Made by a program: the position numbers and the translations under genes
Shown here: positions 1-64,000 of the stretch, piece by piece
How the letters are laid out: the number at the start of each line of letters is the position of its first letter
Position numbering within the stretch: position 1 is the first letter of the stretch
NCBI RefSeq assembly: GCF_002192415.1
Contig: NZ_CP021780.1
Span: forward strand, 496,001-560,000
Source of the DNA: Paenibacillus donghaensis
GTDB lineage: Bacteria; Bacillota; Bacilli; Paenibacillales; Paenibacillaceae
Reading direction: 5' to 3'
Length of the DNA stretch: 64,000 nucleotides
The notes under the pieces: generated by a model
The model's database searches: none
What the model was told of the DNA's origin: nothing
Seen by the model: only the letters and a program-made list of their open reading frames with translations

Positions 1-93
1 ATTCTAGCAACCCTGGCCCTCCGAGAATTAGTGTTTGCCTTAACGCAAGCGCAAGCGGAAGATTATACTGTTAGTGCTGAACGCATAGAATGA
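1..93 (+). CDS. C-terminal end of an unidentified protein (partial)
   Basis: Frame 1 is open from the first base to a TGA at 91-93 and ends ...DYTVSAERIE. About 30 residues are visible, beginning with an Ala/Leu-rich helix-like stretch. The family cannot be recognised from so little. It lies on the same strand as the PucG-type gene that follows after about 110 bp, so it could belong to the same purine-related locus, which is inference only. Confidence 0.4.
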   Translation: MLATLALRELVFALTQAQAEDYTVSAERIE

Positions 94-205
94 AGCCGTT
101 TTTTTTATCAATATGCTAAAAAAACATTTTGCCTATAGCCGGCAAACACGCCAAACCCATACAATCTATGGAATAACATCAGTGAATATAGAAGGAGAGA
201 TGGGC

Positions 206-1438
206 ATGAAGCGGTACGAGGATTTGTCGCCGTCGCTGCGGTGCATCATGACGCCAGGACCGGTGGAGGTAGATCCGCGGGTGCTGCGGGCGATGTCTTT
301 TCCGGTGCTGGGGCAGTTTGACCCTGAGTTTACCGGCATTATGAATGAAACGATGGAAATGCTGCGCGAGTTGTTCGCTACCGGCAACCAGTGGGCCTAT
401 CCGGTGGATGGCACCTCGCGTTCAGGGATTGAGGCGGTTATGGTCAGCCTGATTGCACCGGGAGACCGTGTGCTGATTCCGATCTTTGGCCGGTTCGGGC
501 ATCTGCTGCATGAGATTGCCGAGCGCTGCGGTGCGGAGGTGCAGGTGATCGAGAAGACCTGGGGCAGTGTGTTTGACGCGGATGAGGTTATTGCGGCTAT
601 GGACAGCTTCAAGCCGCAGGTGGTCGCTATCGTTCATGGCGAAACCTCTACAGGCCGAGTGCAGCCGTTGGCGGAGATTGGGCGGGCCTGCAGGGAACGG
701 GATGCGCTGCTGATTGTTGACGCGGTAGCCACCATTGGCGGGGTGCCGGTGGAGACGGATGCCTGGATGCTGGACGCCGTCATCGGCGGCACCCAGAAAT
801 GCCTGTCGGTTCCTTCCGGCATGGCTCCGGTGACATACAATGCCCGGGCCGAAGCGAAGCTGCTGGCCCGCAAGCAGGTGGAGCGCGGCTTGCGCACCGG
901 CAGTGAGCGGGAAGGCGGACTGCCGCCGGTGCGCAGCAATTATCTGGATCTGAGCATGCTTCAGGATTACTGGAGCCCCCTGCGGTTGAACCACCACACG
1001 GAGATGACCTCGATGCTGTATGCGCTGCGTGAAGGCCTGCGGCTGACATTGGAAGAAGGGCTTGCACCGCGCTTTGCGCGTCATAAACTCCATGAGCAGG
1101 CGCTCTTGGCAGGACTGGCCGCCATGGGGCTTGAACTGTATGGCGATCCTGCCAGCAAGCTTACGGTGGTTACCTGTGTGCTGATTCCGGAAGGAGTGGA
1201 CGGTGAAGCGGTACGATCGATGCTGCTGGAACGCTTCGGGATCGAAATCGCCAGCTCCTTCGGACCGTTGAAGGGTCTAATCTGGCGCATTGGCACCATG
1301 GGCTTCAGCTGCCGCGAGAACAATGTACTGCGTCTGCTCGGAGCGCTGGAGGCAGTGCTGCTGCGCCACGGTCATATTTTGCCGGCAGGACAGGGCGTTC
1401 AGGCGGCGCTTGACGTATATGAGGCGCAAGGAGGATAA
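206..1438 (+). CDS. pucG: PucG-type (S)-ureidoglycine--glyoxylate aminotransferase
   Basis: A fold-type I PLP aminotransferase of the alanine-glyoxylate/serine-pyruvate group, 410 residues. Visible marks are the N-terminal TPGPVEVDPRVLRAM segment, the VDAVATIGG strand with the PLP-ring aspartate, and GTQKCLSVPSG, where K198 should be the Schiff-base lysine. In Bacillus, PucG transfers the amino group of ureidoglycine to glyoxylate during purine breakdown in the cytosol. The ATG at 206 is chosen because AAGGAG at 192-197 lies 8 bp upstream; the frame stays open to 113 without a good ribosome site. An adenine deaminase follows, fitting purine salvage or catabolism. A related alanine-glyoxylate aminotransferase role cannot be excluded. 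Confidence 0.8.
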   Translation: MKRYEDLSPSLRCIMTPGPVEVDPRVLRAMSFPVLGQFDPEFTGIMNETMEMLRELFATGNQWAYPVDGTSRSGIEAVMVSLIAPGDRVLIPIFGRFGHLLHEIAERCGAEVQVIEKTWGSVFDADEVIAAMDSFKPQVVAIVHGETSTGRVQPLAEIGRACRERDALLIVDAVATIGGVPVETDAWMLDAVIGGTQKCLSVPSGMAPVTYNARAEAKLLARKQVERGLRTGSEREGGLPPVRSNYLDLSMLQDYWSPLRLNHHTEMTSMLYALREGLRLTLEEGLAPRFARHKLHEQALLAGLAAMGLELYGDPASKLTVVTCVLIPEGVDGEAVRSMLLERFGIEIASSFGPLKGLIWRIGTMGFSCRENNVLRLLGALEAVLLRHGHILPAGQGVQAALDVYEAQGG

Positions 1439-1524
1439 TCGGTGGAATACAATGCCGGGCTGCGGATCATTTATGATCGCGGCGAGCTGAGCCTGAGCAG
1501 GAGGGCTTAAGCTGTTCAACCTGA

Positions 1525-1564
1525 GAAACGGCTTTCGTCCCGAGGGATGTTGAGGCCGTTTTTG
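1525..1564 (+). terminator. Candidate terminator after pucG
   Basis: AAACGGC (1526-1532) and GCCGTTT (1555-1561) form a 7-bp stem followed by a short T run. A 22-codon GTG reading frame (1442-1510) between pucG and this hairpin has no recognisable content. Confidence 0.5.
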
Positions 1565-1612
1565 CTTACAATGAGTATATAAATAGAGGCTGTATGGAAG
1601 GGAGCGAGGATA

Positions 1613-3442
1613 ATGGCTTATACAAGAGAACCGCTGGCGGATGCTATCCCCGCATTGGTGGCAACTGCGCGAGGCGATCAGGCTGCAACGTTGGTGATTA
1701 CAGGAGGCAAGCTGGTCAACGTCTGCTCCGGAGAGATCCTGCCGGATATGTCTGTCGGAATTCAGGGCAGCCGGATAGCGTATGTAGGCAAGGATGTTTC
1801 CCACATGATAGGTGAAGGAACGCAGGTAATTGACGCCGCAGGCCGGTATATGGCCCCTGGGCTGCTCGATGGACATTGCCATATCGAGAGCACGCAGCTG
1901 ACAGTGACGGAATTTGCCCGGGCGGTGCTGCCGATGGGGACGACGGGCGGATTCTTCGACGCGCATGAGATTGCCAATGTGTTTGGTCTGAAGGGCGTCA
2001 AGCTGATGCTTAACGAGATGCGCGGCACGCCGCTGGCGGCCTATATGCAAGTAGCTTCCTGTGTGCCTTCTGCCGGGGCAGAATTCGAGACCACGGGAGC
2101 AACCATCGGACCCGAGGAAGTGGCGGAGGCCTACACCTGGGGAGCGGATGTGATCGGTCTGGGGGAAGTGATGAACTTCCCTGGAGTGGTGTACGGCGAC
2201 GAGAAGATGCTTGGTGAGATTCAGGCTACGCTGCGGGCAGGGCGATATGCCGATGGGCACTTTACCTGGCCGTCCAGCGACTGGAGGCTTCCAGTCTATG
2301 CGGCAGCAGGGATTACCGGCGATCACGAATGTGTGACGGCGGAGGATGTGATTGAACGGGTACGGCTCGGAATGTATGCCAAAATGCGCCGCGGCTCCGC
2401 CTGGCATGATGTCGCCAAGACCATCACTGCGCACACGGAGCATGGGCTTGACCCGCGGCGGATGCTGCTGGTCACCGATGACCGCAGCTCGGAATCGCTG
2501 CGGGATGAAGGGCATATGGATTTTGTGGTACGCCATGCCATTGCCCAGGGCGTGAAGCCGGTGACCGCCTTCCAGATGGCGACCCTCAACACGGCCGAGC
2601 GTTTCGGACTCAGCCGGGATATCGGTTCGATTACCCCCGGATCTTATGCCGATATCATCCTGCTGGACGGTAATCTGGCGGATGTCCGCGTAGGACTGAC
2701 GATAGCTGCCGGGACCGTTGTTGCCGAGAACGGTGTGATGACGACCGAGCTTCCGGTCTATCTATACCCTGAAGAGGTAAGGGCTTCGGTCCATCTGAAG
2801 CAGCTGCCGGTTCCGGCAGACTTTGAGATCCAGGCTCCTGTTAAGTCCGGACTGATCCCCACCCGAGTGATCAAGGTTCAGGAGAACCATGTGGAGACAC
2901 TGGAAGTCATCCTGCAGCTGCCAGTGGAAGACGGCAAGCTGCTGGTGGGGGCAGGGGACGGCTTGTGCAAAATCGCCGTATTCGAACGCCACAAGGGAAC
3001 CGGCAATAAGTCGGTAGGTGTAGTGGAGGGAATCGGGTTCCATGAGCCGGCGGCGATTGCTATGACCGTGGCGCATGACAGCCATAATGTGCTGGTGATC
3101 GGCAATGAGGATGGGCTGATGGCCCGGGCCGCTGTGGCTGTGGCTGAAGCCCAGGGGGGAGTCGCGGTAATTACTGCAGCCGGAACGACGCTGTTCCCGC
3201 TGGCTATTGCAGGCCTGATGTCTGCAGAACCGTTTGAGGTGGCTGCCGCCCAGTCGGCTGCGATCAGCAAAGCGCTGTACGATGCGGGCTGCACGCTGAA
3301 TTATGCTTTTATGACCCTGTCGCTGCTTGCCCTTGCGGTTATCCCTACACTCCGTCTTTCGGACAAAGGGCTGGTGCGGATTTCGCCGGAGGAAGGCATT
3401 CAGCTGGTGCCTTTGTTTCTGGATGAGGACTCTCTGCAATAG
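1613..3442 (+). CDS. ade: Adenine deaminase
   Basis: A metal-dependent amidohydrolase of 609 residues that resembles adenine deaminases (adenine to hypoxanthine plus ammonia, cytosolic). Visible marks are the metal-binding LLDGHCHIEST motif near residue 85, ADGH and AGITGDHE in the middle, VTDDRSSE with the active-site aspartate region, and TPGSYADIILLD closing the metal domain. The C-terminal third (GIGFHEPAAIAMTVAHDSHNVLVIG) is the domain typical of the AdeC family. Its length is close to the 570-600 residues usual there. The start has GAAGGGAGCGAGG just upstream. It follows pucG by 174 bp with a hairpin between, so it may be separately transcribed. Confidence 0.85.
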   Translation: MAYTREPLADAIPALVATARGDQAATLVITGGKLVNVCSGEILPDMSVGIQGSRIAYVGKDVSHMIGEGTQVIDAAGRYMAPGLLDGHCHIESTQLTVTEFARAVLPMGTTGGFFDAHEIANVFGLKGVKLMLNEMRGTPLAAYMQVASCVPSAGAEFETTGATIGPEEVAEAYTWGADVIGLGEVMNFPGVVYGDEKMLGEIQATLRAGRYADGHFTWPSSDWRLPVYAAAGITGDHECVTAEDVIERVRLGMYAKMRRGSAWHDVAKTITAHTEHGLDPRRMLLVTDDRSSESLRDEGHMDFVVRHAIAQGVKPVTAFQMATLNTAERFGLSRDIGSITPGSYADIILLDGNLADVRVGLTIAAGTVVAENGVMTTELPVYLYPEEVRASVHLKQLPVPADFEIQAPVKSGLIPTRVIKVQENHVETLEVILQLPVEDGKLLVGAGDGLCKIAVFERHKGTGNKSVGVVEGIGFHEPAAIAMTVAHDSHNVLVIGNEDGLMARAAVAVAEAQGGVAVITAAGTTLFPLAIAGLMSAEPFEVAAAQSAAISKALYDAGCTLNYAFMTLSLLALAVIPTLRLSDKGLVRISPEEGIQLVPLFLDEDSLQ

Positions 3443-3487
3443 GCTGCGGAGCGGCGAACCGTTTCTTCTTAGTTGGATAATGTAAAA

Positions 3488-3535
3488 AGAATCAGCGATT
3501 CTCCAGTAACCGGAGAATCGCTGATTTTGATTTTG
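3488..3535 (+). terminator. Strong intrinsic terminator after adenine deaminase
   Basis: A perfect 15-bp stem (3490-3504 with 3512-3526) around a 7-nt loop, followed by TTGATTTTG. It begins about 45 bp after the stop codon. Confidence 0.85.
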
Positions 3536-3604
3536 AGCCACATAATATATTACTTTTTAGTTCTCCGCAGGATAAGAATGTCGAAGACATAGCTCCAGGC
3601 TAGC

Positions 3605-3712
3605 CTCATTAGTCGAATTTGCAAATTTAGTTGCGAAACTGCATCTAATTAGCCCATTTTTTCTGTTTTGGAGCAAATAAGTGCGAATACGCATCTAATT
3701 TCTTATTTTGGG
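3605..3712 (+). repeat. Dispersed repeat family A, left half, interrupted by the IS
   Basis: Contains the signature modules TTAGTTGCGAAACTGCATC and AAATAAGTGCGAATACGCAT, seen again near 25400-25600 and 45540-45670. The right half resumes at 5276 after the insertion sequence. It carries no reading frame of interest. Confidence 0.75.
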
Positions 3713-3721
3713 CTTGAAAGG

Positions 3722-5266
3722 CAGTAATTTTGCAAAGAACCTGACATCAAAGCAGTCAGGGAATATTTACAAAAAAAAGAGACTCCATTATCGTAGAAGT
3801 ATACACACACCCACGAAAGGAGATCTCTTGGTTAATAAAGTAGCTGAAAAGGTGTTGTTATGTCAAGTCACCCAATGGTTAGATCGCAATGCTTCCTTGC
3901 TGCTCGGCGACCGTTATGCCAAAAAACTTCACTGGGGCAACACGGTGTTTCTCTTTTTAGAGGCCATATTTAGAGGACGAAAAGGGACTCAAGAGATTGC
4001 AGATCATGTAGAGAGTTCTACGTGGATGCAAGAATGCACCGGAATTCAATCCATTCACCAGTCGTCCTTGAACCGCAAGCTCGGCGAACTGCCCCCGGAG
4101 GTGCTCCGTGAGCTATACCTCTCTCGCCTGGAGCATCTGTTGGAACAGGAAGGACCGTCCCTGCCTAAAAAACTGAAAAAGTTGGGCCCCCTCGCAGCAG
4201 TCGATTCCACCAGCCTGACGCTGGGGCGGGTTCGCGGCCAATGGGCCTACCAGCAAACTGGAAAAAACGCCGTCAAGATGCATACCTGCTTGCACCTGAC
4301 GGGCGAGCACTCGGCGATTCCCATGGCTCCGGTGCTTTCTACCGCGACGGTGGCCGATATGGACACTGATGTGCTAGCGGCATTGGTTTGGCAAACAGGG
4401 ATTACGTATTTGTTCGACCGGGGGTATATTCACTACACTCAATATCTACAATGGCTCCAGGCAGGTATTCTGTTCGTCGCTCGCCTCAAGCAAAATAGCA
4501 AAGTGAAGGTGCTTAAAACGCGGAAGGTGAAGGCAGCGGGACTGGTGCTGGATGCGGATGTGGAGCTGACGTGTCCGAAGACGGGGAAAACCGGTGTATT
4601 TCGGCTCGTGGAGTACAAGTATACGGACAAGAAAAAGAAGGCTCACCTGGTTCGTGTTCTCACCAATCGCTGGGATATCACGGCTCTCGAAGTCGCACAG
4701 CTGTACCGCTACCGCTGGAAAGTAGAACTCTTTTTTAAATGTATGAAATCCAACTTACACCTGAAAAAAATCTATAGCAGCCGGAACCCGGAAGCCGTAT
4801 GGAACCTGATCTACCTCTACCTGATTGCGTATGTGCTCTGCGAAGAGCTCCGTCTGTGTTATGCACCGAAGCAGCGAATCGGCCGGGTGCTAGCCGTGTT
4901 CCGCTTGTATATAAAAGGAACGTTGGCGGATTTCCTGAAGCATCTAAACCGACCGAAAGAGCGAACGAGCAAAGGGCGAAGGAACAAGGGAGGCAGACCA
5001 GCGACTCGGCCGAAAGTGTTGAAGCCTAAGCCTATCCAATTTTAGGTAAGTTACAAGTGATGAACAACTGAAGCTAGACCAATCCAAAAAAATGAGGTGT
5101 GTGTAGGCTTAAGTGGAGGTGGCTTTTTTTTGCTTTTTTTGAGTAGACCCCAGACGCGTTCGCCTGGGGCCAGGGAAAGTGTACAAAATACGCCCCTCCC
5201 AAAACGTAACTTACAGTAAATAAGCCTACCACGCCTCCTCGTGTGATGTTCTTTGCAAAATTACTG
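3722..5266 (+). mobile_element. Intact IS4-family insertion sequence with 9-bp target duplication
   Basis: The 1545-bp element is bounded by 19-bp perfect inverted repeats (3722-3740, beginning CAGTAATTTTGC, and 5248-5266). The direct repeat CTTGAAAGG flanks it at 3713-3721 and 5267-5275. One full-length transposase lies inside. Intact ends, identical inverted repeats and an unchanged target duplication point to a recent insertion. Confidence 0.93.
3828..5045 (+). CDS. IS4-family transposase
   Basis: A DDE transposase of 405 residues. The catalytic triad is readable: D126 (AAVDSTSLTL), D197 (YLFDRGYIHY) and E300 in the YRYRWKVELFFKCMK signature, which is the Y-(2)-R-(3)-E-(6)-K pattern of the IS4 family. 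The N-terminal part resembles the DUF4372 domain common in this group. The TTG start is chosen because AAAGGAG (3816-3822) precedes it by 5 bp. The open frame extends to 3708, but that would put the start in host DNA and the inverted repeat. No frameshift or internal stop is seen, so the enzyme may be active. Confidence 0.92.
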   Translation: MVNKVAEKVLLCQVTQWLDRNASLLLGDRYAKKLHWGNTVFLFLEAIFRGRKGTQEIADHVESSTWMQECTGIQSIHQSSLNRKLGELPPEVLRELYLSRLEHLLEQEGPSLPKKLKKLGPLAAVDSTSLTLGRVRGQWAYQQTGKNAVKMHTCLHLTGEHSAIPMAPVLSTATVADMDTDVLAALVWQTGITYLFDRGYIHYTQYLQWLQAGILFVARLKQNSKVKVLKTRKVKAAGLVLDADVELTCPKTGKTGVFRLVEYKYTDKKKKAHLVRVLTNRWDITALEVAQLYRYRWKVELFFKCMKSNLHLKKIYSSRNPEAVWNLIYLYLIAYVLCEELRLCYAPKQRIGRVLAVFRLYIKGTLADFLKHLNRPKERTSKGRRNKGGRPATRPKVLKPKPIQF

Positions 5267-5275
5267 CTTGAAAGG

Positions 5276-5376
5276 ATCGATTTGCGCGAAAATAGTTGCA
5301 GATTCGCACTTATTTGACCGGTAGCATGAGTTTCAGCTGAAATTAGATGCACTTTCGCATCTAATTTCTCTGAGAG
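5276..5376 (+). repeat. Dispersed repeat family A, right half
   Basis: Continues the repeat interrupted at 3721, with ATAGTTGCAGATTCGCACTT and GAAATTAGATGCACTTTCGC. The same module order occurs near 25500-25590. From 5377 to 5568 the DNA is AT-rich, with a decamer GAGACCTAAT repeated twice near 5405-5425 and no gene. Confidence 0.7.
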
Positions 5377-5622
5377 CTTGTTGGGGAGCACTCTAAATCC
5401 TTGACGAGACCTAATGAGACCTAATGAGAGCTAAGTACTAAGCAAGAACTAAACAATTAACCAAATCAACAAAAATCGAAACATTTTTTTCGTAAATTTA
5501 ACAAAATATATTAACAAACGTAATCGAATGGACGATAATATAATAAATTACTTCAAATTCTTGGCATATTGCGAATGCAATATTCTATTGCAAGTCCTAA
5601 TAAGAGAAATGGGGTGCATGAG

Positions 5623-6075
5623 ATGATTAGATTAGATACCCAGGATATCCTGAATATTACCATGAAGCAGATTTATAATATTTTCAAAATGAAGCCGCTT
5701 GAGCTCAGATTCGTTAATGATTTTCAAGGGGAAAGCTACCTGTTGACCAATGACAAGCTGCACCTCAGCAATCAGCATTATTGGGCCAAGGTGATGGAAT
5801 GTGTCTTCGAAAACCATGTCAGACCGGTTCTGATGTGCGAGGTGCTCTATTTCCTCCGCAATGAATTTCTGGAGAGTGAAGTCAAGCTGGGCTTCTCCTA
5901 TGACTTTGCAGAAGGCTCGAACGGTGAAGCAGCCGCTTCAGCCGAGATCCGCTTCAATGATTCGCCGGAGCTGAAGCCCGGAGAAATCGCCGAGCTGATT
6001 GATTTCGCATTGGTTCTGCAGGATAAACAATGGTTCGATGAACTGACTGCCAAATATAAACAGCTGACGGCCTAA
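5623..6075 (+). CDS. IDEAL-domain protein
   Basis: A cytosolic protein of 150 residues. The last 25 residues (ELIDFALVLQDKQWFDELTAKYKQL) match the IDEAL domain, a short helical motif found in several Firmicutes proteins of poorly known role. The first 120 residues have no motif I can name. ATG at 5623 is preferred, with GGGGTG 6 bp upstream; the frame extends to 5569 without a clear ribosome site. It converges on the ferrochelatase gene, and a long hairpin lies between them. Confidence 0.7.
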   Translation: MIRLDTQDILNITMKQIYNIFKMKPLELRFVNDFQGESYLLTNDKLHLSNQHYWAKVMECVFENHVRPVLMCEVLYFLRNEFLESEVKLGFSYDFAEGSNGEAAASAEIRFNDSPELKPGEIAELIDFALVLQDKQWFDELTAKYKQLTA

Positions 6076-6105
6076 CGCCGGGGCTGTCGATCTTATTTCC
6101 GCTTG

Positions 6106-6150
6106 CAAGCCGCCTGATGCCTCAGTGAATATCTGAGGCCGGGCGGCTTG
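6106..6150. terminator. Hairpin between convergent genes
   Basis: CAAGCCGCC (6106-6114) pairs with GGCGGCTTG (6142-6150) and GCCTCAG pairs with CTGAGGC inside it. The hairpin overlaps the last codons of the ferrochelatase gene. Neither side has a T tract, so termination is uncertain. Confidence 0.4.
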
Positions 6151-7174
6151 TCGGCGTTATCCAGCCTGCTGTATGCAGTGCGGCCTGCCCGGCCAGAAAC
6201 TCCAGCCATTCCGGGCTGTCATTCAGGCAGGGACAGATCATGAACTGCCCAGGCTGGCCGCCTCCGGCAGCAAACAGCTCACGGCCTTCCACGCCGAGCT
6301 CATGGAGCGTCTCCAGACAGTCGGTCACAAGGCCGGGCGAGAACACCAGTGGCCTCTGGATGCCGCGTCCTGCCAGTTCCCCAAGCACCGCTGCCGTTGA
6401 AGGCTCCACCCATTTCTCCGGCCCGAAACGCGACTGGAAGGTGACCTCCCAGCAGCCGCTTGCCCAGTTCATGGCTGCGGCCAGCAGCCGGGCGGTTTCC
6501 ATGCACTGCCGGGGATAAGGGTCGCCGGAATCGGCATATCTCTGCGGGATGCCATGGAAGCTTAGCACATAATAATCCGGTTCTTCCGGCAGGCTCTGCA
6601 GCTGCCGCTCCAGATGTGCCTTCATGGCTGCGATGTATCCCGACGCATCATGAAAGTCTTCGGCCAGGCGGAGTGCGGGGACAAAACGTTTGGCTGCCGG
6701 CCCTCCGGCGCTGCGTCGGCCGAGGGCCGCGAAGCAAGCCTGATCGTATACGGAAGCGGTTGTGGTTGAGGAGTATTGCGGAAACAGCGGCAGGATCAGA
6801 ATACGCGAAACTCCCGCTGCCTCCAGCCTGGCTATGGCCGTCTCCATGCTCGGCTCGCTGTAGGCGAGTCCAAGCTCCACTTGGTAGCCGCTGCCGAGCA
6901 GCTCCTGAAGCCCGGATTGCTGGGCCAGCGAATGAAGCAGCAGGGGCGAGCCTGCCTCCAGCCAGATCTGCTTGTACAGCTCTGCGGAACGGCGCGGCCG
7001 GGTGCGCAGGATAACCCCGCGCAGCAGCGGCTGCCAGAACAAAGGCGAGTAATCTATAATCCGCCGATCGGATAAAAAACGTTTCAAATAAGGGCGCACA
7101 GCTTGAGCGTCTGGCGACGAGGGTGTTCCGATCTGGGCAATGACCACTCCAATTGGAGGTTGGTTATTCTTCAT
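6122..7174 (-). CDS. hemH: Ferrochelatase, proteobacterial-like sequence type
   Basis: A 350-residue chelatase that should insert Fe(II) into a porphyrin at the last or next-to-last heme step. The N-terminus GVVIAQIGTPSSPDAQAVRPYLKRFLSD, the ILPLFPQYSSTTTASVYD strand, the YVLSFHGIPQRYADSGDPY motif with the active-site histidine, and TFQSRFGPEKWVEPST are all present. The last two read like the proteobacterial/eukaryotic protoporphyrin type; Bacillus coproporphyrin ferrochelatase has a SAHSLP-type motif and about 310 residues. The start has AAGGGAG 11-12 bp upstream. It stands alone, convergent with the IDEAL gene and divergent from the flavoprotein gene. Confidence 0.88.
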   Translation of the reverse strand: MKNNQPPIGVVIAQIGTPSSPDAQAVRPYLKRFLSDRRIIDYSPLFWQPLLRGVILRTRPRRSAELYKQIWLEAGSPLLLHSLAQQSGLQELLGSGYQVELGLAYSEPSMETAIARLEAAGVSRILILPLFPQYSSTTTASVYDQACFAALGRRSAGGPAAKRFVPALRLAEDFHDASGYIAAMKAHLERQLQSLPEEPDYYVLSFHGIPQRYADSGDPYPRQCMETARLLAAAMNWASGCWEVTFQSRFGPEKWVEPSTAAVLGELAGRGIQRPLVFSPGLVTDCLETLHELGVEGRELFAAGGGQPGQFMICPCLNDSPEWLEFLAGQAALHTAGWITPTSRPASDIH

Positions 7175-7406
7175 GCGGATAGCATCTCCCTTAAGTTGAC
7201 ATCATTTCAAATTATCACAGCTCCTGCGGAGAGAACAGTGATTTAAAACACTGCTAATTTAGAACGGCCTAAAAATGGCAGTATTTAGGAGAAAGAGAAT
7301 ATGTATATTCTGTGTTAACTGCAGATTAGTGATGTTTATTATAGGGTGTGTGATTTTGTATACAGAAGCTGTGCGGATATATTTGATAACATCAAGCCAG
7401 AAATCA

Positions 7407-7443
7407 TGTGAATTAATTCACCATATATGTGAATTGTTTCACC
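7407..7443 (+). promoter_or_regulatory. Two tandem FNR/CRP-like boxes
   Basis: TGTGAattaatTCACC (7407-7422) and TGTGAattgttTCACC (7428-7443) both fit TGTGA-N6-TCAC. Their centres are 21 bp apart, two helical turns, on the same face of the DNA. TATACATAAC follows at 7456-7465 as a possible -10 region. They lie about 210 bp upstream of the flavoprotein start, with no gene between. Confidence 0.6.
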
Positions 7444-7652
7444 TTATTATTAACCTATACATAACAGATGCACCAGTTGATGCCGCAGAATAGGCCGCAA
7501 GGGTTAAATCGGGAGAGGGGGGATGAACGCTTGTAGGGAATCGTGAGGATTCTTTATAAGCTGCAATAGGGCTGCGGCTGGTAAGACAATGGAATTTCAT
7601 TTGGAGTGAAACGCTACATATCACTGGGGATTTGGTAAAGGAGAATACTCAT

Positions 7653-9935
7653 TTGAAAAAACTAATATCGCTAACAATCACCGCAGCATTGCTGCTATCA
7701 CCTCTGGCTTATACCATTGATGCACCTGCTTTGAACCTGAAGGTGGACGCGGTCTCCGCCGCTTCGGAAGCCGAAGCTCCGGCAGAAGCGGCTAAACCGG
7801 CACCTAAGCCTACCGCCAAAGCAACAGCGAAGCCGAAAGCAACAGCAAAGCCAAAAGCAACAGCTAAACCTAAGGGTACGGTGAAACCTGCAGCAACAGC
7901 CAAAGCGACTGTGAAACCTGCAGCAACAGCCAAAGCGACTGTGAAACCTGCAGCAACAGCCAAAGTAACTGCGAAACCTGCAGCAACAGCCAAAGCGACG
8001 GCTAAACCGACTGCTACCGCCAAAGCAACGGCCAAACCTGCTACAGTTAAAGAAAGCGTTTACCAAGACGGGATTTATGTAGCCTACGGCAATGCCTATT
8101 CCAAGGGAACCGAAGGCGCTAAAGTCGAAATCAAAGACGGTAAAATTGCAAATATAGAGCTGATGAGAACCAGCCCCAAGCTGATTGACAGAGACGCGCG
8201 CAACAATTACAGCGGCGTATGGCAGGCTTACGGGATCATGAAATCCTCTTTGCTCGGCAAAACCAGAGACGGTGCAGCCCAGGTGGATGCAGTCTCCGGA
8301 GCTACCCGCACCAGCGAAGGCTGGAAAATGTCGGTAGACAGAGCGTTCGCGAGAGCGGCTGCAGTGAAGACTGCGACTGCCGGTTACTTCGACGGCGTGC
8401 ATATGGGTGTAGACCCTGAAGGCAAATATTCCGTATTTGCTACCTATGCCTCCAACAATCTAACAGCCGTTACAGTGTACCCGCTGAACAGCACCGGTGA
8501 TTTTGTAGACGAGAAGACCTACACAGCTGAACAAGCGGCAGCGGTTGCAGCAATTACTCCTGCCCTGCTGGCAAGCGGCGCAGAAGCTAAGCCAACTGCA
8601 GGTCTTGAAGCCGACTTCAGAGCGGCGCTGCTTGCCTTCCGCGATGCAGAGCAGAATGCAGCTGTGAACAACACCTCGGCTTACGTGGACGGATTCTATT
8701 CCGCTTACGGCACAGCGCGAAGTGTAGGTGTGGAGAGAGCGGACATTATTATCCGTAACGGCAAGCTGGTTGATGTGAAGCTGTTCAGACTTGGCAACAA
8801 CCTGATCGACAGAGGGGCAACCGCCTATGCTGAAGTGATTAAGGCCAATGCGCCTATGACAGCCAAGCTGCTAGCGAACGGCTCGTTCATTGCCAAATAT
8901 GATGAGAAGGTAGACGGTATTTCCGGCGCTACCGAGAGCAGTCACAGCTGGAACCAGGCTGTGGAAAGAGCCTTTGAGAAAGCCCTGAAGGTCAAGACTG
9001 CCGGCCAATATTTCGACGGCAAATTCGCGGGTGTGGATAACCAGTCCAAGATTATGCTGCTCGTAGATGTAGCTGCTGATAAGATCACTGCTGTGAAGCT
9101 GAGCTTGTTCGGCGAAGACAAGAAACTGATCGCCGATGACAAGCTTACTGCTGATCAGAAGACGCTGGTTGCCAATCTTACTGCCGGATTAACTGCCAGC
9201 GGTGTGAAGATGGCTGATGTTCCCGGACAGGAAGCCTTGTCTGCCGCGGCCAGAGCCGCGCTTAAGGATGCCCTCGCCAATGCTTCCAAGGCACAGGGGA
9301 ACTATAAGGACGGCACATTCACCGCTTTTGGCGATGCTTATGACAAAGGAACGAACCGGGCGGATGTAACCCTGCGCAATGGCAATATTGTAAATGTGGC
9401 GCTGTTTCGTGTAGGCATGAACATGGAAGACAGAGGCGAAGCTGCCTACGCTGAAGTAGTCAAAGCGATTCCGCAGCTGACCAGCAGCTTCCTTGCTGCA
9501 GGTACTAGAGAAGAAGTAGCCAAGGTGGATGCCATTTCCGGCGCTACCAGCAGCAGTAATGCACTGAAAGCAGCCGTAGACAGAGCCTATGGCAAAGCTG
9601 AGGTGGTTGAATTGAACAAAGCCGCTTACTTTGATGGCATCTTCATCGGGGTGAGCAGCGACAAGCTTGTTAATGTGATGACTACTGTGAAGCAAGGTAT
9701 TCCTGTAGAGATGGTAGTCTATTATCTGGATAAAGACGGCAAGACCAGAGCGAATGACAAGCTGACCAGCGCCGAGATAGCAGTGAAGAATGAGATTGAT
9801 ACCACTTCCAGCGGCAAAATGCTTCATAAGTACGGATACCGTGCCGCCGCTTTCGGCAGCAATGATGCGGAGAAGGAAGTGTCTGCCAAGGTTGTGGAAG
9901 CAATCAAGGCTGCGCTTGAATCCGCAGGCAAATAA
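7653..9935 (+). CDS. Secreted multi-flavin protein with three FMN-binding units
   Basis: A 760-residue exported protein. It has a signal peptide (KKLISLTITAALLLSPLAY), then a Lys/Ala/Thr/Pro linker (residues about 50-130) from a 30-bp tandem repeat, then three homologous units of about 205 residues. Each unit holds an FMN_bind domain ending in a flavinylation-type motif: AVSGAT (T218), GISGAT (T427) and AISGAT (T632). Each is followed by a second, related segment starting YFDG that lacks SGAT. In known families ApbE links FMN to the threonine of this motif, for electron transfer outside the membrane, as in Listeria PplA. No lipobox, apbE or redox partner is seen nearby. The TTG start has AAAGGAG 9 bp upstream. 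Confidence 0.8.
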   Translation: MKKLISLTITAALLLSPLAYTIDAPALNLKVDAVSAASEAEAPAEAAKPAPKPTAKATAKPKATAKPKATAKPKGTVKPAATAKATVKPAATAKATVKPAATAKVTAKPAATAKATAKPTATAKATAKPATVKESVYQDGIYVAYGNAYSKGTEGAKVEIKDGKIANIELMRTSPKLIDRDARNNYSGVWQAYGIMKSSLLGKTRDGAAQVDAVSGATRTSEGWKMSVDRAFARAAAVKTATAGYFDGVHMGVDPEGKYSVFATYASNNLTAVTVYPLNSTGDFVDEKTYTAEQAAAVAAITPALLASGAEAKPTAGLEADFRAALLAFRDAEQNAAVNNTSAYVDGFYSAYGTARSVGVERADIIIRNGKLVDVKLFRLGNNLIDRGATAYAEVIKANAPMTAKLLANGSFIAKYDEKVDGISGATESSHSWNQAVERAFEKALKVKTAGQYFDGKFAGVDNQSKIMLLVDVAADKITAVKLSLFGEDKKLIADDKLTADQKTLVANLTAGLTASGVKMADVPGQEALSAAARAALKDALANASKAQGNYKDGTFTAFGDAYDKGTNRADVTLRNGNIVNVALFRVGMNMEDRGEAAYAEVVKAIPQLTSSFLAAGTREEVAKVDAISGATSSSNALKAAVDRAYGKAEVVELNKAAYFDGIFIGVSSDKLVNVMTTVKQGIPVEMVVYYLDKDGKTRANDKLTSAEIAVKNEIDTTSSGKMLHKYGYRAAAFGSNDAEKEVSAKVVEAIKAALESAGK
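7881..8030 (+). repeat. Five tandem 30-bp units within the linker coding region
   Basis: Five consecutive 30-bp units starting GTGAAACCTGCAGCAACAGC. The first two are identical and the later ones drift. They encode the decapeptide VKPAATAKAT and variants. Such tracts often change in length by slippage and would lengthen or shorten the wall-spanning linker. Confidence 0.9.
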
Positions 9936-9978
9936 GCATATCGCGTAAGCAGGGGGTTATCTCAAGCCAGACTATGGC

Positions 9979-9997
9979 GGGAGGTAGCTCCCTTTTT
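9979..9997 (+). terminator. Terminator after the multi-flavin gene
   Basis: GGGAG gtag CTCCC followed by TTTTT, 43 bp after the stop codon. The stem is short but the T run is clear. Confidence 0.65.
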
Positions 9998-10011
9998 CCA
10001 ATAAATGAAGC

Positions 10012-10094
10012 AGAAACGGATGCCTTAAAGCGATACGTAGTATCGCTGCTTCGAAAGCATAAGCTTTTCAGTGGACGGTCGGTGAGCCGTTTCT
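10012..10094 (-). repeat. Dispersed palindromic repeat family B, copy 1 (inverted)
   Basis: About 83 bp bounded by AGAAACGG and CCGTTTCT, with the central AGCGATACGTAGTATCGCT. Its reverse complement matches the copies at 11145 and 21787 over nearly the whole length. It lies between the flavoprotein terminator and the yhaM promoter. Confidence 0.8.
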
Positions 10095-10173
10095 TCTTAT
10101 GTGCGGCAATCCATCGTATAATAAGAGATATACAAAGCAGGTAATCTGCCTGTTACCCATAGGAGGCTTCTAA

Positions 10174-11130
10174 ATGACACAAATTAACAAGCTAGCTCCG
10201 CAGGATGAATTCGTCGGGTTCTATCTGTTGCGGGAGCTGACACTTAAACAAACGAACGGTACTCCTCCAAAGGATTATTTCGACATCGTTCTGGGCGATG
10301 CCAGCGGGCAACTGTCAGCTAAATATTGGGACGTAAGCACCACGGATAAAGAGACGTTTTTTCCGATGGCGCTGGTTAAGGTGCGTGGGATTGCGCATAC
10401 TTACCGCGAGAAGCTGCAGATCAAGATCAACAAAATCAGGCTGGCCAATGAAACGGACGGCGTGGATATGACAGACTTTATCCGTTCCGCGCCTGTTCGT
10501 CCGGTGGATCTGGTTCATACGATTAAAACAGCGATGGCGAGCATTCAGGACCAGGAAATCGCAACTATCGTCTCCTTCTGCGTAGCCAAGGTCGAGGAGA
10601 AGCTGATGCATTATCCGGCGGCCAAAACCTATCATCATGCATACTTCGCCGGTCTGGCTTATCATATGGTACGTATGCTGGAGATTGGCGATTTTCTCTG
10701 CAAGCAGCGTCCATTCCTGAACCCTGACTTGATGAAGGCCGGAATTATTCTGCACGATATCGCCAAACCGGAGGAGATGATTTCACAGCTGGGCATTGTC
10801 TCCGATTACAGTCTGCAGGGCAAGCTGATCGGACATATCTCGATGGCGGCCAACTGGATCACGGAAGCGGCGATTACGAAGGGCATTGACCTGAACTCCG
10901 AGAAGGTGCTTGGCCTGCAGCATCTGGTACTGTCGCACCATAACCTTGGCGAATGGGGCAGTCCGGTCCAGCCGCAAACGGCGGAGGCGGTGGCCCTGCA
11001 CCATATTGATGCGATGGACGCCAAGCTGCAGATGGTGGAGGATGCGCTGGATACCACGGCCGAGAGCGAACCTTGGACGCCGTTTATCCGGGGGCTGGAG
11101 AATAAAGCGGTTTACCGCTTGAAAATTTAA
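10174..11130 (+). CDS. yhaM: YhaM-type 3'-5' exoribonuclease
   Basis: A 318-residue cytosolic nuclease with the YhaM layout: an N-terminal OB-fold (DYFDIVLGDASGQLSAKYWDV) and an HD-type phosphohydrolase domain with YHHAYFAGLAYHM, GIILHDIAKPEEM and LVLSHH metal ligands. In Bacillus, YhaM degrades RNA and single-stranded DNA from the 3' end. The length matches the family. TATAAT (10117-10122) is a likely -10 element, and TAGGAGG precedes the ATG by about 8 bp. A family B repeat and then a terminator follow the gene. Confidence 0.9.
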   Translation: MTQINKLAPQDEFVGFYLLRELTLKQTNGTPPKDYFDIVLGDASGQLSAKYWDVSTTDKETFFPMALVKVRGIAHTYREKLQIKINKIRLANETDGVDMTDFIRSAPVRPVDLVHTIKTAMASIQDQEIATIVSFCVAKVEEKLMHYPAAKTYHHAYFAGLAYHMVRMLEIGDFLCKQRPFLNPDLMKAGIILHDIAKPEEMISQLGIVSDYSLQGKLIGHISMAANWITEAAITKGIDLNSEKVLGLQHLVLSHHNLGEWGSPVQPQTAEAVALHHIDAMDAKLQMVEDALDTTAESEPWTPFIRGLENKAVYRLKI

Positions 11131-11144
11131 TTTAATGGACAAGT

Positions 11145-11224
11145 AGAAACGGCTTCGCCGTCCTCTGCAAAGCGTATGCTTCCGAAGCAGCGATACTACG
11201 TATCGCTTTCAGGTATCCGTTTCT
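11145..11224 (+). repeat. Dispersed palindromic repeat family B, copy 2
   Basis: Starts AGAAACGGCTTCGCCGTCC and ends CCGTTTCT, nearly identical to the copy at 21787. Similarity to that copy continues to about 11278 through an AATTTAT...ATAAATT inverted pair. The element sits between the yhaM stop and its terminator. Confidence 0.8.
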
Positions 11225-11286
11225 GCGAGAAATAGAAGGATAATTTATGGCGTGAAGCATATAAATTCTTATATTTTAGTGAAGAG

Positions 11287-11312
11287 ACCGGGGCAGCTGC
11301 CCCGGTTTTTTG
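11287..11312 (+). terminator. Terminator of yhaM
   Basis: A 20-bp palindrome (ACCGGGGCAG/CTGCCCCGGT, 11287-11306) runs straight into a T run. Confidence 0.85.
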
Positions 11313-11423
11313 TGTGCAGTTTGCAGAATGGCCTTACATCTGTGATAAATTTCATAAGAGTAAAATGTAAAGTTAACTATACTATAAATGTAAAGCCAAC
11401 TATTCTTTTTGTGGTGGTGAATA

Positions 11424-11621
11424 ATGAACAATATAATGGCAGAGCTGCGGAAGCAGCAACGAATGACCCAGGAGGAGCTAGCGAATCGCTGCAAGGTAAC
11501 GCGTCAGACGATTATTTCCCTTGAGAACGGTAAGTATAACCCTTCGATATTTCTCGCTCACCGCATTGCCAGGGAATTTGAACTGACCATTGAGCAGGTG
11601 TTTATGTTTGAGGAGGAATGA
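11424..11621 (+). CDS. Small XRE-family transcriptional regulator
   Basis: A 65-residue helix-turn-helix protein (MTQEELANRCKVTRQTIISLENGKYNPSIFLAHRIAREF). It consists almost only of the DNA-binding domain, like the small regulators paired with membrane proteins in many Firmicutes. GGTGGTGA lies 5 bp before the ATG. The next gene starts 3 bp after the stop, so they are translated from one message. It most likely controls its own operon. Confidence 0.85.
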   Translation: MNNIMAELRKQQRMTQEELANRCKVTRQTIISLENGKYNPSIFLAHRIAREFELTIEQVFMFEEE

Positions 11622-11624
11622 TAA

Positions 11625-12044
11625 ATGGGTTATATCAAAAGATTGCAGCGGATCTACATTGCACAGCTGCTCATTGGATTCTCTGCTCTAATTGCAGGGC
11701 TATGTGGTCTGTACCCTCAGGATTTCGGCAGAGATACGCTGTATGGTGTCGCCGCAGGTTGTCTGCTGACAGGAGGAGTCGGCTGGTGGTTGAATTTCCG
11801 TCTGCTGCGGAATCCGGCCAGAGCGGCAGAAACTGAGCTGGCCGCCGGTGAGGAGCGTAACCAGTTTGTGCGGATGAAGGCTTTTACGGCGGTATTTGCA
11901 GTGATGGTTATAGTCGAAGGGTTGAGCTCGGTGGTTACAGCTTATATGGGGTGGCAGCAAGCGGCCATAACGCTCTGTGCACTGCTGCTTATTCAATGTC
12001 TGGCGTATTGGGGATTTGCGAGATATTACTCTAGAATCTACTAA
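11625..12044 (+). CDS. Small integral membrane protein
   Basis: 139 residues with four predicted hydrophobic spans: LLIGFSALIAGLCGL, GVAAGCLLTGGVGWWL, AFTAVFAVMVIVEGLSSVV and AAITLCALLLIQCLAYWGF. GAGGAATG of the preceding gene's end supplies the ribosome site. The pairing of a tiny XRE regulator with a four-span protein recalls DUF2178-type operons, but I cannot confirm that family. Function unknown. Confidence 0.7.
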   Translation: MGYIKRLQRIYIAQLLIGFSALIAGLCGLYPQDFGRDTLYGVAAGCLLTGGVGWWLNFRLLRNPARAAETELAAGEERNQFVRMKAFTAVFAVMVIVEGLSSVVTAYMGWQQAAITLCALLLIQCLAYWGFARYYSRIY

Positions 12045-12068
12045 TTCATTAAGGATGGATGAACGAAC

Positions 12069-12419
12069 ATGATAAACAAAGAGCGTTATCGTCAGGTAAC
12101 CATACAATCGAATGTAGTTATGATTCTGTTCCTGGCCATCCTGGCCAGCATACTCTCCGTGCAGTGGAGCCGCTGGATGGAGCTGGCACTGGTGGCAGTT
12201 GGTGTAGCCTGGCTGGTTGTTACCATGAAGCGGCCCTTCCATAGAGAAACGGTGATCCGCAACAGCTGGATATCGCTGCTCGCCATCATCTTGGTTGGGC
12301 ATGTGATTGGGGGAGGCATGGGGATGGCAAACATCACAGGCTACATCGAAAGTCTGCTCCCGCCCGAAGCAGGCTTCTTTGTTGTCTTGGCCTTCGGCAG
12401 CGCAGTGAACGGCTTATAG
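12069..12419 (+). CDS. Small membrane protein, third gene of the XRE operon
   Basis: 116 residues with three likely membrane spans (VVMILFLAILASILSV, LALVAVGVAWLVV, WISLLAIILVGHVIGGGMGM). AAGGATGGATGAAC upstream is a weak ribosome site, and the gene is 24 bp from the previous stop. Its last 79 bp overlap the 3' end of the convergent exonuclease gene, so the tail may have been acquired by read-through after loss of an earlier stop. Function unknown. Confidence 0.55.
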   Translation: MINKERYRQVTIQSNVVMILFLAILASILSVQWSRWMELALVAVGVAWLVVTMKRPFHRETVIRNSWISLLAIILVGHVIGGGMGMANITGYIESLLPPEAGFFVVLAFGSAVNGL

Positions 12420-12976
12420 CCGCCGCTATAGAGGGTTCCGGGCCGATAGCCCTGAGCCTGTGCGAGCAGCAGCGGATCATGGTGCAGCTCCTGCTCCATC
12501 AGCTTCAGCAGAATGGAAGCACAGGCGCGGGCGTCCTCCAAGGCATCATGGTGGTTAAGCGCGATGCCGTAATGCCCGGACACGATGTTTAGTTTGTGGG
12601 AGGGCAGCTGGTTGAGCATTTTTTTGCCGAGCAGGTAGGTACAGAGGTATTGGAAATTGGGGTAAGGCAGGCCCGCCTCATCCAGGCAGTAACGCAGCAC
12701 ACTCATATCAAAAGCGGCATTATGCGCTACCACAATCCGCCCCTCCAGCAGCGGCTCAATCACAGGCCACAGCTCGCGGAACGTTGGCTTGCCCGCCACC
12801 ATGGAGGGAGTAATTCCGTGTATGGAGATGTTGATCCCGTCAAATCGTGACTGCGGATCAATCAGATAGGCATATTCTGCCGTAATGCTTCCGCCCGTAA
12901 CCTGAGTGATCCCGAGCGCACAAGCGCTGGAACGGCTGGAATTGGCAGTCTCAAAGTCTATTGCGGTGAAATCCAT
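12341..12976 (-). CDS. DnaQ-like DEDDh 3'-5' exonuclease
   Basis: A 211-residue protein whose first 165 residues form an exonuclease domain: FTAIDFETA (D and E of Exo I), VVAHNAAFDMSVL (Exo II) and HHDALEDARACA (Exo III, with catalytic H and D). The C-terminal 45 residues are low-complexity, basic and probably disordered. Stand-alone proteins of this kind act in DNA or RNA end processing and differ from PolC. It is a single gene, overlapping convergently with the small membrane protein. Confidence 0.85.
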   Translation of the reverse strand: MDFTAIDFETANSSRSSACALGITQVTGGSITAEYAYLIDPQSRFDGINISIHGITPSMVAGKPTFRELWPVIEPLLEGRIVVAHNAAFDMSVLRYCLDEAGLPYPNFQYLCTYLLGKKMLNQLPSHKLNIVSGHYGIALNHHDALEDARACASILLKLMEQELHHDPLLLAQAQGYRPGTLYSGGYKPFTALPKAKTTKKPASGGSRLSM

Positions 12977-13040
12977 TAGTAAAGCCCCTTATCTATCATG
13001 ATAGGTTTATATTAAAGGAGCCATGGGTGAAACACAATCC

Positions 13041-13063
13041 TGCGAATTTACAAATAGAAGCAA
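13041..13063 (+). repeat. 23-bp repeat shared with 22010-22032
   Basis: A 23-mer starting TGCGAATTTACAAATAGAAG occurs identically at 22010-22032. Both copies are upstream of a gene, 141 and 66 bp before starts 13204 and 22098. The sequence is related to the family A modules. Confidence 0.7.
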
Positions 13064-13203
13064 TGGAGTCCGATTTGAATGGGGTGTGACTGCCCTTGGG
13101 TGAATTTTCCATGAATGTTCTGATGCTGTATGTGGGCCTTGTGGCGTATAATCGGCTATGGACCGATGTAGAATGATCTTGATAACAGACGGGAGGTAGC
13201 TGT

Positions 13204-14994
13204 ATGCGAGGATTTTCGCTGGCGAAGAGGTTCGGAAGATTGCAGATCCGCAGGAAGATCTTTCTTATTTTCTTGCCACTGATCATATTCCCACTGCTTG
13301 CTCTGGGGCTGCTCTCCGGCCAGATGTTCAGCCGTTCCATGATAGAGAAGGCCAAGAGTAACATTGAAGACGAATCCAAGCTGATTATGCTGCAAATTGA
13401 TACGATTGTAAAAAATACAGAGAGCAGCGCCAACATCATGGTTACGGATATCCACCGGATGTACGCTGAACGTCCTACGGCAGCTTCGCCCATAGAGGAA
13501 ACCAGGTTCCGCAATCTCATGCAGAGCCAGCTCTCGATAGATTTGATTATTTTCCCGGATGTCGATTCTGCTGTCTTCGTGGCCACCTCCGGGGAGATTT
13601 ATTCCTCCTACGCCTACGGTAATGACGGGGAAGAGCAGGTGTTCAACAGTGGGATGCTGGAGGAAGCAAGGAGACAGGGCAGCTACGGAACCAACCGTTG
13701 GTTCCCTGTGGAGCGGCGCAACTATCTGGTCAGTGATCCAGAGGTGCCGGTGCTGACATTGAGTAAAGTGGTATTCAATCTGGACACGGGCATTCCACTG
13801 GGCACACTTTTTGTCAATGTGCAGGAGAACACGCTCGCCGCCTTCCTTGGCACAGCCGGAGAAAGCTCCTCTACGAAGGAGTATTTCATTGTGGATGGAA
13901 GTCATCGGATTGTGTCCGCACCGGATAAAGCGCTGCTGCTCACCAAACCGGAGGACAAGCTGCCCTACAGCCTCGGCACGACTGGCACTACGGTCTCGGA
14001 GATCATCGGCCGGGGCAGTCAGCGAGAGCTTGCTACTGTCACCAGCTATGACAAACTGGACTGGAAGCTTGTGAATACTATCTCCTTGCAGACAGTGACT
14101 CAGGATATCCGCCGCAATATTACCTTAACCATTATGGTAGGCGCGATATGTCTGCTGCTGTCGCTGCTGCTGGCTGGCAAGCTGTCCAATCTTATTATAA
14201 ACCCACTGCTTCAGGTGACAAAGGCGATGCGGAAGGTGAGGGACGGCGATCTGAATGTCACATCGCCTGTAACGACAGAGGATGAGACCGGCCTGATCTC
14301 CACGGTCTTCAATTCTATGGTTAGCCGAATCAAGGAACTGCTGGCGACCATAACCGATGAACAGGCCCGCAAGCGGGAGTATGAGCTGGCTCTAATCCAC
14401 GCCCAGATTAAGCCGCATTTTCTATATAATACTCTGGATACGATTTATGTGCTGAATGACCTGGAGCTGAATGAAGAAGCCCGTGATACAACCAAGGCGC
14501 TGGCTGATTTCTACCGGGTGGTGCTCAGCAGAGGCAATGAGGTGATCCCTCTGTCCGAGGAGATTGCCAATGCTGCCGACTACCTGACGATTATGCAGGT
14601 GCGCAATCCCGACGTCTTGCGCTATGAGATGAATATCCCGGAACGGCTTAAGGATATTCCAATACCGAAGCTTTCTCTGCAGCCGCTTATCGAGAATGCC
14701 ATTTATCACGGGCTGAAGACCAAGGGCAGTCAGGGGCTGATTTCAATTGAGGCCCGTGAATCCGGCGGGAATGTCATAATTACGGTTGGAGATAATGGAG
14801 TAGGCATGTCCAAGGAGCAGGTGTCACGGATCGAAGAATACCGCTCACGGGAAGGCAAGCCGGCTTCCATTGGGATATACAGTGTTTATGAACGGATTAA
14901 GCTGTATTTTGGAGAGCCATACGGTTTGACAGTGGAGAGTACACCGGGAGAAGGAACAGTGATGAGCATGACCCTCCCCGGAACAGATGCGTAG
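13204..14994 (+). CDS. YesM-type sensor histidine kinase
   Basis: A 596-residue membrane kinase. One span near residues 20-40, a large extracytoplasmic sensor of Cache type (about 40-300), a second span (LTIMVGAICLLLSLLLAG), HAMP (about 320-375), the His_kinase domain QIKPHFLYNTLDTI with phospho-acceptor H405, and a HATPase domain (NAIYHGL, VGDNGVGM). The ATG follows GGGAGGTAGCTGT. The response regulator starts 14 bp downstream and a sugar transporter follows, so the sensor probably detects sugar-loaded binding protein or oligosaccharide at the cell surface. Confidence 0.92.
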   Translation: MRGFSLAKRFGRLQIRRKIFLIFLPLIIFPLLALGLLSGQMFSRSMIEKAKSNIEDESKLIMLQIDTIVKNTESSANIMVTDIHRMYAERPTAASPIEETRFRNLMQSQLSIDLIIFPDVDSAVFVATSGEIYSSYAYGNDGEEQVFNSGMLEEARRQGSYGTNRWFPVERRNYLVSDPEVPVLTLSKVVFNLDTGIPLGTLFVNVQENTLAAFLGTAGESSSTKEYFIVDGSHRIVSAPDKALLLTKPEDKLPYSLGTTGTTVSEIIGRGSQRELATVTSYDKLDWKLVNTISLQTVTQDIRRNITLTIMVGAICLLLSLLLAGKLSNLIINPLLQVTKAMRKVRDGDLNVTSPVTTEDETGLISTVFNSMVSRIKELLATITDEQARKREYELALIHAQIKPHFLYNTLDTIYVLNDLELNEEARDTTKALADFYRVVLSRGNEVIPLSEEIANAADYLTIMQVRNPDVLRYEMNIPERLKDIPIPKLSLQPLIENAIYHGLKTKGSQGLISIEARESGGNVIITVGDNGVGMSKEQVSRIEEYRSREGKPASIGIYSVYERIKLYFGEPYGLTVESTPGEGTVMSMTLPGTDA

Positions 14995-15008
14995 GGAGGA
15001 GGACCAGG

Positions 15009-16199
15009 ATGTATAAAGTGATGATTGTGGATGATGAGCCGTTGTTCCGGTACTATATGCGTACCAAGCTGGACTGGAGCAAATATGATTTCAGCATCTG
15101 CAGCGAGGCCGCGAACGGCCGGGAAGCGCTGGAGGAAGCGGAACGGACCAAGCCTGACCTGATATTGGTCGATATCAGTATGCCTTATATGGACGGAATG
15201 GAGCTCGCCGCGAAGCTGCAGGCTAAGGCTTCGGGCATGCTGATTGTGTTCGTAACTGGACATAATGAGTTTGATTACGCACAGAAGGCGATCCGCCTGG
15301 GTGTGCATGATTACCTGCTGAAGCCGTTTAACCAGCGGGAATTTAATGAAATGATGGTTAAGGTTACAGACAGATTGCGGACGATGAACAGCGGCAGCCG
15401 CAAGCAAGGCGGGCAGCAAACCCTACAAGAGGTGGCAACAGTGCCCGGCGGGCTGTTTCCGCTCCACACAGAAACTGAACAAGTGGACGGACAGAGCTCC
15501 TCTTACTCCCTAAGGGATCTGATTCAGCCGGGAATCCAGGAAACTATGCTGATGGCACTGAAGATGCGGGACGGCGACACGGCCGAGAAGGAGATCAGTA
15601 AATTGATAACCATCCTTCGCAGCCAGAAAGGCGGGGCAGGCGCTGCTTTTACCCTTCTGATGGGGCTGGTGTCCCTCTGTCTGGCCTATGCCGGAGAGCG
15701 AGGCCTGAACGCCGAAGTCCTAGGGAAATCGGCAGTTTCGCCGGAGCAGAGGTTGCGTGAATCGGGTAGCTGGGAGGAGGCAGAGAGCTGGATTCAGGAG
15801 CTGTATCGTTCGGTCATCAGCCAAGGCCGGGAGCAGCGTATCTCCAAATCGTATAATTTGTTCATGGCAGCCAAAGAATATATCCGTGAGCGCTTTTTCG
15901 ATAATGACCTTACGGTCGAACAGGTAGCGAAGGGGGTGTATGTAGACCCCAGCTATTTACGCAAGGTTTTTCGGAAGGAGGGCGGAATCTCTGTGCTGGA
16001 CTACATTACTTATACCCGGATGAAGCAGGCCAAAGAGCTGCTCGCGGGGGGGAATGTGCGCCTGTCTGATATTGCCGCTAAGGTTGGCTATAACGATCCG
16101 AACTATTTCAGTAAATGCTTCAAGAAGCATTATGGCATGCCTCCCTCTGAGTTCGAGCAGTCAGTGGCCCGCTCGCGCCTTTCAGGGATAATGTCTTAA
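15009..16199 (+). CDS. YesN-type AraC-family response regulator
   Basis: 396 residues. The receiver domain has the acidic pocket DDEP, phospho-acceptor D55 (ILVDISMPYMDG) and conserved K in LLKPF. A middle linker of about 150 residues is followed by a C-terminal pair of AraC helix-turn-helix motifs (LTVEQVAKGVYVDPSYLRKVFRKEGG and LSDIAAKVGYNDPNYFSKCFKKHYG). It is the partner of the kinase just upstream and most likely activates the sugar transport operon starting at 16447, whose promoter has a good -10 but a poor -35 element. Confidence 0.92.
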   Translation: MYKVMIVDDEPLFRYYMRTKLDWSKYDFSICSEAANGREALEEAERTKPDLILVDISMPYMDGMELAAKLQAKASGMLIVFVTGHNEFDYAQKAIRLGVHDYLLKPFNQREFNEMMVKVTDRLRTMNSGSRKQGGQQTLQEVATVPGGLFPLHTETEQVDGQSSSYSLRDLIQPGIQETMLMALKMRDGDTAEKEISKLITILRSQKGGAGAAFTLLMGLVSLCLAYAGERGLNAEVLGKSAVSPEQRLRESGSWEEAESWIQELYRSVISQGREQRISKSYNLFMAAKEYIRERFFDNDLTVEQVAKGVYVDPSYLRKVFRKEGGISVLDYITYTRMKQAKELLAGGNVRLSDIAAKVGYNDPNYFSKCFKKHYGMPPSEFEQSVARSRLSGIMS

Positions 16200-16241
16200 G
16201 ATCGCTCGGAATCAGGAAGAAGGAAACCGCAAGTCTACTCA

Positions 16242-16266
16242 GGGCTGCATGGAGCAGCCTTTTTTC
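16242..16266 (+). terminator. Terminator after the two-component pair
   Basis: GGCTGC (16243-16248) and GCAGCC (16254-16259) with a 5-nt loop are followed by six T residues. Confidence 0.8.
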
Positions 16267-16359
16267 TATTGTTGGCGGACTTCCAGATCCATGTTCTAGT
16301 TGTCCCGTTTATTCCCGATAGTGCCCGGTTTGGCCCTTACCGGCTCTTCTGGCTCCTAA

Positions 16360-16405
16360 TATAATAGAAATACGAATTGTGGAAGCGTTATCAAATAACG
16401 CTTCC
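16360..16405 (+). promoter_or_regulatory. Promoter -10 and cre-like operator of the alpha-galactoside operon
   Basis: TATAAT at 16360-16365 has no good -35 partner, as expected for an activated promoter. TGGAAGCGTTATCA (16380-16393) fits the TGNAANCGNWNNCA cre consensus and lies just after the expected transcript start. It forms one arm of a perfect 11-bp inverted repeat (16381-16391 with 16395-16405). CcpA repression is the natural reading. Confidence 0.65.
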
Positions 16406-16446
16406 ATGAGTATCGCTAACACATAGCAGCATAAGGGGGATTTAGA

Positions 16447-17778
16447 ATGAGAAAGAAGTATTCCAGAGCAATAGGTTTGGCAACTGTACTTTCATTAGCT
16501 TTTTCACTGACCGCATGCGGCGGGAATAATGCTGTTAACAACGGAAATGGTACGAAAACGGAAGAGACAGGGGCTGCGAATGCCGGTCAGAAAATTAAAA
16601 TTAAAATTTATGCTCAGCATTTTGACGATGATACCTCCAAGCCTTTTGATTATGCGGTTGAAGAACTGAAGAAGGAAATGCCCGAGGTGGAAATTGTGCT
16701 GGACGAGGCAGTTCAGGATGGATACCAAAAGTTAAAGACGTTTGCAGCAACCGGTAATATGCCGGATATTTACGAAACAGACTGGACCACGCTGCAGACC
16801 TTTGCCAAATCCAAGAATGTAGAGCTGCTGGACGACCATGCCGCTACGGCAGATTTCAAAGCAAAGCTGAATACAGGGAATGAATCGCGCCTGATCGCAC
16901 CGGATGGACATATCTATGCTTTCCCGTATACAGGTATCGAATTCCAGCTGCTGTTCTACAACAAAGAGATCTTTGCCAAGGCAGGAATCACTGAACCGAT
17001 CAAGACGATCGATCAGCTGGTTGAGGCTTCCCAAAAGATTAAAGCGGCCGGCTTCACTCCGCTCTCGATCTTTGCCAAGGAGAAATGGATTACGAGCGCC
17101 CTGTACAGCGGATTTGCGACTCGTGAAGATACCAAGGGCTTCGGACCGCTGGAAACCAAAGGCATGTCGGAGCTGACAGAACCTTACCTGACTGCCGCGA
17201 AACAAATCAAGACACTGGAAGAGGCAGGCCTGTTCGACATCAATGCGACCAATACCAACTATGATCAGGCTTCTTCTCAGTTCTACCAAGGGAAATCAGC
17301 AATGTTCATCAACGGGCAATGGGAAATTTTCAGCAGCACGGAGAAACTTGGCGACAAGGTCGACTGGATGTACTGGCCGGCTAAGGATGAAGCAACTTAC
17401 GAGAATACGAAGATGTATATGAATGGTGCCGGAGCACCTGGAGGTTTCGCCGTATCCCCAAGCAGCAAAAATGTAGATAAGGCTGTAGAAGTAGCGAGCT
17501 TCATCGCCCAGAAATACGCTGAATATAAATACACCCAGCTGGGCAGCCCGATTGTCGCCACCAAGGTGGATAAGCCCATGACAGGTGAGGTTCCGGCGAT
17601 GATGAAGAGAATTGCAACAGAAGTATTGCCGAACGTCAAGGGCTATGCGAATGGGCTGAGCAGCGTGCAGATCAAGAACGCACTGGACGACAACACGCAG
17701 AACATCCTGGTCAAGGGCTTCTCGGTAGAGCAATTTACAGATAATATGAACCGCGTTCTTAATAAAGAGAATAAATAG
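16447..17778 (+). CDS. Sugar ABC transporter substrate-binding lipoprotein
   Basis: 443 residues. A signal peptide ends in the lipobox SLTACGG, so it is anchored to the outer face of the membrane by a lipidated cysteine. The rest is a family 1 (MalE/MsmE-like) extracellular binding protein: DIYETDWTTLQTFA, GHIYAFPYTGIEFQLLFYNKEIF, GKSAMFINGQWE. With the two permeases and GH36 enzyme downstream, raffinose or melibiose-type alpha-galactosides are the likely ligands, by inference. AAGGGGG lies upstream of the ATG. Confidence 0.9.
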   Translation: MRKKYSRAIGLATVLSLAFSLTACGGNNAVNNGNGTKTEETGAANAGQKIKIKIYAQHFDDDTSKPFDYAVEELKKEMPEVEIVLDEAVQDGYQKLKTFAATGNMPDIYETDWTTLQTFAKSKNVELLDDHAATADFKAKLNTGNESRLIAPDGHIYAFPYTGIEFQLLFYNKEIFAKAGITEPIKTIDQLVEASQKIKAAGFTPLSIFAKEKWITSALYSGFATREDTKGFGPLETKGMSELTEPYLTAAKQIKTLEEAGLFDINATNTNYDQASSQFYQGKSAMFINGQWEIFSSTEKLGDKVDWMYWPAKDEATYENTKMYMNGAGAPGGFAVSPSSKNVDKAVEVASFIAQKYAEYKYTQLGSPIVATKVDKPMTGEVPAMMKRIATEVLPNVKGYANGLSSVQIKNALDDNTQNILVKGFSVEQFTDNMNRVLNKENK

Positions 17779-17809
17779 AACGTTCTGAAAAGGAGTGGAA
17801 TCATACTGT

Positions 17810-18685
17810 ATGCACAAGTATCTAGGCAATAAAAAGGCGATTATGCTATTTCTTCTGCCGGCTCTATTGATCTACAGTGTAGTTATTATTTATCCGGTGC
17901 TCCAATCCTTCTTCCGCAGCTTCTTCGAGTGGGACGGGCTGAGCACAGCAACATTCAACGGCTTGTCTAACTATAAGGAGCTGTTCAGTGACCCGCTGTT
18001 GATGACGTCTCTGCGTAATGGTATGATCTTTGCCCTTGTGCTGACCATCTTCCAGATCGGGCTCGGAACCATCCTGGCGTTGGCTTGCGCCGATCCCCGC
18101 GTGCGGGGACGGAAGCTGCTAAAGACGGCTTATTTCATTCCGGTTGTACTATCCGTTACCGTGGTCTGCCAATTGTGGATCGCCATTTATGATCCGAACA
18201 ACGGGCTGATCAACAGGCTTTTCGATATATTGCATATTCCTTATCAGCAGAATTGGCTCACTTCGCCGACCACTTCTATTATTGCCATCGCTTTCGTTAA
18301 TGCCTGGCAGTTCATGGGTTATCAATTCAGCCTGCTGTATGCGGGCGTGAAATCGATACCGGAGCAATATATGGAGGCTGCTACGATTGACGGCTGCTCC
18401 AAATGGATGGCTCACCGCAAGGTGACGCTGCCGTTGATGAAGGAGACGTTCAAATTCTGTCTGATTGTGGCCATCACCTCAGGCCTCGGAGCGTTCGTGC
18501 AAATGCTGATTATGACCAACGGCGGGCCCGGCACAAGCAACTATACGCTTACCTTCATGATTTACCGCTATGCGTTCATGGAGAGCAACTATGGATACGC
18601 CTGCGCGGTATCGGTTGTGCTCGTCTTGCTGTCGCTGCTGGCGACCATTGTGATCAATAAAACCTTTGACCGGAATGAAGCCTGA
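17810..18685 (+). CDS. Sugar ABC transporter permease (MalF/MsmF type)
   Basis: 291 residues with about six membrane spans. The EAA loop that contacts the ATPase reads YMEAATIDGCSKWMAHRKVTLPLMK. ATG at 17810 is preferred, AAAAGGAG lying 14 bp upstream; the in-frame GTG at 17795 overlaps that site. It partners the permease at 18716. No ATPase gene is present here, as is usual where a shared MsmX-type ATPase serves several importers. Confidence 0.9.
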   Translation: MHKYLGNKKAIMLFLLPALLIYSVVIIYPVLQSFFRSFFEWDGLSTATFNGLSNYKELFSDPLLMTSLRNGMIFALVLTIFQIGLGTILALACADPRVRGRKLLKTAYFIPVVLSVTVVCQLWIAIYDPNNGLINRLFDILHIPYQQNWLTSPTTSIIAIAFVNAWQFMGYQFSLLYAGVKSIPEQYMEAATIDGCSKWMAHRKVTLPLMKETFKFCLIVAITSGLGAFVQMLIMTNGGPGTSNYTLTFMIYRYAFMESNYGYACAVSVVLVLLSLLATIVINKTFDRNEA

Positions 18686-18715
18686 TGAGCAGACCACTCA
18701 AGGAAGGAGAACGTT

Positions 18716-19543
18716 ATGAATAAAGTGAGAGCCATACTTGTACAGCTGCCGTTGTGGATCTATTTTGTTATCTCTGTATACCCGCTGTTGTGGATGATTT
18801 CTTATTCCCTGAAAAATAATGATGAAATATTCGTGACCAATCCCTTTGGTTTCCCGACCAATTTCCGGTTTGAGAACTATGTATCCGCTTGGTCGGAATT
18901 CAATATTCCGCGTTATTTCATGAACAGTCTAGTTGTATCTACTATTTCAACTGTGCTGATCCTTATCCTGTCGCTCATGTTCTCGTTCGCCATCTCCCGG
19001 CTGCGCTGGAAATTCCGCGAGAGCGTCAGACTGTATATGACCATTGGTATGTTCATGCCGCTGCAGGTCATTATGATTCCTCTGGCTCTTCTCGTGCGTG
19101 ATTTTCATCTGAGCAACACCTACGGAGCGCTTATTGTTCCTTATGTTGCCATCGGACTGCCGTTCTCCTGTCTGGTCTTCTACGGGTTTATGCGAAGCAT
19201 CCCTGGTGAGCTGGAGGAATCGGCTTGTATGGACGGGGCGAGTGTCTACAGAATGTTCCTGCAGATTATTGTGCCTGTAGTGACCCCGGCGATTGCCACC
19301 GTAGCCATTTTCCAATTCCTGAACAACTGGAATGAGTTCATGTTAGCCTATATTCTGATCTCTGATGAGGCAATGAAGACACTGCCGCTGGGTCTGCTGT
19401 TCTTCCAGGGGCAATACAGTACAGACTGGGGCGGGATGGGCGCGGTCATGACCATTGCAAGTCTGCCAATGGTTATTGTATACCTGTTCTTCAGTGAGCA
19501 AGTAGAGCGTGCGATGACCGTAGGCTCTGCCGTAAAAGGATAA
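18716..19543 (+). CDS. Sugar ABC transporter permease (MalG/MsmG type)
   Basis: 275 residues, about six spans, with the EAA loop ELEESACMDGASVYRMFLQIIVPVVTP. A typical MalG-like N-terminus (YPLLWMISYSLKNNDEIF) is present. AAGGAGAACGTT precedes the ATG. It is 30 bp from the first permease and 21 bp from the alpha-galactosidase, so all belong to one operon. Confidence 0.9.
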   Translation: MNKVRAILVQLPLWIYFVISVYPLLWMISYSLKNNDEIFVTNPFGFPTNFRFENYVSAWSEFNIPRYFMNSLVVSTISTVLILILSLMFSFAISRLRWKFRESVRLYMTIGMFMPLQVIMIPLALLVRDFHLSNTYGALIVPYVAIGLPFSCLVFYGFMRSIPGELEESACMDGASVYRMFLQIIVPVVTPAIATVAIFQFLNNWNEFMLAYILISDEAMKTLPLGLLFFQGQYSTDWGGMGAVMTIASLPMVIVYLFFSEQVERAMTVGSAVKG

Positions 19544-19564
19544 CAGTATGAGGAGGAATAAGCT

Positions 19565-21757
19565 TTGCCTATCCATTATGACCGGGAACGCGGAATCTTT
19601 CATCTGCAATCCCTGAATAGCAGCTATATTATCCAGTTGGTGAAGTCGGCGCATCCCGCACATCTATACTGGGGACCACGGCTTGCGAATGACAGCTTCG
19701 CTGGCAGTTTGCATCTGACGGAGCGTTCCTCTTTCAGCCCGAATTATCATCCGGAGGACCGCAGCTTCTCCTTCGATACCTTGCCCCGGGAATATCCGGG
19801 TTACGGGCGGGGCGACTTCCGTGAACCGGCCTACGAGGTGCGGTTGCCGAACGGAACCAGTGTTACGGATCTGGAGTACAGCGGCCATGAGATTGTGGCG
19901 GGCAAGCCGCAACTTCCCGGATTGCCCGCCACCTATGCCGAGAGTGATGAAGAAGCACAGACGCTCAGAATTATTCTGCTGGACAAGCTGACTGGGCTGA
20001 GTGCCACGCTGCAATATACCGTATTTCATGCTGTGGATGCCATTACCCGCTCTGTATTCTTCGAGAACGGCGGACGGAGCGCTATCCAGCTGGAGCGGGC
20101 ATTCAGCGCCAGTGTGGATTTCAACCATAGTGATTTCGATATGCTGCAGTTGTCGGGAGCCTGGGTACGGGAACGCCATATCCACAAGCGCACGCTTGTT
20201 CCCGGTATTCACCGGATTGACAGCAAGCGCGGCTCGAGCAGCCATCAGCAGAACCCGTTCCTGGCGCTGCTCTCCAAAGATGCCACTGAGGAGTCCGGTG
20301 AAGTGTACGGCTTCAGCCTAGTCTACAGCGGCAGCTTCGCGGCTCAAGCCGAAGTGGACCAGTTCTCGAACACGCGGGTAACCATCGGCCTGCATGATTT
20401 TGATTTCAGCTGGCTGCTGGAGCCCGGTGAGACGTTCCAGACCCCGGAGGCCGTATTGGTCCGTTCTTCCGGGGGCATCGGCGGGATGTCCCGGATCTTG
20501 CATCGGCTCTACCGCACCCGCTTATGTCGGGGAACGTTCCGGGACAAGGTTCGGCCTGTACTCGTCAACAACTGGGAGGCGACTTACTTCGATTTCAATG
20601 CGGAGAAGATCAAAGAGATCGCCCGCTCCGGCAAAGAGCTGGGCATCGAGCTGTTCGTACTTGATGACGGCTGGTTCGGCCACAGGGACAGCGATAACAG
20701 CTCACTCGGCGATTGGGTCGAGGACAAGAACAAGCTGCCGGAAGGTCTGGGATGTCTGGGGACGGAGATTGTGGAGCTGGGCATGGAGTTCGGATTATGG
20801 TTCGAGCCGGAAATGGTGTCACCGGACAGTGACCTGTACCGGGCCCATCCGGATTGGTGTCTGCATGTGGAAGGGCGCAGCCGGACGATGGGCCGGGAGC
20901 AACTGGTGCTTGACCTATCCCGGGCGGATGTATGCGATTATCTTGTCACTGCGGTCAGCAAGATTCTGTCCTCTGCACCGATTACCTATGTGAAATGGGA
21001 TATGAACCGCAACATGACCGAGATCGGATCGTCCCTGCTGCCTCACCAGCGCCAACGTGAAACGGCGCACCGCTACATTCTCGGCCTGTACGATGTCATG
21101 GAGCGGATTACTTCCAGTTTCCCGCATATTCTGTTCGAGAGCTGCTCGGGTGGAGGCGGACGTTTCGATCCGGGCATGCTCTATTACATGCCGCAGACCT
21201 GGACCAGTGATGATACCGATGCGGTGGAGAGATTGAAGATTCAGTATGGCACCAGCATCGTCTATCCGGCGAGCGCAATGGGGGCGCATGTATCCGATGT
21301 CCCGAACCACCAGGTACACCGGGAGACGCCCTTTAAGACACGCGGTCATGTTGCCATGTCCGGCAACTTCGGTTATGAGCTGGACCTCACCAAGCTGACC
21401 TTGAGCGAGAAAGAGGAAGTCAAGGCGCAGGTGAGTACCTACAAAGCACTGCGGGAATTGATCCAGTTCGGGGAAATGTATAGGCTGTCCAGCCCATTTG
21501 AAGGTAACCGGGCAAGCTGGATGTTTGTCTCGGAAGACCGTTCGGAGGCGTTCGCGGCGTATTTCCGCGTGCTCGCTGAGCCCAATGCCCCGCTGCGGCG
21601 AATGAAGTTCCAGGGCTTGGACCCGCAGAAGCGGTATCGCCTGCTTCCTGGTGAAAGCGTACATGGGGGCGATGAGTTGATGTATTTCGGCGTTCCTATA
21701 CTTCTGCCGGAGGGTGACTTCCAGAGCGTGCTATATCAGCTGCAGGAAGTGGAGTAA
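19565..21757 (+). CDS. GH36 alpha-galactosidase
   Basis: A 730-residue cytosolic enzyme (no signal peptide) that should release galactose from imported alpha-galactosides. GH36 features are visible: an N-terminal beta-supersandwich, NNWEATYFDF at the barrel start, FVLDDGWFG, the nucleophile D479 in VKWDMNRNMTE, the FESCSGGGGRFDPGM loop, and acid/base D549 in WTSDDTDA. The length fits bacterial tetrameric GH36 enzymes. The TTG start has AGGAGG 8 bp upstream. It is the last gene of the operon; a family B repeat and a strong terminator follow. Confidence 0.93.
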   Translation: MPIHYDRERGIFHLQSLNSSYIIQLVKSAHPAHLYWGPRLANDSFAGSLHLTERSSFSPNYHPEDRSFSFDTLPREYPGYGRGDFREPAYEVRLPNGTSVTDLEYSGHEIVAGKPQLPGLPATYAESDEEAQTLRIILLDKLTGLSATLQYTVFHAVDAITRSVFFENGGRSAIQLERAFSASVDFNHSDFDMLQLSGAWVRERHIHKRTLVPGIHRIDSKRGSSSHQQNPFLALLSKDATEESGEVYGFSLVYSGSFAAQAEVDQFSNTRVTIGLHDFDFSWLLEPGETFQTPEAVLVRSSGGIGGMSRILHRLYRTRLCRGTFRDKVRPVLVNNWEATYFDFNAEKIKEIARSGKELGIELFVLDDGWFGHRDSDNSSLGDWVEDKNKLPEGLGCLGTEIVELGMEFGLWFEPEMVSPDSDLYRAHPDWCLHVEGRSRTMGREQLVLDLSRADVCDYLVTAVSKILSSAPITYVKWDMNRNMTEIGSSLLPHQRQRETAHRYILGLYDVMERITSSFPHILFESCSGGGGRFDPGMLYYMPQTWTSDDTDAVERLKIQYGTSIVYPASAMGAHVSDVPNHQVHRETPFKTRGHVAMSGNFGYELDLTKLTLSEKEEVKAQVSTYKALRELIQFGEMYRLSSPFEGNRASWMFVSEDRSEAFAAYFRVLAEPNAPLRRMKFQGLDPQKRYRLLPGESVHGGDELMYFGVPILLPEGDFQSVLYQLQEVE

Positions 21758-21786
21758 CGTTTCTGTACCAACAGGCTGGCACAAGT

Positions 21787-21866
21787 AGAAACGGCTTTGC
21801 CGTCCTCTGAAAAGCGTATGCTTCCGAAGCAGCGATACTACGTATCGCTTTCAGGCGTCCGTTTCT
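21787..21866 (+). repeat. Dispersed palindromic repeat family B, copy 3
   Basis: Nearly identical to 11145-11224, including the central AGCGATACTACGTATCGCT. As with yhaM, it lies between a stop codon and that gene's terminator, and similarity extends to about 21920. Confidence 0.8.
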
Positions 21867-21923
21867 GCGAGAAATATAAGGCTAATTTATAGTGTCCACC
21901 ATATAAATTCTGGCGTATTTTAA

Positions 21924-21958
21924 AAAAGGGCTTCTGCGTAGAGCGCAGAAGCCCTTTT
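21924..21958 (+). terminator. Terminator of the alpha-galactoside operon
   Basis: A perfect 15-bp stem (AAAAGGGCTTCTGCG, 21924-21938, with 21944-21958) around a 5-nt loop, ending in TTTT. Confidence 0.9.
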
Positions 21959-22009
21959 GGGTCGTTCATCCAGATGCTAAAGTGGAATCTATGCAGATTC
22001 GCGGCTTGG

Positions 22010-22032
22010 TGCGAATTTACAAATAGAAGCAA
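22010..22032 (+). repeat. Second copy of the 23-bp repeat
   Basis: Identical to 13041-13063. It ends 65 bp before the TerD-VWA start codon. Confidence 0.7.
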
Positions 22033-22097
22033 CTGTGATATTCCTTATCTAGGAAGGGTTGGAATCTATCCATTGAATGATTGAAGGAGATGAGGGC

Positions 22098-23399
22098 ATG
22101 CAGCTTTTGAAAGGGCAAAAGGTGGATCTTACCAAAGGGCGGAATACCACGAATCTTTCTTTACAGTTCGGCTGGACGGCTGAGGACAAGTCTATCGGTA
22201 TAGATGTTGCTGCCTTTTTGCTGTCAGAACAGAATCGTTGCGAGCGGGATGAGAACTTTATATTCTATGGAAATCCGGCCTCCTCAAATGGGTCTGTCTC
22301 ACACTCCGCCTTAACTCAGGGTGGCAATGAGGCTGTTTCTGTAACCCTTGCAGCTGTACCGGCTGAGATTGCCAGAATAGCGCTGACGTTAACGATTTAT
22401 GAGGGAGAAGTGCTTGGGCATTCGTTTCATGCTGTGAGCCATGCCTATCTCAGACTGTTGGATCGTGATACTGGGACAGAATTATTCCGTTTTGACTATG
22501 GTTCGGATCTTGGACAGGAGACTGCTGTAGTGGTGGGTGAATTGTATCGCTACGGCAGTGAATGGAAGTTTCATGCGATCGGGAGCGGATTTAATGGGGG
22601 ATTAGCTGCGTTATGCACAAATTACGGCTTGGAAGTCGAGAAATCGGGTACTGCTGAAGTTGCTGCAACTGTAGAAGCGCCGGAGAGAAGCACGGAGGCT
22701 CTGCAAGAGCAACCAACCGGGAATATTCTGTCGTCCATTGACTTGCGCAAAAAGCTCGTCGGATTCACGCTCGAAAAGAAGCAATTGATCGGGGTCACAG
22801 CGAGAGTTGGCATCGTGCTCGATATTACCGGCTCCATGAGAAACTTATATAATAATGGCACTGTACAGGAAATAGTGGAACGTATTCTGGCGGTCGCCTG
22901 CGAATTTGATGATAACGGCTCACTCGATGTTTGGGTGTATGATACAGAGTTCAGCCGTCTGCCGCCTGTCACTGAACGGGAACTTGGACGGTATGTCTTC
23001 ACTCACATTATAAATAATAAGCATATTCACAAGTTTGGCCGCAATAATGAACCGCCGGTTATGGAGGATATCATTAAAAAGTATACGGAGGAGGAAGACG
23101 ATACTACGCCTGTTTTGATCATTTTTATCAATGACGGTGGTGTGGTCAAGCCCACCCAAAAGGTAATTAGGGCGGCTTCCGTCCTGCCGATCTTCTGGCA
23201 GTTTGTTGGCATCGGCGATTCAGATTTCGAGGTGCTGAAGGGGCTGGATACGATGCAAGGAAGGCTGGTGGACAATGCCAGCTTTATTCATCTGGACCGG
23301 ATAGATACCGTAAGTGATGAAGAGCTGTATGACCAACTGCTTAATGAGTTTCCGCTGTGGCTTAAAGCGGCGAAGGCCAAACGGATTCTTCGGGATTGA
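22098..23399 (+). CDS. TerD-domain and von Willebrand A-domain protein (TerF-like)
   Basis: 433 residues in two parts. Residues 1-180 form a TerD-like calcium-binding domain (LLKGQKVDLTKG, LSLQFGWTAEDKSIGIDVAAFLL, RFDYGSDLGQETAVVVGELYRYGSEWKFHAIG). Residues about 225-430 form a VWA domain with the metal-ion site DITGSM, then DVWVYDTEF and INDGG. The arrangement resembles TerF of tellurite/stress gene clusters, but no other ter genes are nearby. It is probably cytosolic. ATG at 22098 is chosen because GAAGGAG sits 8 bp upstream. A terminator follows. Confidence 0.85.
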   Translation: MQLLKGQKVDLTKGRNTTNLSLQFGWTAEDKSIGIDVAAFLLSEQNRCERDENFIFYGNPASSNGSVSHSALTQGGNEAVSVTLAAVPAEIARIALTLTIYEGEVLGHSFHAVSHAYLRLLDRDTGTELFRFDYGSDLGQETAVVVGELYRYGSEWKFHAIGSGFNGGLAALCTNYGLEVEKSGTAEVAATVEAPERSTEALQEQPTGNILSSIDLRKKLVGFTLEKKQLIGVTARVGIVLDITGSMRNLYNNGTVQEIVERILAVACEFDDNGSLDVWVYDTEFSRLPPVTERELGRYVFTHIINNKHIHKFGRNNEPPVMEDIIKKYTEEEDDTTPVLIIFINDGGVVKPTQKVIRAASVLPIFWQFVGIGDSDFEVLKGLDTMQGRLVDNASFIHLDRIDTVSDEELYDQLLNEFPLWLKAAKAKRILRD

Positions 23400-23541
23400 G
23401 GGAAGAGGCCGAGCCGAGGTGGCAAGCTGTAAGAAGAGTATATAGGGAATTTCGACCACTATTTAGCCGTAAACAAGCTGTTTCTGTATAGTATGGGGAA
23501 AGTTGACCACTAATTGTGGGTAAGATGCTTCCTTCAGCGGC

Positions 23542-23588
23542 AAAAGGACAGACTTAACGGGAGAAATTCCCTATAAGCTGTCCTTTTT
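23542..23588 (+). terminator. Terminator after the TerD-VWA gene
   Basis: AAAAGGACAG (23542-23551) pairs with CTGTCCTTTT (23578-23587), and GGGA/TCCC lies inside the loop. The T run continues. Confidence 0.75.
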
Positions 23589-23728
23589 GTTGTTATGGCT
23601 GTATTTAGTGGTAAAAAATCCCTGTAATAGCCCGCATGGCCCCACCGGGGGAGCCATGCAGGGTAGGGCGGGGGAACGCCGAGATGATTGCTGGCTGTTT
23701 GTCCAGCGGGCATATGCCAGCAGCTGCT

Positions 23729-24436
23729 TTACTTACCGCTGCCTTGCTGTCCGCGCAGACGTTCCAGTTCAGCGTCAACAGCGCTGCTTATCTCCGGGTT
23801 AACCGCAGGGGCACCCGGGCGGGAGGCGGAGAATGCTGAAGCGGAGCTGTCCGCAAGCACTTCCCACTCGTTGATCTTGTCTTCCATCCGCTCGAAGCCG
23901 CGCGAGGCGTTGCCCGCGTTCAGGTTCAGCGGGCTGTGGCTGCGGCCGAAGCCTGGTGCCGAGCCGGCAGCGGCACGGTTCGCTTGCTCCTTCTCTGCGG
24001 CTTTGCGGGCACGGGCGGCAAGCTCAGTCCGTTTCGCCTTCAACCGGACGAATTCTTCCTTGGCACCGGCCAGGCTGGCTTCCAGTCCGATCAGCATCTG
24101 CCGGGTTTCTTCCAGGCCGGTGGTGCATTCGTCCGCACTCTCCAGGTAACGCAGCTTGGCCGAAACGGCGACCCGTGCAGCGGCTTCATTCCCCTGCTGC
24201 ATGGCCTGAAGCGCTTCGCTTTCGCTGCGGTCTGCCTGCAGGCGATATTCACTCAGGCGGCGTTCGAGAACCGTTGCCGCTACTTTCAGCTCACGGTGTT
24301 TTTTCTCGGCAGAATCAATTTCCTGTTCCAGATCGCGTAAGTATTGTCCGGTCAACAGCACCGGGTTCTCCAGCTTGTTCAATCCTTCATGCAATGCGGC
24401 TTTGGTTAGGGTTGCAATTCTTGTCATAATACTCAT
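23729..24436 (-). CDS. pspA: PspA/IM30-family phage-shock protein
   Basis: 235 residues, almost wholly helical and coiled coil: RIATLTKAALHEGLNKLENPVLLTGQYLRDLEQEI, then long heptad segments, then a short C-terminal tail (VNPEISSAVDAELERLRGQQ). PspA/LiaH proteins assemble on the inner face of the membrane and protect it under stress. It lies 38 bp downstream of a pspC gene. GAGGAGAGATACT precedes the ATG. An internal low-complexity stretch (NRAAAGSAPGFGRSHSPLNLNAGN) is typical of Paenibacillus-like versions, by recollection. Confidence 0.88.
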   Translation of the reverse strand: MSIMTRIATLTKAALHEGLNKLENPVLLTGQYLRDLEQEIDSAEKKHRELKVAATVLERRLSEYRLQADRSESEALQAMQQGNEAAARVAVSAKLRYLESADECTTGLEETRQMLIGLEASLAGAKEEFVRLKAKRTELAARARKAAEKEQANRAAAGSAPGFGRSHSPLNLNAGNASRGFERMEDKINEWEVLADSSASAFSASRPGAPAVNPEISSAVDAELERLRGQQGSGK

Positions 24437-24450
24437 TAGTATCTCTCCTC

Positions 24451-24497
24451 TTAGTAGAATTCGTTAGTATCGGTTTAGTAGAACTCGTTAGGATCTG
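24451..24497 (-). repeat. 24-bp tandem duplication at the end of pspC
   Basis: Two near-identical units (24451-24473 and 24475-24497) each encode a TD(P/T)NEFY-stop ending. The proximal copy supplies the stop of pspC. The second is now untranslated, just before the pspA ribosome site. Confidence 0.75.
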
Positions 24498-24693
24498 TGA
24501 AGCTGCCGAAGGTTTCCTTAGGGATAAAGATACTTGCGACAATGTAAATGAAGAGCACGGTACCGAAGCTGAAGAAGGCGGCAATGACAGTTAGCAGTCG
24601 CAGCATGCTGGCGTCGATTCCGAAATACTGGGCTAATCCTCCGCATAATCCGCTAATCCTCTTGTTGCTCTCCGAACGAAATAATTTTCTCAT
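24475..24693 (-). CDS. pspC: PspC-domain membrane protein
   Basis: 72 residues with the PspC signature KLFRSESNKRISGLCGGLAQYFGIDASMLRLLTV and one hydrophobic segment (LTVIAAFFSFGTVLFIYIVASIFI). PspC proteins are small inner-membrane partners of the envelope stress response. GAGGAAGATAAT precedes the ATG. pspA follows 38 bp downstream on the same strand. A long inverted repeat lies 40 bp upstream, in the promoter region. Confidence 0.88.
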   Translation of the reverse strand: MRKLFRSESNKRISGLCGGLAQYFGIDASMLRLLTVIAAFFSFGTVLFIYIVASIFIPKETFGSFTDPNEFY

Positions 24694-24732
24694 TATTATC
24701 TTCCTCTCAGGGTTGTAGTTGTTATAGAACGT

Positions 24733-24818
24733 GAACTTAAGAATGTTACATACGGAGTTGCCAGGGAAGCCCTATGCATCAGGCTTTCTGACAACTCTAC
24801 TACTCCATTCTTAAGTTC
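24733..24818. repeat. 86-bp near-perfect inverted repeat upstream of pspC
   Basis: Outer arms GAACTTAAGAATG (24733-24745) and CATTCTTAAGTTC (24806-24818) pair perfectly over 13 bp. GAGTTG/CAACTC (24755/24792) and AAGCC/GGCTT (24767/24782) continue the stem. It could be a small mobile palindrome or a transcript structure. Bases 24820-24990 hold no gene that I can see. Confidence 0.7.
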
Positions 24819-24992
24819 ATCTTATATAACCGGATAATTTCTTGCAGGTCCGCTTGGTTATGTACTCATTGTAAGGCTTTATCCGGCATTGCAAAACGGA
24901 CTGCAGGCTGTTTTTGAGACTCGACCTGAGGCGGGGATAAGGACCGCAGTTAGGCGGGGGGAACAACGGGGATGTGCTGTGCTGGCTGCCCG

Positions 24993-25160
24993 GATTCCAA
25001 AAAGCTGCAAGCGGCGGTGGCTGCTGCCGAAGCCGTATTAAGCAGCAGTGAAGCTGTGCAGGATCAGGCTGCGGCAGCACTGATGGAGACATTGCTCGGC
25101 GCCGTTAATACCAATGCCGCAATCAGCGACCTGTACATCATCGCCGAGAACTGCAGACTG
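24993..25160 (+). pseudogene. Remnant of a secreted-protein C-terminus (FIVAR-like, dockerin-like tail)
   Basis: The frame reads KLQAAVAAAEAVLSSSEAVQ, then an alanine-rich helix, then NTNAAISDLYIIAENC. The first part resembles a FIVAR module and the last a dockerin-type or calcium-loop tail of surface enzymes. It has no plausible start and runs directly into the heptamer tract, so it is probably the tail end of a lost gene. Confidence 0.35.
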
Positions 25161-25162
25161 AG

Positions 25163-25316
25163 TACGCCAAACACGGAACACGGAACACCAAACGCCAAAC
25201 ACCAAAGACCAAAGACCAAAGACCAAAGACCAAACGCCATACATGGAACACCAAACACGGAACACCAAACACGAAATACCAAACACCATACGCCAAACAC
25301 GAAATACCAAACGCCA
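25163..25316 (+). repeat. 22-unit heptamer minisatellite
   Basis: Exactly 22 consecutive 7-bp units of the form (A/T)A-N-R-C-S-R, such as AACACCA, AACGCCA, AACACGG and a run of four AAGACCA, with no slip in register over 154 bp. The strand is nearly free of T. Since 7 is not a multiple of 3, it keeps long spurious reading frames open on both strands. Confidence 0.92.
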
Positions 25317-25317
25317 A

Positions 25318-25649
25318 GCTACTACTTAGGTTCCAGCGGGCTTTAGAATGTTGCAAAGGAACCGTCGGAGTAAATAGATGCGAAAGTGGTTACTGCAATC
25401 ACGAAATTAGTTGCAAATCTGCATCTAATTCACGGATTTTTCCCGTTTTGAAGCAAATAAGTGCCATAATGCACTTAATTTCCGATTCTGAGCGCTGAAC
25501 AACCGATTTACTCGTAATTAGTTGCATATTCGCACTTATTTATCTTCTAACAGCCGTTTTCGTTGAAATTAAGTGCGTTTTCGCATCTAATTTTTTTGAA
25601 AGGATCTGTGTAGCAGCATTCACATCCTCAGTGGTCCTAAGTAGTAACC
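25318..25649 (+). repeat. Dispersed repeat family A, long copy with inverted ends
   Basis: The ends TACTACTTAGG (25320-25330) and CCTAAGTAGTA (25636-25646) are inverted repeats. Inside are TTAGTTGCAAATCTGCATC, AAATAAGTGCCATAATGCAC, TTAGTTGCATATTCGCACTT and TTAAGTGCGTTTTCGCATC, in the same order as in the copy split by the IS. Six more heptamer units lie at about 25684-25725. Confidence 0.8.
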
Positions 25650-25732
25650 AGCTTCGCAACTAAATAGATGGATTGGGTTTATGAAAACTAAACGCTAAAA
25701 ACTAAACGCCAAGAGCCAAATACTAAGCATCC

Positions 25733-26956
25733 CTATGATTGCGAAGGCTTCAGCGTCAACCGCCAGAACAGCAGCGCTGCTGCGCTGACGGCGGCTCCCA
25801 GCAGGCATACCCCGCTCCAGCCGGCGTAGCCGTAAATGGTAGTCGATGCGATGGAGCCAGCCGCGCTGCCGATGGAATAGAATACCATATAAGCGGCAGT
25901 AAGCCGGCTGCGGGCTTCCGGCCGTACACGCAGAATCAGACTCTGATTCGTAACATGGACGGCCTGAACTGCCAGATCGAGCAAGATAATGCCGATCACA
26001 ACCGCGGTCAGCGAGCGGTCCAGCCAGGAGAGCGGCAGCCAGGAGAGCAGCAGCAGGAGCAGCGCGATCCCGGTGGTCCGCTCTCCGAAGCCGCGGTCTG
26101 CCAGTCCGCCTGCCTGCACGGCCCCCAAAGCTCCCGCAACCCCGGCCAAACCAAAGGCGCCGATGGCCGTATGGGACAGCTCATAAGGCGGTGCGCTGAG
26201 CGGCAGCACCAGCGAGGTCCACAAGATACTGAAGGCGCTGAAGATCAGCAGCGCCAGCACGGCCCGCACACGCAGAATCCGCTCCTGTTTATACAGGGCG
26301 AGTACAGAACGAAGCAGCTGGAGATAGGACAAAGTGGCTTTGTCCACGTCCTGGCGGGGAAGTGCGCGGAACATAACGCCTGCCAGTATAAGCATCAGCA
26401 CCGCAGAGAACTGATAGACTGAGCGCCAGCCGGCCCAATCGGTCAACAGACCGGCAACTGTTCTTGCCAGCAGGATGCCGATGACAATACCGCTGGTGAC
26501 CAGCCCAACCGTGCGCCCCCGTTCCGCCGGCGAAGCCAGACTGGCTGCGTAGGCGACAAGCACCTGCGTTACCACGGCCATCAGTCCGGCCCCGGCGAGG
26601 CCAGCCAGCAGCACCGTGAATGTGGGTGCGAAGCTGACGGCTGCCAGAGCGGCTGTGGACAGCAGCATCTGGGTGACGATCAGCCTGCGCCGGTTGAGCA
26701 GGTCGCCGAGCGGTACCAGGAGCAGCAGCCCAAGCGCGTAACACAGTTGGGTAACTGTGATGACGACGCCAATAGAGGAGGGGGCAACCTGCAGATCCTC
26801 TGCCAGCGTGTCCAGCAGAGGCTGGGCGTAATAAATGTTGGCGACTGAAAGCCCGCAGGCAATGGCAAATAATAGCGCCATAGAGCGGGACAACGAGGAG
26901 GCGGGGGGAACTTGATCAGTGTTTTGATCCGTACTTTTATGGAACGTAGTATCCAA
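25733..26956 (-). CDS. MFS efflux transporter
   Basis: 407 residues with twelve membrane spans, no extra domain and the MFS loop 2-3 motif as LVPLGDLLNRRRLIV. The general pattern is that of drug or sugar efflux permeases of the arabinose-efflux type. The divergent TetR gene and inverted operator-like sequences in the shared 199-bp gap indicate repression by that regulator. The substrate cannot be told from sequence. GAGAGGATGATC upstream of the ATG is a modest ribosome site. Confidence 0.88.
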   Translation of the reverse strand: MDTTFHKSTDQNTDQVPPASSLSRSMALLFAIACGLSVANIYYAQPLLDTLAEDLQVAPSSIGVVITVTQLCYALGLLLLVPLGDLLNRRRLIVTQMLLSTAALAAVSFAPTFTVLLAGLAGAGLMAVVTQVLVAYAASLASPAERGRTVGLVTSGIVIGILLARTVAGLLTDWAGWRSVYQFSAVLMLILAGVMFRALPRQDVDKATLSYLQLLRSVLALYKQERILRVRAVLALLIFSAFSILWTSLVLPLSAPPYELSHTAIGAFGLAGVAGALGAVQAGGLADRGFGERTTGIALLLLLLSWLPLSWLDRSLTAVVIGIILLDLAVQAVHVTNQSLILRVRPEARSRLTAAYMVFYSIGSAAGSIASTTIYGYAGWSGVCLLGAAVSAAALLFWRLTLKPSQS

Positions 26957-26983
26957 TTCTGTAGATCATCCTCTCAGGAGTTC

Positions 26984-27016
26984 CATACCGAACATCATAA
27001 CGTACTAATCGGTATG
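26984..27016. promoter_or_regulatory. Operator candidate in the MFS/TetR gap
   Basis: CATACCGA (26984-26991) and TCGGTATG (27009-27016) are inverted arms. The right part, CGTACTAATCGGTATG (27001-27016), matches the sequence at 27122-27137 in 11 of 16 positions. Confidence 0.5.
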
Positions 27017-27121
27017 AAAAGAATAGAGAAAATATACCCTGCTAAATCATTGATGTCAATAGTATGTTGAAAAATTGCTGTGGATTTTTGACATATGCTG
27101 CTGAAAGGTATACGATCATTT

Positions 27122-27137
27122 TATACTGATTGATATG
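27122..27137. promoter_or_regulatory. Second operator candidate, near the tetR start
   Basis: TATACTGATTGATATG shares the TACT-N-AT-N-G-N-TATG spacing with 27001-27016. It lies 19 bp before the chosen tetR start, where a repressor would block its own gene. Confidence 0.45.
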
Positions 27138-27155
27138 AAATGGAGCGGTGAATAT

Positions 27156-27737
27156 ATGGTCAGACAAAGAGAATTTAACGAGGATGAGGTGCTTGAGGCG
27201 GCGATGCTGACGTTCTGGGAGAAAGGCTTTGAAGCAACCTCTCTGAGCGATCTGACTGCGCGGATGGGCATCCAGCGCCCCAGCATCTATTCAGCTTTTG
27301 GGGACAAACAGCAGTTATTCGAAGCCGCGCTGCGTAAATACGCCAGCAAGCATGCGGCAGAGGTGCGGAGCAAGCTGCAGAGCCAGTCTTCAGCGAAAGC
27401 AGCACTGCGGGAGTATTTCCGAGGACTGGTGGCGGAGGAATATGAAGGTGGGGATGGCAGAGGCTGCTTTTGTATCAATACAATGGTGGAGCTTGCGCCT
27501 CATGATGAGAGATTTGAGATTTTGACCCGGGAGCACCAGATGTATCTGGCGACGATTTTTCAGGAAACGCTGGAGCGAGGTGTGCAGTCGGGTGAATTGG
27601 GGGCGCAGATCCAGCCAAGAGTGCTGGCTCAGACCTTTGTGATCTTTCTGATCGGCCTTACGGTGATGATGAAGTCGCGCCCGGAGCGGATTTTTCTGGA
27701 TAATGCTGTTGCCACACTGCTTACTCTGCTCGACTAG
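27156..27737 (+). CDS. TetR-family transcriptional repressor
   Basis: 193 residues. The N-terminal helix-turn-helix (FNEDEVLEAAMLTFWEKGFEATSLSDLTARMGIQRPSIYSAFGDKQQLFEAAL) is a clear TetR domain, and the C-terminal ligand domain resembles the TetR_C group with NTMVELAPHD. ATG at 27156 is preferred with GGAGCGG about 10 bp upstream; an in-frame ATG at 27135 falls in the likely operator. Divergent from, and probably repressing, the MFS gene. Confidence 0.88.
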   Translation: MVRQREFNEDEVLEAAMLTFWEKGFEATSLSDLTARMGIQRPSIYSAFGDKQQLFEAALRKYASKHAAEVRSKLQSQSSAKAALREYFRGLVAEEYEGGDGRGCFCINTMVELAPHDERFEILTREHQMYLATIFQETLERGVQSGELGAQIQPRVLAQTFVIFLIGLTVMMKSRPERIFLDNAVATLLTLLD

Positions 27738-27767
27738 CATCTTAGTGTAATAGGGAATGGTGAGTCG

Positions 27768-28391
27768 TTAAGCCCCGGCCGAAACGGTCCGTGAAGCATA
27801 ATAGACTGCCGTGGCATTAAAGGTGATATGTAAGGGGAGCGTCAACAGAATGGATTCGGTGAACTGGGCAATGATTCCTAAGAATAAGCCGCCGGAGAAG
27901 GCATAGGCCATGAAGATCATGCTCTGTCTGTTCAGCCTGTAATATTGCAGATGAGAGACGGCAAACAGAAAGGCTGTAAGCAGAACGGCCAAGCTGATCT
28001 CCGTGACGTACAGAAACTGATAACTCTCGCCCAGCAGTGGAACCTGCACCAGCAGAGGCAGCACTAACCCTCTGAAAGCGATCTCCTCGAGAACCGGATA
28101 GGTAATCATGAAGTTCAGCCGATGGAAGGTTCCTTCCGGACGGTAACCGGAATTTCGCGAGATCACCACATTCACGGCCAGCACCACAAGGAATACGGGT
28201 AGCGCCTTGATGATATGGTGTGGGGTGTGGAATATGTAATTGTTTTGAAAGAAGAAGCTTGCCGCCATGAGCAGAATGCCCCAGTAATAAACCGTATACC
28301 GGGTCTGCTTCGGACTCCATAAGCCAATTAGACGTTCGAGTATTCTGTAGGAGAAGGATAGTAGTACAGCAACCATTAAGGATATCAACAT
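27768..28391 (-). CDS. CPBP-family intramembrane protease
   Basis: 207 residues, six to seven membrane spans. The three CPBP (Abi) motifs are present: EEIAFRG (EExxxR), FAVSHLQ (FxxxH) and HITFNA (HxxxN). These carry the putative metal and active-site residues within the membrane. Members process prenylated or membrane proteins or protect against bacteriocins; nothing nearby says which. It is convergent with tetR, 30 bp apart. Confidence 0.85.
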   Translation of the reverse strand: MLISLMVAVLLSFSYRILERLIGLWSPKQTRYTVYYWGILLMAASFFFQNNYIFHTPHHIIKALPVFLVVLAVNVVISRNSGYRPEGTFHRLNFMITYPVLEEIAFRGLVLPLLVQVPLLGESYQFLYVTEISLAVLLTAFLFAVSHLQYYRLNRQSMIFMAYAFSGGLFLGIIAQFTESILLTLPLHITFNATAVYYASRTVSAGA

Positions 28392-28528
28392 GGGGGCTCC
28401 AACCTCACTGATTCATAGGATTAATTCCAGCATCTGGAATGTGACATACCTTGTTGATTATAGAGTGGGTTAAAGTTTATAGTCAATAATAAAAATCAAT
28501 GATTCCACTTGGAAGGCAGTTGATCACA

Positions 28529-29287
28529 TTGAGTACAGTAAACGCTTTCTCGGCGTCTTGGGAGCAGTATTTGCATTATACGACTATGCCTTGGGGCCGG
28601 TTGTTCTATCAGACAGCCTGGAGACAAATCGACGACTTTCTGACTTTGACGGGGCAATCGTTATTGGATATTGGCTGCGGGTTCGGGATATCCAGCAATG
28701 AATATAGCCGCAGAGGGAACCGGGTAACCGGAATTGAGCCTACACCGGAGATGCTTGCCATTGCGGAAGCGGGTGGGGAAAAGGTGAGTTATATCAAGGA
28801 TTCCTTCGAACAGACGGCTCATTTGCTTGGACTTTATGATTGGATTCTATGCCATAATGTGCTGGAGTACAGCGCTGATCCACAGTTGGTCATCTCCTAT
28901 ATCCGAGAGTGCCAGCAGCCGGGAGGCTACTTGTCGCTGATTGCCCATAATCCGGTTGCCAAGGTCATGAAACAAGCCATTATTCTAAAAGATCCTGAAC
29001 GTGCACTGGCGAATATGGGCAGCAGTCAGGAATATAGCGGTATTATTCAGACGGACATTACGGTGTATTCCTATGAGCAGTTGACAGAATGGCTGCATGA
29101 AGCAGGATATGAGATTGCAGAGCATTATGGAATACATAATCTATACGGGTACATAGCAGACAATGAGCTTAAACAGGATGAAGAGTGGCATAAACAAGTC
29201 ACAGAGCTGGAAATGGAGGCGGGCAAGCAGAGCCCCTATCGAGATATAGCTGTCTTCACGCATATTATTGCCCGGAAGCGGAGTTAA
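28529..29287 (+). CDS. Class I methyltransferase, CmoM-like
   Basis: About 252 residues. SAM-binding motif I reads LLDIGCGFGISS, with acidic GIEP at the second strand and CHNVLEYSADP at the fourth. The pattern (FSASWEQYLHYTTMPWGRL, PGGYLSLIAHNPVAKVMKQAI, GIHNLYGYI) recalls CmoM/SmtA enzymes that methylate wobble uridine carboxymethoxy groups in tRNA, but this is from memory of motifs. The start is uncertain: TTG at 28529 has GGAAGG 12 bp upstream, and an in-frame ATG lies at 28499. Confidence 0.75.
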   Translation: MSTVNAFSASWEQYLHYTTMPWGRLFYQTAWRQIDDFLTLTGQSLLDIGCGFGISSNEYSRRGNRVTGIEPTPEMLAIAEAGGEKVSYIKDSFEQTAHLLGLYDWILCHNVLEYSADPQLVISYIRECQQPGGYLSLIAHNPVAKVMKQAIILKDPERALANMGSSQEYSGIIQTDITVYSYEQLTEWLHEAGYEIAEHYGIHNLYGYIADNELKQDEEWHKQVTELEMEAGKQSPYRDIAVFTHIIARKRS

Positions 29288-29362
29288 TGCCAATATTCTG
29301 GTGAACCGGGATTCCTGCTGTTATAGTGAAAATACAACGATACACATAGGGAGGAACAGCAG

Positions 29363-30181
29363 ATGCAAATCTCTGTATTTTATAATCATATTGTGGAGGC
29401 AGCTAAGCAGACAGGCCTCAGCGTGGATGAGGTGCTGGTGCAGGTTCGCGGCTTCGGCATCGAGGCAGTAGAGCTGGATTTGGACGAGGCGCGGCCAGAC
29501 CCGGAGGTGCTTATGCAGTCACTGGAGGCGGCGGACATGGGGGTGGCTTCGATGTATGCTTTCTTTGATTTTGGAAACGATCCCAGTGTGGAGCCGGGGC
29601 TGGAATTCATAGATTTGGCAGCCTATCTGGAGGCGGACAAGGTGCTGGTGATCCCAGGCTTCATTGAAAAGAGTGCCAGTGCAGGAGAACGGAACGATGC
29701 TCTGTATCGTATGGCTGCTGCCCTGCAAGAGATGTGTGACTATGCGGCAGAGCATGAGATAACTGTCACCCTGGAGGATTTCGATGATGCCCGTGCGCCA
29801 TTCTCCGGCTCGGAGGAGCTGCTGTGGTTTCTGGAGCAGGTACCTGCCCTTGGCTGCACGTTCGATACAGGCAACTTCATCTACCGGGGAGAAGACGAGC
29901 TGGAGGCCTACTCGAAGCTTGCGCCAACTATTGTGCATGTTCACTGCAAAGACCGTTCGCTGGATGAAGGCAACGGCGGGACGCCCAAAATCACAATCGA
30001 TGGCAAAGCGCTGTTTCCTTCTAGTGTGGGCGCAGGGATCATCCGCTTGGAGGAGCTGATCAGCCGGCTGAAGGCAGACGGGTATGAGGATACGTTCGCG
30101 ATTGAGCATTTTGATGCTGTAGATCAGCTGTCCTATATGAAGCAGTCGGCGCAGTGGCTGCGTTCCCGGCTTGCTATTTAG
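29363..30181 (+). CDS. Sugar phosphate isomerase/epimerase-like TIM-barrel protein
   Basis: 272 residues of the xylose-isomerase-like/AP endonuclease 2 fold. Metal ligands are visible: E in VTLEDFDD, D in CTFDTGNF, H in VHVHCKD and E in FAIEHFD. Such proteins isomerise or epimerise sugars, inositols or hydroxypyruvate. No pathway neighbour is present, so the substrate is open. AGGGAGGAAC precedes the ATG by about 8 bp. Bases 30182-30297 show only a weak hairpin (CCGG/CCGG). Confidence 0.8.
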   Translation: MQISVFYNHIVEAAKQTGLSVDEVLVQVRGFGIEAVELDLDEARPDPEVLMQSLEAADMGVASMYAFFDFGNDPSVEPGLEFIDLAAYLEADKVLVIPGFIEKSASAGERNDALYRMAAALQEMCDYAAEHEITVTLEDFDDARAPFSGSEELLWFLEQVPALGCTFDTGNFIYRGEDELEAYSKLAPTIVHVHCKDRSLDEGNGGTPKITIDGKALFPSSVGAGIIRLEELISRLKADGYEDTFAIEHFDAVDQLSYMKQSAQWLRSRLAI

Positions 30182-30297
30182 AAGGTGGGACTGGGTTTTG
30201 CCGCTTGGAGGACCGGAATACCGGAACCTAAGCGAAGAGTGCAGGTTGCCAAGAACGACGGGTCGGATATCGGGATTAACGATGGACGCAGCGCAAG

Positions 30298-31404
30298 TTA
30301 GTCGACAGGGCTGCTGAGCTCCGCGTGTTCTGCAAGCAGTGTGCCGACTGCATCAGCGAGCCTGCGGTCTGCGGGGGAGACCAGCCACTCGTCCGGGATT
30401 ACAAGATGGCTTACGCTGGTGCTTGTGAGATAGCTGTAAATAATCTGCGCTTCGTCAATCTCATTGCGGCCAATCTCAGTCATTTCAATGAGTGATGGCG
30501 AGCCGAAGGTTTCGGTGATAGCTGTACAAATCGTGTCACGCAGCTTGGTGTTGCTCTGAGGATGGCTGCTCTCCAGCCTGAGCTGTCCCAGCAGGCGGCT
30601 ACCTTTGACCAGCAGCAGCTTCAGCGTATGCTCGTCCATAGTTTCAACAATGGCAATATTGCGGTTCTCTTCAGCAAAATGGATCACCTGTTTCTTCTGC
30701 ACCAGAAAGCGGACCTGGCCTAGGGAATCGCGGAGGGCGGCGGCAGCTTCGAAATGGAACCGGTCCGCTTCCACATTCATCCGCTGCTCCATTTCTTCCA
30801 TAATGCGCAGATCGGTTCCATCCAGCAGGGCAATTACTCTATCGATTATCTCTTCATAGAATCGCACGGCCTCACCACCTGCGCACACTCCCATACATAA
30901 CCCGAGTGAATAGTTGAGGCAGTGAGCGCCTGGACGGCGGGAGCCGCTACAGAGAATGCACAGATGCTCCTTAAGGCCCTGAACGGCCCGCTCGACCGTG
31001 CTTCTGCTTGTATAGGGGCCAAAGAACAGGCCTTCTCCTCCAGAAGAGGGATCTCCGGTAACTCCAATCTGACGTCTGCCTCCTTGACTGCGGATGGAAA
31101 TGTAGGTATAGGCAAGCGGGTTCTTCATCTTGCGGTTGTACATCGGCTTCAGTTCCTTAATAAGCCGGCATTCCAGCATAAAGGCTTCGAATTCGGTGTC
31201 TGTAAGCCGGTACTCCAGATCCCTGATATTGCTGACCAGCCGCTTCACCTTGGGGGAATGGCCTTTGTTGTTATAGAAATAGGATTGCACCCGTTTTTTC
31301 AGCGATTTGGCCTTCCCTACATAAATAATATGGCCCAGGCTGTCCTTCATCAGATAGACGCCGGGCTGCAAGGGCAGGCTCTGAACCTTCTCGGTTAAAT
31401 TCAT
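30298..31404 (-). CDS. UvrC-like GIY-YIG nuclease lacking the C-terminal half
   Basis: 368 residues. The N-terminus LPLQPGVYLMKDSLGHIIYVGKAKSLKKRVQSYF is the GIY-YIG nuclease of UvrC, followed by the Cys-containing segment CILCSGSRRPGAHCLNYSLGLCMGVC and a UvrB/C interaction motif (MEQRMNVEADRFHFEAAAALRD). It stops before the RNase H-like endonuclease and HhH domains, since UvrC is about 600 residues. It should make only the 3' incision, as E. coli Cho does, or serve another role. GGAGGATTCCCT lies upstream. It is divergent from the methyltransferase leader. Confidence 0.82.
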   Translation of the reverse strand: MNLTEKVQSLPLQPGVYLMKDSLGHIIYVGKAKSLKKRVQSYFYNNKGHSPKVKRLVSNIRDLEYRLTDTEFEAFMLECRLIKELKPMYNRKMKNPLAYTYISIRSQGGRRQIGVTGDPSSGGEGLFFGPYTSRSTVERAVQGLKEHLCILCSGSRRPGAHCLNYSLGLCMGVCAGGEAVRFYEEIIDRVIALLDGTDLRIMEEMEQRMNVEADRFHFEAAAALRDSLGQVRFLVQKKQVIHFAEENRNIAIVETMDEHTLKLLLVKGSRLLGQLRLESSHPQSNTKLRDTICTAITETFGSPSLIEMTEIGRNEIDEAQIIYSYLTSTSVSHLVIPDEWLVSPADRRLADAVGTLLAEHAELSSPVD

Positions 31405-31506
31405 AGGGAATCCTCCGTTCTCTTGGGGATTCTTTCATTATGCCATAATAGCTGGTAAGCTAATAGTAATGATAGAGAACGGCGAACGAGAAGGAGGGAC
31501 TTGGAT

Positions 31507-31554
31507 ATGGTGATTAAATTCGGTATCTGCCCGGTGCGGCCACAGCAAATCTGA
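31507..31554 (+). CDS. 15-residue leader peptide before the methyltransferase gene
   Basis: MVIKFGICPVRPQQI, followed by two stop codons (TGA TAA). AAGGAGGG at 31491-31498, 8 bp before the ATG, is a near-perfect ribosome site, better than that of most genes here. The last eight codons lie inside the first hairpin of the downstream leader. A short, well-translated frame overlapping alternative RNA structures is the layout of ribosome-controlled attenuators such as ermC. No homologue is known to me. Confidence 0.6.
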   Translation: MVIKFGICPVRPQQI

Positions 31555-31647
31555 TAACAGATTGCACCGGGCTTAAGAGCAAGAACCTGTTATCAGTTGG
31601 CCGCACCTGCCTCATGTTGGATTGCACGCTTGGATACATGAGAGGAG
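31529..31647 (+). promoter_or_regulatory. Nested alternative hairpins in the methyltransferase leader
   Basis: Structure A pairs GCCCGGTGC (31529-31537) with GCACCGGGC (31564-31572), plus AATCTG/CAGATT. Structure B pairs GGTGCGGCC (31533-31541) with GGCCGCACC (31599-31607) and CTGATAACAG (31551-31560) with CTGTTATCAG (31587-31596). A and B share bases, so they exclude each other. Structure C pairs CTCATGT (31611-31617) with ACATGAG (31637-31643), which overlaps the ribosome site AGAGGAG of the next gene. No T tract is present, so control would be translational. Confidence 0.6.
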
Positions 31648-31657
31648 CAAAAGGCTA

Positions 31658-32413
31658 ATGAAAAGAAATGAGTTCATGAACATTTGGAAGTCCGAAGCAG
31701 AGAAGGCGTTTGTTGGATGGGATTTCTCTTATCTGGCGGGCAGGGTAATCAAGGACCCGCTGCCTTGGGATTATCAGGCGGTTGTGCTGGATTACATGAA
31801 GGAAGCTGAGCGGGTACTGGATATGGGAACAGGCGGTGGGGAATTTCTGTTGTCGCTGAATCCGCCGCGAGGCCGTACCTATGCCACCGAGGCGTATCCG
31901 CCTAACTATGAGCTGTGTGCCAACACGCTTCCTGCCCATGGTATAGATGTTCGGCAGGTGTTCAGCCAAGATCAGCTGCCGTTTGACAGCAGCTTCTTCG
32001 ATCTGGTGATCAACCGCCAAGCAGCCTACTCGGCGAAGGAACTGTACAGAGTGCTGAAGCCGGGAGGAAGCTTCGTGACCCAGCAGGTGGGCGGAATGAA
32101 CAACAGGGAGTTGGCCGGATTTCTGCTGGGCAGCAGCACGGCTGAGATTGCCCCTGACTTCAGTCTTGCCTGGAATGTGGAGGAACTGAAGCAGGCGGGG
32201 TTCACCATCAGTGTAAGCGAGGAGTGTTTGCCGCATGCACGGTTCCGGGACATCGGTGCATTGGTCTATTGGGCTTCCATCATCGAGTGGGAATTCCCCG
32301 GCTTCTCGGTGGATCGTTGTTACGAGCAGCTCTGCCTACTCCAGCAGGAGCTGGAAAGTAGAGGGTACGTGGAGAGCAGGGAGCACCGGTTGATGATTAT
32401 TGCGAAGAAATAA
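31658..32413 (+). CDS. Class I SAM-dependent methyltransferase behind a structured leader
   Basis: 251 residues. The SAM-binding motif is VLDMGTGGGEFLLSL, followed by acidic ATEAYPPN, then DLVINRQAA and the VLKPGG strand typical of class I enzymes. The N-terminus (WDFSYLAGRVIKDPLPWDYQAVVLDYM) recurs in a methyltransferase group of unknown substrate. It lacks the zinc-finger of RlmA-type rRNA methyltransferases. ATG at 31658 has AGAGGAG 10 bp upstream, a site partly hidden by the leader hairpin. The upstream peptide suggests induction by a translation-blocking signal, which is inference. Confidence 0.8.
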   Translation: MKRNEFMNIWKSEAEKAFVGWDFSYLAGRVIKDPLPWDYQAVVLDYMKEAERVLDMGTGGGEFLLSLNPPRGRTYATEAYPPNYELCANTLPAHGIDVRQVFSQDQLPFDSSFFDLVINRQAAYSAKELYRVLKPGGSFVTQQVGGMNNRELAGFLLGSSTAEIAPDFSLAWNVEELKQAGFTISVSEECLPHARFRDIGALVYWASIIEWEFPGFSVDRCYEQLCLLQQELESRGYVESREHRLMIIAKK

Positions 32414-32431
32414 AGTGGTTAATATAGGAAG

Positions 32432-32468
32432 AAACATCCCCCGTCCAGCAAGGACGGGGGATGTTTTT
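32432..32468. terminator. Bidirectional terminator
   Basis: AAACATCCCCCGTCC (32432-32446) pairs with 32452-32466 over 15 bp. T runs follow on the plus strand; on the minus strand the hairpin begins right at the stop of the small gene at 32467. Confidence 0.88.
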
Positions 32469-32685
32469 AGATCAAGTTATTGTAATCAGCATTATTTAGG
32501 TTGGACTCCTTGGAATATCCGTAATCCCGATCATCGCGCTTGACGGCGTCCAGATAAGCCGCAATCGCAAAGGAGCTGACAAGACCGGCTACGGCACCGA
32601 TTATCAGCATATAGGCATCGAATCCAAAAATACTGCCAAAAGCAATAGCGGATAAAGGCGTAAGGATAAGAAATAACCACTTCAT
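32467..32685 (-). CDS. Small two-span membrane protein
   Basis: 72 residues: MKWLFLILTPLSAIAFGSIFG, a short turn, then YMLIIGAVAGLVSSFAIAAYL and a polar tail (KRDDRDYGYSKESNLNNADY). ATG at 32685 has AAGGAG about 11 bp upstream; the frame opens further up to 32826 but without a ribosome site. No family recognised. It lies 88 bp downstream of the YitT gene on the same strand and might share its transcript. Confidence 0.65.
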   Translation of the reverse strand: MKWLFLILTPLSAIAFGSIFGFDAYMLIIGAVAGLVSSFAIAAYLDAVKRDDRDYGYSKESNLNNADYNNLI

Positions 32686-32773
32686 AACGGTTCTCTCCTT
32701 ATATTTGTTTTCATTCATAGTAGTATTACTCTGGAGAAAGATCAAGCTTTCATCAAATAATACAAAGCAAGAC

Positions 32774-33613
32774 TCAGGATTTAGCCATATCAATGAACCC
32801 TTCCCCGAACACATCGCGTACATCATGAATGGTGATAAAAGCGGAAGGGTCCTCCAATTGGACGATCTTTTTCAACTGGGAGACTTCCTGTTTACTGATC
32901 ACGATGTACAGGATTTCCTTCGGGGCTTTGGTGAAATAACCATAACCCGTGAGCACGGTAACCCCTCTGTCCATGGCCGCATTCACTCTGGCTGCGATCT
33001 GATCGTGATTTGTGGAAATGATGGTGACCGCCTTCTTCGGATTCAAGCCTTCGATGATGAATTCCATCACTTTGGTTCCGATATAGAGCAGGATAATGGT
33101 GAACATCAGCTTTTCCACACCGATCACAAACACAGAACTGAACGCCACGATCAGATCAAAAAAGAGCAGCGCATAGCTGATATTCCAGTCCAGATACTTA
33201 TTGGCAATCCGGGCCAGAATGACTGTGCCTGCGGTGGTTCCGCCTGCACGAATGATAATGCCTATGCCCACCCCTGCGAGGATACCACCGAATACTGCAT
33301 TTACCGTCAGTTCATTCGAATGTATGGACCAGTCACGGGTCAGCTGCAGGAACAGTGAATGGGAGACCACAGCTATGATTGTGTATACGGTAGTGGTTTT
33401 ATCCAGGAACTTATAGCCGATGATCAGCAGGATCGAATTCAGAATAATACTGACGAGGCCAGTGGACCAGCCGAATACATAGTAGAGGATGATCGTCACC
33501 CCGGTTACGCCGCCTTCTCCCAGATCGTTCGGAATGACGAACACATTAATGCCTACCGCAAAGATAAACGCCCCTAGAATAACCATTAGTACATCTGTAA
33601 CTCTTTTTTTCAT
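32774..33613 (-). CDS. YitT-family membrane protein
   Basis: 279 residues. Five to six spans (VLMVILGAFIFAVGINVFVIP, VTGVTIILYYVFG, LVSIILNSILLIIGYKF, ending near 185) form the YitT_membrane domain, and residues about 195-279 form the cytosolic DUF2179 domain (KAVTIISTNHDQIAARVNAAMDRGVTVLTGYGYFT). The family is widespread in Firmicutes, with no agreed function. An intrinsic terminator with a competing stem lies in its 5' leader, so expression is probably set by attenuation. Confidence 0.88.
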   Translation of the reverse strand: MKKRVTDVLMVILGAFIFAVGINVFVIPNDLGEGGVTGVTIILYYVFGWSTGLVSIILNSILLIIGYKFLDKTTTVYTIIAVVSHSLFLQLTRDWSIHSNELTVNAVFGGILAGVGIGIIIRAGGTTAGTVILARIANKYLDWNISYALLFFDLIVAFSSVFVIGVEKLMFTIILLYIGTKVMEFIIEGLNPKKAVTIISTNHDQIAARVNAAMDRGVTVLTGYGYFTKAPKEILYIVISKQEVSQLKKIVQLEDPSAFITIHDVRDVFGEGFIDMAKS

Positions 33614-33639
33614 ATCCGCACACCATCCTAAATTAAAAT

Positions 33640-33678
33640 AAAAAAAGCGATCAAAGGGGGGTTCCCTTTAATCGCTTT
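33640..33678 (-). terminator. Leader terminator (attenuator) of the YitT gene
   Basis: On the minus strand a 15-bp stem with one G-U pair (33678-33664 with 33658-33644) is followed by seven T residues and ATTTTAATTT. It lies between the promoter and the yitT start codon. GCTTTGCA (33702-33695) can instead pair with TGC-AT-AAAGC (33683-33674). That would take the first five bases of the terminator arm, making a competing antiterminator. Confidence 0.75.
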
Positions 33679-33730
33679 ATGCAAACTGCTGGATTGCAAA
33701 GCTCTTTTGAGTGGAAATGAACAATGTCAT
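33677..33730 (-). CDS. 17-residue leader peptide candidate upstream of the YitT gene
   Basis: MTLFISTQKSFAIQQFA, with AAGGTG 5 bp before the ATG and its stop codon inside the terminator arm. Codons near the end span the antiterminator arm. The best promoter would start the transcript close to or within the ribosome site, so translation is uncertain. Confidence 0.4.
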   Translation of the reverse strand: MTLFISTQKSFAIQQFA

Positions 33731-33743
33731 ATCTCACCTTACT

Positions 33744-33773
33744 ATAATAGGTGCGGGATGTTGGAGTTGTCAA
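33744..33773 (-). promoter_or_regulatory. SigA-type promoter of the YitT gene
   Basis: On the minus strand, TTGACA (33773-33768), an 18-bp spacer and TATTAT (33749-33744). The expected start is near 33737, giving a leader of about 120 nt before the ATG at 33613. Confidence 0.65.
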
Positions 33774-33866
33774 GGGTGCTAATCTTAAGTTCATCATGTA
33801 TAGTTAGTTACAAAGTATGAGCTTGTAATGGTAAAATATCCCATATTGTCAAAAGGAGAGTATCAG

Positions 33867-34273
33867 ATGCAATCCAATGAACGGGTGAAATTCATCAATC
33901 CTGAAACGATGCCGGCAACCTTCGGTTATACCCATGTGGTGGAAGTGAGGAACTCGAGGACGATTTATATATCCGGGCAGGTGGCTTTTAATCCGCAGGG
34001 AGAGTTAGTGGGGCAGGGGATCTGGGTGCGCAGACCAAGCAGGTATTTCAGAATATCGAAGCTGCCTTGCAGGCTGTCGGACTTGAGTTTCATGATGTTG
34101 TGAAGCTGACCTTTTTTATGACCGATATTTCGCAGATGCAGGTGGTCCGGGAGATCCGGGATCAATATGTCAATCTGGAGCATCCCCCAGCCAGCTCTGC
34201 CGTCGAGGTCCGCAAGCTGATCCACGAGGAGCTGCTGATTGAGATTGAAGCTACAGCGGCGGGAAGCTTGTAG
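33867..34273 (+). pseudogene. RidA-family gene with a frameshift
   Basis: The first part reads MQSNERVKFINPETMPATFG, GYTHVVEVRN, TIYISGQVAFNPQGELVGQG, a RidA/YjgF enamine deaminase N-terminus. The family sequence (DLGAQTKQVFQNIEAALQAVG, then FHDVVKLTFFMTDI) continues in the +1 register from 34020. One base appears missing from the G run at 34016-34019. Restoring it would give about 136 residues, the usual RidA-like length. AAAAGGAG sits 8 bp before the ATG. It is either a true pseudogene or a sequencing error. Confidence 0.82.
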
Positions 34274-34369
34274 CTGAGCGGAGATTAGCTGCAATTAAGG
34301 TTACTGCTTAGATCGCAGCGAGGATATAGGAGGTTGTGCGGAGCGTTTCAGAGAAAATAGCTGCAAAAA

Positions 34370-34517
34370 GGTTACTACTTACGTTCCAGCCAGGATTTAG
34401 AGTGTTGCCCTGGAACCTTCGGAGCAAATAGATGCGTTTTCGCAACTAATTATTCGCCTCCCTAATTATGGAGCTGAGTCTCTGTTGTTCTTACCATACG
34501 GAGTCCTAAGCAGTAAC
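34370..34517 (+). repeat. Dispersed repeat family A, short copy
   Basis: Begins GGTTACTACTTACGTTCCAG and ends GTCCTAAGCAGTAAC, imperfect inverted ends. The middle (AAATAGATGCGTTTTCGCAAC) matches family A modules. GGTTACT-N-CTTAG also occurs just before it, near 34300. No gene lies in 34274-34629. Confidence 0.65.
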
Positions 34518-34521
34518 AAGA

Positions 34522-34573
34522 AAACAAGGTGACTCTTCAACCGTAAATCTGACGGCTGAGAATCACCTTGTTT
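34522..34573. terminator. Terminator hairpin downstream of the histidine kinase/SLH remnant
   Basis: AAACAAGGTGA (34522-34532) and TCACCTTGTTT (34563-34573) pair perfectly, and CAACCGT/ACGGCTG extends the stem inside. TTTTCTTG follows on the minus strand. Confidence 0.7.
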
Positions 34574-34629
34574 ATGCTTTCTGAGCTGTTTTTGCTGTTA
34601 GTGTTGCCTGAAAGTCGTGCGGTTCCTGA

Positions 34630-34792
34630 TTAGAACAGGTCGGCATTCTGCAGGAAACGGTGTATCATAGCGGCCACTTCAGCGCGGGTTACGTTGGCTT
34701 TAGGAGCCAGCATGTTGTTGCCTCTGCCAGACACAATCCCTGCCTGCAGGGAAGCGCTGATGCCAGGGAGCTGTCCAAGGCGATACCTTGAA
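34630..34792 (-). pseudogene. C-terminal fragment of an SLH-domain protein
   Basis: The frame ends SGRGNNMLAPKANVTRAEVA then AMIHRFLQNADLF-stop, the standard end of a third SLH motif at the C-terminus of an S-layer-anchored protein. Only about 45 codons survive and there is no start. It abuts the kinase stop at 34793, so a deletion or recombination has joined a lost surface-protein gene to the kinase gene. Confidence 0.75.
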
Positions 34793-35833
34793 TCAGGTTG
34801 CAACTGGCAGCACAATGGTAAAGGTAGATCCTAGCCCCGGCTCGCTGCTCACCTCGATCGTTCCCCCGCTCAGGCTGACAATCCGGCTGACCAGCGGCAG
34901 CCCCAGACCGTTGCCTTCGGCGGACCTGGCAGGGTCGCCCTGATAGAATTTCTCGAAAATATGCTTCCGTACGTTTTTGGTCATGCCTATGCCTGTGTCA
35001 GTGATACTGGCCGAGATTCCGCTGTCGGTAAGCTGCAGAGTGACTGAAATTTCTCCGCCTTCCGGGGTGAATTTGATCGCATTGCCAAGGAGATTCAGCC
35101 ACACCTGCAGCATCAGCTCTTCATTTCCGTAATAGAGCAGCTCCGTTAGTTCAAGATTCAGCAGCAGCTGCTTGGGAGCCCATAACGATTCCAGCAACAA
35201 CAAGGCTTGGCGGATCTGCTCATCCAGCCGGTAATTGATCAGCTCGGTGAGCATTTCCTGGTTCTCCAGCTTCGAGATTTTGAGAATATTTCCGGACAAG
35301 CTGGAGAGCTGCCGGGCGCTGTCTATAATCATGCCTGTATATTCATCATGCTCTGCTCTGGTGAGATTCGGCTCCTGCAGAAGTGTAGCGTATCCTTCGA
35401 TAGCTGCAAGGGGCGTCTTGAATTCGTGGGACACATTGACCACGAAATCATTCCGCAGCGTTTCGATGCTGCGCAGCTCCTGAACCATGATATTGAAGTG
35501 ATGGGCCACTTCACGGATCTCGCGGACCCGGTGGGATTCATCCAGATGAATATGGAAGTTCCCGCTCGCGATTTCCTTGGCCGCATTGCTGAAGCCGGTA
35601 ATGGGGGACAATATTTTGCGGCCCACCATAATCGTGATGGTTGTACCAATCACCAGACTGAACAGGATAATCGTCATCACGGGAGGGAAGGGATTCCTGC
35701 CATGTGCATCTAAATTGCCGAAATGAATATAGAGAAAAACTAAGGGAGAAGAGATCAGGATGAAGACAAGGATAATAATGAAGACTAAGGATACGAAATA
35801 CCACCACAAGCCTTTATTCTTCTGATGTCTCAT
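34793..35833 (-). CDS. Sensor histidine kinase
   Basis: 346 residues. Two membrane spans (YFVSLVFIIILVFILISSPL and MTIILFSLVIGTTITIMV) bracket a short outer loop of only about 25 residues. HAMP follows (about 70-125), then HisKA with H136 in VNVSHEFKTPLAAIEG, and HATPase with NAIKFTPEGG, DTGIGM and GLGLPLV. The tiny loop suggests sensing within the membrane or through the adjacent ABC transporter, as with Bce-type kinases. It overlaps the regulator gene by 4 bp (ATGA). Confidence 0.9.
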   Translation of the reverse strand: MRHQKNKGLWWYFVSLVFIIILVFILISSPLVFLYIHFGNLDAHGRNPFPPVMTIILFSLVIGTTITIMVGRKILSPITGFSNAAKEIASGNFHIHLDESHRVREIREVAHHFNIMVQELRSIETLRNDFVVNVSHEFKTPLAAIEGYATLLQEPNLTRAEHDEYTGMIIDSARQLSSLSGNILKISKLENQEMLTELINYRLDEQIRQALLLLESLWAPKQLLLNLELTELLYYGNEELMLQVWLNLLGNAIKFTPEGGEISVTLQLTDSGISASITDTGIGMTKNVRKHIFEKFYQGDPARSAEGNGLGLPLVSRIVSLSGGTIEVSSEPGLGSTFTIVLPVAT

Positions 35834-36504
35834 CCCAGCCGCACCGCCTTATAGCCAAGTCCACGAACTGTGACGATTTCAAAATCCTGGCTTGCCTTAA
35901 ACCGCTCCCGCAAGCGGTTGATATGGACAACCACCGTATGCTCGTCAGACTCCGAATCCATCCCCCAGATCTCATCCATCAGCTGCTGTTTGGTGAAGAT
36001 TTTATTCGGATAGGAGATCAGCTTATATAGCAAATAGAATTCCTTCTGTGGGAGCAGAAGGCTGCCCTCCGGGTAGAAGACGGTTAACGAATCATAATCC
36101 AGCAGCGTGCCGCCACATTCGATCCGTCGCTCACTGATAATCCGTGCACGGCGCAGCAGCGCCCCGACCCGCAGAATCATTTCATTGACATTAATTGGCT
36201 TAACCATATAATCGTCTATTCCCACCAGGAACCCCTGCTGCTTGTCGGCAAAGTTCTCGCGCGCCGTCACCATGAGAATTGGAAGAGTATTGTTGTTGTC
36301 ACGGAGCGTCCGGGTCAGCTCGAAGCCATCCATTTGAGGCATCATAATATCGCAGATGATCAAATCGACATATTCCTTGTCCAGAACGGATAGAGCCTCT
36401 TCTCCTTCTGCGGCCGGCAGCGCACGGTAGCCATTGCGGGATAGGACGGTACAGAAGAGCTGACGTAACTTGCTGTCATCCTCAACGACAAGGACATTAA
36501 ACAT
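35830..36504 (-). CDS. OmpR-family response regulator
   Basis: 224 residues. The receiver has DD at 9-10, phospho-acceptor D52 (LIICDIMMPQMDG), T in VTARE and K in MVKPI. The C-terminal winged helix (SLLLPQKEFYLLYKLISYPNKIFTKQQLMDEIWG, VHINRLRERF, VRGLGYKAV) is of OmpR/PhoB type. ATG at 36504 has GGAGGG 7 bp upstream. It is divergent from the ABC transporter gene, and tandem GTTTA repeats in the gap are likely binding sites. Confidence 0.92.
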   Translation of the reverse strand: MFNVLVVEDDSKLRQLFCTVLSRNGYRALPAAEGEEALSVLDKEYVDLIICDIMMPQMDGFELTRTLRDNNNTLPILMVTARENFADKQQGFLVGIDDYMVKPINVNEMILRVGALLRRARIISERRIECGGTLLDYDSLTVFYPEGSLLLPQKEFYLLYKLISYPNKIFTKQQLMDEIWGMDSESDEHTVVVHINRLRERFKASQDFEIVTVRGLGYKAVRLG

Positions 36505-36572
36505 AGTAATCCCTCCACAAAACATTCGTATTATTGATTATTTCCAGTATAGCTTATCAAGATCAATTCAAT

Positions 36573-36602
36573 CTAAACAGTCTCCGTTTAGGTTCAGTTT
36601 AC
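36573..36602. promoter_or_regulatory. Response-regulator binding site candidate
   Basis: CTAAAC (36573-36578) is inverted to GTTTAG (36586-36591), and GTTTA recurs 11 bp on at 36597-36601, the spacing usual for OmpR-type dimers. It lies 64-93 bp before the ABC transporter start. Confidence 0.5.
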
Positions 36603-36665
36603 ATTGGGGAGATATACTGGGAGCAGCAAGTAGAGAGACAAGGATGGAAAGGGGAACATGCTTAC

Positions 36666-39053
36666 ATGCTGCAATTAAAAAATATTACAAAGAGCTATAA
36701 GACCGGGGAGTTCACACAGGTCGCACTCAACAAGGTGAACCTGAATTTCAGGGAAAGTGAATTCGTAGCGGTTCTTGGACAAAGCGGATCAGGCAAAACA
36801 ACACTGCTGAATATCATCGGAGGTCTGGATCAATATGACAGCGGAGAGCTGATCATCAACGGCCAATCGACAGAGCATTTCAAAGACGGTGAATGGGATG
36901 CCTACCGGAATAATAGTGTGGGATTCATTTTTCAGAGCTATAATCTAATCTCGCATCTGAGCATTACGGATAATGTGGAGATGGGAATGACACTCAGTGG
37001 GGTAGCCTCTGCCGAGAAACACCGCAAGGCGCTTGAGGTGCTGGAGAAGGTTGGACTGAAGGAGCATGTCCACAAGAAGCCAAACCAGCTGTCCGGCGGA
37101 CAGATGCAGCGGGTAGCGATAGCCCGTGCCCTGGCGAACAATCCGGACATTATCCTTGCGGATGAACCAACAGGCGCGCTGGATTCGGAAACCAGTGAAC
37201 AGATCATGGAGCTGATCAAGTCAATAGCGGAAGACAAGCTGGTCATTATGGTTACCCATAACCCGGAGCTGGCAGAGAGTTATGCCGACCGTGTGATCCG
37301 GTTCTCGGACGGGCATGCCATATCCGACAGCAACCCGCTGGCCACTCAGAAGGCCTCCAGCAACTATAAGCTCAAAGAGACCAGCATGAGCTTCTTCACG
37401 GCCCTTAAATTATCCGGCAAGAATATCTCGACCAAGAAATGGAGAACGGGCTTGACCGCTTTTGCCTCAAGTATTGGAATCATTGGCATTGCCTTAATTC
37501 TGTCGTTGTCCAATGGATTCGATAAACAGATCAGCTCTTATGAAGCCGGGGCGCTCTCCAACTTCCCGATCTCGATTAATCAAACCGCGATGAGTGTGGA
37601 TATTTCGGAGCATGCTGCGCTGGAGGATACCAAGCCGCCTGCTTATCCTGCGGACAAGAAGCTTTATCCGTATGACCCAAGCGAAAATTCCATTCTGCAT
37701 ACCAATGTATTAACCAAGGAATATATGGAGTATCTGGACAAAATTGATCCTAAACTCATTGACGGAATCTCCTATACCCGCACCGTGAATATGAATATGC
37801 TCCTCTCCGATGGGGAAAAGGCGACAACGCTGGATAAAGGCAACCTTAGCGTTACGCCTTATCCAAGCAAGCAGGGTGATGGTTCGGGAAGTTACCTGGA
37901 GCAATATTATGATCTGCTGGATGGAAGCTTCCCTTCCGAGAAGACGGATGTCGTGCTTATCGTGGATGAATATAACCGTCTGACCGATGCGGCAACTGCG
38001 GCTCTGGGGCTGGACTACAACGTAGACAGTATTGATTTCAGTGAAGTGGTCGGTAAAGAACTGAAGCTGATCATGAACAATGACTATTACCGTAAGAATG
38101 GCGAGCAGTTTGTTGTTAATGGTACAGCCTCGAACCTAATGGAGTTGTATAACAACGACAAGGCCGTAACTCTCAATATCGTAGGCGTGCTGCGCGGCCA
38201 GGAAGATTCAAGAATGTCCACGCTGCCTGCGGGGCTGGCCTTCTCTGATGAACTGGCGACTTCCTTCATTGAAGATGCGAAGAAGTCGGAGATTGTATTG
38301 GCCCAGCAGGAGGCAGATATTAATGTGCTGACGGGTCAGGTCCTATCAGAAGCTGTATCAGGCAGTGGTGCAGCCGGTATGGACGCAGGCGGAATGCCGC
38401 CGATGATGGCTCCAGGCATGGGCGCTGCGGGAGGTATGGCAGGGTCCCTGACCAAAGAGAACGTGCTTGCTTCTTTGGGAGCCACAGAAATCCCGACGTC
38501 TGTCTCGCTGTACCCGATTGATTTTGGAACCAAGGAATCGATTACGGCCTATCTGGACAAGTGGAATGCGGATCGGGATACCAAAGATCAGGTGATGTAC
38601 ACCGATCTGGCTGCCATCGTCACCAACATTTCGGGCAGTATTATGGACGGAATCACAATGGTGCTGATTGCTTTTGCCGCGATTTCACTTATAGTTTCCT
38701 TGATTATGATTGCAATTATTACCTATATCTCTGTTATGGAACGCACCAAGGAGATCGGTGTGCTGCGTGCCTTAGGAGCCAGAAAGAAGGATATTACACG
38801 GGTATTTAACGCCGAGACCTTTATCATCGGTGCTTGCTCGGGTATTCTGGGGATTGGCATCACTTATCTGCTGACGATCCCGGTCAACGCGATTCTCTAC
38901 AATCTGACTGAGCTGTCGAATGTAGCCCAGCTGAATCCCCTGCATGCCCTGAGTCTGGGTATTATCAGTGTGGTGCTTACGTTGATCGGCGGGTTCATTC
39001 CGGCCAAGATGGCAGCGAAGAAAGACCCGGTTACTGCACTGCGTAGTGAGTAA
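36666..39053 (+). CDS. ABC exporter: ATPase fused to FtsX/MacB-type permease
   Basis: 795 residues. The ATPase occupies about 1-230: Walker [10 protein letters not shown] (39-47), signature [14 protein letters not shown], Walker [16 protein letters not shown]-loop VTH. The permease follows, with one span ([15 protein letters not shown]), a long extracytoplasmic domain (about 290-650), then three spans of FtsX type including [21 protein letters not shown] Gly/Met-rich stretch ([19 protein letters not shown]) interrupts the outer domain. Such MacB-like pumps expel peptides or antibiotics; the divergent two-component pair probably controls it. ATG at 36666 has AAAGGGG about 10 bp upstream. Confidence 0.88.
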
Positions 39054-39115
39054 TGGGGCCTTACAGACCAGTCTAACTGATCGATTAGTATAATACGTAT
39101 ATTGCTTTATAACTT

Positions 39116-39158
39116 AAGGATGTTCCGGCAGCCAGATGATGGCGGTCGGGACATCCTT
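39116..39158 (+). terminator. Terminator after the ABC exporter
   Basis: AAGGATGT (39116-39123) pairs with ACATCCTT (39151-39158), with CCGGC/GTCGG partly pairing inside. The T run is weak. Confidence 0.6.
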
Positions 39159-39276
39159 ATTGACGTTTTGATTTAATATCGTTACAATAATGGCAACACG
39201 AAGGTTCATAATAGAATGAACTGTTTTATGTTTTTATGAAATAAAAGCTGCTGAATTTCTATTTTTTTAGTTCTTA

Positions 39277-39291
39277 ATGTAAGCGTTATTA
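39277..39291 (+). promoter_or_regulatory. cre-like site upstream of the SLH/GH43 gene
   Basis: ATGTAAGCGTTATTA fits the WTGNAANCGNWNNCW cre pattern with one mismatch. It shares AAGCGTTAT with the cre-like site at 16380. It lies 32 bp before the start codon. Confidence 0.55.
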
Positions 39292-39322
39292 TAACTGGAG
39301 GAATGGGAGGCGAAGATAACAA

Positions 39323-42300
39323 ATGAAACAACCGAACAAATTTCTGGCTGCTATACTTAGCGTTGGATTACTGATGCCTGGGCCAATCATGTCAGCTGCA
39401 GGGAGCACAGGCAGCACTGAGGAAGTTGATTTCAGAGGTCACTGGGCGGAGCAGGATTTCCGGAAATGGGTAGACAAGGGACTAATCAAGGGGGATGGAG
39501 CGGGGGGTTATAAACCGGATCAATCGATCACCCGCGCGGAATTCATGGCACTTTGCAACCGGTTGTTCAACTTCGAAGCCCTGAGCGGTAGGGAATTCAC
39601 CGATGTTCCCGCAAGCAGCAAGAATTATCAAGATGTGCAGAAAGCGGTGGCAGCAGGCTATATTCAGGGCTACAGCGACGGGAGGATATCCCCGGAGCAG
39701 GCGGTCAGCCGCCAGGAAGCTGCCGTCGTATTCAGCCGGTTGTTTCACCTGGACCCTTCTGCCAGGAACAGCAGCAAGCTGAAGGATGTGCCGGGGTTGC
39801 CGGACTGGAGCCGACAAGCGGTAGATACCCTGGTGTCTAGTGGATATGTAAACGGTTACGAAGATGGTTCTTTCCAAGCTTACAGACCTATTACCAGAGC
39901 AGAGGTGGTGCGGCTTATGAATCGTCTTTCCGGGGAGATTGTAAACCAGCCGGGCACTTATACGATGGCTGAAGCGGGAAATGTGATCATCAACCGGCAG
40001 AATGTAGTGCTTGAGAATACCCGTATTGCCGGTAATCTGTACCTCACGGAAGGCATTGGCGAAGGAGAAGTGGTGCTGAACAATGTGAAGGTAGAAGGCA
40101 CAATTGTAGCAAACGGAGGTGGCGCAAACAGCATAATCCTTAATAATACTGAGGCTGCCAAGCTGAGGGTAGCTAAGAAAAATGGCAAGCTGCGTGTGCT
40201 GGCAAAGGGCAGCAGCCGCATCCCCCTGACTGAGCTGTATTCCGGAGGCAAGCTGGAGGAGGATGTCTCCTTGACAGGAGCGGGCTTTAGCCGGGTGGTT
40301 GTGAACGAGACTCTGCCCCAAGATGCGGCGGTTACGCTGAGCGGTACTTTTGATCAAGTTGATGTAAAAGCCAGGAATGAAACCCGGATACACCTGGCGG
40401 CAGGCAGCATTGGCCAGATGACCTTGCACCACAAGACAGTGCTTCAAGTGGATCAGAATGCGGAGATCCGGGAGCTTCTTGTGGAGGGCGATGAACGCAT
40501 AGTGGTTACAGGCTCAGGCAAGGTGACCTTTGATCCGCAGTACGCGTCACGGATTGACCGGGAATCGGCAGCGCCGGCGGCAAGCGCAGTTGCTGTGGCA
40601 TCATCGGCACCTGGCGGAGGTTATATAGCGGACCCATCCACTGGTGGGGCAACCGCCCCGGCAGCGACCCCGACTCCGACTCCGGCAGCAACACCGTTGC
40701 CCACAGGGGAGCCAACCCCGGTACCAACCTCCGTACCAACGGCGGTTCCGGCAGCAACACCGCCGGTATTTACCAACGTGTCGGTGCATGACCCTTCTAT
40801 TATCAAGGAGGGGGATACTTACTATGTGTTCGGCTCCCATCTGGGAGCTGCCAAATCGAAGGATCTCATGAACTGGACCCTAATTGATTCCGGGGTTACG
40901 CCAAGCAACAAGCTGTTCAAAAGCGAAACCAGCGATGTGACGGTTGAATTGGCCGAGGCACTGGATTGGGCCAAGACGGATACGCTGTGGGCTGCCGATG
41001 TAATTCAGCTGGCGGACGGCAAATATTACATGTACTACAATGCCTGCGAAGGCAGCCAGCCGTTGTCGGCGATGGGAATTGCCGTAGCAGACGATATGGA
41101 AGGCCCTTACAAGGATTTGGGTATATTCCTGAAGTCCGGGGCTACGGGATATGATGCAACGGTGTTGCCGAATGTGGTCGACCCGGATGTTTTTTTCGAT
41201 AAAGACGGTAAGCTGTGGATGGTATATGGCTCTTATTCCGGGGGCATATTCATTCTGGAAATGGACCCGGTGACAGGCTTCCCGCTTGAGGGCCAGGGAA
41301 ATGGCAAACATCTGCTGGGCCAGAATCACAGCCGGATTGAAGCGCCTATGGTGAACTACGATCCGGTCACGGGCTACTACTATTTATATGTAACCTTTGG
41401 CGGTCTGGATGCCGTAGGGGGATACAATATGCGTGTAGCCCGCTCGCTGAATCCTGATGGGCCATATGTAGATTACGAAGGTCAGGATATGATTAACGCG
41501 CATGGTCCGGCAGGTTCGTTTTTTGATGACGCAGCGATTGAGCCTTATGGTGTGAAGCTGTTCGGAAACTTCCTGTTCAGCAATCTGAATGCGGAGGTCG
41601 ATTTCCCGACTTATGGCTATGTGTCGGCAGGGCATAATTCCGTGTACTACGAACCAGAGAGCGGCAAGACCTTCAATGTCTTCCACAGCCGTTTTCCGTT
41701 CCGCGGCGAAGCGCATGAGGTGAGGGTGCATCAGATGCTCATGAATGAGGACGGCTGGCCGGTGGCAGCGCCGCATCGTTATGCCGGCGAGAGTGCTGCA
41801 GCTGTAACGGAGCCGGAGATCGCCGGTTCTTATCAGTTCATTAATCATGGCAAGGATATTACCGCCGAGATCAAGCCTGCTGTAGAGGTCGCTTTGCTGG
41901 CAGATGGTACGGTTGCCGGTGCGGTAACCGGAACCTGGGAGCTGAAGGACGATTATTATGCTGATCTGTATCTCAATGAAACTGTCGATGGCCACAATGT
42001 TCAGAGTGCCTACAAGGGTGTATTCCTCCGCCAGTGGGATTCCACCAGACAGACCCATGTCATGACGTTCAGCGCTTTGTCTAATAAGGGAGTCGCAGTC
42101 TGGGGCAGCCAGATCGAATCGCTGAGCAACCAGCAATTGGTGACGAATGCCGCCTATCAACTCAGCCTGGGAGATACCAGCCGTGTATATGATGATCTCA
42201 TCCTGCCCTCAACGTCTGTGCGCGGGGCAGCGATCACCTGGACCTCAGCGAATGAAGCCGTGGTCACGGCAGCAGGTAAGGTGATCCGTCCAGAAGCGGG

Positions 42301-43936
42301 CAGCGGAGACGGTATGGCTGAACTGAAGGCAGAGGTTACGCTGGCAGGGGCATCCGCAACCAAGGTGTTCCAGGTTACTGTAGTACAGCAAGCCGGAAAT
42401 GCGCTGGAGGATGGGTTGGTGGCTGCTTTTGATTTTGAAGGCAATCTGCAGGAAGCGGCAAGCCGGACCTCGGCTGGGATAACAACCGGAAATCTGCTGA
42501 ACACTGCCGGAGGAACGATAACTTACGGCGAAGGAATGAACGGTCAAGCCGCTGTCTTCAACGGAGACTCAGGGGTGCGGCTTCCAGACGGACTTATTGC
42601 AGGCAACACGTATACGGTGTCGATGTGGCTGAATCCGCAGCAATTAACGGCGCATACAACCGCCTTCTTCGGGGCAGCGTCGCAGAACAACTGGATCAGC
42701 CTGCTGCCTGCGGGGACTGCCTCAGCGGCGGAATCCATGCTCTGGTTCGGCAGCAATGCTTGGTATAGCGCAGGTATGGGCAGCCAGATCAAGACCAATC
42801 AATGGAATCATCTGGCATTCACCTATGACAAGGGAGCGGTGAAGGGCTACCTGAATGGAGTGCTTCAGTATGAAGGCACTGGCTTCACTGATGTGTTCAA
42901 TGGATCAGAGGGTGTGTTTAGCCTTGGGGTTAATTATTGGGATGCAGCTTATAAGGGCAAGATCGATGCCTTGCGAATCTATGAGCGGGCTCTCTCGCCC
43001 GAGAGCATTGGATGGCTGGTGAGCGGAGAGCCTGACCCGGATGTGAAGGTCAGCGAGATTTCTTATGACACGTCGGAGCAGGAAATTAGTGTAGGAGACA
43101 CGTATACTGCGGCGGTTCGCGTCCTGCCTGGCAACGCAGGGAATAAGGCGCTGATCTGGAGCTCCAGTAATCCTTCCATTGCCAAGGTGGACGGCGCAAC
43201 CGGAGAAGTCACCGGCGTATCGCTGGGCACAGCGGTGATTACGGCAACGGCGGCGGATGGCGGTGGCGTGTCGGCAAACTACAGCGTTAAGGTGACAGAT
43301 GGTCTTGTGGCGCATTATGCTTTTGACGGGAATCTGGCAGATAAGCTGGGCAGAGAGGGCGAAGGCACCGTGACCGGCAGCAGACTGGATGCCGTCACCG
43401 TCGGAACCATTACCTATAGTGACGGGATTGCCGGCCAAGCTGCTGTATTTGACGGAGCCTCCGGCATCCGCCTGCCGGACGGCCTGCTCGATAGCGGAGT
43501 ATATTCTGTGTCGATGTGGCTGAATCCGGCGGAACTGACGGCTTATACGCCTGCCTTCTTCGGGGCGGCAACGCTGGACAGCTGGATCAGCTTCCTGCCG
43601 ATCGGCGGCACGAAGCACACGATGCTCTGGTCAGGCACAGCCTGGTACGATGCAGCCACGAAGCTGACGCTGCAGACTGGACAATGGGCACATGTTGCAT
43701 TTACAGTCAATCATGGAGCAGTGAACGTATATGTAAATGGCAAGCTGGGGTATTCCGGCAGCCAATTCCCGGATATTTTCCAAGATAAGAAGGCGGTCTT
43801 CGGCCTGGGTGTTAACTATTGGGATACTCCATATAAGGGTATGATGGATGAACTGAAGATCTACAGTATGGCGCTTACAGGAGAACAGATTGAGGCGGAT
43901 TATAGCTTGGGATTGCTGGAAGGGCCGGGTCTATGA
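39323..43936 (+). CDS. Surface-anchored SLH / GH43 / LamG multidomain glycosidase
   Basis: 1537 residues. Signal peptide; three SLH motifs (about 37-205; HWAEQDFRKWVDKGLIKGDG, ITRAEF twice) for cell-wall anchoring; a beta-rich region (210-410); a Pro/Thr linker (430-480); a GH43 five-bladed propeller from D490 (VHDPSIIKEG) through VVDPDVFFDKDG to RIEAPMVNYDP; a GH43-associated domain (about 825-935); an Ig-like domain; two LamG-type domains (about 1035-1235 and 1325-1530) with a Big_2 domain (SEISYDTSEQEISVGDTYTA) between. GH43 of this kind usually cuts arabinan. A cre-like site upstream suggests catabolite repression. Confidence 0.9.
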   Translation: MKQPNKFLAAILSVGLLMPGPIMSAAGSTGSTEEVDFRGHWAEQDFRKWVDKGLIKGDGAGGYKPDQSITRAEFMALCNRLFNFEALSGREFTDVPASSKNYQDVQKAVAAGYIQGYSDGRISPEQAVSRQEAAVVFSRLFHLDPSARNSSKLKDVPGLPDWSRQAVDTLVSSGYVNGYEDGSFQAYRPITRAEVVRLMNRLSGEIVNQPGTYTMAEAGNVIINRQNVVLENTRIAGNLYLTEGIGEGEVVLNNVKVEGTIVANGGGANSIILNNTEAAKLRVAKKNGKLRVLAKGSSRIPLTELYSGGKLEEDVSLTGAGFSRVVVNETLPQDAAVTLSGTFDQVDVKARNETRIHLAAGSIGQMTLHHKTVLQVDQNAEIRELLVEGDERIVVTGSGKVTFDPQYASRIDRESAAPAASAVAVASSAPGGGYIADPSTGGATAPAATPTPTPAATPLPTGEPTPVPTSVPTAVPAATPPVFTNVSVHDPSIIKEGDTYYVFGSHLGAAKSKDLMNWTLIDSGVTPSNKLFKSETSDVTVELAEALDWAKTDTLWAADVIQLADGKYYMYYNACEGSQPLSAMGIAVADDMEGPYKDLGIFLKSGATGYDATVLPNVVDPDVFFDKDGKLWMVYGSYSGGIFILEMDPVTGFPLEGQGNGKHLLGQNHSRIEAPMVNYDPVTGYYYLYVTFGGLDAVGGYNMRVARSLNPDGPYVDYEGQDMINAHGPAGSFFDDAAIEPYGVKLFGNFLFSNLNAEVDFPTYGYVSAGHNSVYYEPESGKTFNVFHSRFPFRGEAHEVRVHQMLMNEDGWPVAAPHRYAGESAAAVTEPEIAGSYQFINHGKDITAEIKPAVEVALLADGTVAGAVTGTWELKDDYYADLYLNETVDGHNVQSAYKGVFLRQWDSTRQTHVMTFSALSNKGVAVWGSQIESLSNQQLVTNAAYQLSLGDTSRVYDDLILPSTSVRGAAITWTSANEAVVTAAGKVIRPEAGSGDGMAELKAEVTLAGASATKVFQVTVVQQAGNALEDGLVAAFDFEGNLQEAASRTSAGITTGNLLNTAGGTITYGEGMNGQAAVFNGDSGVRLPDGLIAGNTYTVSMWLNPQQLTAHTTAFFGAASQNNWISLLPAGTASAAESMLWFGSNAWYSAGMGSQIKTNQWNHLAFTYDKGAVKGYLNGVLQYEGTGFTDVFNGSEGVFSLGVNYWDAAYKGKIDALRIYERALSPESIGWLVSGEPDPDVKVSEISYDTSEQEISVGDTYTAAVRVLPGNAGNKALIWSSSNPSIAKVDGATGEVTGVSLGTAVITATAADGGGVSANYSVKVTDGLVAHYAFDGNLADKLGREGEGTVTGSRLDAVTVGTITYSDGIAGQAAVFDGASGIRLPDGLLDSGVYSVSMWLNPAELTAYTPAFFGAATLDSWISFLPIGGTKHTMLWSGTAWYDAATKLTLQTGQWAHVAFTVNHGAVNVYVNGKLGYSGSQFPDIFQDKKAVFGLGVNYWDTPYKGMMDELKIYSMALTGEQIEADYSLGLLEGPGL

Positions 43937-44001
43937 CAGCGGGGGCAGGCGTACTGTCTGATAGACACTTCGCCCTCTCACCATCCTGAGACGTGCGTAG
44001 T

Positions 44002-44050
44002 TAAGCAAGAAGGCCACAGTCACCGCCCGGTGCTGTGGCCTTCTTGCTTA
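44002..44050. terminator. Very stable hairpin between convergent genes
   Basis: An 18-bp perfect stem (TAAGCAAGAAGGCCACAG, 44002-44019, with 44033-44050), with CACCG/CGGTG continuing in the loop. No T tract, but it should stop transcription in both directions. Confidence 0.7.
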
Positions 44051-44092
44051 TGCATGCTCTAGTGGTAAACAATTCAGATTTGAAGACACTTC

Positions 44093-44968
44093 CTAGTTAA
44101 TCTCTATCGTCAGCGAACTGTTGAACTGTGCTCCCGGTGCCAGCGTGATGATGCCGGCTTTATCCTGAATGGCCCCTGTGAAATTCTCTTCATCCGCTAC
44201 ACCATGCCATGGCTCGATGCAGACGAACGGGGCATCCTTCGGCTGCCAAATGCCAAGATCAGGGAATCCCTCGTAGGAAACTAATACACTAGCGTCGGAA
44301 AGTTTGCTTCTTAAAGCGATCTGGCGAGAAGCCACAACCTTGAAGATTAGCGCTCCCTCATAGAACATTTCATGAGACAACGGCAGCACCTGCTCTTCTG
44401 TGAGCACAGGTTCTGTTCTGCCATTGATCAGCAGACCGGAGTCATTCAGGAACAACCGCTCCAAGGTTTCCGGCTCGCCAAACTCCAGATAATAATCCTC
44501 TATACCCCCTTGTCCATTCAGAGGACAGTTGAAGGCCGGGTGTGTTCCAAGCTGGAAGAGAATCTCCTGTTGATCGATATTGTCCACCCTATAGCCAATC
44601 TCCAGCCGGTTGCCACTCAGTGTATAGGTGAGGTAGAGATTGAACTGGAACGGATAGCTGGCCAGCGTGTTCTCATTATAAGACAGCAGGAAGACTGCGG
44701 TAGTGTCGCTTGCCTCTACAAGGGTGAATTCGCTGCGTCTGGCGAAGCCGTGATTGCCCAGCTTATACGTATGTTCCCCAATTTTGATTTCCCCGTTGCG
44801 GACTGCACCGATAATCGGGAACAGCACTGGCGAACGTCCGGTCCAATAGGCGGCATCCCCGCTCCACATATATTCCACCCCGGTATCCTGTCGGCTGAAG
44901 CTGATCAGCTCTGCTCCAAGTGTGCTAATCACGGCCTCGGCCGATTCACTGCGTAACGTTGTGTTCAT
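44093..44968 (-). CDS. LacX-like aldose 1-epimerase family protein
   Basis: 291 residues of the galactose mutarotase fold. The N-terminus (AVISTLGAELISFSRQDTGVEYMWSGD), the RSPVLFPIIGAVRNGEI and LGNHGFARRSEFTL strands, and GTHPAFNCPL with the conserved histidine are those of LacX-type epimerases. These interconvert anomers of sugars or sugar phosphates in the cytosol. It faces the GH43 gene convergently. GAGGCTAACGAA precedes the ATG. Confidence 0.87.
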   Translation of the reverse strand: MNTTLRSESAEAVISTLGAELISFSRQDTGVEYMWSGDAAYWTGRSPVLFPIIGAVRNGEIKIGEHTYKLGNHGFARRSEFTLVEASDTTAVFLLSYNENTLASYPFQFNLYLTYTLSGNRLEIGYRVDNIDQQEILFQLGTHPAFNCPLNGQGGIEDYYLEFGEPETLERLFLNDSGLLINGRTEPVLTEEQVLPLSHEMFYEGALIFKVVASRQIALRSKLSDASVLVSYEGFPDLGIWQPKDAPFVCIEPWHGVADEENFTGAIQDKAGIITLAPGAQFNSSLTIEIN

Positions 44969-45063
44969 TTCGTTAGCCTCCTTATACTACTTTAACTATA
45001 CCTAATATGTTGGTACAATAATAATACTATTTTCATAAAAAAATCATCATAGGATGTGAGGAA

Positions 45064-45470
45064 GTCACGCTATTTTTTAATTTGAATGATATAAGAGATA
45101 TCTGCGGTGAAACTTTTTACAGGCGGGGCAAATCTTATTACGAAGCTCAATTCCTTCACATGAAAAAACAGCATCTAAAACTTCCTATCAGCAGGCAGAC
45201 CAACTGATTTCTTTCTTCAAGGAGCCCCTTGTGGTGGAGGAGACAGTTAATGACGGACTGGTTATTAATCATAAGGAACAGCTGCAGTTTGAATTCATTT
45301 TGAAAGTTAATAAATCTGCGTACAATCACAGCTTTACTCTTGAACTAAAGGTTGGGGTCAAACGGCTCTATGTTGTATCCAAAATCTCGAATTTTCTAGA
45401 GCATTTGGAGCAGGGCAAGCCGCTATATTTCACCAAGCAATTTACCTTTGACCCGTTAAACCAAGAGTAG
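45064..45470 (+). pseudogene. Remnant of an SNF2-helicase N-terminal region
   Basis: Two overlapping frames carry pieces of one protein. The first reads LNDIRDICGETFYRRGKSYY (45082 onward), like the SWIM-zinc-associated start of Firmicutes SNF2 helicases. After about 45180 the next frame reads TSYQQADQLISFFKEPLVVE, then LELKVGVKRLYVVSKISNFL then FTFDPLNQE, like the helicase-associated domain that follows. A frameshift plus internal and C-terminal loss have occurred. An open frame of 79 codons (45231-45470) is the longest surviving piece. Confidence 0.6.
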
Positions 45471-45540
45471 GAGTGCCTGAACCTACCTCTCTTAGAGGAC
45501 GGTAAAGGGAAACAAGGAGCGCCGAAAGGGCAAGTGGGAC

Positions 45541-45670
45541 AGAACCATTAATTTAGTTGCGAAATCGCATCTAATTAATGGTTTTTCTCCGTTTTGAAGG
45601 AAATAGATGCAAAAAGGCATCTAATTTCGTCCTTTGAGCGTTAGAGTACAGATTTACTAGAAATTAGTTG
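45541..45670 (+). repeat. Dispersed repeat family A, third long copy
   Basis: Carries TTTAGTTGCGAAATCGCATC, CCGTTTTGAAGGAAATAGAT and GCATCTAATTTCG, then TTTACTAGAAATTAGTTGCA, in the same order as in the copies at 3605 and 25390. Confidence 0.75.
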
Positions 45671-45677
45671 CAGATTT

Positions 45678-45976
45678 GGTTACTACTTAGGTCCCCTACC
45701 CTCTTCGCTCGTAACCCTCGCTTCGATTTCAGACGGTTGCGGACTCAGGAGCCTCTATTTGCTGTAAATAGGCTGTTTTGCAGGATTAACGGACCCAAGA
45801 GCCTCTATACCACAGTACAACCTTGGGTTAGGTCTTGTTTTGACGACTTAGGGGCTATACGGTCCGTAAGACGTCAAAAGATCACAGATAGGAGGAAATA
45901 GGGGCTATACGGTCCGCTAGAATACAAGTTACCTAGTTCAAGGGCTTGGAGTCTCGCGGGGTCCTAAGTAGTAACC
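45678..45976 (+). repeat. Non-coding 299-bp element with 19-bp inverted ends (MITE-like)
   Basis: GGTTACTACTTAGGTCCCC (45678-45696) and its inverse (45958-45976) match with one mismatch. Inside, TAGGGGCTATACGGTCCG occurs twice 50 bp apart (45849 and 45899), and GAGCCTCTAT occurs twice in the left part. No credible reading frame. Single ends of the same type occur near 25320, 34370 and 57135. Confidence 0.7.
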
Positions 45977-46150
45977 ACTTTCGCATCTATTTGCTCTGAA
46001 CTGAACGTTCCACACAAACTTCCAATCCACGTCAGGCCTAGTCTCCTCACACCTAGTTATAGAAACCGAAACGATTCTAACCCTCTGTTCACAACCTAAA
46101 CTCGGACATAACATACCAGATTATTTCAGCTGAAAAAGAGGCTTATAAGC

Positions 46151-46310
46151 AAAATCAGCGGTTGACTATAAGTGTGAACAGAGCGGAGGGCCCTGCGGGA
46201 TTCTGGAGAAACGATAGGTTACCATCAGGAAATCGGGCTTTAACAGCGATCGTAAGAACCCTCCGAACTCGCAGCGGACTTCTTTCACAAGCAGTCAACC
46301 CGCTGATTTT
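46151..46310. repeat. 160-bp long-range inverted repeat upstream of the amino-sugar operon
   Basis: AAAATCAGCGGTTGACT (46151-46167) matches the reverse of 46293-46310 with one extra G. CGGAGGG/CCCTCCG (46184/46259) extend the stem. The element ends 60 bp before the likely promoter. CTCTGTTCACA (46084) also pairs with TGTGAACAGAG (46172). Confidence 0.6.
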
Positions 46311-46369
46311 AAAATTTAGCCGAAAAAAGAAAAATTATTTCTTTTTTTATTTTATTTCAGGAAAAATAC

Positions 46370-46398
46370 TTCATTATTAATCCATAATCTGCTATACT
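46370..46398 (+). promoter_or_regulatory. Promoter of the amino-sugar operon
   Basis: TTCATT, a 17-bp spacer and TATACT. The -10 is good and the -35 is weak. The leader to the GTG start is about 80 nt. Confidence 0.45.
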
Positions 46399-46483
46399 CC
46401 AGGTGAAAGAGATAGCAATGAGTCAGAAAACATGACATCAATGCGTATTCTCTTCTTACACCAATACTGAGGGGGAATGTTGT

Positions 46484-47812
46484 GTGAGAAACAAGAAAAA
46501 GGGCTTTACGGTATCATTCTTGCTGGTAATGATGATGTCTACGCTGCTTGCCGCCTGTGGAGGAAATGGAAATACGGCCAATACGCCGAATGCGGGGGCC
46601 ACTGGGGAGCCTGGAACCGAAGCCACAACTTCACCCAACGCGGAACCGGTCTCGCTGGAGTTCTGGACCATTGCGCTTCAACCGACGTTCAACGATTATT
46701 TCAATGATCTGATCGCCAAGTATGAGAGCAGTCATCCAGGTGTAACTGTGGAGTGGAAGGATTACCCTTACGATGCGATCTCCCAGCGTCTGCTGACCAG
46801 TACAGCCAGTGGCAAGAGTCCTGATGTCGTGAATCTTAACACCGAATTCGCCAGTCAATTGGGAAGTAAGGGTGCGCTGCTGGATCTGAGCGAGCATCTG
46901 AGTGATGAAGAAGCGAAGAGTTACTTCGAAGGGATTTATAATTCTACTGTTTTTGATGGAAAAGCCTACGCGCTTCCCTGGTACACCGGTACCGAAGTGC
47001 TGTTCATGAATAAAAAGCTGGTGGAAGAAGCGGGTCTTGACCCGGCGAATCCACCGCAGACCCGTGAGGAACTGGTCGAGTGGGCCCGCCAGGTTCATGA
47101 GAAGACCGGAGCCGCCGGCTATGCGCAGCAGCTGGTCTCCAAGCTGTTCCCGATCGACGGGATTTCGATCCTGAACGAGGACAAGACGGCGGCGGCCTTC
47201 AATACGCCGGAAGCCGAAGCGATGATCTCCCAGCTGCGTGACCTGATGGAGGAGGGCGTTGTGCTGAAGGAGGATGCGGATTTCAGCAAGCAGATCCAGT
47301 ATTTCTCCGGTGAGCAGGTAGCCTTCCAGCTGGCCGGTCCGACATTCATCAATTTCATCAAGACTTCCGCACCGGATGTCTACAAGAATACGATTGCTGT
47401 ACCGCTGCCGACAGGCAAGGCGAATCTGCGGCTGTCCAACTCCATGGACCTGGTCGTGCCGCAGAAGTCCAAGAATCCGGAGCAGGCTGTAGAATTTGCT
47501 GCTTATATTACCAATGCCGAGAACCAGACGGCCTTCTCCAAGGTCGCCAACACGCTGCCTTCCAGCAAAGCTTCCATTGATGATCCGTTCTTCACCGAAT
47601 CGGACGGCTCACTCGAAGCCGAAGCCAAGGTAGCCTCCTCGCAGAGTCTCGATAAAGCCACCGATTACATGGTCGGTGTACCAAGTGCGGCGGATATCAA
47701 CTCTGCACTGGCCCGGGGACTGCAGGAGATTCTGATGAACGGGAAGGATATCAAGGCGACGCTGGATGCCGTGGAGAAAGAGGTCAACAACATTCTGAGT
47801 CAGGGATCTTAA
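46484..47812 (+). CDS. Sugar ABC transporter substrate-binding lipoprotein (amino-sugar locus)
   Basis: 442 residues. The signal peptide ends in LLAACGG, a lipobox; a Thr/Ala/Pro-rich spacer (to about residue 50) leads into a family 1 binding protein (LEFWTIALQPTFNDYFNDLI, GKSPDVVNLNTEFA, YALPWYTGTEVLFMNKKL). The GTG start has GAGGGGGA about 8 bp upstream. With GH84 and NanE downstream, an N-acetylhexosamine-containing glycan is the likely cargo, by inference. Confidence 0.9.
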   Translation: MRNKKKGFTVSFLLVMMMSTLLAACGGNGNTANTPNAGATGEPGTEATTSPNAEPVSLEFWTIALQPTFNDYFNDLIAKYESSHPGVTVEWKDYPYDAISQRLLTSTASGKSPDVVNLNTEFASQLGSKGALLDLSEHLSDEEAKSYFEGIYNSTVFDGKAYALPWYTGTEVLFMNKKLVEEAGLDPANPPQTREELVEWARQVHEKTGAAGYAQQLVSKLFPIDGISILNEDKTAAAFNTPEAEAMISQLRDLMEEGVVLKEDADFSKQIQYFSGEQVAFQLAGPTFINFIKTSAPDVYKNTIAVPLPTGKANLRLSNSMDLVVPQKSKNPEQAVEFAAYITNAENQTAFSKVANTLPSSKASIDDPFFTESDGSLEAEAKVASSQSLDKATDYMVGVPSAADINSALARGLQEILMNGKDIKATLDAVEKEVNNILSQGS

Positions 47813-47829
47813 GCTACGCGGAGCAGAAT

Positions 47830-47848
47830 GGGGAGGGGAACCCTCCCC
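47830..47848 (+). terminator. Intercistronic hairpin between binding protein and permease genes
   Basis: GGGGAGGG and CCCTCCCC with a 3-nt loop, followed by TCTATTC. It probably lowers downstream expression or protects the binding-protein mRNA, so that more binding protein than permease is made. Confidence 0.6.
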
Positions 47849-47879
47849 TCTATTCTTGCAAGAGAGGGAGGCGTAGGAT

Positions 47880-48761
47880 GTGAAGAAGGCGATGCGATCG
47901 GAGTCTTTTACCGCTTGGGCGTTTATGGCGCCGGGATTATTGTTTCTGGCGGTTTTTACCTTTTGGCCGATTATTTATGGAATACCGCTCTCATTAACCG
48001 ATTATTCTGTGATTACCGAAACCAATTATGTGGGTCTATCGAATTTCACCCGGGCCTTTCAGGATCATAACTTTATGATTTCACTATGGAACTCACTGGT
48101 GTATGTGCTGGTCGTGCCGGTGATTCAGATTGTGTCGATCTTAATGGCGATTCTGGTCAACAGCCGGATTCCGGGCGTCAAAATGTTCCGGGCCGCTTAT
48201 TATATCCCGGTGGTTACCTCCATGGTCGCGGTGGCGCTGATCTGGAGCTGGCTGCTGGGCAATAACGGGGTTGTGAATTATCTGCTGATGCAGGCGGGAA
48301 TTATTAGTGAACAGGTGTCCTGGCTCTCTACGAGCAGCACCGCGCTGTACGTCCTGATGTTCATTACGATGTGGAAGGGTCTCGGCTATTACATGATGCT
48401 CTATCTCGCGGGACTGCAGGGCATTCCGGCAGATCTGTATGAAGCCGCCCGGGTGGATGGGGCAGGTCCGCTGAAGCTGATTGTTCATGTGACGATTCCG
48501 CTGCTGCGGCCGCATATTCTGTTCTGCACCTTGATCTCGGTGATGGGGGCGATTCGCGTCTTCGACGAGGTGTATATTCTGACCAAGGGCGGACCGGGTA
48601 CATCTACGCTGACCTCCAGTGTCTATATTTTTCAAAAAGGGCTGGAGCAATTCAACTTCGGTTATGCCTCGGCGCTGGGCCTGATCGTCAGTGTGCTGGT
48701 GGGTGCGCTTAGCGTGCTGGTATTCCGGCTCAACCGGAAAGGCGGGGTGAATTCCTATTGA
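47880..48761 (+). CDS. Sugar ABC transporter permease (MalF type, amino-sugar locus)
   Basis: 293 residues with six spans and the EAA loop DLYEAARVDGAGPLKLIVHVTIPLLRP. The N-terminal segment (WAFMAPGLLFLAVFTFWPIIYG) is typical of UgpA/LacF-like permeases. GTG start; GAGGGAGG lies about 10 bp upstream. Its TGA stop overlaps the TTG start of the next permease, so the two are translationally coupled. Confidence 0.9.
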   Translation: MKKAMRSESFTAWAFMAPGLLFLAVFTFWPIIYGIPLSLTDYSVITETNYVGLSNFTRAFQDHNFMISLWNSLVYVLVVPVIQIVSILMAILVNSRIPGVKMFRAAYYIPVVTSMVAVALIWSWLLGNNGVVNYLLMQAGIISEQVSWLSTSSTALYVLMFITMWKGLGYYMMLYLAGLQGIPADLYEAARVDGAGPLKLIVHVTIPLLRPHILFCTLISVMGAIRVFDEVYILTKGGPGTSTLTSSVYIFQKGLEQFNFGYASALGLIVSVLVGALSVLVFRLNRKGGVNSY

Positions 48762-49606
48762 ATCTGACCAGTGTATCCACTAAACGAATCCAAAAAGTCA
48801 CACGTTACCTGATCACCTACATTCTGCTGATCCTGCTCGCCCTGTTTATGATGGGGCCGTTCCTGTGGCTGCTCAGCGTATCGCTGATGCCGGGACGGAA
48901 TGTGTTCGCGAGCCCGCCGGCGATTCTGCCTACCTTCATTGATTTCGACAACTATGTGCAGGTGTGGCAGTTCATGGAGTTCCCGCGTTATATCTCGAAT
49001 ACGGTGATTATCACGCTGCTAGGCGTAGTCTTCAATATTGTATTGTCTTGTCTGACGGCCTATCCGCTGGCGACCTTCCGGTTCAAGGGCCGGAATCTGG
49101 TCTTCACACTGCTGATCTCGACCATGATTATTCCGTCGGCAACGGCGATGATTGTCCATTATCTGACCATTCAGGCGTTCCATCTGGGCAATTCCTACCT
49201 GGGTGTGGTGCTGCCGGCTGCGGTATCGGTGTTCAACATCTTCCTGATGCGCCAGACCTTTCTCGGCGTGCCGATGGATATTCGCGATTCCGGCAAAATG
49301 GACGGAGCTTCCGAATTCCGGATCTTTATCCAGCTTGTCATGCCGCTGGTCAAGCCGGGCATTGCCGTTATTGGGCTGCTTGAAGTGATGGCCTTCTGGA
49401 ACAATTTCCTCTGGCCGATTGTGGTGCTGGATGATCCGCAGAAATATCCGCTGGCGGCAGCACTAACCTATCTGAACGGGCAATTCTCCTATAACTTCGG
49501 CTGGATTGCCGCAGGAACCATGATTTCGGTGCTGCCGATTATCATCGTGTTTCTGTTCACACAGCGATATTATATGGAAGGCATTGCAGGTGCGATCAAA
49601 GGGTAG
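48758..49606 (+). CDS. Sugar ABC transporter permease (MalG type, amino-sugar locus)
   Basis: 282 residues, six spans, EAA loop DIRDSGKMDGASEFRIFIQLVMPLVKP. It starts with TTG overlapping the previous stop by 4 bp. Together the two permeases would form the membrane channel; no ATPase is coded in the operon. Confidence 0.9.
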   Translation: MNLTSVSTKRIQKVTRYLITYILLILLALFMMGPFLWLLSVSLMPGRNVFASPPAILPTFIDFDNYVQVWQFMEFPRYISNTVIITLLGVVFNIVLSCLTAYPLATFRFKGRNLVFTLLISTMIIPSATAMIVHYLTIQAFHLGNSYLGVVLPAAVSVFNIFLMRQTFLGVPMDIRDSGKMDGASEFRIFIQLVMPLVKPGIAVIGLLEVMAFWNNFLWPIVVLDDPQKYPLAAALTYLNGQFSYNFGWIAAGTMISVLPIIIVFLFTQRYYMEGIAGAIKG

Positions 49607-49621
49607 AAGGAGGGAGAACGC

Positions 49622-51325
49622 ATGGGAATTGCGCTCAGCCATTGCCAGTATCTGTTTAGAGATTATTATGATCAAGGCGAGGTGCTTGTGCTGGACGGTG
49701 CGCAGCTGCGCTGTGAGCTGTCCTCGCGGTATGCGATGAATCAGGATGTGGAAGGGCTGCTGGACGAAGGCGGCAGCCTAGTCATGCTGAAGCCGCGCGG
49801 ACCGGGCGTTGCAGCGGATGAGCAGGGCAATGCCCGGTTGGAGCTGGATTACGATGGCTCGCTCGCTGCAGATGGTTACCGGCTCGTGATCGGCAAGGAC
49901 GCCAAGATTGTTATTGCCGCGTCGGGCAGACGGGGGCTTAAATATGGAATAGATGCGCTACAATGCTTGCTGACGGTGGAGGACGGGCAATGCAGGCTGC
50001 CGGTGGTGACGGTGGAGGATGAGCCTTCTTTTGCGGTGCGGGGTATTATTGAAGGGTTCTACGGCACGCCCTGGAGCTTCGATGACCGTATGGATGCCGT
50101 GAGGTATATGGCAGATCACCGCATGAATGCCTTCATGTATGCGCCGAAGGATGATCCGTATCACCGGGAGCTGTGGCGTGAGCCGTATCCGGACGAAATA
50201 TTCGCCGGTATTCAGGAGCTGAAGCAGGAATGCGACAAGCAGCTGGTGGATTTCTACTATTGTATTAGCCCGGGCAATGATCTGGAGTTCCGCAGCGCGG
50301 ATGACTTCGCGCGGCTGGAGGAGAAGCTGGCGGCGATGATCGCGATTGGGGTAAGGCATTTTGCGCTGCTGATGGATGATATTGATTATGTGCTGAAGGG
50401 TGACAACAAGCATTTCCTCGAACGCTCAGGTGTGGCCCATGCTTATGTGACGAACAAGGTATATGAATATCTGGCAGGGCAGCTGTCGAACTTTACGCTG
50501 GCGATGTGCCCATCGGAGTATTGGTCCTATTGGAACACGGAGTACAAGAAGGATATGCAGGAGAAGCTTCATCCCGAGGTGAACGTATTCTGGACCGGAT
50601 ATTTCGTCTTCGCCCCGGAAATCGGCCGCAAGCATGCAGAGGACAACCACAAATATTATGGACATAACCTGTGGCTGTGGGACAATATTCCGGTGAATGA
50701 CTGTGACCGGGACCGCTTGTTCCTCGATCCGGTGCGGGGACGGTATTCCAGACTGGGTCAGCTTGGGCATACCGCTGTGGTCGCCAATCCGATGAATCAG
50801 TGGGAATGCTCCAAAATCACCCTGACTACGATGGCCCATTATATGTGGAACAGTGAGCGCTACATGCCAGAGCTGTCCTGGGACCTCGCGGTCCGTGAAT
50901 TTGCCGGGGAGGCTGCTGAAGAGATGATGTTCTTCTGCCGCCAGAACCTGAACAGCCGGCTCTACTCGGGAGGCTATGAGGAGTTGAAGCAAGCGCTGGA
51001 GCAGCGCGATCTGCCGCAGCTCGATGACTATTTCCTCCGGCTGGAACAGGCGGCGCAGCGCCTTGGCCGGATGGATAACGCCAAGTTTATAAGCGAAGCA
51101 GCACCCTGGCTGCGCCGGGCCGAAGCGGATGCCGCGTTATGGCGGGCGATCCGCAGACAGCTGGCTGAGCCGCAGCTGCCGGAAGCGCAGGAGGAAGTGC
51201 GTGAATGCGCTGCGCTCTGCCATAGCCTCGCGGTCCGTCTGGGCAGTGATCCGGCTATGCGGGCAGCTGAAGCGCTGGGCATAGAATTGCCTGAACCACC
51301 GATTGCTGAAGAGAAGAAAGGATGA
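49622..51325 (+). CDS. GH84 beta-N-acetylglucosaminidase (O-GlcNAcase-like), cytoplasmic
   Basis: 567 residues. An N-terminal GH20b-like domain (1-130) precedes the GH84 barrel, which opens with VRGIIEGFYGTPWSFDDRMD. The catalytic pair is D252-D253 in ALLMDDIDYV, matching the double aspartate of NagJ-type enzymes. YGHNLWLWDNIPVND and ANPMNQWECSKITL line the rest of the site. A helical C-terminal domain follows. No signal peptide, unlike the secreted clostridial enzymes, so it should hydrolyse imported beta-GlcNAc-containing oligosaccharides in the cytosol. GAAGGAGGGAG precedes the ATG, 15 bp after the permease. Confidence 0.9.
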   Translation: MGIALSHCQYLFRDYYDQGEVLVLDGAQLRCELSSRYAMNQDVEGLLDEGGSLVMLKPRGPGVAADEQGNARLELDYDGSLAADGYRLVIGKDAKIVIAASGRRGLKYGIDALQCLLTVEDGQCRLPVVTVEDEPSFAVRGIIEGFYGTPWSFDDRMDAVRYMADHRMNAFMYAPKDDPYHRELWREPYPDEIFAGIQELKQECDKQLVDFYYCISPGNDLEFRSADDFARLEEKLAAMIAIGVRHFALLMDDIDYVLKGDNKHFLERSGVAHAYVTNKVYEYLAGQLSNFTLAMCPSEYWSYWNTEYKKDMQEKLHPEVNVFWTGYFVFAPEIGRKHAEDNHKYYGHNLWLWDNIPVNDCDRDRLFLDPVRGRYSRLGQLGHTAVVANPMNQWECSKITLTTMAHYMWNSERYMPELSWDLAVREFAGEAAEEMMFFCRQNLNSRLYSGGYEELKQALEQRDLPQLDDYFLRLEQAAQRLGRMDNAKFISEAAPWLRRAEADAALWRAIRRQLAEPQLPEAQEEVRECAALCHSLAVRLGSDPAMRAAEALGIELPEPPIAEEKKG

Positions 51326-52875
51326 TGGCCTCCATGTCTACACCGTATCAGATCACATTTATGCCGCTGGATGAACGGCCTTGCAATTACGAGTTCCCTT
51401 ATTTGCTGGCCCAGGGAACGGACTTCACCGTGAAACGTCCCCCTATGGAGATGATGGGACTGAAGAAACGTCCGGGGGATGTGGAGCAGCTATGGACCTG
51501 GTTCGAAGAGAGCTGTGCAGGAGCGGACGGTGCGGTGGTTGCGCTGGATACCCTGCTGTACGGCGGAATTATTCCTTCGCGGCTGCATGAGCTGGAGCTG
51601 GATGAGCTGTCGGCCAGGCTGGCCAGACTGCGCGGCATCAAACAGCGTTACCCGCAGCTGACCCTGTACGCGTTCCAGCTGATTATGCGTTGTCCGCAGT
51701 ATTCCTTGTCCGATGAGGAGCCGGATTATTATGCCGATTGGGGCCGGGAGATCTTCCGCAAAGGGTTCATTGGGCACCGCCTGGAGCTGGGAATCGCTAC
51801 AGACGAGGAGATCCGTGAGCTGGCCGATATTGACAACCGGCTTCCCGCAGCAGTGCTGGAGGATTATCTGGGCCGGCGGGCCGTAAATATTGAAGCGAAT
51901 AAGCAGGTGTTGGCGCTGGTGGAGGAAGGCATTATCGAGTTCATGATTGTACCGCAGGATGACTCGGCCCCTTATGGCCATACCGCCAAGGACCAGGAAA
52001 AGGTGCGTTCAACTATTACCGCACTTGATCTGGAGCTAGACGTCTATATGTATCCAGGGGCGGACGAAGTGGGCTGTATCCTGCTCGCGAGGATGATGAA
52101 CAAAGCCCGGGAGCAGATGCCGCTGATCTATCCCCGCTTATCCGCTGTGCAGGGGGCTTATGTTACGCCGCTGTTCGAGGACCGCTTCTTCTATGAGACG
52201 CTGAAATACCAGATTCTGGCGGCAGGCGGTCTGATCGCCTCCAGTGCCGCCGAAGCGGATCTGATCCTGCTGGTCAATACACCGGGAGAGACAATGATGG
52301 AGGCGGTGTCACAGCAGCACCCTTTTCACAGCTATGATGTATACCGGAATCTGATGGAGCTGGTAGAATACGGGGATTACATGTTACATTGCAAGAGTAA
52401 GCCGGTCGCTGTAGCGGATGTCGGGTACGCCAATGGAGGCGACCAGAAGCTGGTCAAGATGCTGCGGAGCAAAGAGATGCTCTTCGAGCTTGCCGGCTAT
52501 GCCGGCTGGAACACCAGCTCGAACTCACTCGGAACGGTGATCTCGCAAGCGATGATCTTCCTGCTCTACGGCAGCACGCAGGAGCATCTGGATTTCCTGG
52601 CCCTGCGGTATGCGGAGGATGTCTGCTACTGCTCGGTGGTGAGGGGTGAACTCAGCAATGGCCCGGTGCAGGAGATGGGGTACGGCAAATATTTGCTGGA
52701 CGGACCCCGCGGCGAGGTTGCGTCCCGTGTGGAAGAACGGCTGCGCCAGGAGCTTGCCGTACGGATTGACAGTTCAGCGGGAAGCGTTGAGATTACGGAT
52801 TGTTACATGCCGTGGAACCGGATGTTCGAGGTGGGGCTGTCCGTCAGATTTAAGCCATCGCGTGAGCTGAGATAG
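51322..52875 (+). CDS. DUF4127-family protein
   Basis: 517 residues, soluble. The start (ITFMPLDERPCNYEFPYLLA) and ALDTLLYGGIIPSRLH match DUF4127, for which I know no assigned function. Other conserved stretches are VPQDDSAPYGHTAKDQ, YPGADEVGCILLARM and ADVGYANGGDQKLVKML. Paired acidic and histidine residues suggest an enzyme. It overlaps the GH84 stop by 4 bp (ATGA) and NanE follows 22 bp on, which ties it to N-acetylhexosamine use. In-frame ATGs also occur at 51325 and 51334. Confidence 0.8.
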   Translation: MMASMSTPYQITFMPLDERPCNYEFPYLLAQGTDFTVKRPPMEMMGLKKRPGDVEQLWTWFEESCAGADGAVVALDTLLYGGIIPSRLHELELDELSARLARLRGIKQRYPQLTLYAFQLIMRCPQYSLSDEEPDYYADWGREIFRKGFIGHRLELGIATDEEIRELADIDNRLPAAVLEDYLGRRAVNIEANKQVLALVEEGIIEFMIVPQDDSAPYGHTAKDQEKVRSTITALDLELDVYMYPGADEVGCILLARMMNKAREQMPLIYPRLSAVQGAYVTPLFEDRFFYETLKYQILAAGGLIASSAAEADLILLVNTPGETMMEAVSQQHPFHSYDVYRNLMELVEYGDYMLHCKSKPVAVADVGYANGGDQKLVKMLRSKEMLFELAGYAGWNTSSNSLGTVISQAMIFLLYGSTQEHLDFLALRYAEDVCYCSVVRGELSNGPVQEMGYGKYLLDGPRGEVASRVEERLRQELAVRIDSSAGSVEITDCYMPWNRMFEVGLSVRFKPSRELR

Positions 52876-52897
52876 AGAGTAGAATACAAGAGAGAGG

Positions 52898-53626
52898 GTG
52901 GGGAAGCTGACTACAAGTAGCATTGTGGAGAAATTGCATCTGGGGCTGATAGTCTCCTGCCAGGCACTGGCAGATGAACCGCTGCACGGAGCCGATATCA
53001 TGGCGCGGATGGCCAGAGCTGCGGAAGAAGGCGGCGCAGTGGGCATACGGGCGAATGGCGCAGCCGATGTGCGGGCGATCAAGCAGACCGTGTCACTGCC
53101 GGTTATCGGAATAGTGAAGCGGGATTATTCTGATTCTGCTGTATATATCACCCCGACATTACGAGAGATAGATGAGCTGCTGGAGGCCGGGGCGGATATG
53201 ATTGCCTTCGATGCGACACGCCAGACCCGGCCAGGCGGCTGTACGCTGGAACAAATCACCACGTATCTGAACCGGAGCGTAAGGGCTTCGATGGCGGATA
53301 TTTCAATCCTGGAGGAGGCTGTATATGCCGAGTCGCTGGGGGTCAGCTGTGTCTCGACTACCCTTGCCGGTTATACGCCGTATTCCCTGCAGCAGGAAGG
53401 GCCGAATCTGGAGCTGCTGCGGATGGCGACGGAACGCCTGAGTATTCCGGTGATTGCCGAAGGCCGAATTCATGAGCCCTCCCAGGTTGAAGCAGCGCTG
53501 GGTCTTGGGGCATACGCAGTCGTAGTAGGTTCTGCGATTACAAGACCGCAGCTCATCACCCAGCGTTTTGCGGCAGTGACGAGAAAAGTGAGGATGAGTA
53601 GCAATGGAAATGACCGACCGAATTAA
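52898..53626 (+). CDS. nanE: N-acetylmannosamine-6-phosphate 2-epimerase
   Basis: 242 residues, a TIM barrel converting ManNAc-6-P to GlcNAc-6-P in the cytosol. Family marks: GLIVSCQALADEPLHG, AVGIRANGAADVRAIK, LPVIGIVKRDY, FDATRQTRPGG, IPVIAEGRIHEPSQVEAALGLGAYAVVVGSAITRP. The GTG start at 52898 is not certain; the upstream purine-rich AAGAGAGAG is a modest ribosome site. The 3' end overlaps the RpiR gene by 23 bp. Confidence 0.9.
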   Translation: MGKLTTSSIVEKLHLGLIVSCQALADEPLHGADIMARMARAAEEGGAVGIRANGAADVRAIKQTVSLPVIGIVKRDYSDSAVYITPTLREIDELLEAGADMIAFDATRQTRPGGCTLEQITTYLNRSVRASMADISILEEAVYAESLGVSCVSTTLAGYTPYSLQQEGPNLELLRMATERLSIPVIAEGRIHEPSQVEAALGLGAYAVVVGSAITRPQLITQRFAAVTRKVRMSSNGNDRPN

Positions 53627-54431
53627 CACGTACTATCCTTCCATGACCAAATCGGAGCAAAAGGTAGCTCAGTGTGTGCTGGAGCACCCGGATAATCTGA
53701 TCTATCTCTCTGTAACCGAGCTGGCCGATTTCGCCGGTACGGGGGAGACCACGGTCATGCGGTTCTGCCGCAAGATCGGCTTCAAGGGATATCAGGATTT
53801 CAAGCTGATGCTGGCCCAGGGACTGCCTAAAGGGCAGAACCTGCCGGAAGGCGCGGAAGGGGAAGGCGATTACGCCTCCCATCTGTATGGCTCGATGGTG
53901 AGCGTGCTCCAGTCCACCCTCGGGATGCTGGACCGGGAACAGCTGGAGCAGGCGGTGCAGTGTATTGATTCTGCGCGCCATGTGCAGTTCTTCGGAGTGG
54001 GCTCATCAGGTATAACCGCGCTGGATGCCAAGAACCGCTTCCTGCGTATCGGACGGCGGGTAGAGGCGATTGCGGACAGCCATATCCAGTCGATGATGGC
54101 GGTGACGATGGGCGAAGGGGATGTCGCTTTTGGCATCAGTGTCTCTGGCAGTACGCTGGATACGAATGATATGCTGATGAAGGCCAAGCAGAACGGGGCC
54201 AAGGTGATTGCCATGACCAATTATGCCAAGTCTCCGATTGCCTCGATTGCCGATATCGTGCTGCTGACCGCCGGGAAGGAATCTCCACTCGAAGGCGGCT
54301 CCATAGGCGCAAAGATCTCCCAGTTGTTCATTATCGACCTGCTCTGCCAGGAGCTGGAACGCCTTCATGCTGAGGAAACCAAGAAAATGAAGGAACTGAC
54401 GGCAAGGGCGGTTATTGACCGTATTTATTGA
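53604..54431 (+). CDS. RpiR/MurR-family transcriptional regulator
   Basis: 275 residues. An N-terminal helix-turn-helix (YPSMTKSEQKVAQCVLEHP, TELADFAGTGETTVMRFCRKIGFKGYQDFKLML) and a C-terminal SIS domain (FFGVGSSGITALDAKNRFLRIGRRVEAIAD, FGISVSGSTLDTNDMLMKAKQNGAKVIAMTN) that binds a phosphosugar. It lies within the operon, overlapping nanE, and probably senses ManNAc-6-P or GlcNAc-6-P to control it. GAGGATGAGTAGC lies upstream. Confidence 0.9.
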   Translation: MEMTDRINTYYPSMTKSEQKVAQCVLEHPDNLIYLSVTELADFAGTGETTVMRFCRKIGFKGYQDFKLMLAQGLPKGQNLPEGAEGEGDYASHLYGSMVSVLQSTLGMLDREQLEQAVQCIDSARHVQFFGVGSSGITALDAKNRFLRIGRRVEAIADSHIQSMMAVTMGEGDVAFGISVSGSTLDTNDMLMKAKQNGAKVIAMTNYAKSPIASIADIVLLTAGKESPLEGGSIGAKISQLFIIDLLCQELERLHAEETKKMKELTARAVIDRIY

Positions 54432-54462
54432 AATAAGGTATATGTTTCACGCGATAGCTTAG

Positions 54463-54525
54463 CCTTCTATTTCTCGCTGAAACGGTACCGTCCTATAACA
54501 GGACGGCAAAGCCGTTTCCACTTGA
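54463..54525. repeat. Family B-related palindromic repeat, short form
   Basis: CCTTCTATTTCTCGCTGAAA, then CCGTCCT-ATAAC-AGGACGG and GCCGTTTCCACTT. The same short form occurs at 62927-62988. It lies between rpiR and the kinase gene and would fold within the operon mRNA. Confidence 0.7.
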
Positions 54526-54583
54526 GTTTTTTTATAGGTGGAGGGCAGATCGGTGGAGGACAGACAGATTGGAGGAGGAACGG

Positions 54584-55492
54584 GTGCGGCAGGTTATTGG
54601 TGTAGATATCGGTGGAACGGGGATCAAAGGGCTGGTGGTTGACGAAGCCGGAACGGTTCTCGCAGAAGCCGCGCGGGATACGGATGCCCGGCTCGGGCGG
54701 GAGGCCATTCTTGGCAAGCTGCGCGAGCTGGTGGACGAACTGCGGGCAGGCGGCACGTCCGCAGAAGCCGTAGGCATTGCCACGGCGGGAAGAGTGAATG
54801 TCAATACCGGTGAAGTGGTCTATGCCACTGACAATTTGCCCGGATGGCAAGGGATGCAGCTTACAGAATGGGCAGCGGCGGAGTTGGGATTGCCTGCCGC
54901 TGCCGACAACGATGCGAACGCCGCGCTGCTCGGCGAAGCATGGCTCGGCGTCGGGCGAGGGAAGCGGGATCAAGTGATGCTGACCCTGGGCACCGGAGTA
55001 GGCGGGGCGAATATGGCGCAAGGACTGCTGAGCCGGGGCGCGACCTGGAGTGCCGGTGAATGGGGGCACAGTGTGCTTGTTCCCGGCGGGCGGCCTTGCA
55101 ATTGTGGCAGACAGGGCTGTGTGGAGCAATACATCTCTGGCAGCGCGCTTGTGCGGCTGGCACATGAAATGACAGGCAGAACCTACAATCATGGCCGGGA
55201 ACTTATGGCCGATGCAGGCAAGGGAGAGACGGCTGCGGTGCAGGTTTTGGAGCGCTACACCTCCGATTTGGCGCGGGTACTTGCCAATATTGGCGTGCAG
55301 CTTGACCCCGAGCTGATTATTATCGGCGGCGGGGTTATTCATGACCGGGCCATTTGGTGGCCCATGCTGACCGCTAAGCTGCAAGGCGAGGCAGGGCTTG
55401 ACGAGCGGATTGCTGCTGCCGAGCTGGGCAACCGCGCAGGCTGCTTCGGAGCGGCGAAGCTGGCGTTAACCTGGCTGCAGCAGCAGAGATAA
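54584..55492 (+). CDS. ROK-family sugar kinase (probable N-acetylhexosamine kinase)
   Basis: 302 residues. N-terminal phosphate-binding VIGVDIGGTGIKG, sugar-site DNDANAALLGEA with the catalytic aspartate, ATP-binding GTGVGGANM, GEWGHSVLV and the zinc motif CNCGRQGCVEQYI are those of glucokinase/NanK-type ROK proteins. GTG at 54584 has GGAGGAGG 5 bp upstream, which argues against the TTG at 54569 that overlaps that site. In this operon it would supply the 6-phosphate substrate of NanE. Glucose as substrate cannot be excluded. Confidence 0.85.
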   Translation: MRQVIGVDIGGTGIKGLVVDEAGTVLAEAARDTDARLGREAILGKLRELVDELRAGGTSAEAVGIATAGRVNVNTGEVVYATDNLPGWQGMQLTEWAAAELGLPAAADNDANAALLGEAWLGVGRGKRDQVMLTLGTGVGGANMAQGLLSRGATWSAGEWGHSVLVPGGRPCNCGRQGCVEQYISGSALVRLAHEMTGRTYNHGRELMADAGKGETAAVQVLERYTSDLARVLANIGVQLDPELIIIGGGVIHDRAIWWPMLTAKLQGEAGLDERIAAAELGNRAGCFGAAKLALTWLQQQR

Positions 55493-55531
55493 GCAGGTGA
55501 ATACGGCTTAGGGAGAAGGAGGACTTACAGC

Positions 55532-57118
55532 ATGGCAGTTGAGCAGGAGAAGATTAGTGACGTGATTATTATCGGCGGTGGGCTGGGCGGAACCGCCGCA
55601 GCGCTGGCCGCAGCCAAGGCAGGAATGCGTGTCATCCTGACTGAGGAAACGGACTGGCTGGGGGGACAGCTGACCTCGCAGGCGGTTCCGCCGGATGAGC
55701 ACCGCTGGATTGAACAGTCGGGCAGCACCGCATCCTACCGCGAGTTTCGCAGTAGAGTGAGAGATTACTACAAACGTAACTATCCGCTTACGGAAAAAGC
55801 GCGTAATAATCCCATCCTGAACCCAGGCAATGGCTGGGTCAGCCGACTGGCGCATGAACCGAAGGTAGCGCTGGCTGTTCTGCACGAGATGCTTGCTCCG
55901 TATGTGAACACAGGCAGAATTGAAGTTCTCTATCATACGCTTCCTGTTGATGCAGATACCGAGGATGATCTGGTAACAGGGGTAACGGTACAGCATCTGC
56001 CGAGTGGAGCGCTCACAAGACTGCGGGGAGCGTATTATCTGGACGCCACGGAATGCGGCGATCTGCTTCCGCTGGCCCGAGTGGAGCATGTCAGCGGTGC
56101 GGAGTCCCGGCAGGAGACGGGCGAGCCGCATGCATTAGATGAGGCGGACCCGCTCGATATGCAGTCGATTACCCATGTGGCAGCTGTAGATTATGTAGCG
56201 GATGGTGATTTTACGATCCCCCGCCCTCGGGATTACGACTACTGGCGGCAGTATGTGCCTTCGTTCTCACAGTACCCGATCCTTAGCTGGTTCGCTTCGG
56301 ATGCGGACGATACCAGCAAGCTGAAGCAATTCACCATGTTCCCGAACAACCAGGGGGTTGTCTCCCTGTGGGATTACCGGCGTATCGTCGATCCGGCGAT
56401 CTGGGCAGAGCCGCTGAATGACGGTGAGGTAACCCTGCTCAATTGGGCGCTGAACGATTATTATGCCGGACCGCTGATCGGCGTCCCGCTGGAGGAACGG
56501 GAGCGGCATTTGGAAGGCGCCAGGCAACTGACCCTGTCGCTGGTGTATTGGCTGCAGACCGAAGCCCCGCGTCTGGATGGCGGACAAGGTTATCCCGGAG
56601 TAAGGCTGCGCGGCGATGTGCTTGGCACCGAGGATGGCCTGGCGAAGGCTCCCTATATCCGGGAATCCCGGCGCATTCGCGGACTATATACGGTGGCTGA
56701 GCAGGATGTGAGCAAGGAGCTGCGCGGAGAGCACGGACCGAAGCGATACGAGGACAGTGTGGGCGTAGGCAGCTACCATCTCGATCTTCACCCCACCACC
56801 GTAAGCCAGCGGACCTTCTATATTCCCAATCATCCGTACGAGATCCCATTGGGCTCACTGATTCCCGTGCGGGTCAAGAACCTGCTGCCAGCCTGCAAAA
56901 ATATCTCCATGACCCAGATTGCCAACGGCTGCTACCGGCTCCACCCGACGGAATGGAATATCGGGGAAGCTGCGGGTACCCTCGCTGCCTATGCCGTTAC
57001 TCAGCAGCTGGAACCCGCTGCGGTTAGAGCTTCCGCAGATCATCTGCGTGCCTACCAGGAGCAGTTGATCCGCTCTGGAGTGCAACTGCACTGGACGGAT
57101 GAGGAGCTGGGGGAGTAG
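55532..57118 (+). CDS. FAD-dependent oxidoreductase (FAD_oxidored type)
   Basis: 528 residues. The N-terminal Rossmann motif is VIIIGGGLGGTAAALAAAKAG with acidic TEET, then WLGGQLTSQAVPPDEHRWIE, and YYLDATECGDLLPLA, a pattern I associate with FAD_oxidored (PF12831) proteins. The C-terminus LLPACKNISMTQIANGCYRLHPTEWNIGEAAGTLAAYAV closes the FAD site. No signal peptide. Reaction unknown; as the last gene of the amino-sugar operon it may oxidise a sugar or glycoside hydroxyl. GAAGGAGG lies about 11 bp upstream. Confidence 0.85.
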   Translation: MAVEQEKISDVIIIGGGLGGTAAALAAAKAGMRVILTEETDWLGGQLTSQAVPPDEHRWIEQSGSTASYREFRSRVRDYYKRNYPLTEKARNNPILNPGNGWVSRLAHEPKVALAVLHEMLAPYVNTGRIEVLYHTLPVDADTEDDLVTGVTVQHLPSGALTRLRGAYYLDATECGDLLPLARVEHVSGAESRQETGEPHALDEADPLDMQSITHVAAVDYVADGDFTIPRPRDYDYWRQYVPSFSQYPILSWFASDADDTSKLKQFTMFPNNQGVVSLWDYRRIVDPAIWAEPLNDGEVTLLNWALNDYYAGPLIGVPLEERERHLEGARQLTLSLVYWLQTEAPRLDGGQGYPGVRLRGDVLGTEDGLAKAPYIRESRRIRGLYTVAEQDVSKELRGEHGPKRYEDSVGVGSYHLDLHPTTVSQRTFYIPNHPYEIPLGSLIPVRVKNLLPACKNISMTQIANGCYRLHPTEWNIGEAAGTLAAYAVTQQLEPAAVRASADHLRAYQEQLIRSGVQLHWTDEELGE

Positions 57119-57152
57119 TGAATAGATGCGCAAGTGGTTACTACTTAGGTCC
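57119..57152 (+). repeat. Single end of repeat family A
   Basis: AATAGATGCGCAAGTGGTTA then CTACTTAGGTCC directly follows the oxidoreductase stop. It is the near-inverse of 45962-46000. Short AAGTGAC heptamer-like units follow near 57190-57212. Confidence 0.6.
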
Positions 57153-57231
57153 AACGAAGAATTATAGGCGTAATGGTGACGACAAGAAACAAGTGACAAG
57201 TGCAAGTGACTAATTACCCGCAATTCAAATC

Positions 57232-57276
57232 AACAAGGACGTTATTCTGGCAGCTGGCCGGGATCACGTCCTTGTT
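57232..57276 (+). terminator. Terminator of the amino-sugar operon
   Basis: AACAAGGACGT (57232-57242) pairs with ACGTCCTTGTT (57266-57276) over 11 bp; GGC/GCC pairs inside. A short T-rich stretch follows. Confidence 0.75.
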
Positions 57277-57345
57277 CTGTTGTGCTAAGTATAATAGACT
57301 GGAAAATAAGCAGGGCATCACAACTTTTTAGAGAAATGAGGGTGA

Positions 57346-57792
57346 ATGGTGAGCTTTCTGGACAAATTCAAGGCCGGTGTAGCCGAGGCCGGGAACAAGG
57401 CTAAAGTTGTTGTTGAGATTAACCGCTTGAAGCTGCAGAACAACAGCAAGCAGAATGAGATCAAACGGGAATATCAGGCGATGGGCAAGCTGCTGTTCGA
57501 AGCCGCTGTCTCTGGGGCAGAACCTCTGCCGAAAGTGCAATATGAGAAGCACGTGAGCCGCATTCTTAGACTGAAAGAGGAGATAAACGCCAATCTGTGG
57601 ACTATCTCCGAGCTAAGCAATGCCAAATATATTGACGCCGTGGAAGCTGCCACAGATGTTACTCCGGCAGACCTAACCCTACCCATTAAGGCTTTGCCCG
57701 ATTCCGCAGGAACGGTTGCCCTACCCGCGAATCCCGCACCACAGAATACGGCTCCATCGCCGGAAATCATAATCAAGAAGGAGCAGTCCTGA
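57346..57792 (+). CDS. Small coiled-coil protein of unknown function
   Basis: 148 residues. Residues 1-95 are helical and charged with heptad-like spacing (AEAGNKAKVVVEINRLKLQN, KQNEIKREYQAMGKLLFEAA, VSRILRLKEEINANLWTI). The remainder is Pro/Ala-rich and likely disordered. No signal peptide. The first half resembles the helical part of small zinc-ribbon-associated proteins, but no cysteines are present. GAGGGTGA precedes the ATG by a few bases. Confidence 0.7.
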   Translation: MVSFLDKFKAGVAEAGNKAKVVVEINRLKLQNNSKQNEIKREYQAMGKLLFEAAVSGAEPLPKVQYEKHVSRILRLKEEINANLWTISELSNAKYIDAVEAATDVTPADLTLPIKALPDSAGTVALPANPAPQNTAPSPEIIIKKEQS

Positions 57793-57928
57793 TAGGGACT
57801 GCTCCAGAGTGGAGAGTTCACACCATGTACTGTGTGACTCTTTATAAGGAAGGATTAGTGTCACCTAATCCATGATCCTTCTCTTTCCCGCAGAAACGGT
57901 TGCTATCCTCTCAAGGATTAGCAACCGT
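57780..57928. terminator. Cluster of hairpins between convergent genes
   Basis: Three stems follow one another: GGAGCAGTCC/GGACTGCTCC (57780/57796), GAGT-CACAC/GTGTG-ACTC with TTT after it (near 57814-57838), and ACGGTTGCTA/TAGCAACCGT (57897/57919). Together they separate the plus-strand gene from the minus-strand exporter genes. Confidence 0.6.
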
Positions 57929-57953
57929 ATTCAATTCCAATCCCCTATTCAAG

Positions 57954-58745
57954 TCAACTTCCTGTGCTCTTGTAATGCCTGACGCCAAAACGCCACACCA
58001 ACAGTGAACAGCCTAAGAACGCGGTTCCGGCGGGAAGGGACAGGTACCCCAGCCACTGCGGGTATCCCCAGCCGCAAACCGTGGCCGCAGGGTAGAAGCT
58101 GATAAAGAGCATCGGCAGCACAAAGCTGAACATGGACTTCAGCGCCCTTGGCATATAGGGCTCGGGGCAACGGGTGATCTGGTAGCTGGCATTGGTCAGG
58201 AGAAAGATCCAGTCCAGGCCTTTGATAGTAAAGAACGCCAGCCCCGAGGTAAGCACGAATACTCCGCAGTACATAATGCAGCCTCCCGCCAGCGCCATGG
58301 CTAGAATAGCGATCTTCCCGGGAGTAAGCGAAACGCCGAGCTCTGAGAGTGCCCAGCCTATCGCGCAGATTCCCGTGATTGGCCGGACCAGTCGGTGCAG
58401 ATGAAATCTTGAGGCGGCCACTTGCACAAACAGGGAGCGGGGGCGGAGCAGCAGCCTGTCGAAATCACCGGAGCGCAGCATTTGCCACGGGAAATAATCA
58501 AAGCCACGGCACAGGCTCTCCGCCAGTCCAAAGGAAGCAACCGCAAGTGCATAGACCAGAATGATATGTGCAACCGTCCATTCTCCAATATTGCCGAAGC
58601 GGGAGAAGAGCAGAATAGTCGCAATAGGGTCCGAGATGACCACGACAAACACCTGGATCAGCATCAGCCACCAGCCTTTGTATTCCATGCCTGACAAGAG
58701 ATGCATCCGCAAGTATTTGAAATAGATTTTGCCTTCAGCAATCAT
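57954..58745 (-). CDS. ABC-2 family permease (PF06182-like)
   Basis: 263 residues with six membrane spans. The segment FDYFPWQMLRSGDFDRLLLRPRSLFVQVAA is the cytosolic loop typical of ABC2_membrane_6 proteins, which form two-permease exporters with one ATPase. It is the last of three genes (ATPase, permease, permease); the spacing to the upstream permease is 8 bp. The substrate is unknown; relatives are linked to antibiotic or viologen efflux. Confidence 0.85.
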   Translation of the reverse strand: MIAEGKIYFKYLRMHLLSGMEYKGWWLMLIQVFVVVISDPIATILLFSRFGNIGEWTVAHIILVYALAVASFGLAESLCRGFDYFPWQMLRSGDFDRLLLRPRSLFVQVAASRFHLHRLVRPITGICAIGWALSELGVSLTPGKIAILAMALAGGCIMYCGVFVLTSGLAFFTIKGLDWIFLLTNASYQITRCPEPYMPRALKSMFSFVLPMLFISFYPAATVCGWGYPQWLGYLSLPAGTAFLGCSLLVWRFGVRHYKSTGS

Positions 58746-58753
58746 AGTTTCGT

Positions 58754-59584
58754 TCAGCCTCCCTGCACGATAATGCTCTTCAGTTTATGGTTCATGATGG
58801 ACCGTCCGGCAGCGATAAACGCCGCGCTCCACAGGATCTGCAGACCAATGCTTGGCAGGGCGAGTGAAGGCGTAAGAGTGCCTACGTATAATTGCAGCGG
58901 AATATCTGCAAATCCTCCAAACGGCTGGAGATAGAGAAAGGTCTGCATAGAGTCGGGCCAGAGCCGGAGCGGAAGGTAGGTGCCAGATAGTATGCCGCTT
59001 AGCAGCAACAGCATATAGGTCGGCCCGTCACCCCATGTGATGTTCAAGCGTATGGCAGTAACGAGCATAGCGAACGCGGAACACAGTACAAAAGCCATCA
59101 CGACTGACAGAAGGAAGCAGACAAATCCAAGGGCGGAAGCTGGAGCGCCGAGCGCATAACCAGCAGGCATCAGCAGTCCAGCGCCAATGGTCGCCAGGCT
59201 GCGGAGCCAGGAGGTTCCAAGCTTGCCCGCCGAGCTTTTGACGAACCAATGTGTGTACAGATTCAGCGGGCGGCACAGCTCCACGGCAACATCGCCGTTG
59301 TTGATTTTGCCCATAATCTCGCTGTCTATGCTCATCGTCTGCAGCACAAACAGCCCTTGGGCCAGCCACACATAGGATAGGGTTTGGGCTAGAGTAAGTC
59401 CGTTGTTATTCCAGGCGCCGTTGTCGCTGTATGTATAAAATACGGTGAACAGGATGCATTCCAGCAATCCCCAGAATACACTGACGAACACACCGGATAT
59501 GGCGGATACGCGATATTGCAGTCCTTCAGCCATACGTATGCGAAAAAGGGAGCTGCAGGCCTTGCAGGTAGCACTAAAGTTCAT
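58754..59584 (-). CDS. ABC-2 family permease, second subunit
   Basis: 276 residues, six spans. GKINNGDVAVELCRPLNLYTHWFVKSSAG parallels the loop of the downstream permease, and LQPFGGFADIPLQLYVG is the usual periplasm-side motif. ATG at 59584 has GGAGGTGTG about 2-8 bp upstream; the frame reaches 59629 without a ribosome site. With its neighbour it forms a heterodimeric channel. Confidence 0.85.
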   Translation of the reverse strand: MNFSATCKACSSLFRIRMAEGLQYRVSAISGVFVSVFWGLLECILFTVFYTYSDNGAWNNNGLTLAQTLSYVWLAQGLFVLQTMSIDSEIMGKINNGDVAVELCRPLNLYTHWFVKSSAGKLGTSWLRSLATIGAGLLMPAGYALGAPASALGFVCFLLSVVMAFVLCSAFAMLVTAIRLNITWGDGPTYMLLLLSGILSGTYLPLRLWPDSMQTFLYLQPFGGFADIPLQLYVGTLTPSLALPSIGLQILWSAAFIAAGRSIMNHKLKSIIVQGG

Positions 59585-59640
59585 TTCACACCTCCTGGAT
59601 GTATGGAGCGCAGCGGCCGGGTGGCCCATTCTCTGCTTGC

Positions 59641-60456
59641 TTAAGTAAGCGACAAGTCATTATACATAGCGGCAATCATGGCATCTGTATTCACCTTCAT
59701 AATCACCTCAGGCGCATATTTCTCCTGCAAACCGTCAAGCCGTCCGTCATACAGCAGCTGTCCATGCCCGATGACCATTACGCGCTCGCAGAGCGCTTCA
59801 ATATCGTCCATATCATGGGTGGTCAGCACCATGGTTACTCCGTACTGACGGTTCTCCTCTTTCAGGAAGCTGCGCAGCGCAAGCTTGGAGACCGCATCGA
59901 GGCCGATGGTCGGTTCATCCAGAAAGAGGATGGAAGGCCGATGCAGGAGGGCGGCTACAAGCTCGCAGCGCATCCGTTGTCCCAGTGACAGCTGTCTGAC
60001 GGGTGTTTTTAGAAGCGCTTCCACGCCTAGGGTTGCCGTCAGTTCAGTGAGCCTTGTCTTGTAATCCCCAAGGGGGATGGCATATATATCCCTCAGCACG
60101 TCAAAAGAATCGGCCACCGGCACATCCCACCACAATTGGGAGCGCTGCCCGAAGACAACACCGATTCTCGACACATGCTCCACACGGTTTTTCCACGGTA
60201 CCTTGCCCATAATGGTACATTCCCCGCTGTCCGGTGTTAGGATGCCGCTCATCACCTTGACCGTGGTGGATTTGCCAGCACCATTAGGGCCGATATAGCC
60301 CACCAGTTCGCCTTCGGCAATCTTAAAACCAATGCCGCCCAGCGCTTCCACATGCGTCACATTGCGCATAAAGGCTCCCTTAAGCAGCCCCCATTTTCCT
60401 TCAGGCCGTTTGTACACCTTAAAGGTTTTTCGAATATCTTTGAGTATAATTTGCAT
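59641..60456 (-). CDS. ABC transporter ATP-binding protein of the ABC-2 exporter
   Basis: 271 residues. Walker A GPNGAGKST (56-64), Q-loop VFGQRSQLWWDVP, signature LSLGQRMRCELVAALLH, Walker B ILFLDEPTIGLD and H-loop LTTHDMDD. QLWWDVP next to the Q-loop is typical of the ATPases paired with PF06182 permeases. ATG at 60456 has AAGGAGGGG 7 bp upstream. First gene of the three-gene operon. Confidence 0.9.
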   Translation of the reverse strand: MQIILKDIRKTFKVYKRPEGKWGLLKGAFMRNVTHVEALGGIGFKIAEGELVGYIGPNGAGKSTTVKVMSGILTPDSGECTIMGKVPWKNRVEHVSRIGVVFGQRSQLWWDVPVADSFDVLRDIYAIPLGDYKTRLTELTATLGVEALLKTPVRQLSLGQRMRCELVAALLHRPSILFLDEPTIGLDAVSKLALRSFLKEENRQYGVTMVLTTHDMDDIEALCERVMVIGHGQLLYDGRLDGLQEKYAPEVIMKVNTDAMIAAMYNDLSLT

Positions 60457-60636
60457 CTGTAACCCCTCCTTCGTGCAGAAGATCATACCATTACCTGGAA
60501 AAGAGATAAAATGGCACTCTACCTTCTGTTGCTTCTTTGGCACTGCCTGGGAGGGGAGATCACATATATTTACTCCGTTTTTCATAAAAATCCTTGCTAT
60601 CTTGACATTTCCGTGCTATATTAATTTTATAGTTAA

Positions 60637-60716
60637 CGCAAGCAAATAGGGATTATTTTTATATATGTATCTCATAATTATATGTTGATTCCAGTGAATA
60701 TTTCACTGGCATTTTT
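60637..60716 (+). ncRNA. Candidate short transcript
   Basis: TTGACA (60602-60607), a 17-bp spacer and TTTTAT (60625-60630) could start a transcript near 60637. CCAGTGAA-tat-TTCACTGG followed by CATTTTTG (60691-60716) would end it after about 80 nt. No open frame of note. It could also be a leader for the tetR gene at 60885. Confidence 0.35.
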
Positions 60717-60760
60717 GCGTTTATAGACATATTACAAATGACCGGCATATACACTTGTAG

Positions 60761-60784
60761 GTCGCCATTCTGGCGGCTTTTTTT
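60761..60784 (+). terminator. Second plus-strand terminator upstream of tetR
   Basis: GTCGCC-ATTCT-GGCGGC (one G-U pair) followed by seven T residues. It lies 52 bp before the tetR operator, with no protein gene upstream on this strand. Confidence 0.7.
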
Positions 60785-60836
60785 GTTGTACGACTGAAGT
60801 TGCTATTTGCATACTGCTGTATTATCCTTTAAATGA

Positions 60837-60851
60837 TTTACTCTGAGTGAA
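60837..60851. promoter_or_regulatory. TetR operator candidate at its own gene
   Basis: TTTACTCTGAGTGAA matches the core of the palindrome at 62773-62791 (TTTACT-ATT-AGTAAA) in both half-sites with one change. It lies 34 bp before the tetR start. Confidence 0.6.
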
Positions 60852-60884
60852 TGGTTAACTACTGAGAGAGAAGAGGAGACCTTA

Positions 60885-61532
60885 ATGGCTACTACATGGC
60901 ACCAAGAGGTACGAAATCGAAATCGGGAAGAGTTTATTCATGCTGGACAAAAGATCATGATCGAGAATAATTTCACAAATGTGGGACCTAAAGAAATTTG
61001 CGCTCAAGCCAATCTAAGCAAGGTTACCTTCTATAAGTGCTTTAACTCGATGCATGAGCTTATATTTGCGATTCAGCAAAAAGTATTTGGGGAAATTACG
61101 GATTTCATTGAAAATTACCCTTCCTCAAGAAGCAATGGATTAGAAAGTGTTGCAGGGTATCTGGATGCCTGGATCGTATTCCTGAAGACAACTCCGGGTC
61201 ATCTTAAATATATCGGTTTCTTTGATCATACTTACCGTGAGAATTACCCCAACGAGGAATTACAGGAGTCTTATCTTGAATTGGTCAAAGAAGGAATGTT
61301 AGGGAAAGTGTTGCGAAATTTCATAGCTCAAGGAATTCAGGATGGATCTATACGATCCGAGGTTAGTCTGGAACAGACCAGTTCCTTCATCATTGAGATG
61401 ATCATAAGTCTAATGCAGCGTTTGGCGTTTCGTGGAAAACTTTTGGAGGAAGAGCAAGGTGTGGATATCGAAGAGCTTACGAAGACGTCCAAGGAGTTTG
61501 TTCTCTATTATTTGGAGAATAAATATCGTTAA
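60885..61532 (+). CDS. TetR-family repressor of the adjacent MFS pump
   Basis: 215 residues. The N-terminal DNA-binding domain reads FIHAGQKIMIENNFTNVGPKEICAQANLSKVTFYKCFNSMHELIFAI; the C-terminal ligand domain is all helical and not assignable. GAGAAGAGGAG precedes the ATG. It converges on the MFS gene (24 bp apart). Matching operator sequences occur in front of both genes, so it probably represses itself and the pump. Confidence 0.87.
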   Translation: MATTWHQEVRNRNREEFIHAGQKIMIENNFTNVGPKEICAQANLSKVTFYKCFNSMHELIFAIQQKVFGEITDFIENYPSSRSNGLESVAGYLDAWIVFLKTTPGHLKYIGFFDHTYRENYPNEELQESYLELVKEGMLGKVLRNFIAQGIQDGSIRSEVSLEQTSSFIIEMIISLMQRLAFRGKLLEEEQGVDIEELTKTSKEFVLYYLENKYR

Positions 61533-61556
61533 TCATTTTCAATTCAGATAGGTTTC

Positions 61557-62753
61557 TTACCGTGTAACGCTCCGTTTTAATTTTTGTTGTTGTTGAAAGG
61601 TGAGGCCTACAGCAGCCAAGAGAATAACAGCTCCAAATATGTAAGGTAAATGGATGTGATAATCAAATAAGATGCCAGCCAGAATGGGACCAATAATACT
61701 CCCCAAGCTGGTATAGGTTGTGTTAAGACCTGATGCATATCCTTGACGATCCTCTGCGGCATTCGCGATCAATGTACTCACCGTCGGTCTGATGAAGGCG
61801 TTAAATGCAAAAAATAAAGTGGATACAACCAGAAGGTACACTAAATTAACTTGAAAAAGCATTAACAGAAGGGTAACAGAAGTCATTACCAATGAAATGC
61901 GTATGAGCTTTATCTCACCGACATATTTGATCATTTGGTCTAATAACCATACTTGTACGATAATGCCTACAATCGCTCCCAAAGTAATAATTATGGATAT
62001 CTGACTAGCAGTATAGCCATACTTCTGTTTGACAAACAGGGCATACACCGTTTCATAATTTATCAAACCAAAAGTGATTACGAAAATTAGAATCAAATAG
62101 TGGAAATACGGAGTCTGGAATGAGCTTACTATTTGCCGACTGAATGATTTTCTCTCAATCACCTTGTTTTTCAAGTGTAACAATTCACGAGTTCGAGTCT
62201 CCGGTAAGAACAGAGTAAGAACGGTAGCGAGCAACCCCAACCCAGCTGCGAAAAAGTAGGGAACACGAATGCCAAATTCGCTAATGATACCCCCAAGCCC
62301 CGGTCCCAGAACCATGCCTAGATTCATGGAAGCGCTAAGATAGCCCATTCCTTTTGCACGAGTCTCCATAGTTGTCATGTCAGCAACGTAAGCCATAACT
62401 GAAGGGACCATCAATCCAAGGCCCATCCCCCCGATGAAACGCGCTACATATAAGGATGGCAGGGTAGTTGATACTGCGAACATATAATCAGACAGCACGG
62501 TTAGAAACAGCCCGGACATAATCATCTTCTTGCGTCCCAGCTTGTCTGATAGCTGTCCACCTATCGGAGAAAAAAGAAATTGTGCTGCTCCGAAAGCAGC
62601 AACAAGGTAGCCTGCAACGGTGCCGCCTGCATCAAACTGCTTCAGATAATCTGGCAGAATGGGAATCACCATACCCTGACCAAGCAACGCGATAAACAGA
62701 TTAAGCATAAGAATAAAAAGCGGGAATTTCGCTGCAGATGATAATCGACTCAT
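61557..62753 (-). CDS. MFS multidrug efflux transporter (Bmr/NorA type)
   Basis: 398 residues, twelve spans. Motif A is GGQLSDKLGRKKMIM in loop 2-3, and motif C appears as LGMVLGPGLGG in span 5, as in drug-proton antiporters. ATG at 62753 has AAGGAG 9 bp upstream; the frame reaches 62792 only by running into the operator. A 19-bp palindrome sits just upstream, the likely target of the TetR protein coded convergently. Confidence 0.88.
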   Translation of the reverse strand: MSRLSSAAKFPLFILMLNLFIALLGQGMVIPILPDYLKQFDAGGTVAGYLVAAFGAAQFLFSPIGGQLSDKLGRKKMIMSGLFLTVLSDYMFAVSTTLPSLYVARFIGGMGLGLMVPSVMAYVADMTTMETRAKGMGYLSASMNLGMVLGPGLGGIISEFGIRVPYFFAAGLGLLATVLTLFLPETRTRELLHLKNKVIERKSFSRQIVSSFQTPYFHYLILIFVITFGLINYETVYALFVKQKYGYTASQISIIITLGAIVGIIVQVWLLDQMIKYVGEIKLIRISLVMTSVTLLLMLFQVNLVYLLVVSTLFFAFNAFIRPTVSTLIANAAEDRQGYASGLNTTYTSLGSIIGPILAGILFDYHIHLPYIFGAVILLAAVGLTFQQQQKLKRSVTR

Positions 62754-62772
62754 GTAACTAATCTCCTTATGA

Positions 62773-62806
62773 TGTTTACTATTAGTAAACATTTACTTGG
62801 TGTAAA
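62773..62806. promoter_or_regulatory. Operator of the MFS pump gene
   Basis: TGTTTACT-ATT-AGTAAACA is a perfect 19-bp palindrome (62773-62791). TTTAC-ttggt-GTAAA follows directly (to about 62806) as a second, weaker dyad. Confidence 0.7.
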
Positions 62807-62926
62807 CCATTATAAAGATAGGTTAACTATTTGTAAATGAACATTTTCAGCCCGGTACGAAATGATGTCACAGAGACATCCTTTCTTTGAAATATAAGAG
62901 TTTATATGTTCCACGTTATTAATTAT

Positions 62927-62988
62927 CCTTCTATTTCTCGCTGAAATACCCCGTCCTTTAAAAGGACGGCGAAGCCGTTTCCACTTAG
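62927..62988. repeat. Family B-related palindromic repeat, short form, second copy
   Basis: CCTTCTATTTCTCGCTGAAA and CCGTCCTTTAAAAGGACGG, then GAAGCCGTTTCCACTTA, matching 54463-54525. Confidence 0.7.
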
Positions 62989-63142
62989 CTGCAATCTTAG
63001 ATATCACTATCGTGTTATAAATTGATCGTTAATTGCTATTTAATATAGGTATATATCGTTATAATGCTATTATGTAATTCTGAGAAATAGCAGAAGCACG
63101 AATTAGTGAAACGAGATTGCACAAATTGAGGAGAGAACAAGG

Positions 63143-64000
63143 ATGGCTACGTTACTACTACTTATTATTTACCTGGCATTTATAGGTCTTGGACTGCCTG
63201 ATGCCTTGCTTGGCAGTGCATGGTCCATTATGAAACATGATATTGGTGCCACAACAGAAATGGCAGGTTATATATCGTTAACGGTCTCATTCTGTACGGT
63301 TATATCCAGTTTATTTGCAAGCAGATTGTTGCATAGATTTGGCACAGGAAAGGTAACTCTGTTCAGTATCCTATCCACAACAATTGCCTTGCTTGGATTT
63401 TCTTTATCCAACGAGTTCTTATTCTTTATACTTCTGGCGATTCCTTTGGGATTAGGCGCTGGTTCTGTAGATGCAGCATTAAGTAACTATGTAGCGCTGC
63501 ATTTCAAAGCCAAGCATATGAGTTGGCTGCATTGTTTCTGGGGAATTGGAGCCATGACAGGTCCTATTGTAATGTCATTTTCGCTGGATAATGGGAATAA
63601 CTGGCGTGCAGGATACCTTACGATAGGGATAATACTTACTGCTATAGTTGTAATATTATTGGCATCGCTGTCTTTGTGGAGGGTTTTTGAGAATGGAAAA
63701 ATAGAAGAAGGCGACGAAAAGAAGCTACTCAGTAACAGAGAAGCTTTACGAATCCGGGGTGTGAAAATGTCCATGGTTTCCATGCTATGCTACAATGGTT
63801 CGGAAACAGCCGCTGGTCTATGGATGGCATCCTTCTTTATAGCAAGCAAAGGAATTTCTCCCGGCACGGCAGCAGCCTGTTCTTCCTTGTTTTATATTGG
63901 AATCATAATAGGACGAATAGTATCGGGATTTCTCTCGACTAAGGTATCAAGTAAAAGTCTGATCAGGTACGGTGGATTAGTTGGCTGTGCTGGACTTGTA
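63143..64000 (+). CDS. MFS transporter, FucP/sugar-permease-like (cut by the window end)
   Basis: 286 codons are visible, open to the last base. It starts MATLLLLIIYLAFIGLGLPD then ALLGSAWSIMKHDIGA, the first span and loop of the fucose/glucose permease-like MFS branch. Further spans follow (ISLTVSFCTVISSLFASRLLHRFGTGKV, FFILLAIPLGLGAGSVDAAL). GAGGAG lies 9 bp before the ATG. The substrate cannot be inferred. The preceding 390 bp hold the pump operator and a short repeat only. Confidence 0.82.
   Translation, partial: MATLLLLIIYLAFIGLGLPDALLGSAWSIMKHDIGATTEMAGYISLTVSFCTVISSLFASRLLHRFGTGKVTLFSILSTTIALLGFSLSNEFLFFILLAIPLGLGAGSVDAALSNYVALHFKAKHMSWLHCFWGIGAMTGPIVMSFSLDNGNNWRAGYLTIGIILTAIVVILLASLSLWRVFENGKIEEGDEKKLLSNREALRIRGVKMSMVSMLCYNGSETAAGLWMASFFIASKGISPGTAAACSSLFYIGIIIGRIVSGFLSTKVSSKSLIRYGGLVGCAGLV

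Follow-up and report, generated by a model that had tools for sequence, protein, structure and literature searches.

Upstream of a methyltransferase gene of Paenibacillus donghaensis lies a very short open reading frame overlapping several potential RNA hairpins, an arrangement that raises the question of whether synthesis of the enzyme depends on the progress of a ribosome along this leader and, if so, what that ribosome senses. The window, i.e. the whole stretch analysed, comprises 64,000 nucleotides (positions 496,001 to 560,000 of NZ_CP021780.1, a genome consisting of a single contig of 8.54 Mb), and positions below refer to it. A first-pass annotation of its sequence had proposed translational attenuation as known from ermC. 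The proposal was examined by comparing the locus with its relatives (L numbers) and by computing how a ribosome on the leader would affect the RNA.

The locus and its enzyme

The 15-codon frame with a strong ribosome site that the annotation had claimed is indeed present, as read directly from the sequence (ATG at 31507, TGA at 31552-31554; Table 1). A short spacer before the leader is common to it and a divergent gene with a GIY-YIG nuclease domain (30298-31404), and a second, different class I methyltransferase frame lies at 28499-29287. No sigma-70-like promoter was found in 31380-31700. One terminator-like site was found upstream of the leader (31413-31428) and none between the leader start and 31700, a search confined to the window. 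Rfam 15 gave no matches at the gathering score across the whole window, nor at E up to 1 within 31400-31700.

Table 1. Positions of the leader, its RNA strands and the downstream gene in the window.
Feature	Position	Strand	Basis
Ribosome site of leader, AAGGAGGG	31491-31498	+	sequence
Leader frame, 15 codons MVIKFGICPVRPQQI and stop	31507-31554	+	sequence; frame conservation
Computed ribosome stall: P site AAA (Lys4), A site TTC (Phe5)	31516-31521	+	inferred from masking runs; codon counts
S1, leader strand serving helix A (31529-31537) and helix B (31533-31542)	31529-31542	+	covariation
Helix C, 5' strand, CTGATAACAG	31551-31560	+	covariation
S2, 3' strand of helix A; preceded by inner hairpin 31548-31563	31564-31572	+	covariation
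S3: helix C half 31587-31596, helix B half 31598-31607	31587-31607	+	covariation
Predicted hairpin hiding the methyltransferase ribosome site: 31597-31617 with 31636-31658	31597-31658	+	predicted fold
Methyltransferase ribosome site, AGAGGAGC	31641-31648	+	sequence
Class I methyltransferase, 251 residues (stop within coordinates)	31658-32413	+	family searches, structure model
Hairpin followed by T-run 3' of the methyltransferase, probable terminator	32434-32468	+	read by eye

The enzyme belongs to Pfam Methyltransf_11, its family counting 7023 proteins at E 0.001, and its structure model (mean pLDDT 91.8) has a confident class I fold that matches many class I methyltransferases alike. It distantly resembles RlmA (1p91, E 3.8e-5), scoring 22.5 bits against an equivalog cut-off of 303 for NCBIfam PRK11088.1. 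Occurrence is patchy, with the methyltransferase found at E 1e-60 in 19/200 genomes (the window's own counted), a distribution that fits a resistance gene without proving it. Phages gave no methyltransferase match at 1e-15, and PADLOC matches looked generic. The smtA motif was considered and set aside, being, according to the accessible part of its description, another RNA, from Thioalkalivibrio (PMC11109978).

Conservation of the leader RNA and its frame

A scan of species genomes yielded 281 methyltransferase relatives, and the analysis continued with the best 80; the closest come from Paenibacillus. A covariance model (R1), trained on 40 out of an initial set of 48 distinct elements, matched 45/80 loci at E 0.01 (relatives 43-62% identical; 46 match rows, one being an opposite-strand echo in L011), and 35/80 relatives had no match to R1. 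Among the 45, 36 had trained R1 and match by construction, while nine lay outside its training (L018, L019, L028, L035, L043, L057, L059, L067 and L079); in L043 the element stands about 1.5 kb before a methyltransferase match without its first 34 residues. Holders include Paenibacillus, Evansella, Jeotgalibacillus, Psychrobacillus, Tissierella, Lacrimispora, Roseburia and Gemmiger, and the element before 31658 is the sole R1 match in the P. donghaensis genome. When mapped onto a tree of 76 methyltransferases, 42 of which have the element (L025, L026, L028, L034 and L043 were omitted because their translations came out short), its distribution requires a minimum of 16 changes; shuffling gave a mean of 25.2, and 0/500 shuffles were as low.

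R1 searches of overlapping genome sets matched 7/398, 35/294, 2/198, 1/150, 14/196, 16/196 and 7/148 genomes. Six new low-scoring matches in the 148-genome set (E 2.7e-7 to 1.5e-3) are supported by the methyltransferase homolog found behind each (6/6). Two of four plasmid loci tested, each on a Lactobacillaceae plasmid, had a divergent element (39.6 and 42.2 bits); the relatives with the element on mobilizable Lactobacillaceae plasmids are about 40% identical. A search of plasmid DNA with a single element (L051) gave no match, and among viral contigs 26 + 30 stretches share an S1-like string, 0/56 of them matching the model. L081 (spurious anchor), L108 (34.9 bits, inside a coding frame) and L148 (same place as L140) were dropped, and L067 was left out of the 100-element sets while being kept among the 88 used below.

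Three helices can form in the leader RNA. Helix A pairs 31529-31537 with 31564-31572 and encloses an inner hairpin (31548-31553/31558-31563), helix B joins 31533-31542 to 31598-31607, and in helix C 31551-31560 lies opposite 31587-31596; the mutually exclusive structures of the first-pass annotation (31529-31572 against 31533-31607) correspond to helix A against helices B and C. For the window alone, the minimum free energy fold (-50.7 kcal/mol) is helix A plus the hiding hairpin, against -46.6 when B is forced with C. Single-sequence statistics give weak evidence (z -2.04, 7/200 shuffles equally good; z -0.34 for the downstream piece), so the element is judged to be more than chance from the comparison among relatives.

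In an alignment (A1) of 40 of the 48 distinct elements (omitting L018, L019, L028, L035, L079, L092, L098 and L100), helix A was paired in 94.2% of cells with both-side changes at 5/9 pairs (at columns 22/62, for instance, 16 sequences change C-G to U-A), the hairpin inside it in 83.6% (2/6 pairs), helix B in 95.7% (8/10) and helix C in 88.6% (5/10); since the sequences are related, these counts are not independent events. Sliding the structures for A, B and C by 1-3 columns left 28-51% paired, and the values for B and C together were reached by 0/500 shuffles on all five measures. The control was weaker for helix A with its inner hairpin, for which 19 further pair types compare with a shuffled mean of 17.0 and 73/500 shuffles reach the observed value. 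S1 itself reads GGTGCAG (L004), AGTACAG (L123) or GATATAG (L152), with matching partner strands, and the own pairing beat cross pairing in 85/97 elements for helix A and 81/97 for helix B, a test that leans to own pairs because strands were picked for best pairing. Comparison thus shows the predicted exclusive pairings to be conserved with compensation. For the leader bases preceding S1, additional pairing was sought by eye with S3, with the region following S2 and, as CGAG:CTCG, within the leader, but none was consistent across sequences.

Regarding the ribosome site of the methyltransferase, a stem was claimed to cover part of it. That stem (31611-31617/31636-31642) is there, as the tip of the longer predicted hairpin listed in Table 1, which covers most of AGAGGAGC together with the A of the methyltransferase start; the 3' half of S3 doubles as the hiding strand. 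The hairpin scores z -0.8 in the window itself, and across 48 elements the mean is -2.5, with 28/48 below -2 (L066 mispicked); the ribosome site was mostly paired in 37/47. Pairing between S3 and the site was better with the own than with the cross partner in 80/97 elements, so that the hiding pairing also co-varies; this test had no site strand for L132, L138 and L141, and some strands were mispicked (L105).

The leader frame was open, with a start and a ribosome site, in 87/88 distinct elements as scripted, against 1/88 for each of the other two frames. The listed exception is L140, which has no standard start in the leader frame. A stricter count is 86/88 if L067, included among the 87 on account of an anchor supplied by the model match, is read in register with S1, when its frame is closed though the RNA is kept. 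Leaders share a core of roughly [R/F]-[G/D/I]-N-[C/Y]-[P/S]-V-Q, and translation of the leader is supported by these comparisons. The search of relatives for a conserved leader and covarying stems, which the annotation had asked for and on whose outcome it had staked its proposal, was run, and both were found conserved.

Base-level constraint is also visible: the third position of codons -3 and -1 was invariant in 48/48 elements while the residue varied, a constancy that partly reflects the requirement for TA-like bases in the anchor rule. The same TA occurred in 43 rows gathered without that rule; L107, L129 and L134, among the later relatives, deviate at -3. In the window (31522-31527) and its relatives, T and A are kept at the junction of codons -3/-2, with residues varying (43/43 rows).

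A computed stall place and the readings weighed

The effect of a ribosome was mimicked by removing RNA base by base from the 5' side, as its edge would, and computing the freeness of the downstream ribosome site, with positions counted relative to the Pro/Ser codon. Over 48 elements the mean rose from 0.30 without masking to 0.46-0.51 when the first free base lay at 0 to +2, and dropped to 0.23-0.28 from +4; over 100 elements it was 0.41 unmasked, 0.57-0.59 at the peak and 0.29-0.34 later, 77/100 exceeding the later value by 0.15 and only 55/100 exceeding the unmasked value by as much. In the window itself the peak (0.52-0.55) was not above the unmasked value (0.45-0.65), and freeness fell to 0.16-0.32 beyond +4; with a longer 3' end the peak was only slightly above (0.52 against 0.38-0.42). 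Combined with a toeprint distance of 15-16 bases, as given in the available part of PMC6851288, the peak places codon -5 in the P site and codon -4 in the A site. The computation points to a narrow stall place early in the leader from which a ribosome would free the downstream ribosome site. The conserved S/P-V-Q was considered as an arrest signal and not adopted: three loci (L152, L153 and L156) have a stop codon in place of its Gln, and a ribosome that had advanced so far covers S1, a state scored closed in the simulation.

Among 100 elements, codon -4 is CGA in 77, TTC in 14 (as in the window, Phe5) and one of seven other codons in 9, while the P-site residue varies. Where codon -4 encodes Arg, it is CGA in 77/78 cases, whereas 81 methyltransferase genes use CGA for 5.9% of their Arg residues and 35 window frames for 4.9%. 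The macrolide-type +x+ motif is described, in the portions available, as Arg/Lys-x-Arg/Lys with x in the P site and the second basic residue in the A site (PMC10314930; PMC6851288). At codons -6/-4 it occurs in just 27/100 elements, so the family as a whole does not fall among the macrolide-type arrest leaders, and the window has Ile-Lys-Phe where the motif would stand. In genomes near G338, many leaders start MR[T/I/M]R, placing Arg-x-Arg exactly at the stall place.

The element is probably a translational attenuator that reads ribosome stalling in an erm-like manner and is triggered early in the leader. In the absence of stress, ribosomes would clear the leader and S1 would fold on S2 (helix A), which keeps S1 away from S3; S3 would then mask the ribosome site of the methyltransferase by pairing, and no enzyme would be made. 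If a ribosome paused near the beginning of the leader, the conserved CGA/TTC codon (Phe5 in the window) occupying its A site, its leading edge would cover the first bases needed for helix A and leave the rest of S1 free. S1 could then pair with S3 (helices B and C), taking it off the ribosome site, which would open. The erm-like attenuation of the first-pass proposal is supported by the translated leader, the co-varying exclusive pairings, the hidden site and the lack of a terminator-like site between leader and gene, and the wiring is more specific than had been sketched. The exporters among the genes behind the element (see below) also speak for this reading. Stalling would be the trigger, a ribosome-targeting antibiotic or similar stress its presumable cause, and the enzyme may protect the cell, perhaps by modifying ribosomal RNA.

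The same fold switch could instead report slow decoding of one codon, through an uncharged or under-modified tRNA for CGA or TTC, and so respond to amino-acid supply or tRNA state. The strong excess of CGA over its use in nearby frames and the variable P-site residue speak for this, whereas the single codon, with no run of hungry codons, the 23 elements with TTC or other codons, and the exporter, radical-SAM and MFS genes found behind the element (see below), which are unlike arginine genes, make it unlikely. A riboswitch, with direct binding of a small molecule by the RNA and a coincidental leader frame, would account for the constant third bases at -3 and -1; such a reading appears distinctly improbable given the near-universal leader frame with start and ribosome site, a masking optimum lying where an in-frame ribosome puts the conserved codon in its A site, and the breaks in third-base constancy in the later relatives L107, L129 and L134.

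Control of termination before the gene, as in bmrB, has in its favour that exclusive folds over a leader are typical of transcription attenuation in what is available of PMC4191407. It is nevertheless very improbable, as the window has no terminator-like site between leader and gene and the conserved third pairing involves the ribosome site. Still less probable is autogenous control, in which the methyltransferase would bind a leader mimicking its RNA substrate: base-level conservation does extend beyond the helices, but the same element precedes other gene types, and no methyltransferase match occurs in the fetched loci L106, L123-L127, L131 and L132.

Genes behind the element and known leaders

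The genes following the element were inspected in 52 distinct loci found with R1, excluding the window itself and L108. A methyltransferase homolog stood in 37 (L104 appearing to be the same contig as L014), an ABC exporter in eight (L123, L124, L126, L131, L132, L135, L147 and L125, the last assigned from its first residues only, where the contig ends), a radical-SAM protein in four and an MFS transporter in one, the gene being missing or broken in two (L134 and L137, with no intact gene). Family searches covered L123, L127, L136 and L106, and the other ABC and radical-SAM assignments were made by likeness. The radical-SAM proteins (L127, L136, L145 and L146) are small, at 250-317 residues, with PF04055 in the two tested; they have no close curated family, their best NCBIfam matches lying far below cut-off.

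Several described leaders resemble the element in part. The tlrB/yxjB (RlmAII) leader of Bacillus subtilis likewise lies before a methyltransferase gene and has a short leader peptide, a ribosome stalled with Arg in the A site and a hidden ribosome site; it differs, in the accessible account, by a terminator, a hairpin containing the leader itself and a stall at a C-terminal RYR (PMC6851288). In the element here, two co-varying folds exclude each other fully, a terminator-like site is lacking and the computed stall lies near the start; the two enzymes are related distantly at best. In the parts available for ermC (PMC4191407) and ErmDL (PMC10314930), leader stalling likewise frees a ribosome site via exchanged RNA pairings, and the MR[T/I/M]R leaders in part of the element family resemble the +x+ type (PMC10314930). 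Unlike ErmC/ErmD-type leaders, the family as a whole seldom carries +x+ (the 27/100 above), and one element is common to four unrelated gene types. Erm enzymes belong to a fold family other than Methyltransf_11, the family of the enzyme here.

According to the portion available, the bmrB leader of the BmrCD ABC exporter also joins a leader peptide to alternative stem-loops and controls an exporter on ribosome-targeting antibiotics, but it works by transcription attenuation with a terminator and serves one gene system (PMC4191407). The uORFC-6-1 motif before hflX is a co-varying RNA over a small frame with an arrest-like motif, mostly from Bacillales; as far as the available description goes, it has another downstream gene and a constant Arg-Leu-Arg, and it is set apart here by that description, not by sequence (PMC8632094). 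A description of the present element was not found in the literature covered (open-licence papers, no preprints, most subscription journals lying outside). As a stalling attenuator with exclusive folds it is of a known kind, in an arrangement that we did not find described and that we regard as a new type.

Taken across its hosts, the element may be one portable ribosome-stall sensor RNA, present in Bacilli, Clostridia and on Lactobacillaceae plasmids, that governs no fewer than four gene families unrelated to one another; on this view the methyltransferase and radical-SAM proteins would be unrecognised resistance enzymes, possibly RNA-modifying, against one class of ribosome inhibitors, sensed after a few residues at a fixed CGA/TTC codon. 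We put this forward tentatively, as a possibility that is rather less than even. If correct, the leader could be used as bait, the genes behind it being candidates for ribosome protection or drug export, and a large methyltransferase family, a radical-SAM group and an ABC exporter group, many of them in gut bacteria, would gain a testable function. Moreover, in vitro tests of ribosome sensing after a handful of residues can draw on a natural set of about 100 elements that differ jointly in three exclusive pairings and one codon.

Some observations concern individual versions. The ABC exporter loci L123, L124, L126, L131, L132, L135 and L147 have one look, with S1 AGTACAG and the ribosome site GGAGTACAG in those inspected. 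In L106 (1501-2848), the frame of the MFS transporter behind the element looks interrupted near its start, by assembly error or decay. The plasmid versions L157 and L158 have, on our own reading, no standard start in the leader frame; in L157 (3850-3996) another small frame, seen by eye, runs from an ATG just upstream, contains CGA and stops before S1, and the sensing frame may have been exchanged in this version.
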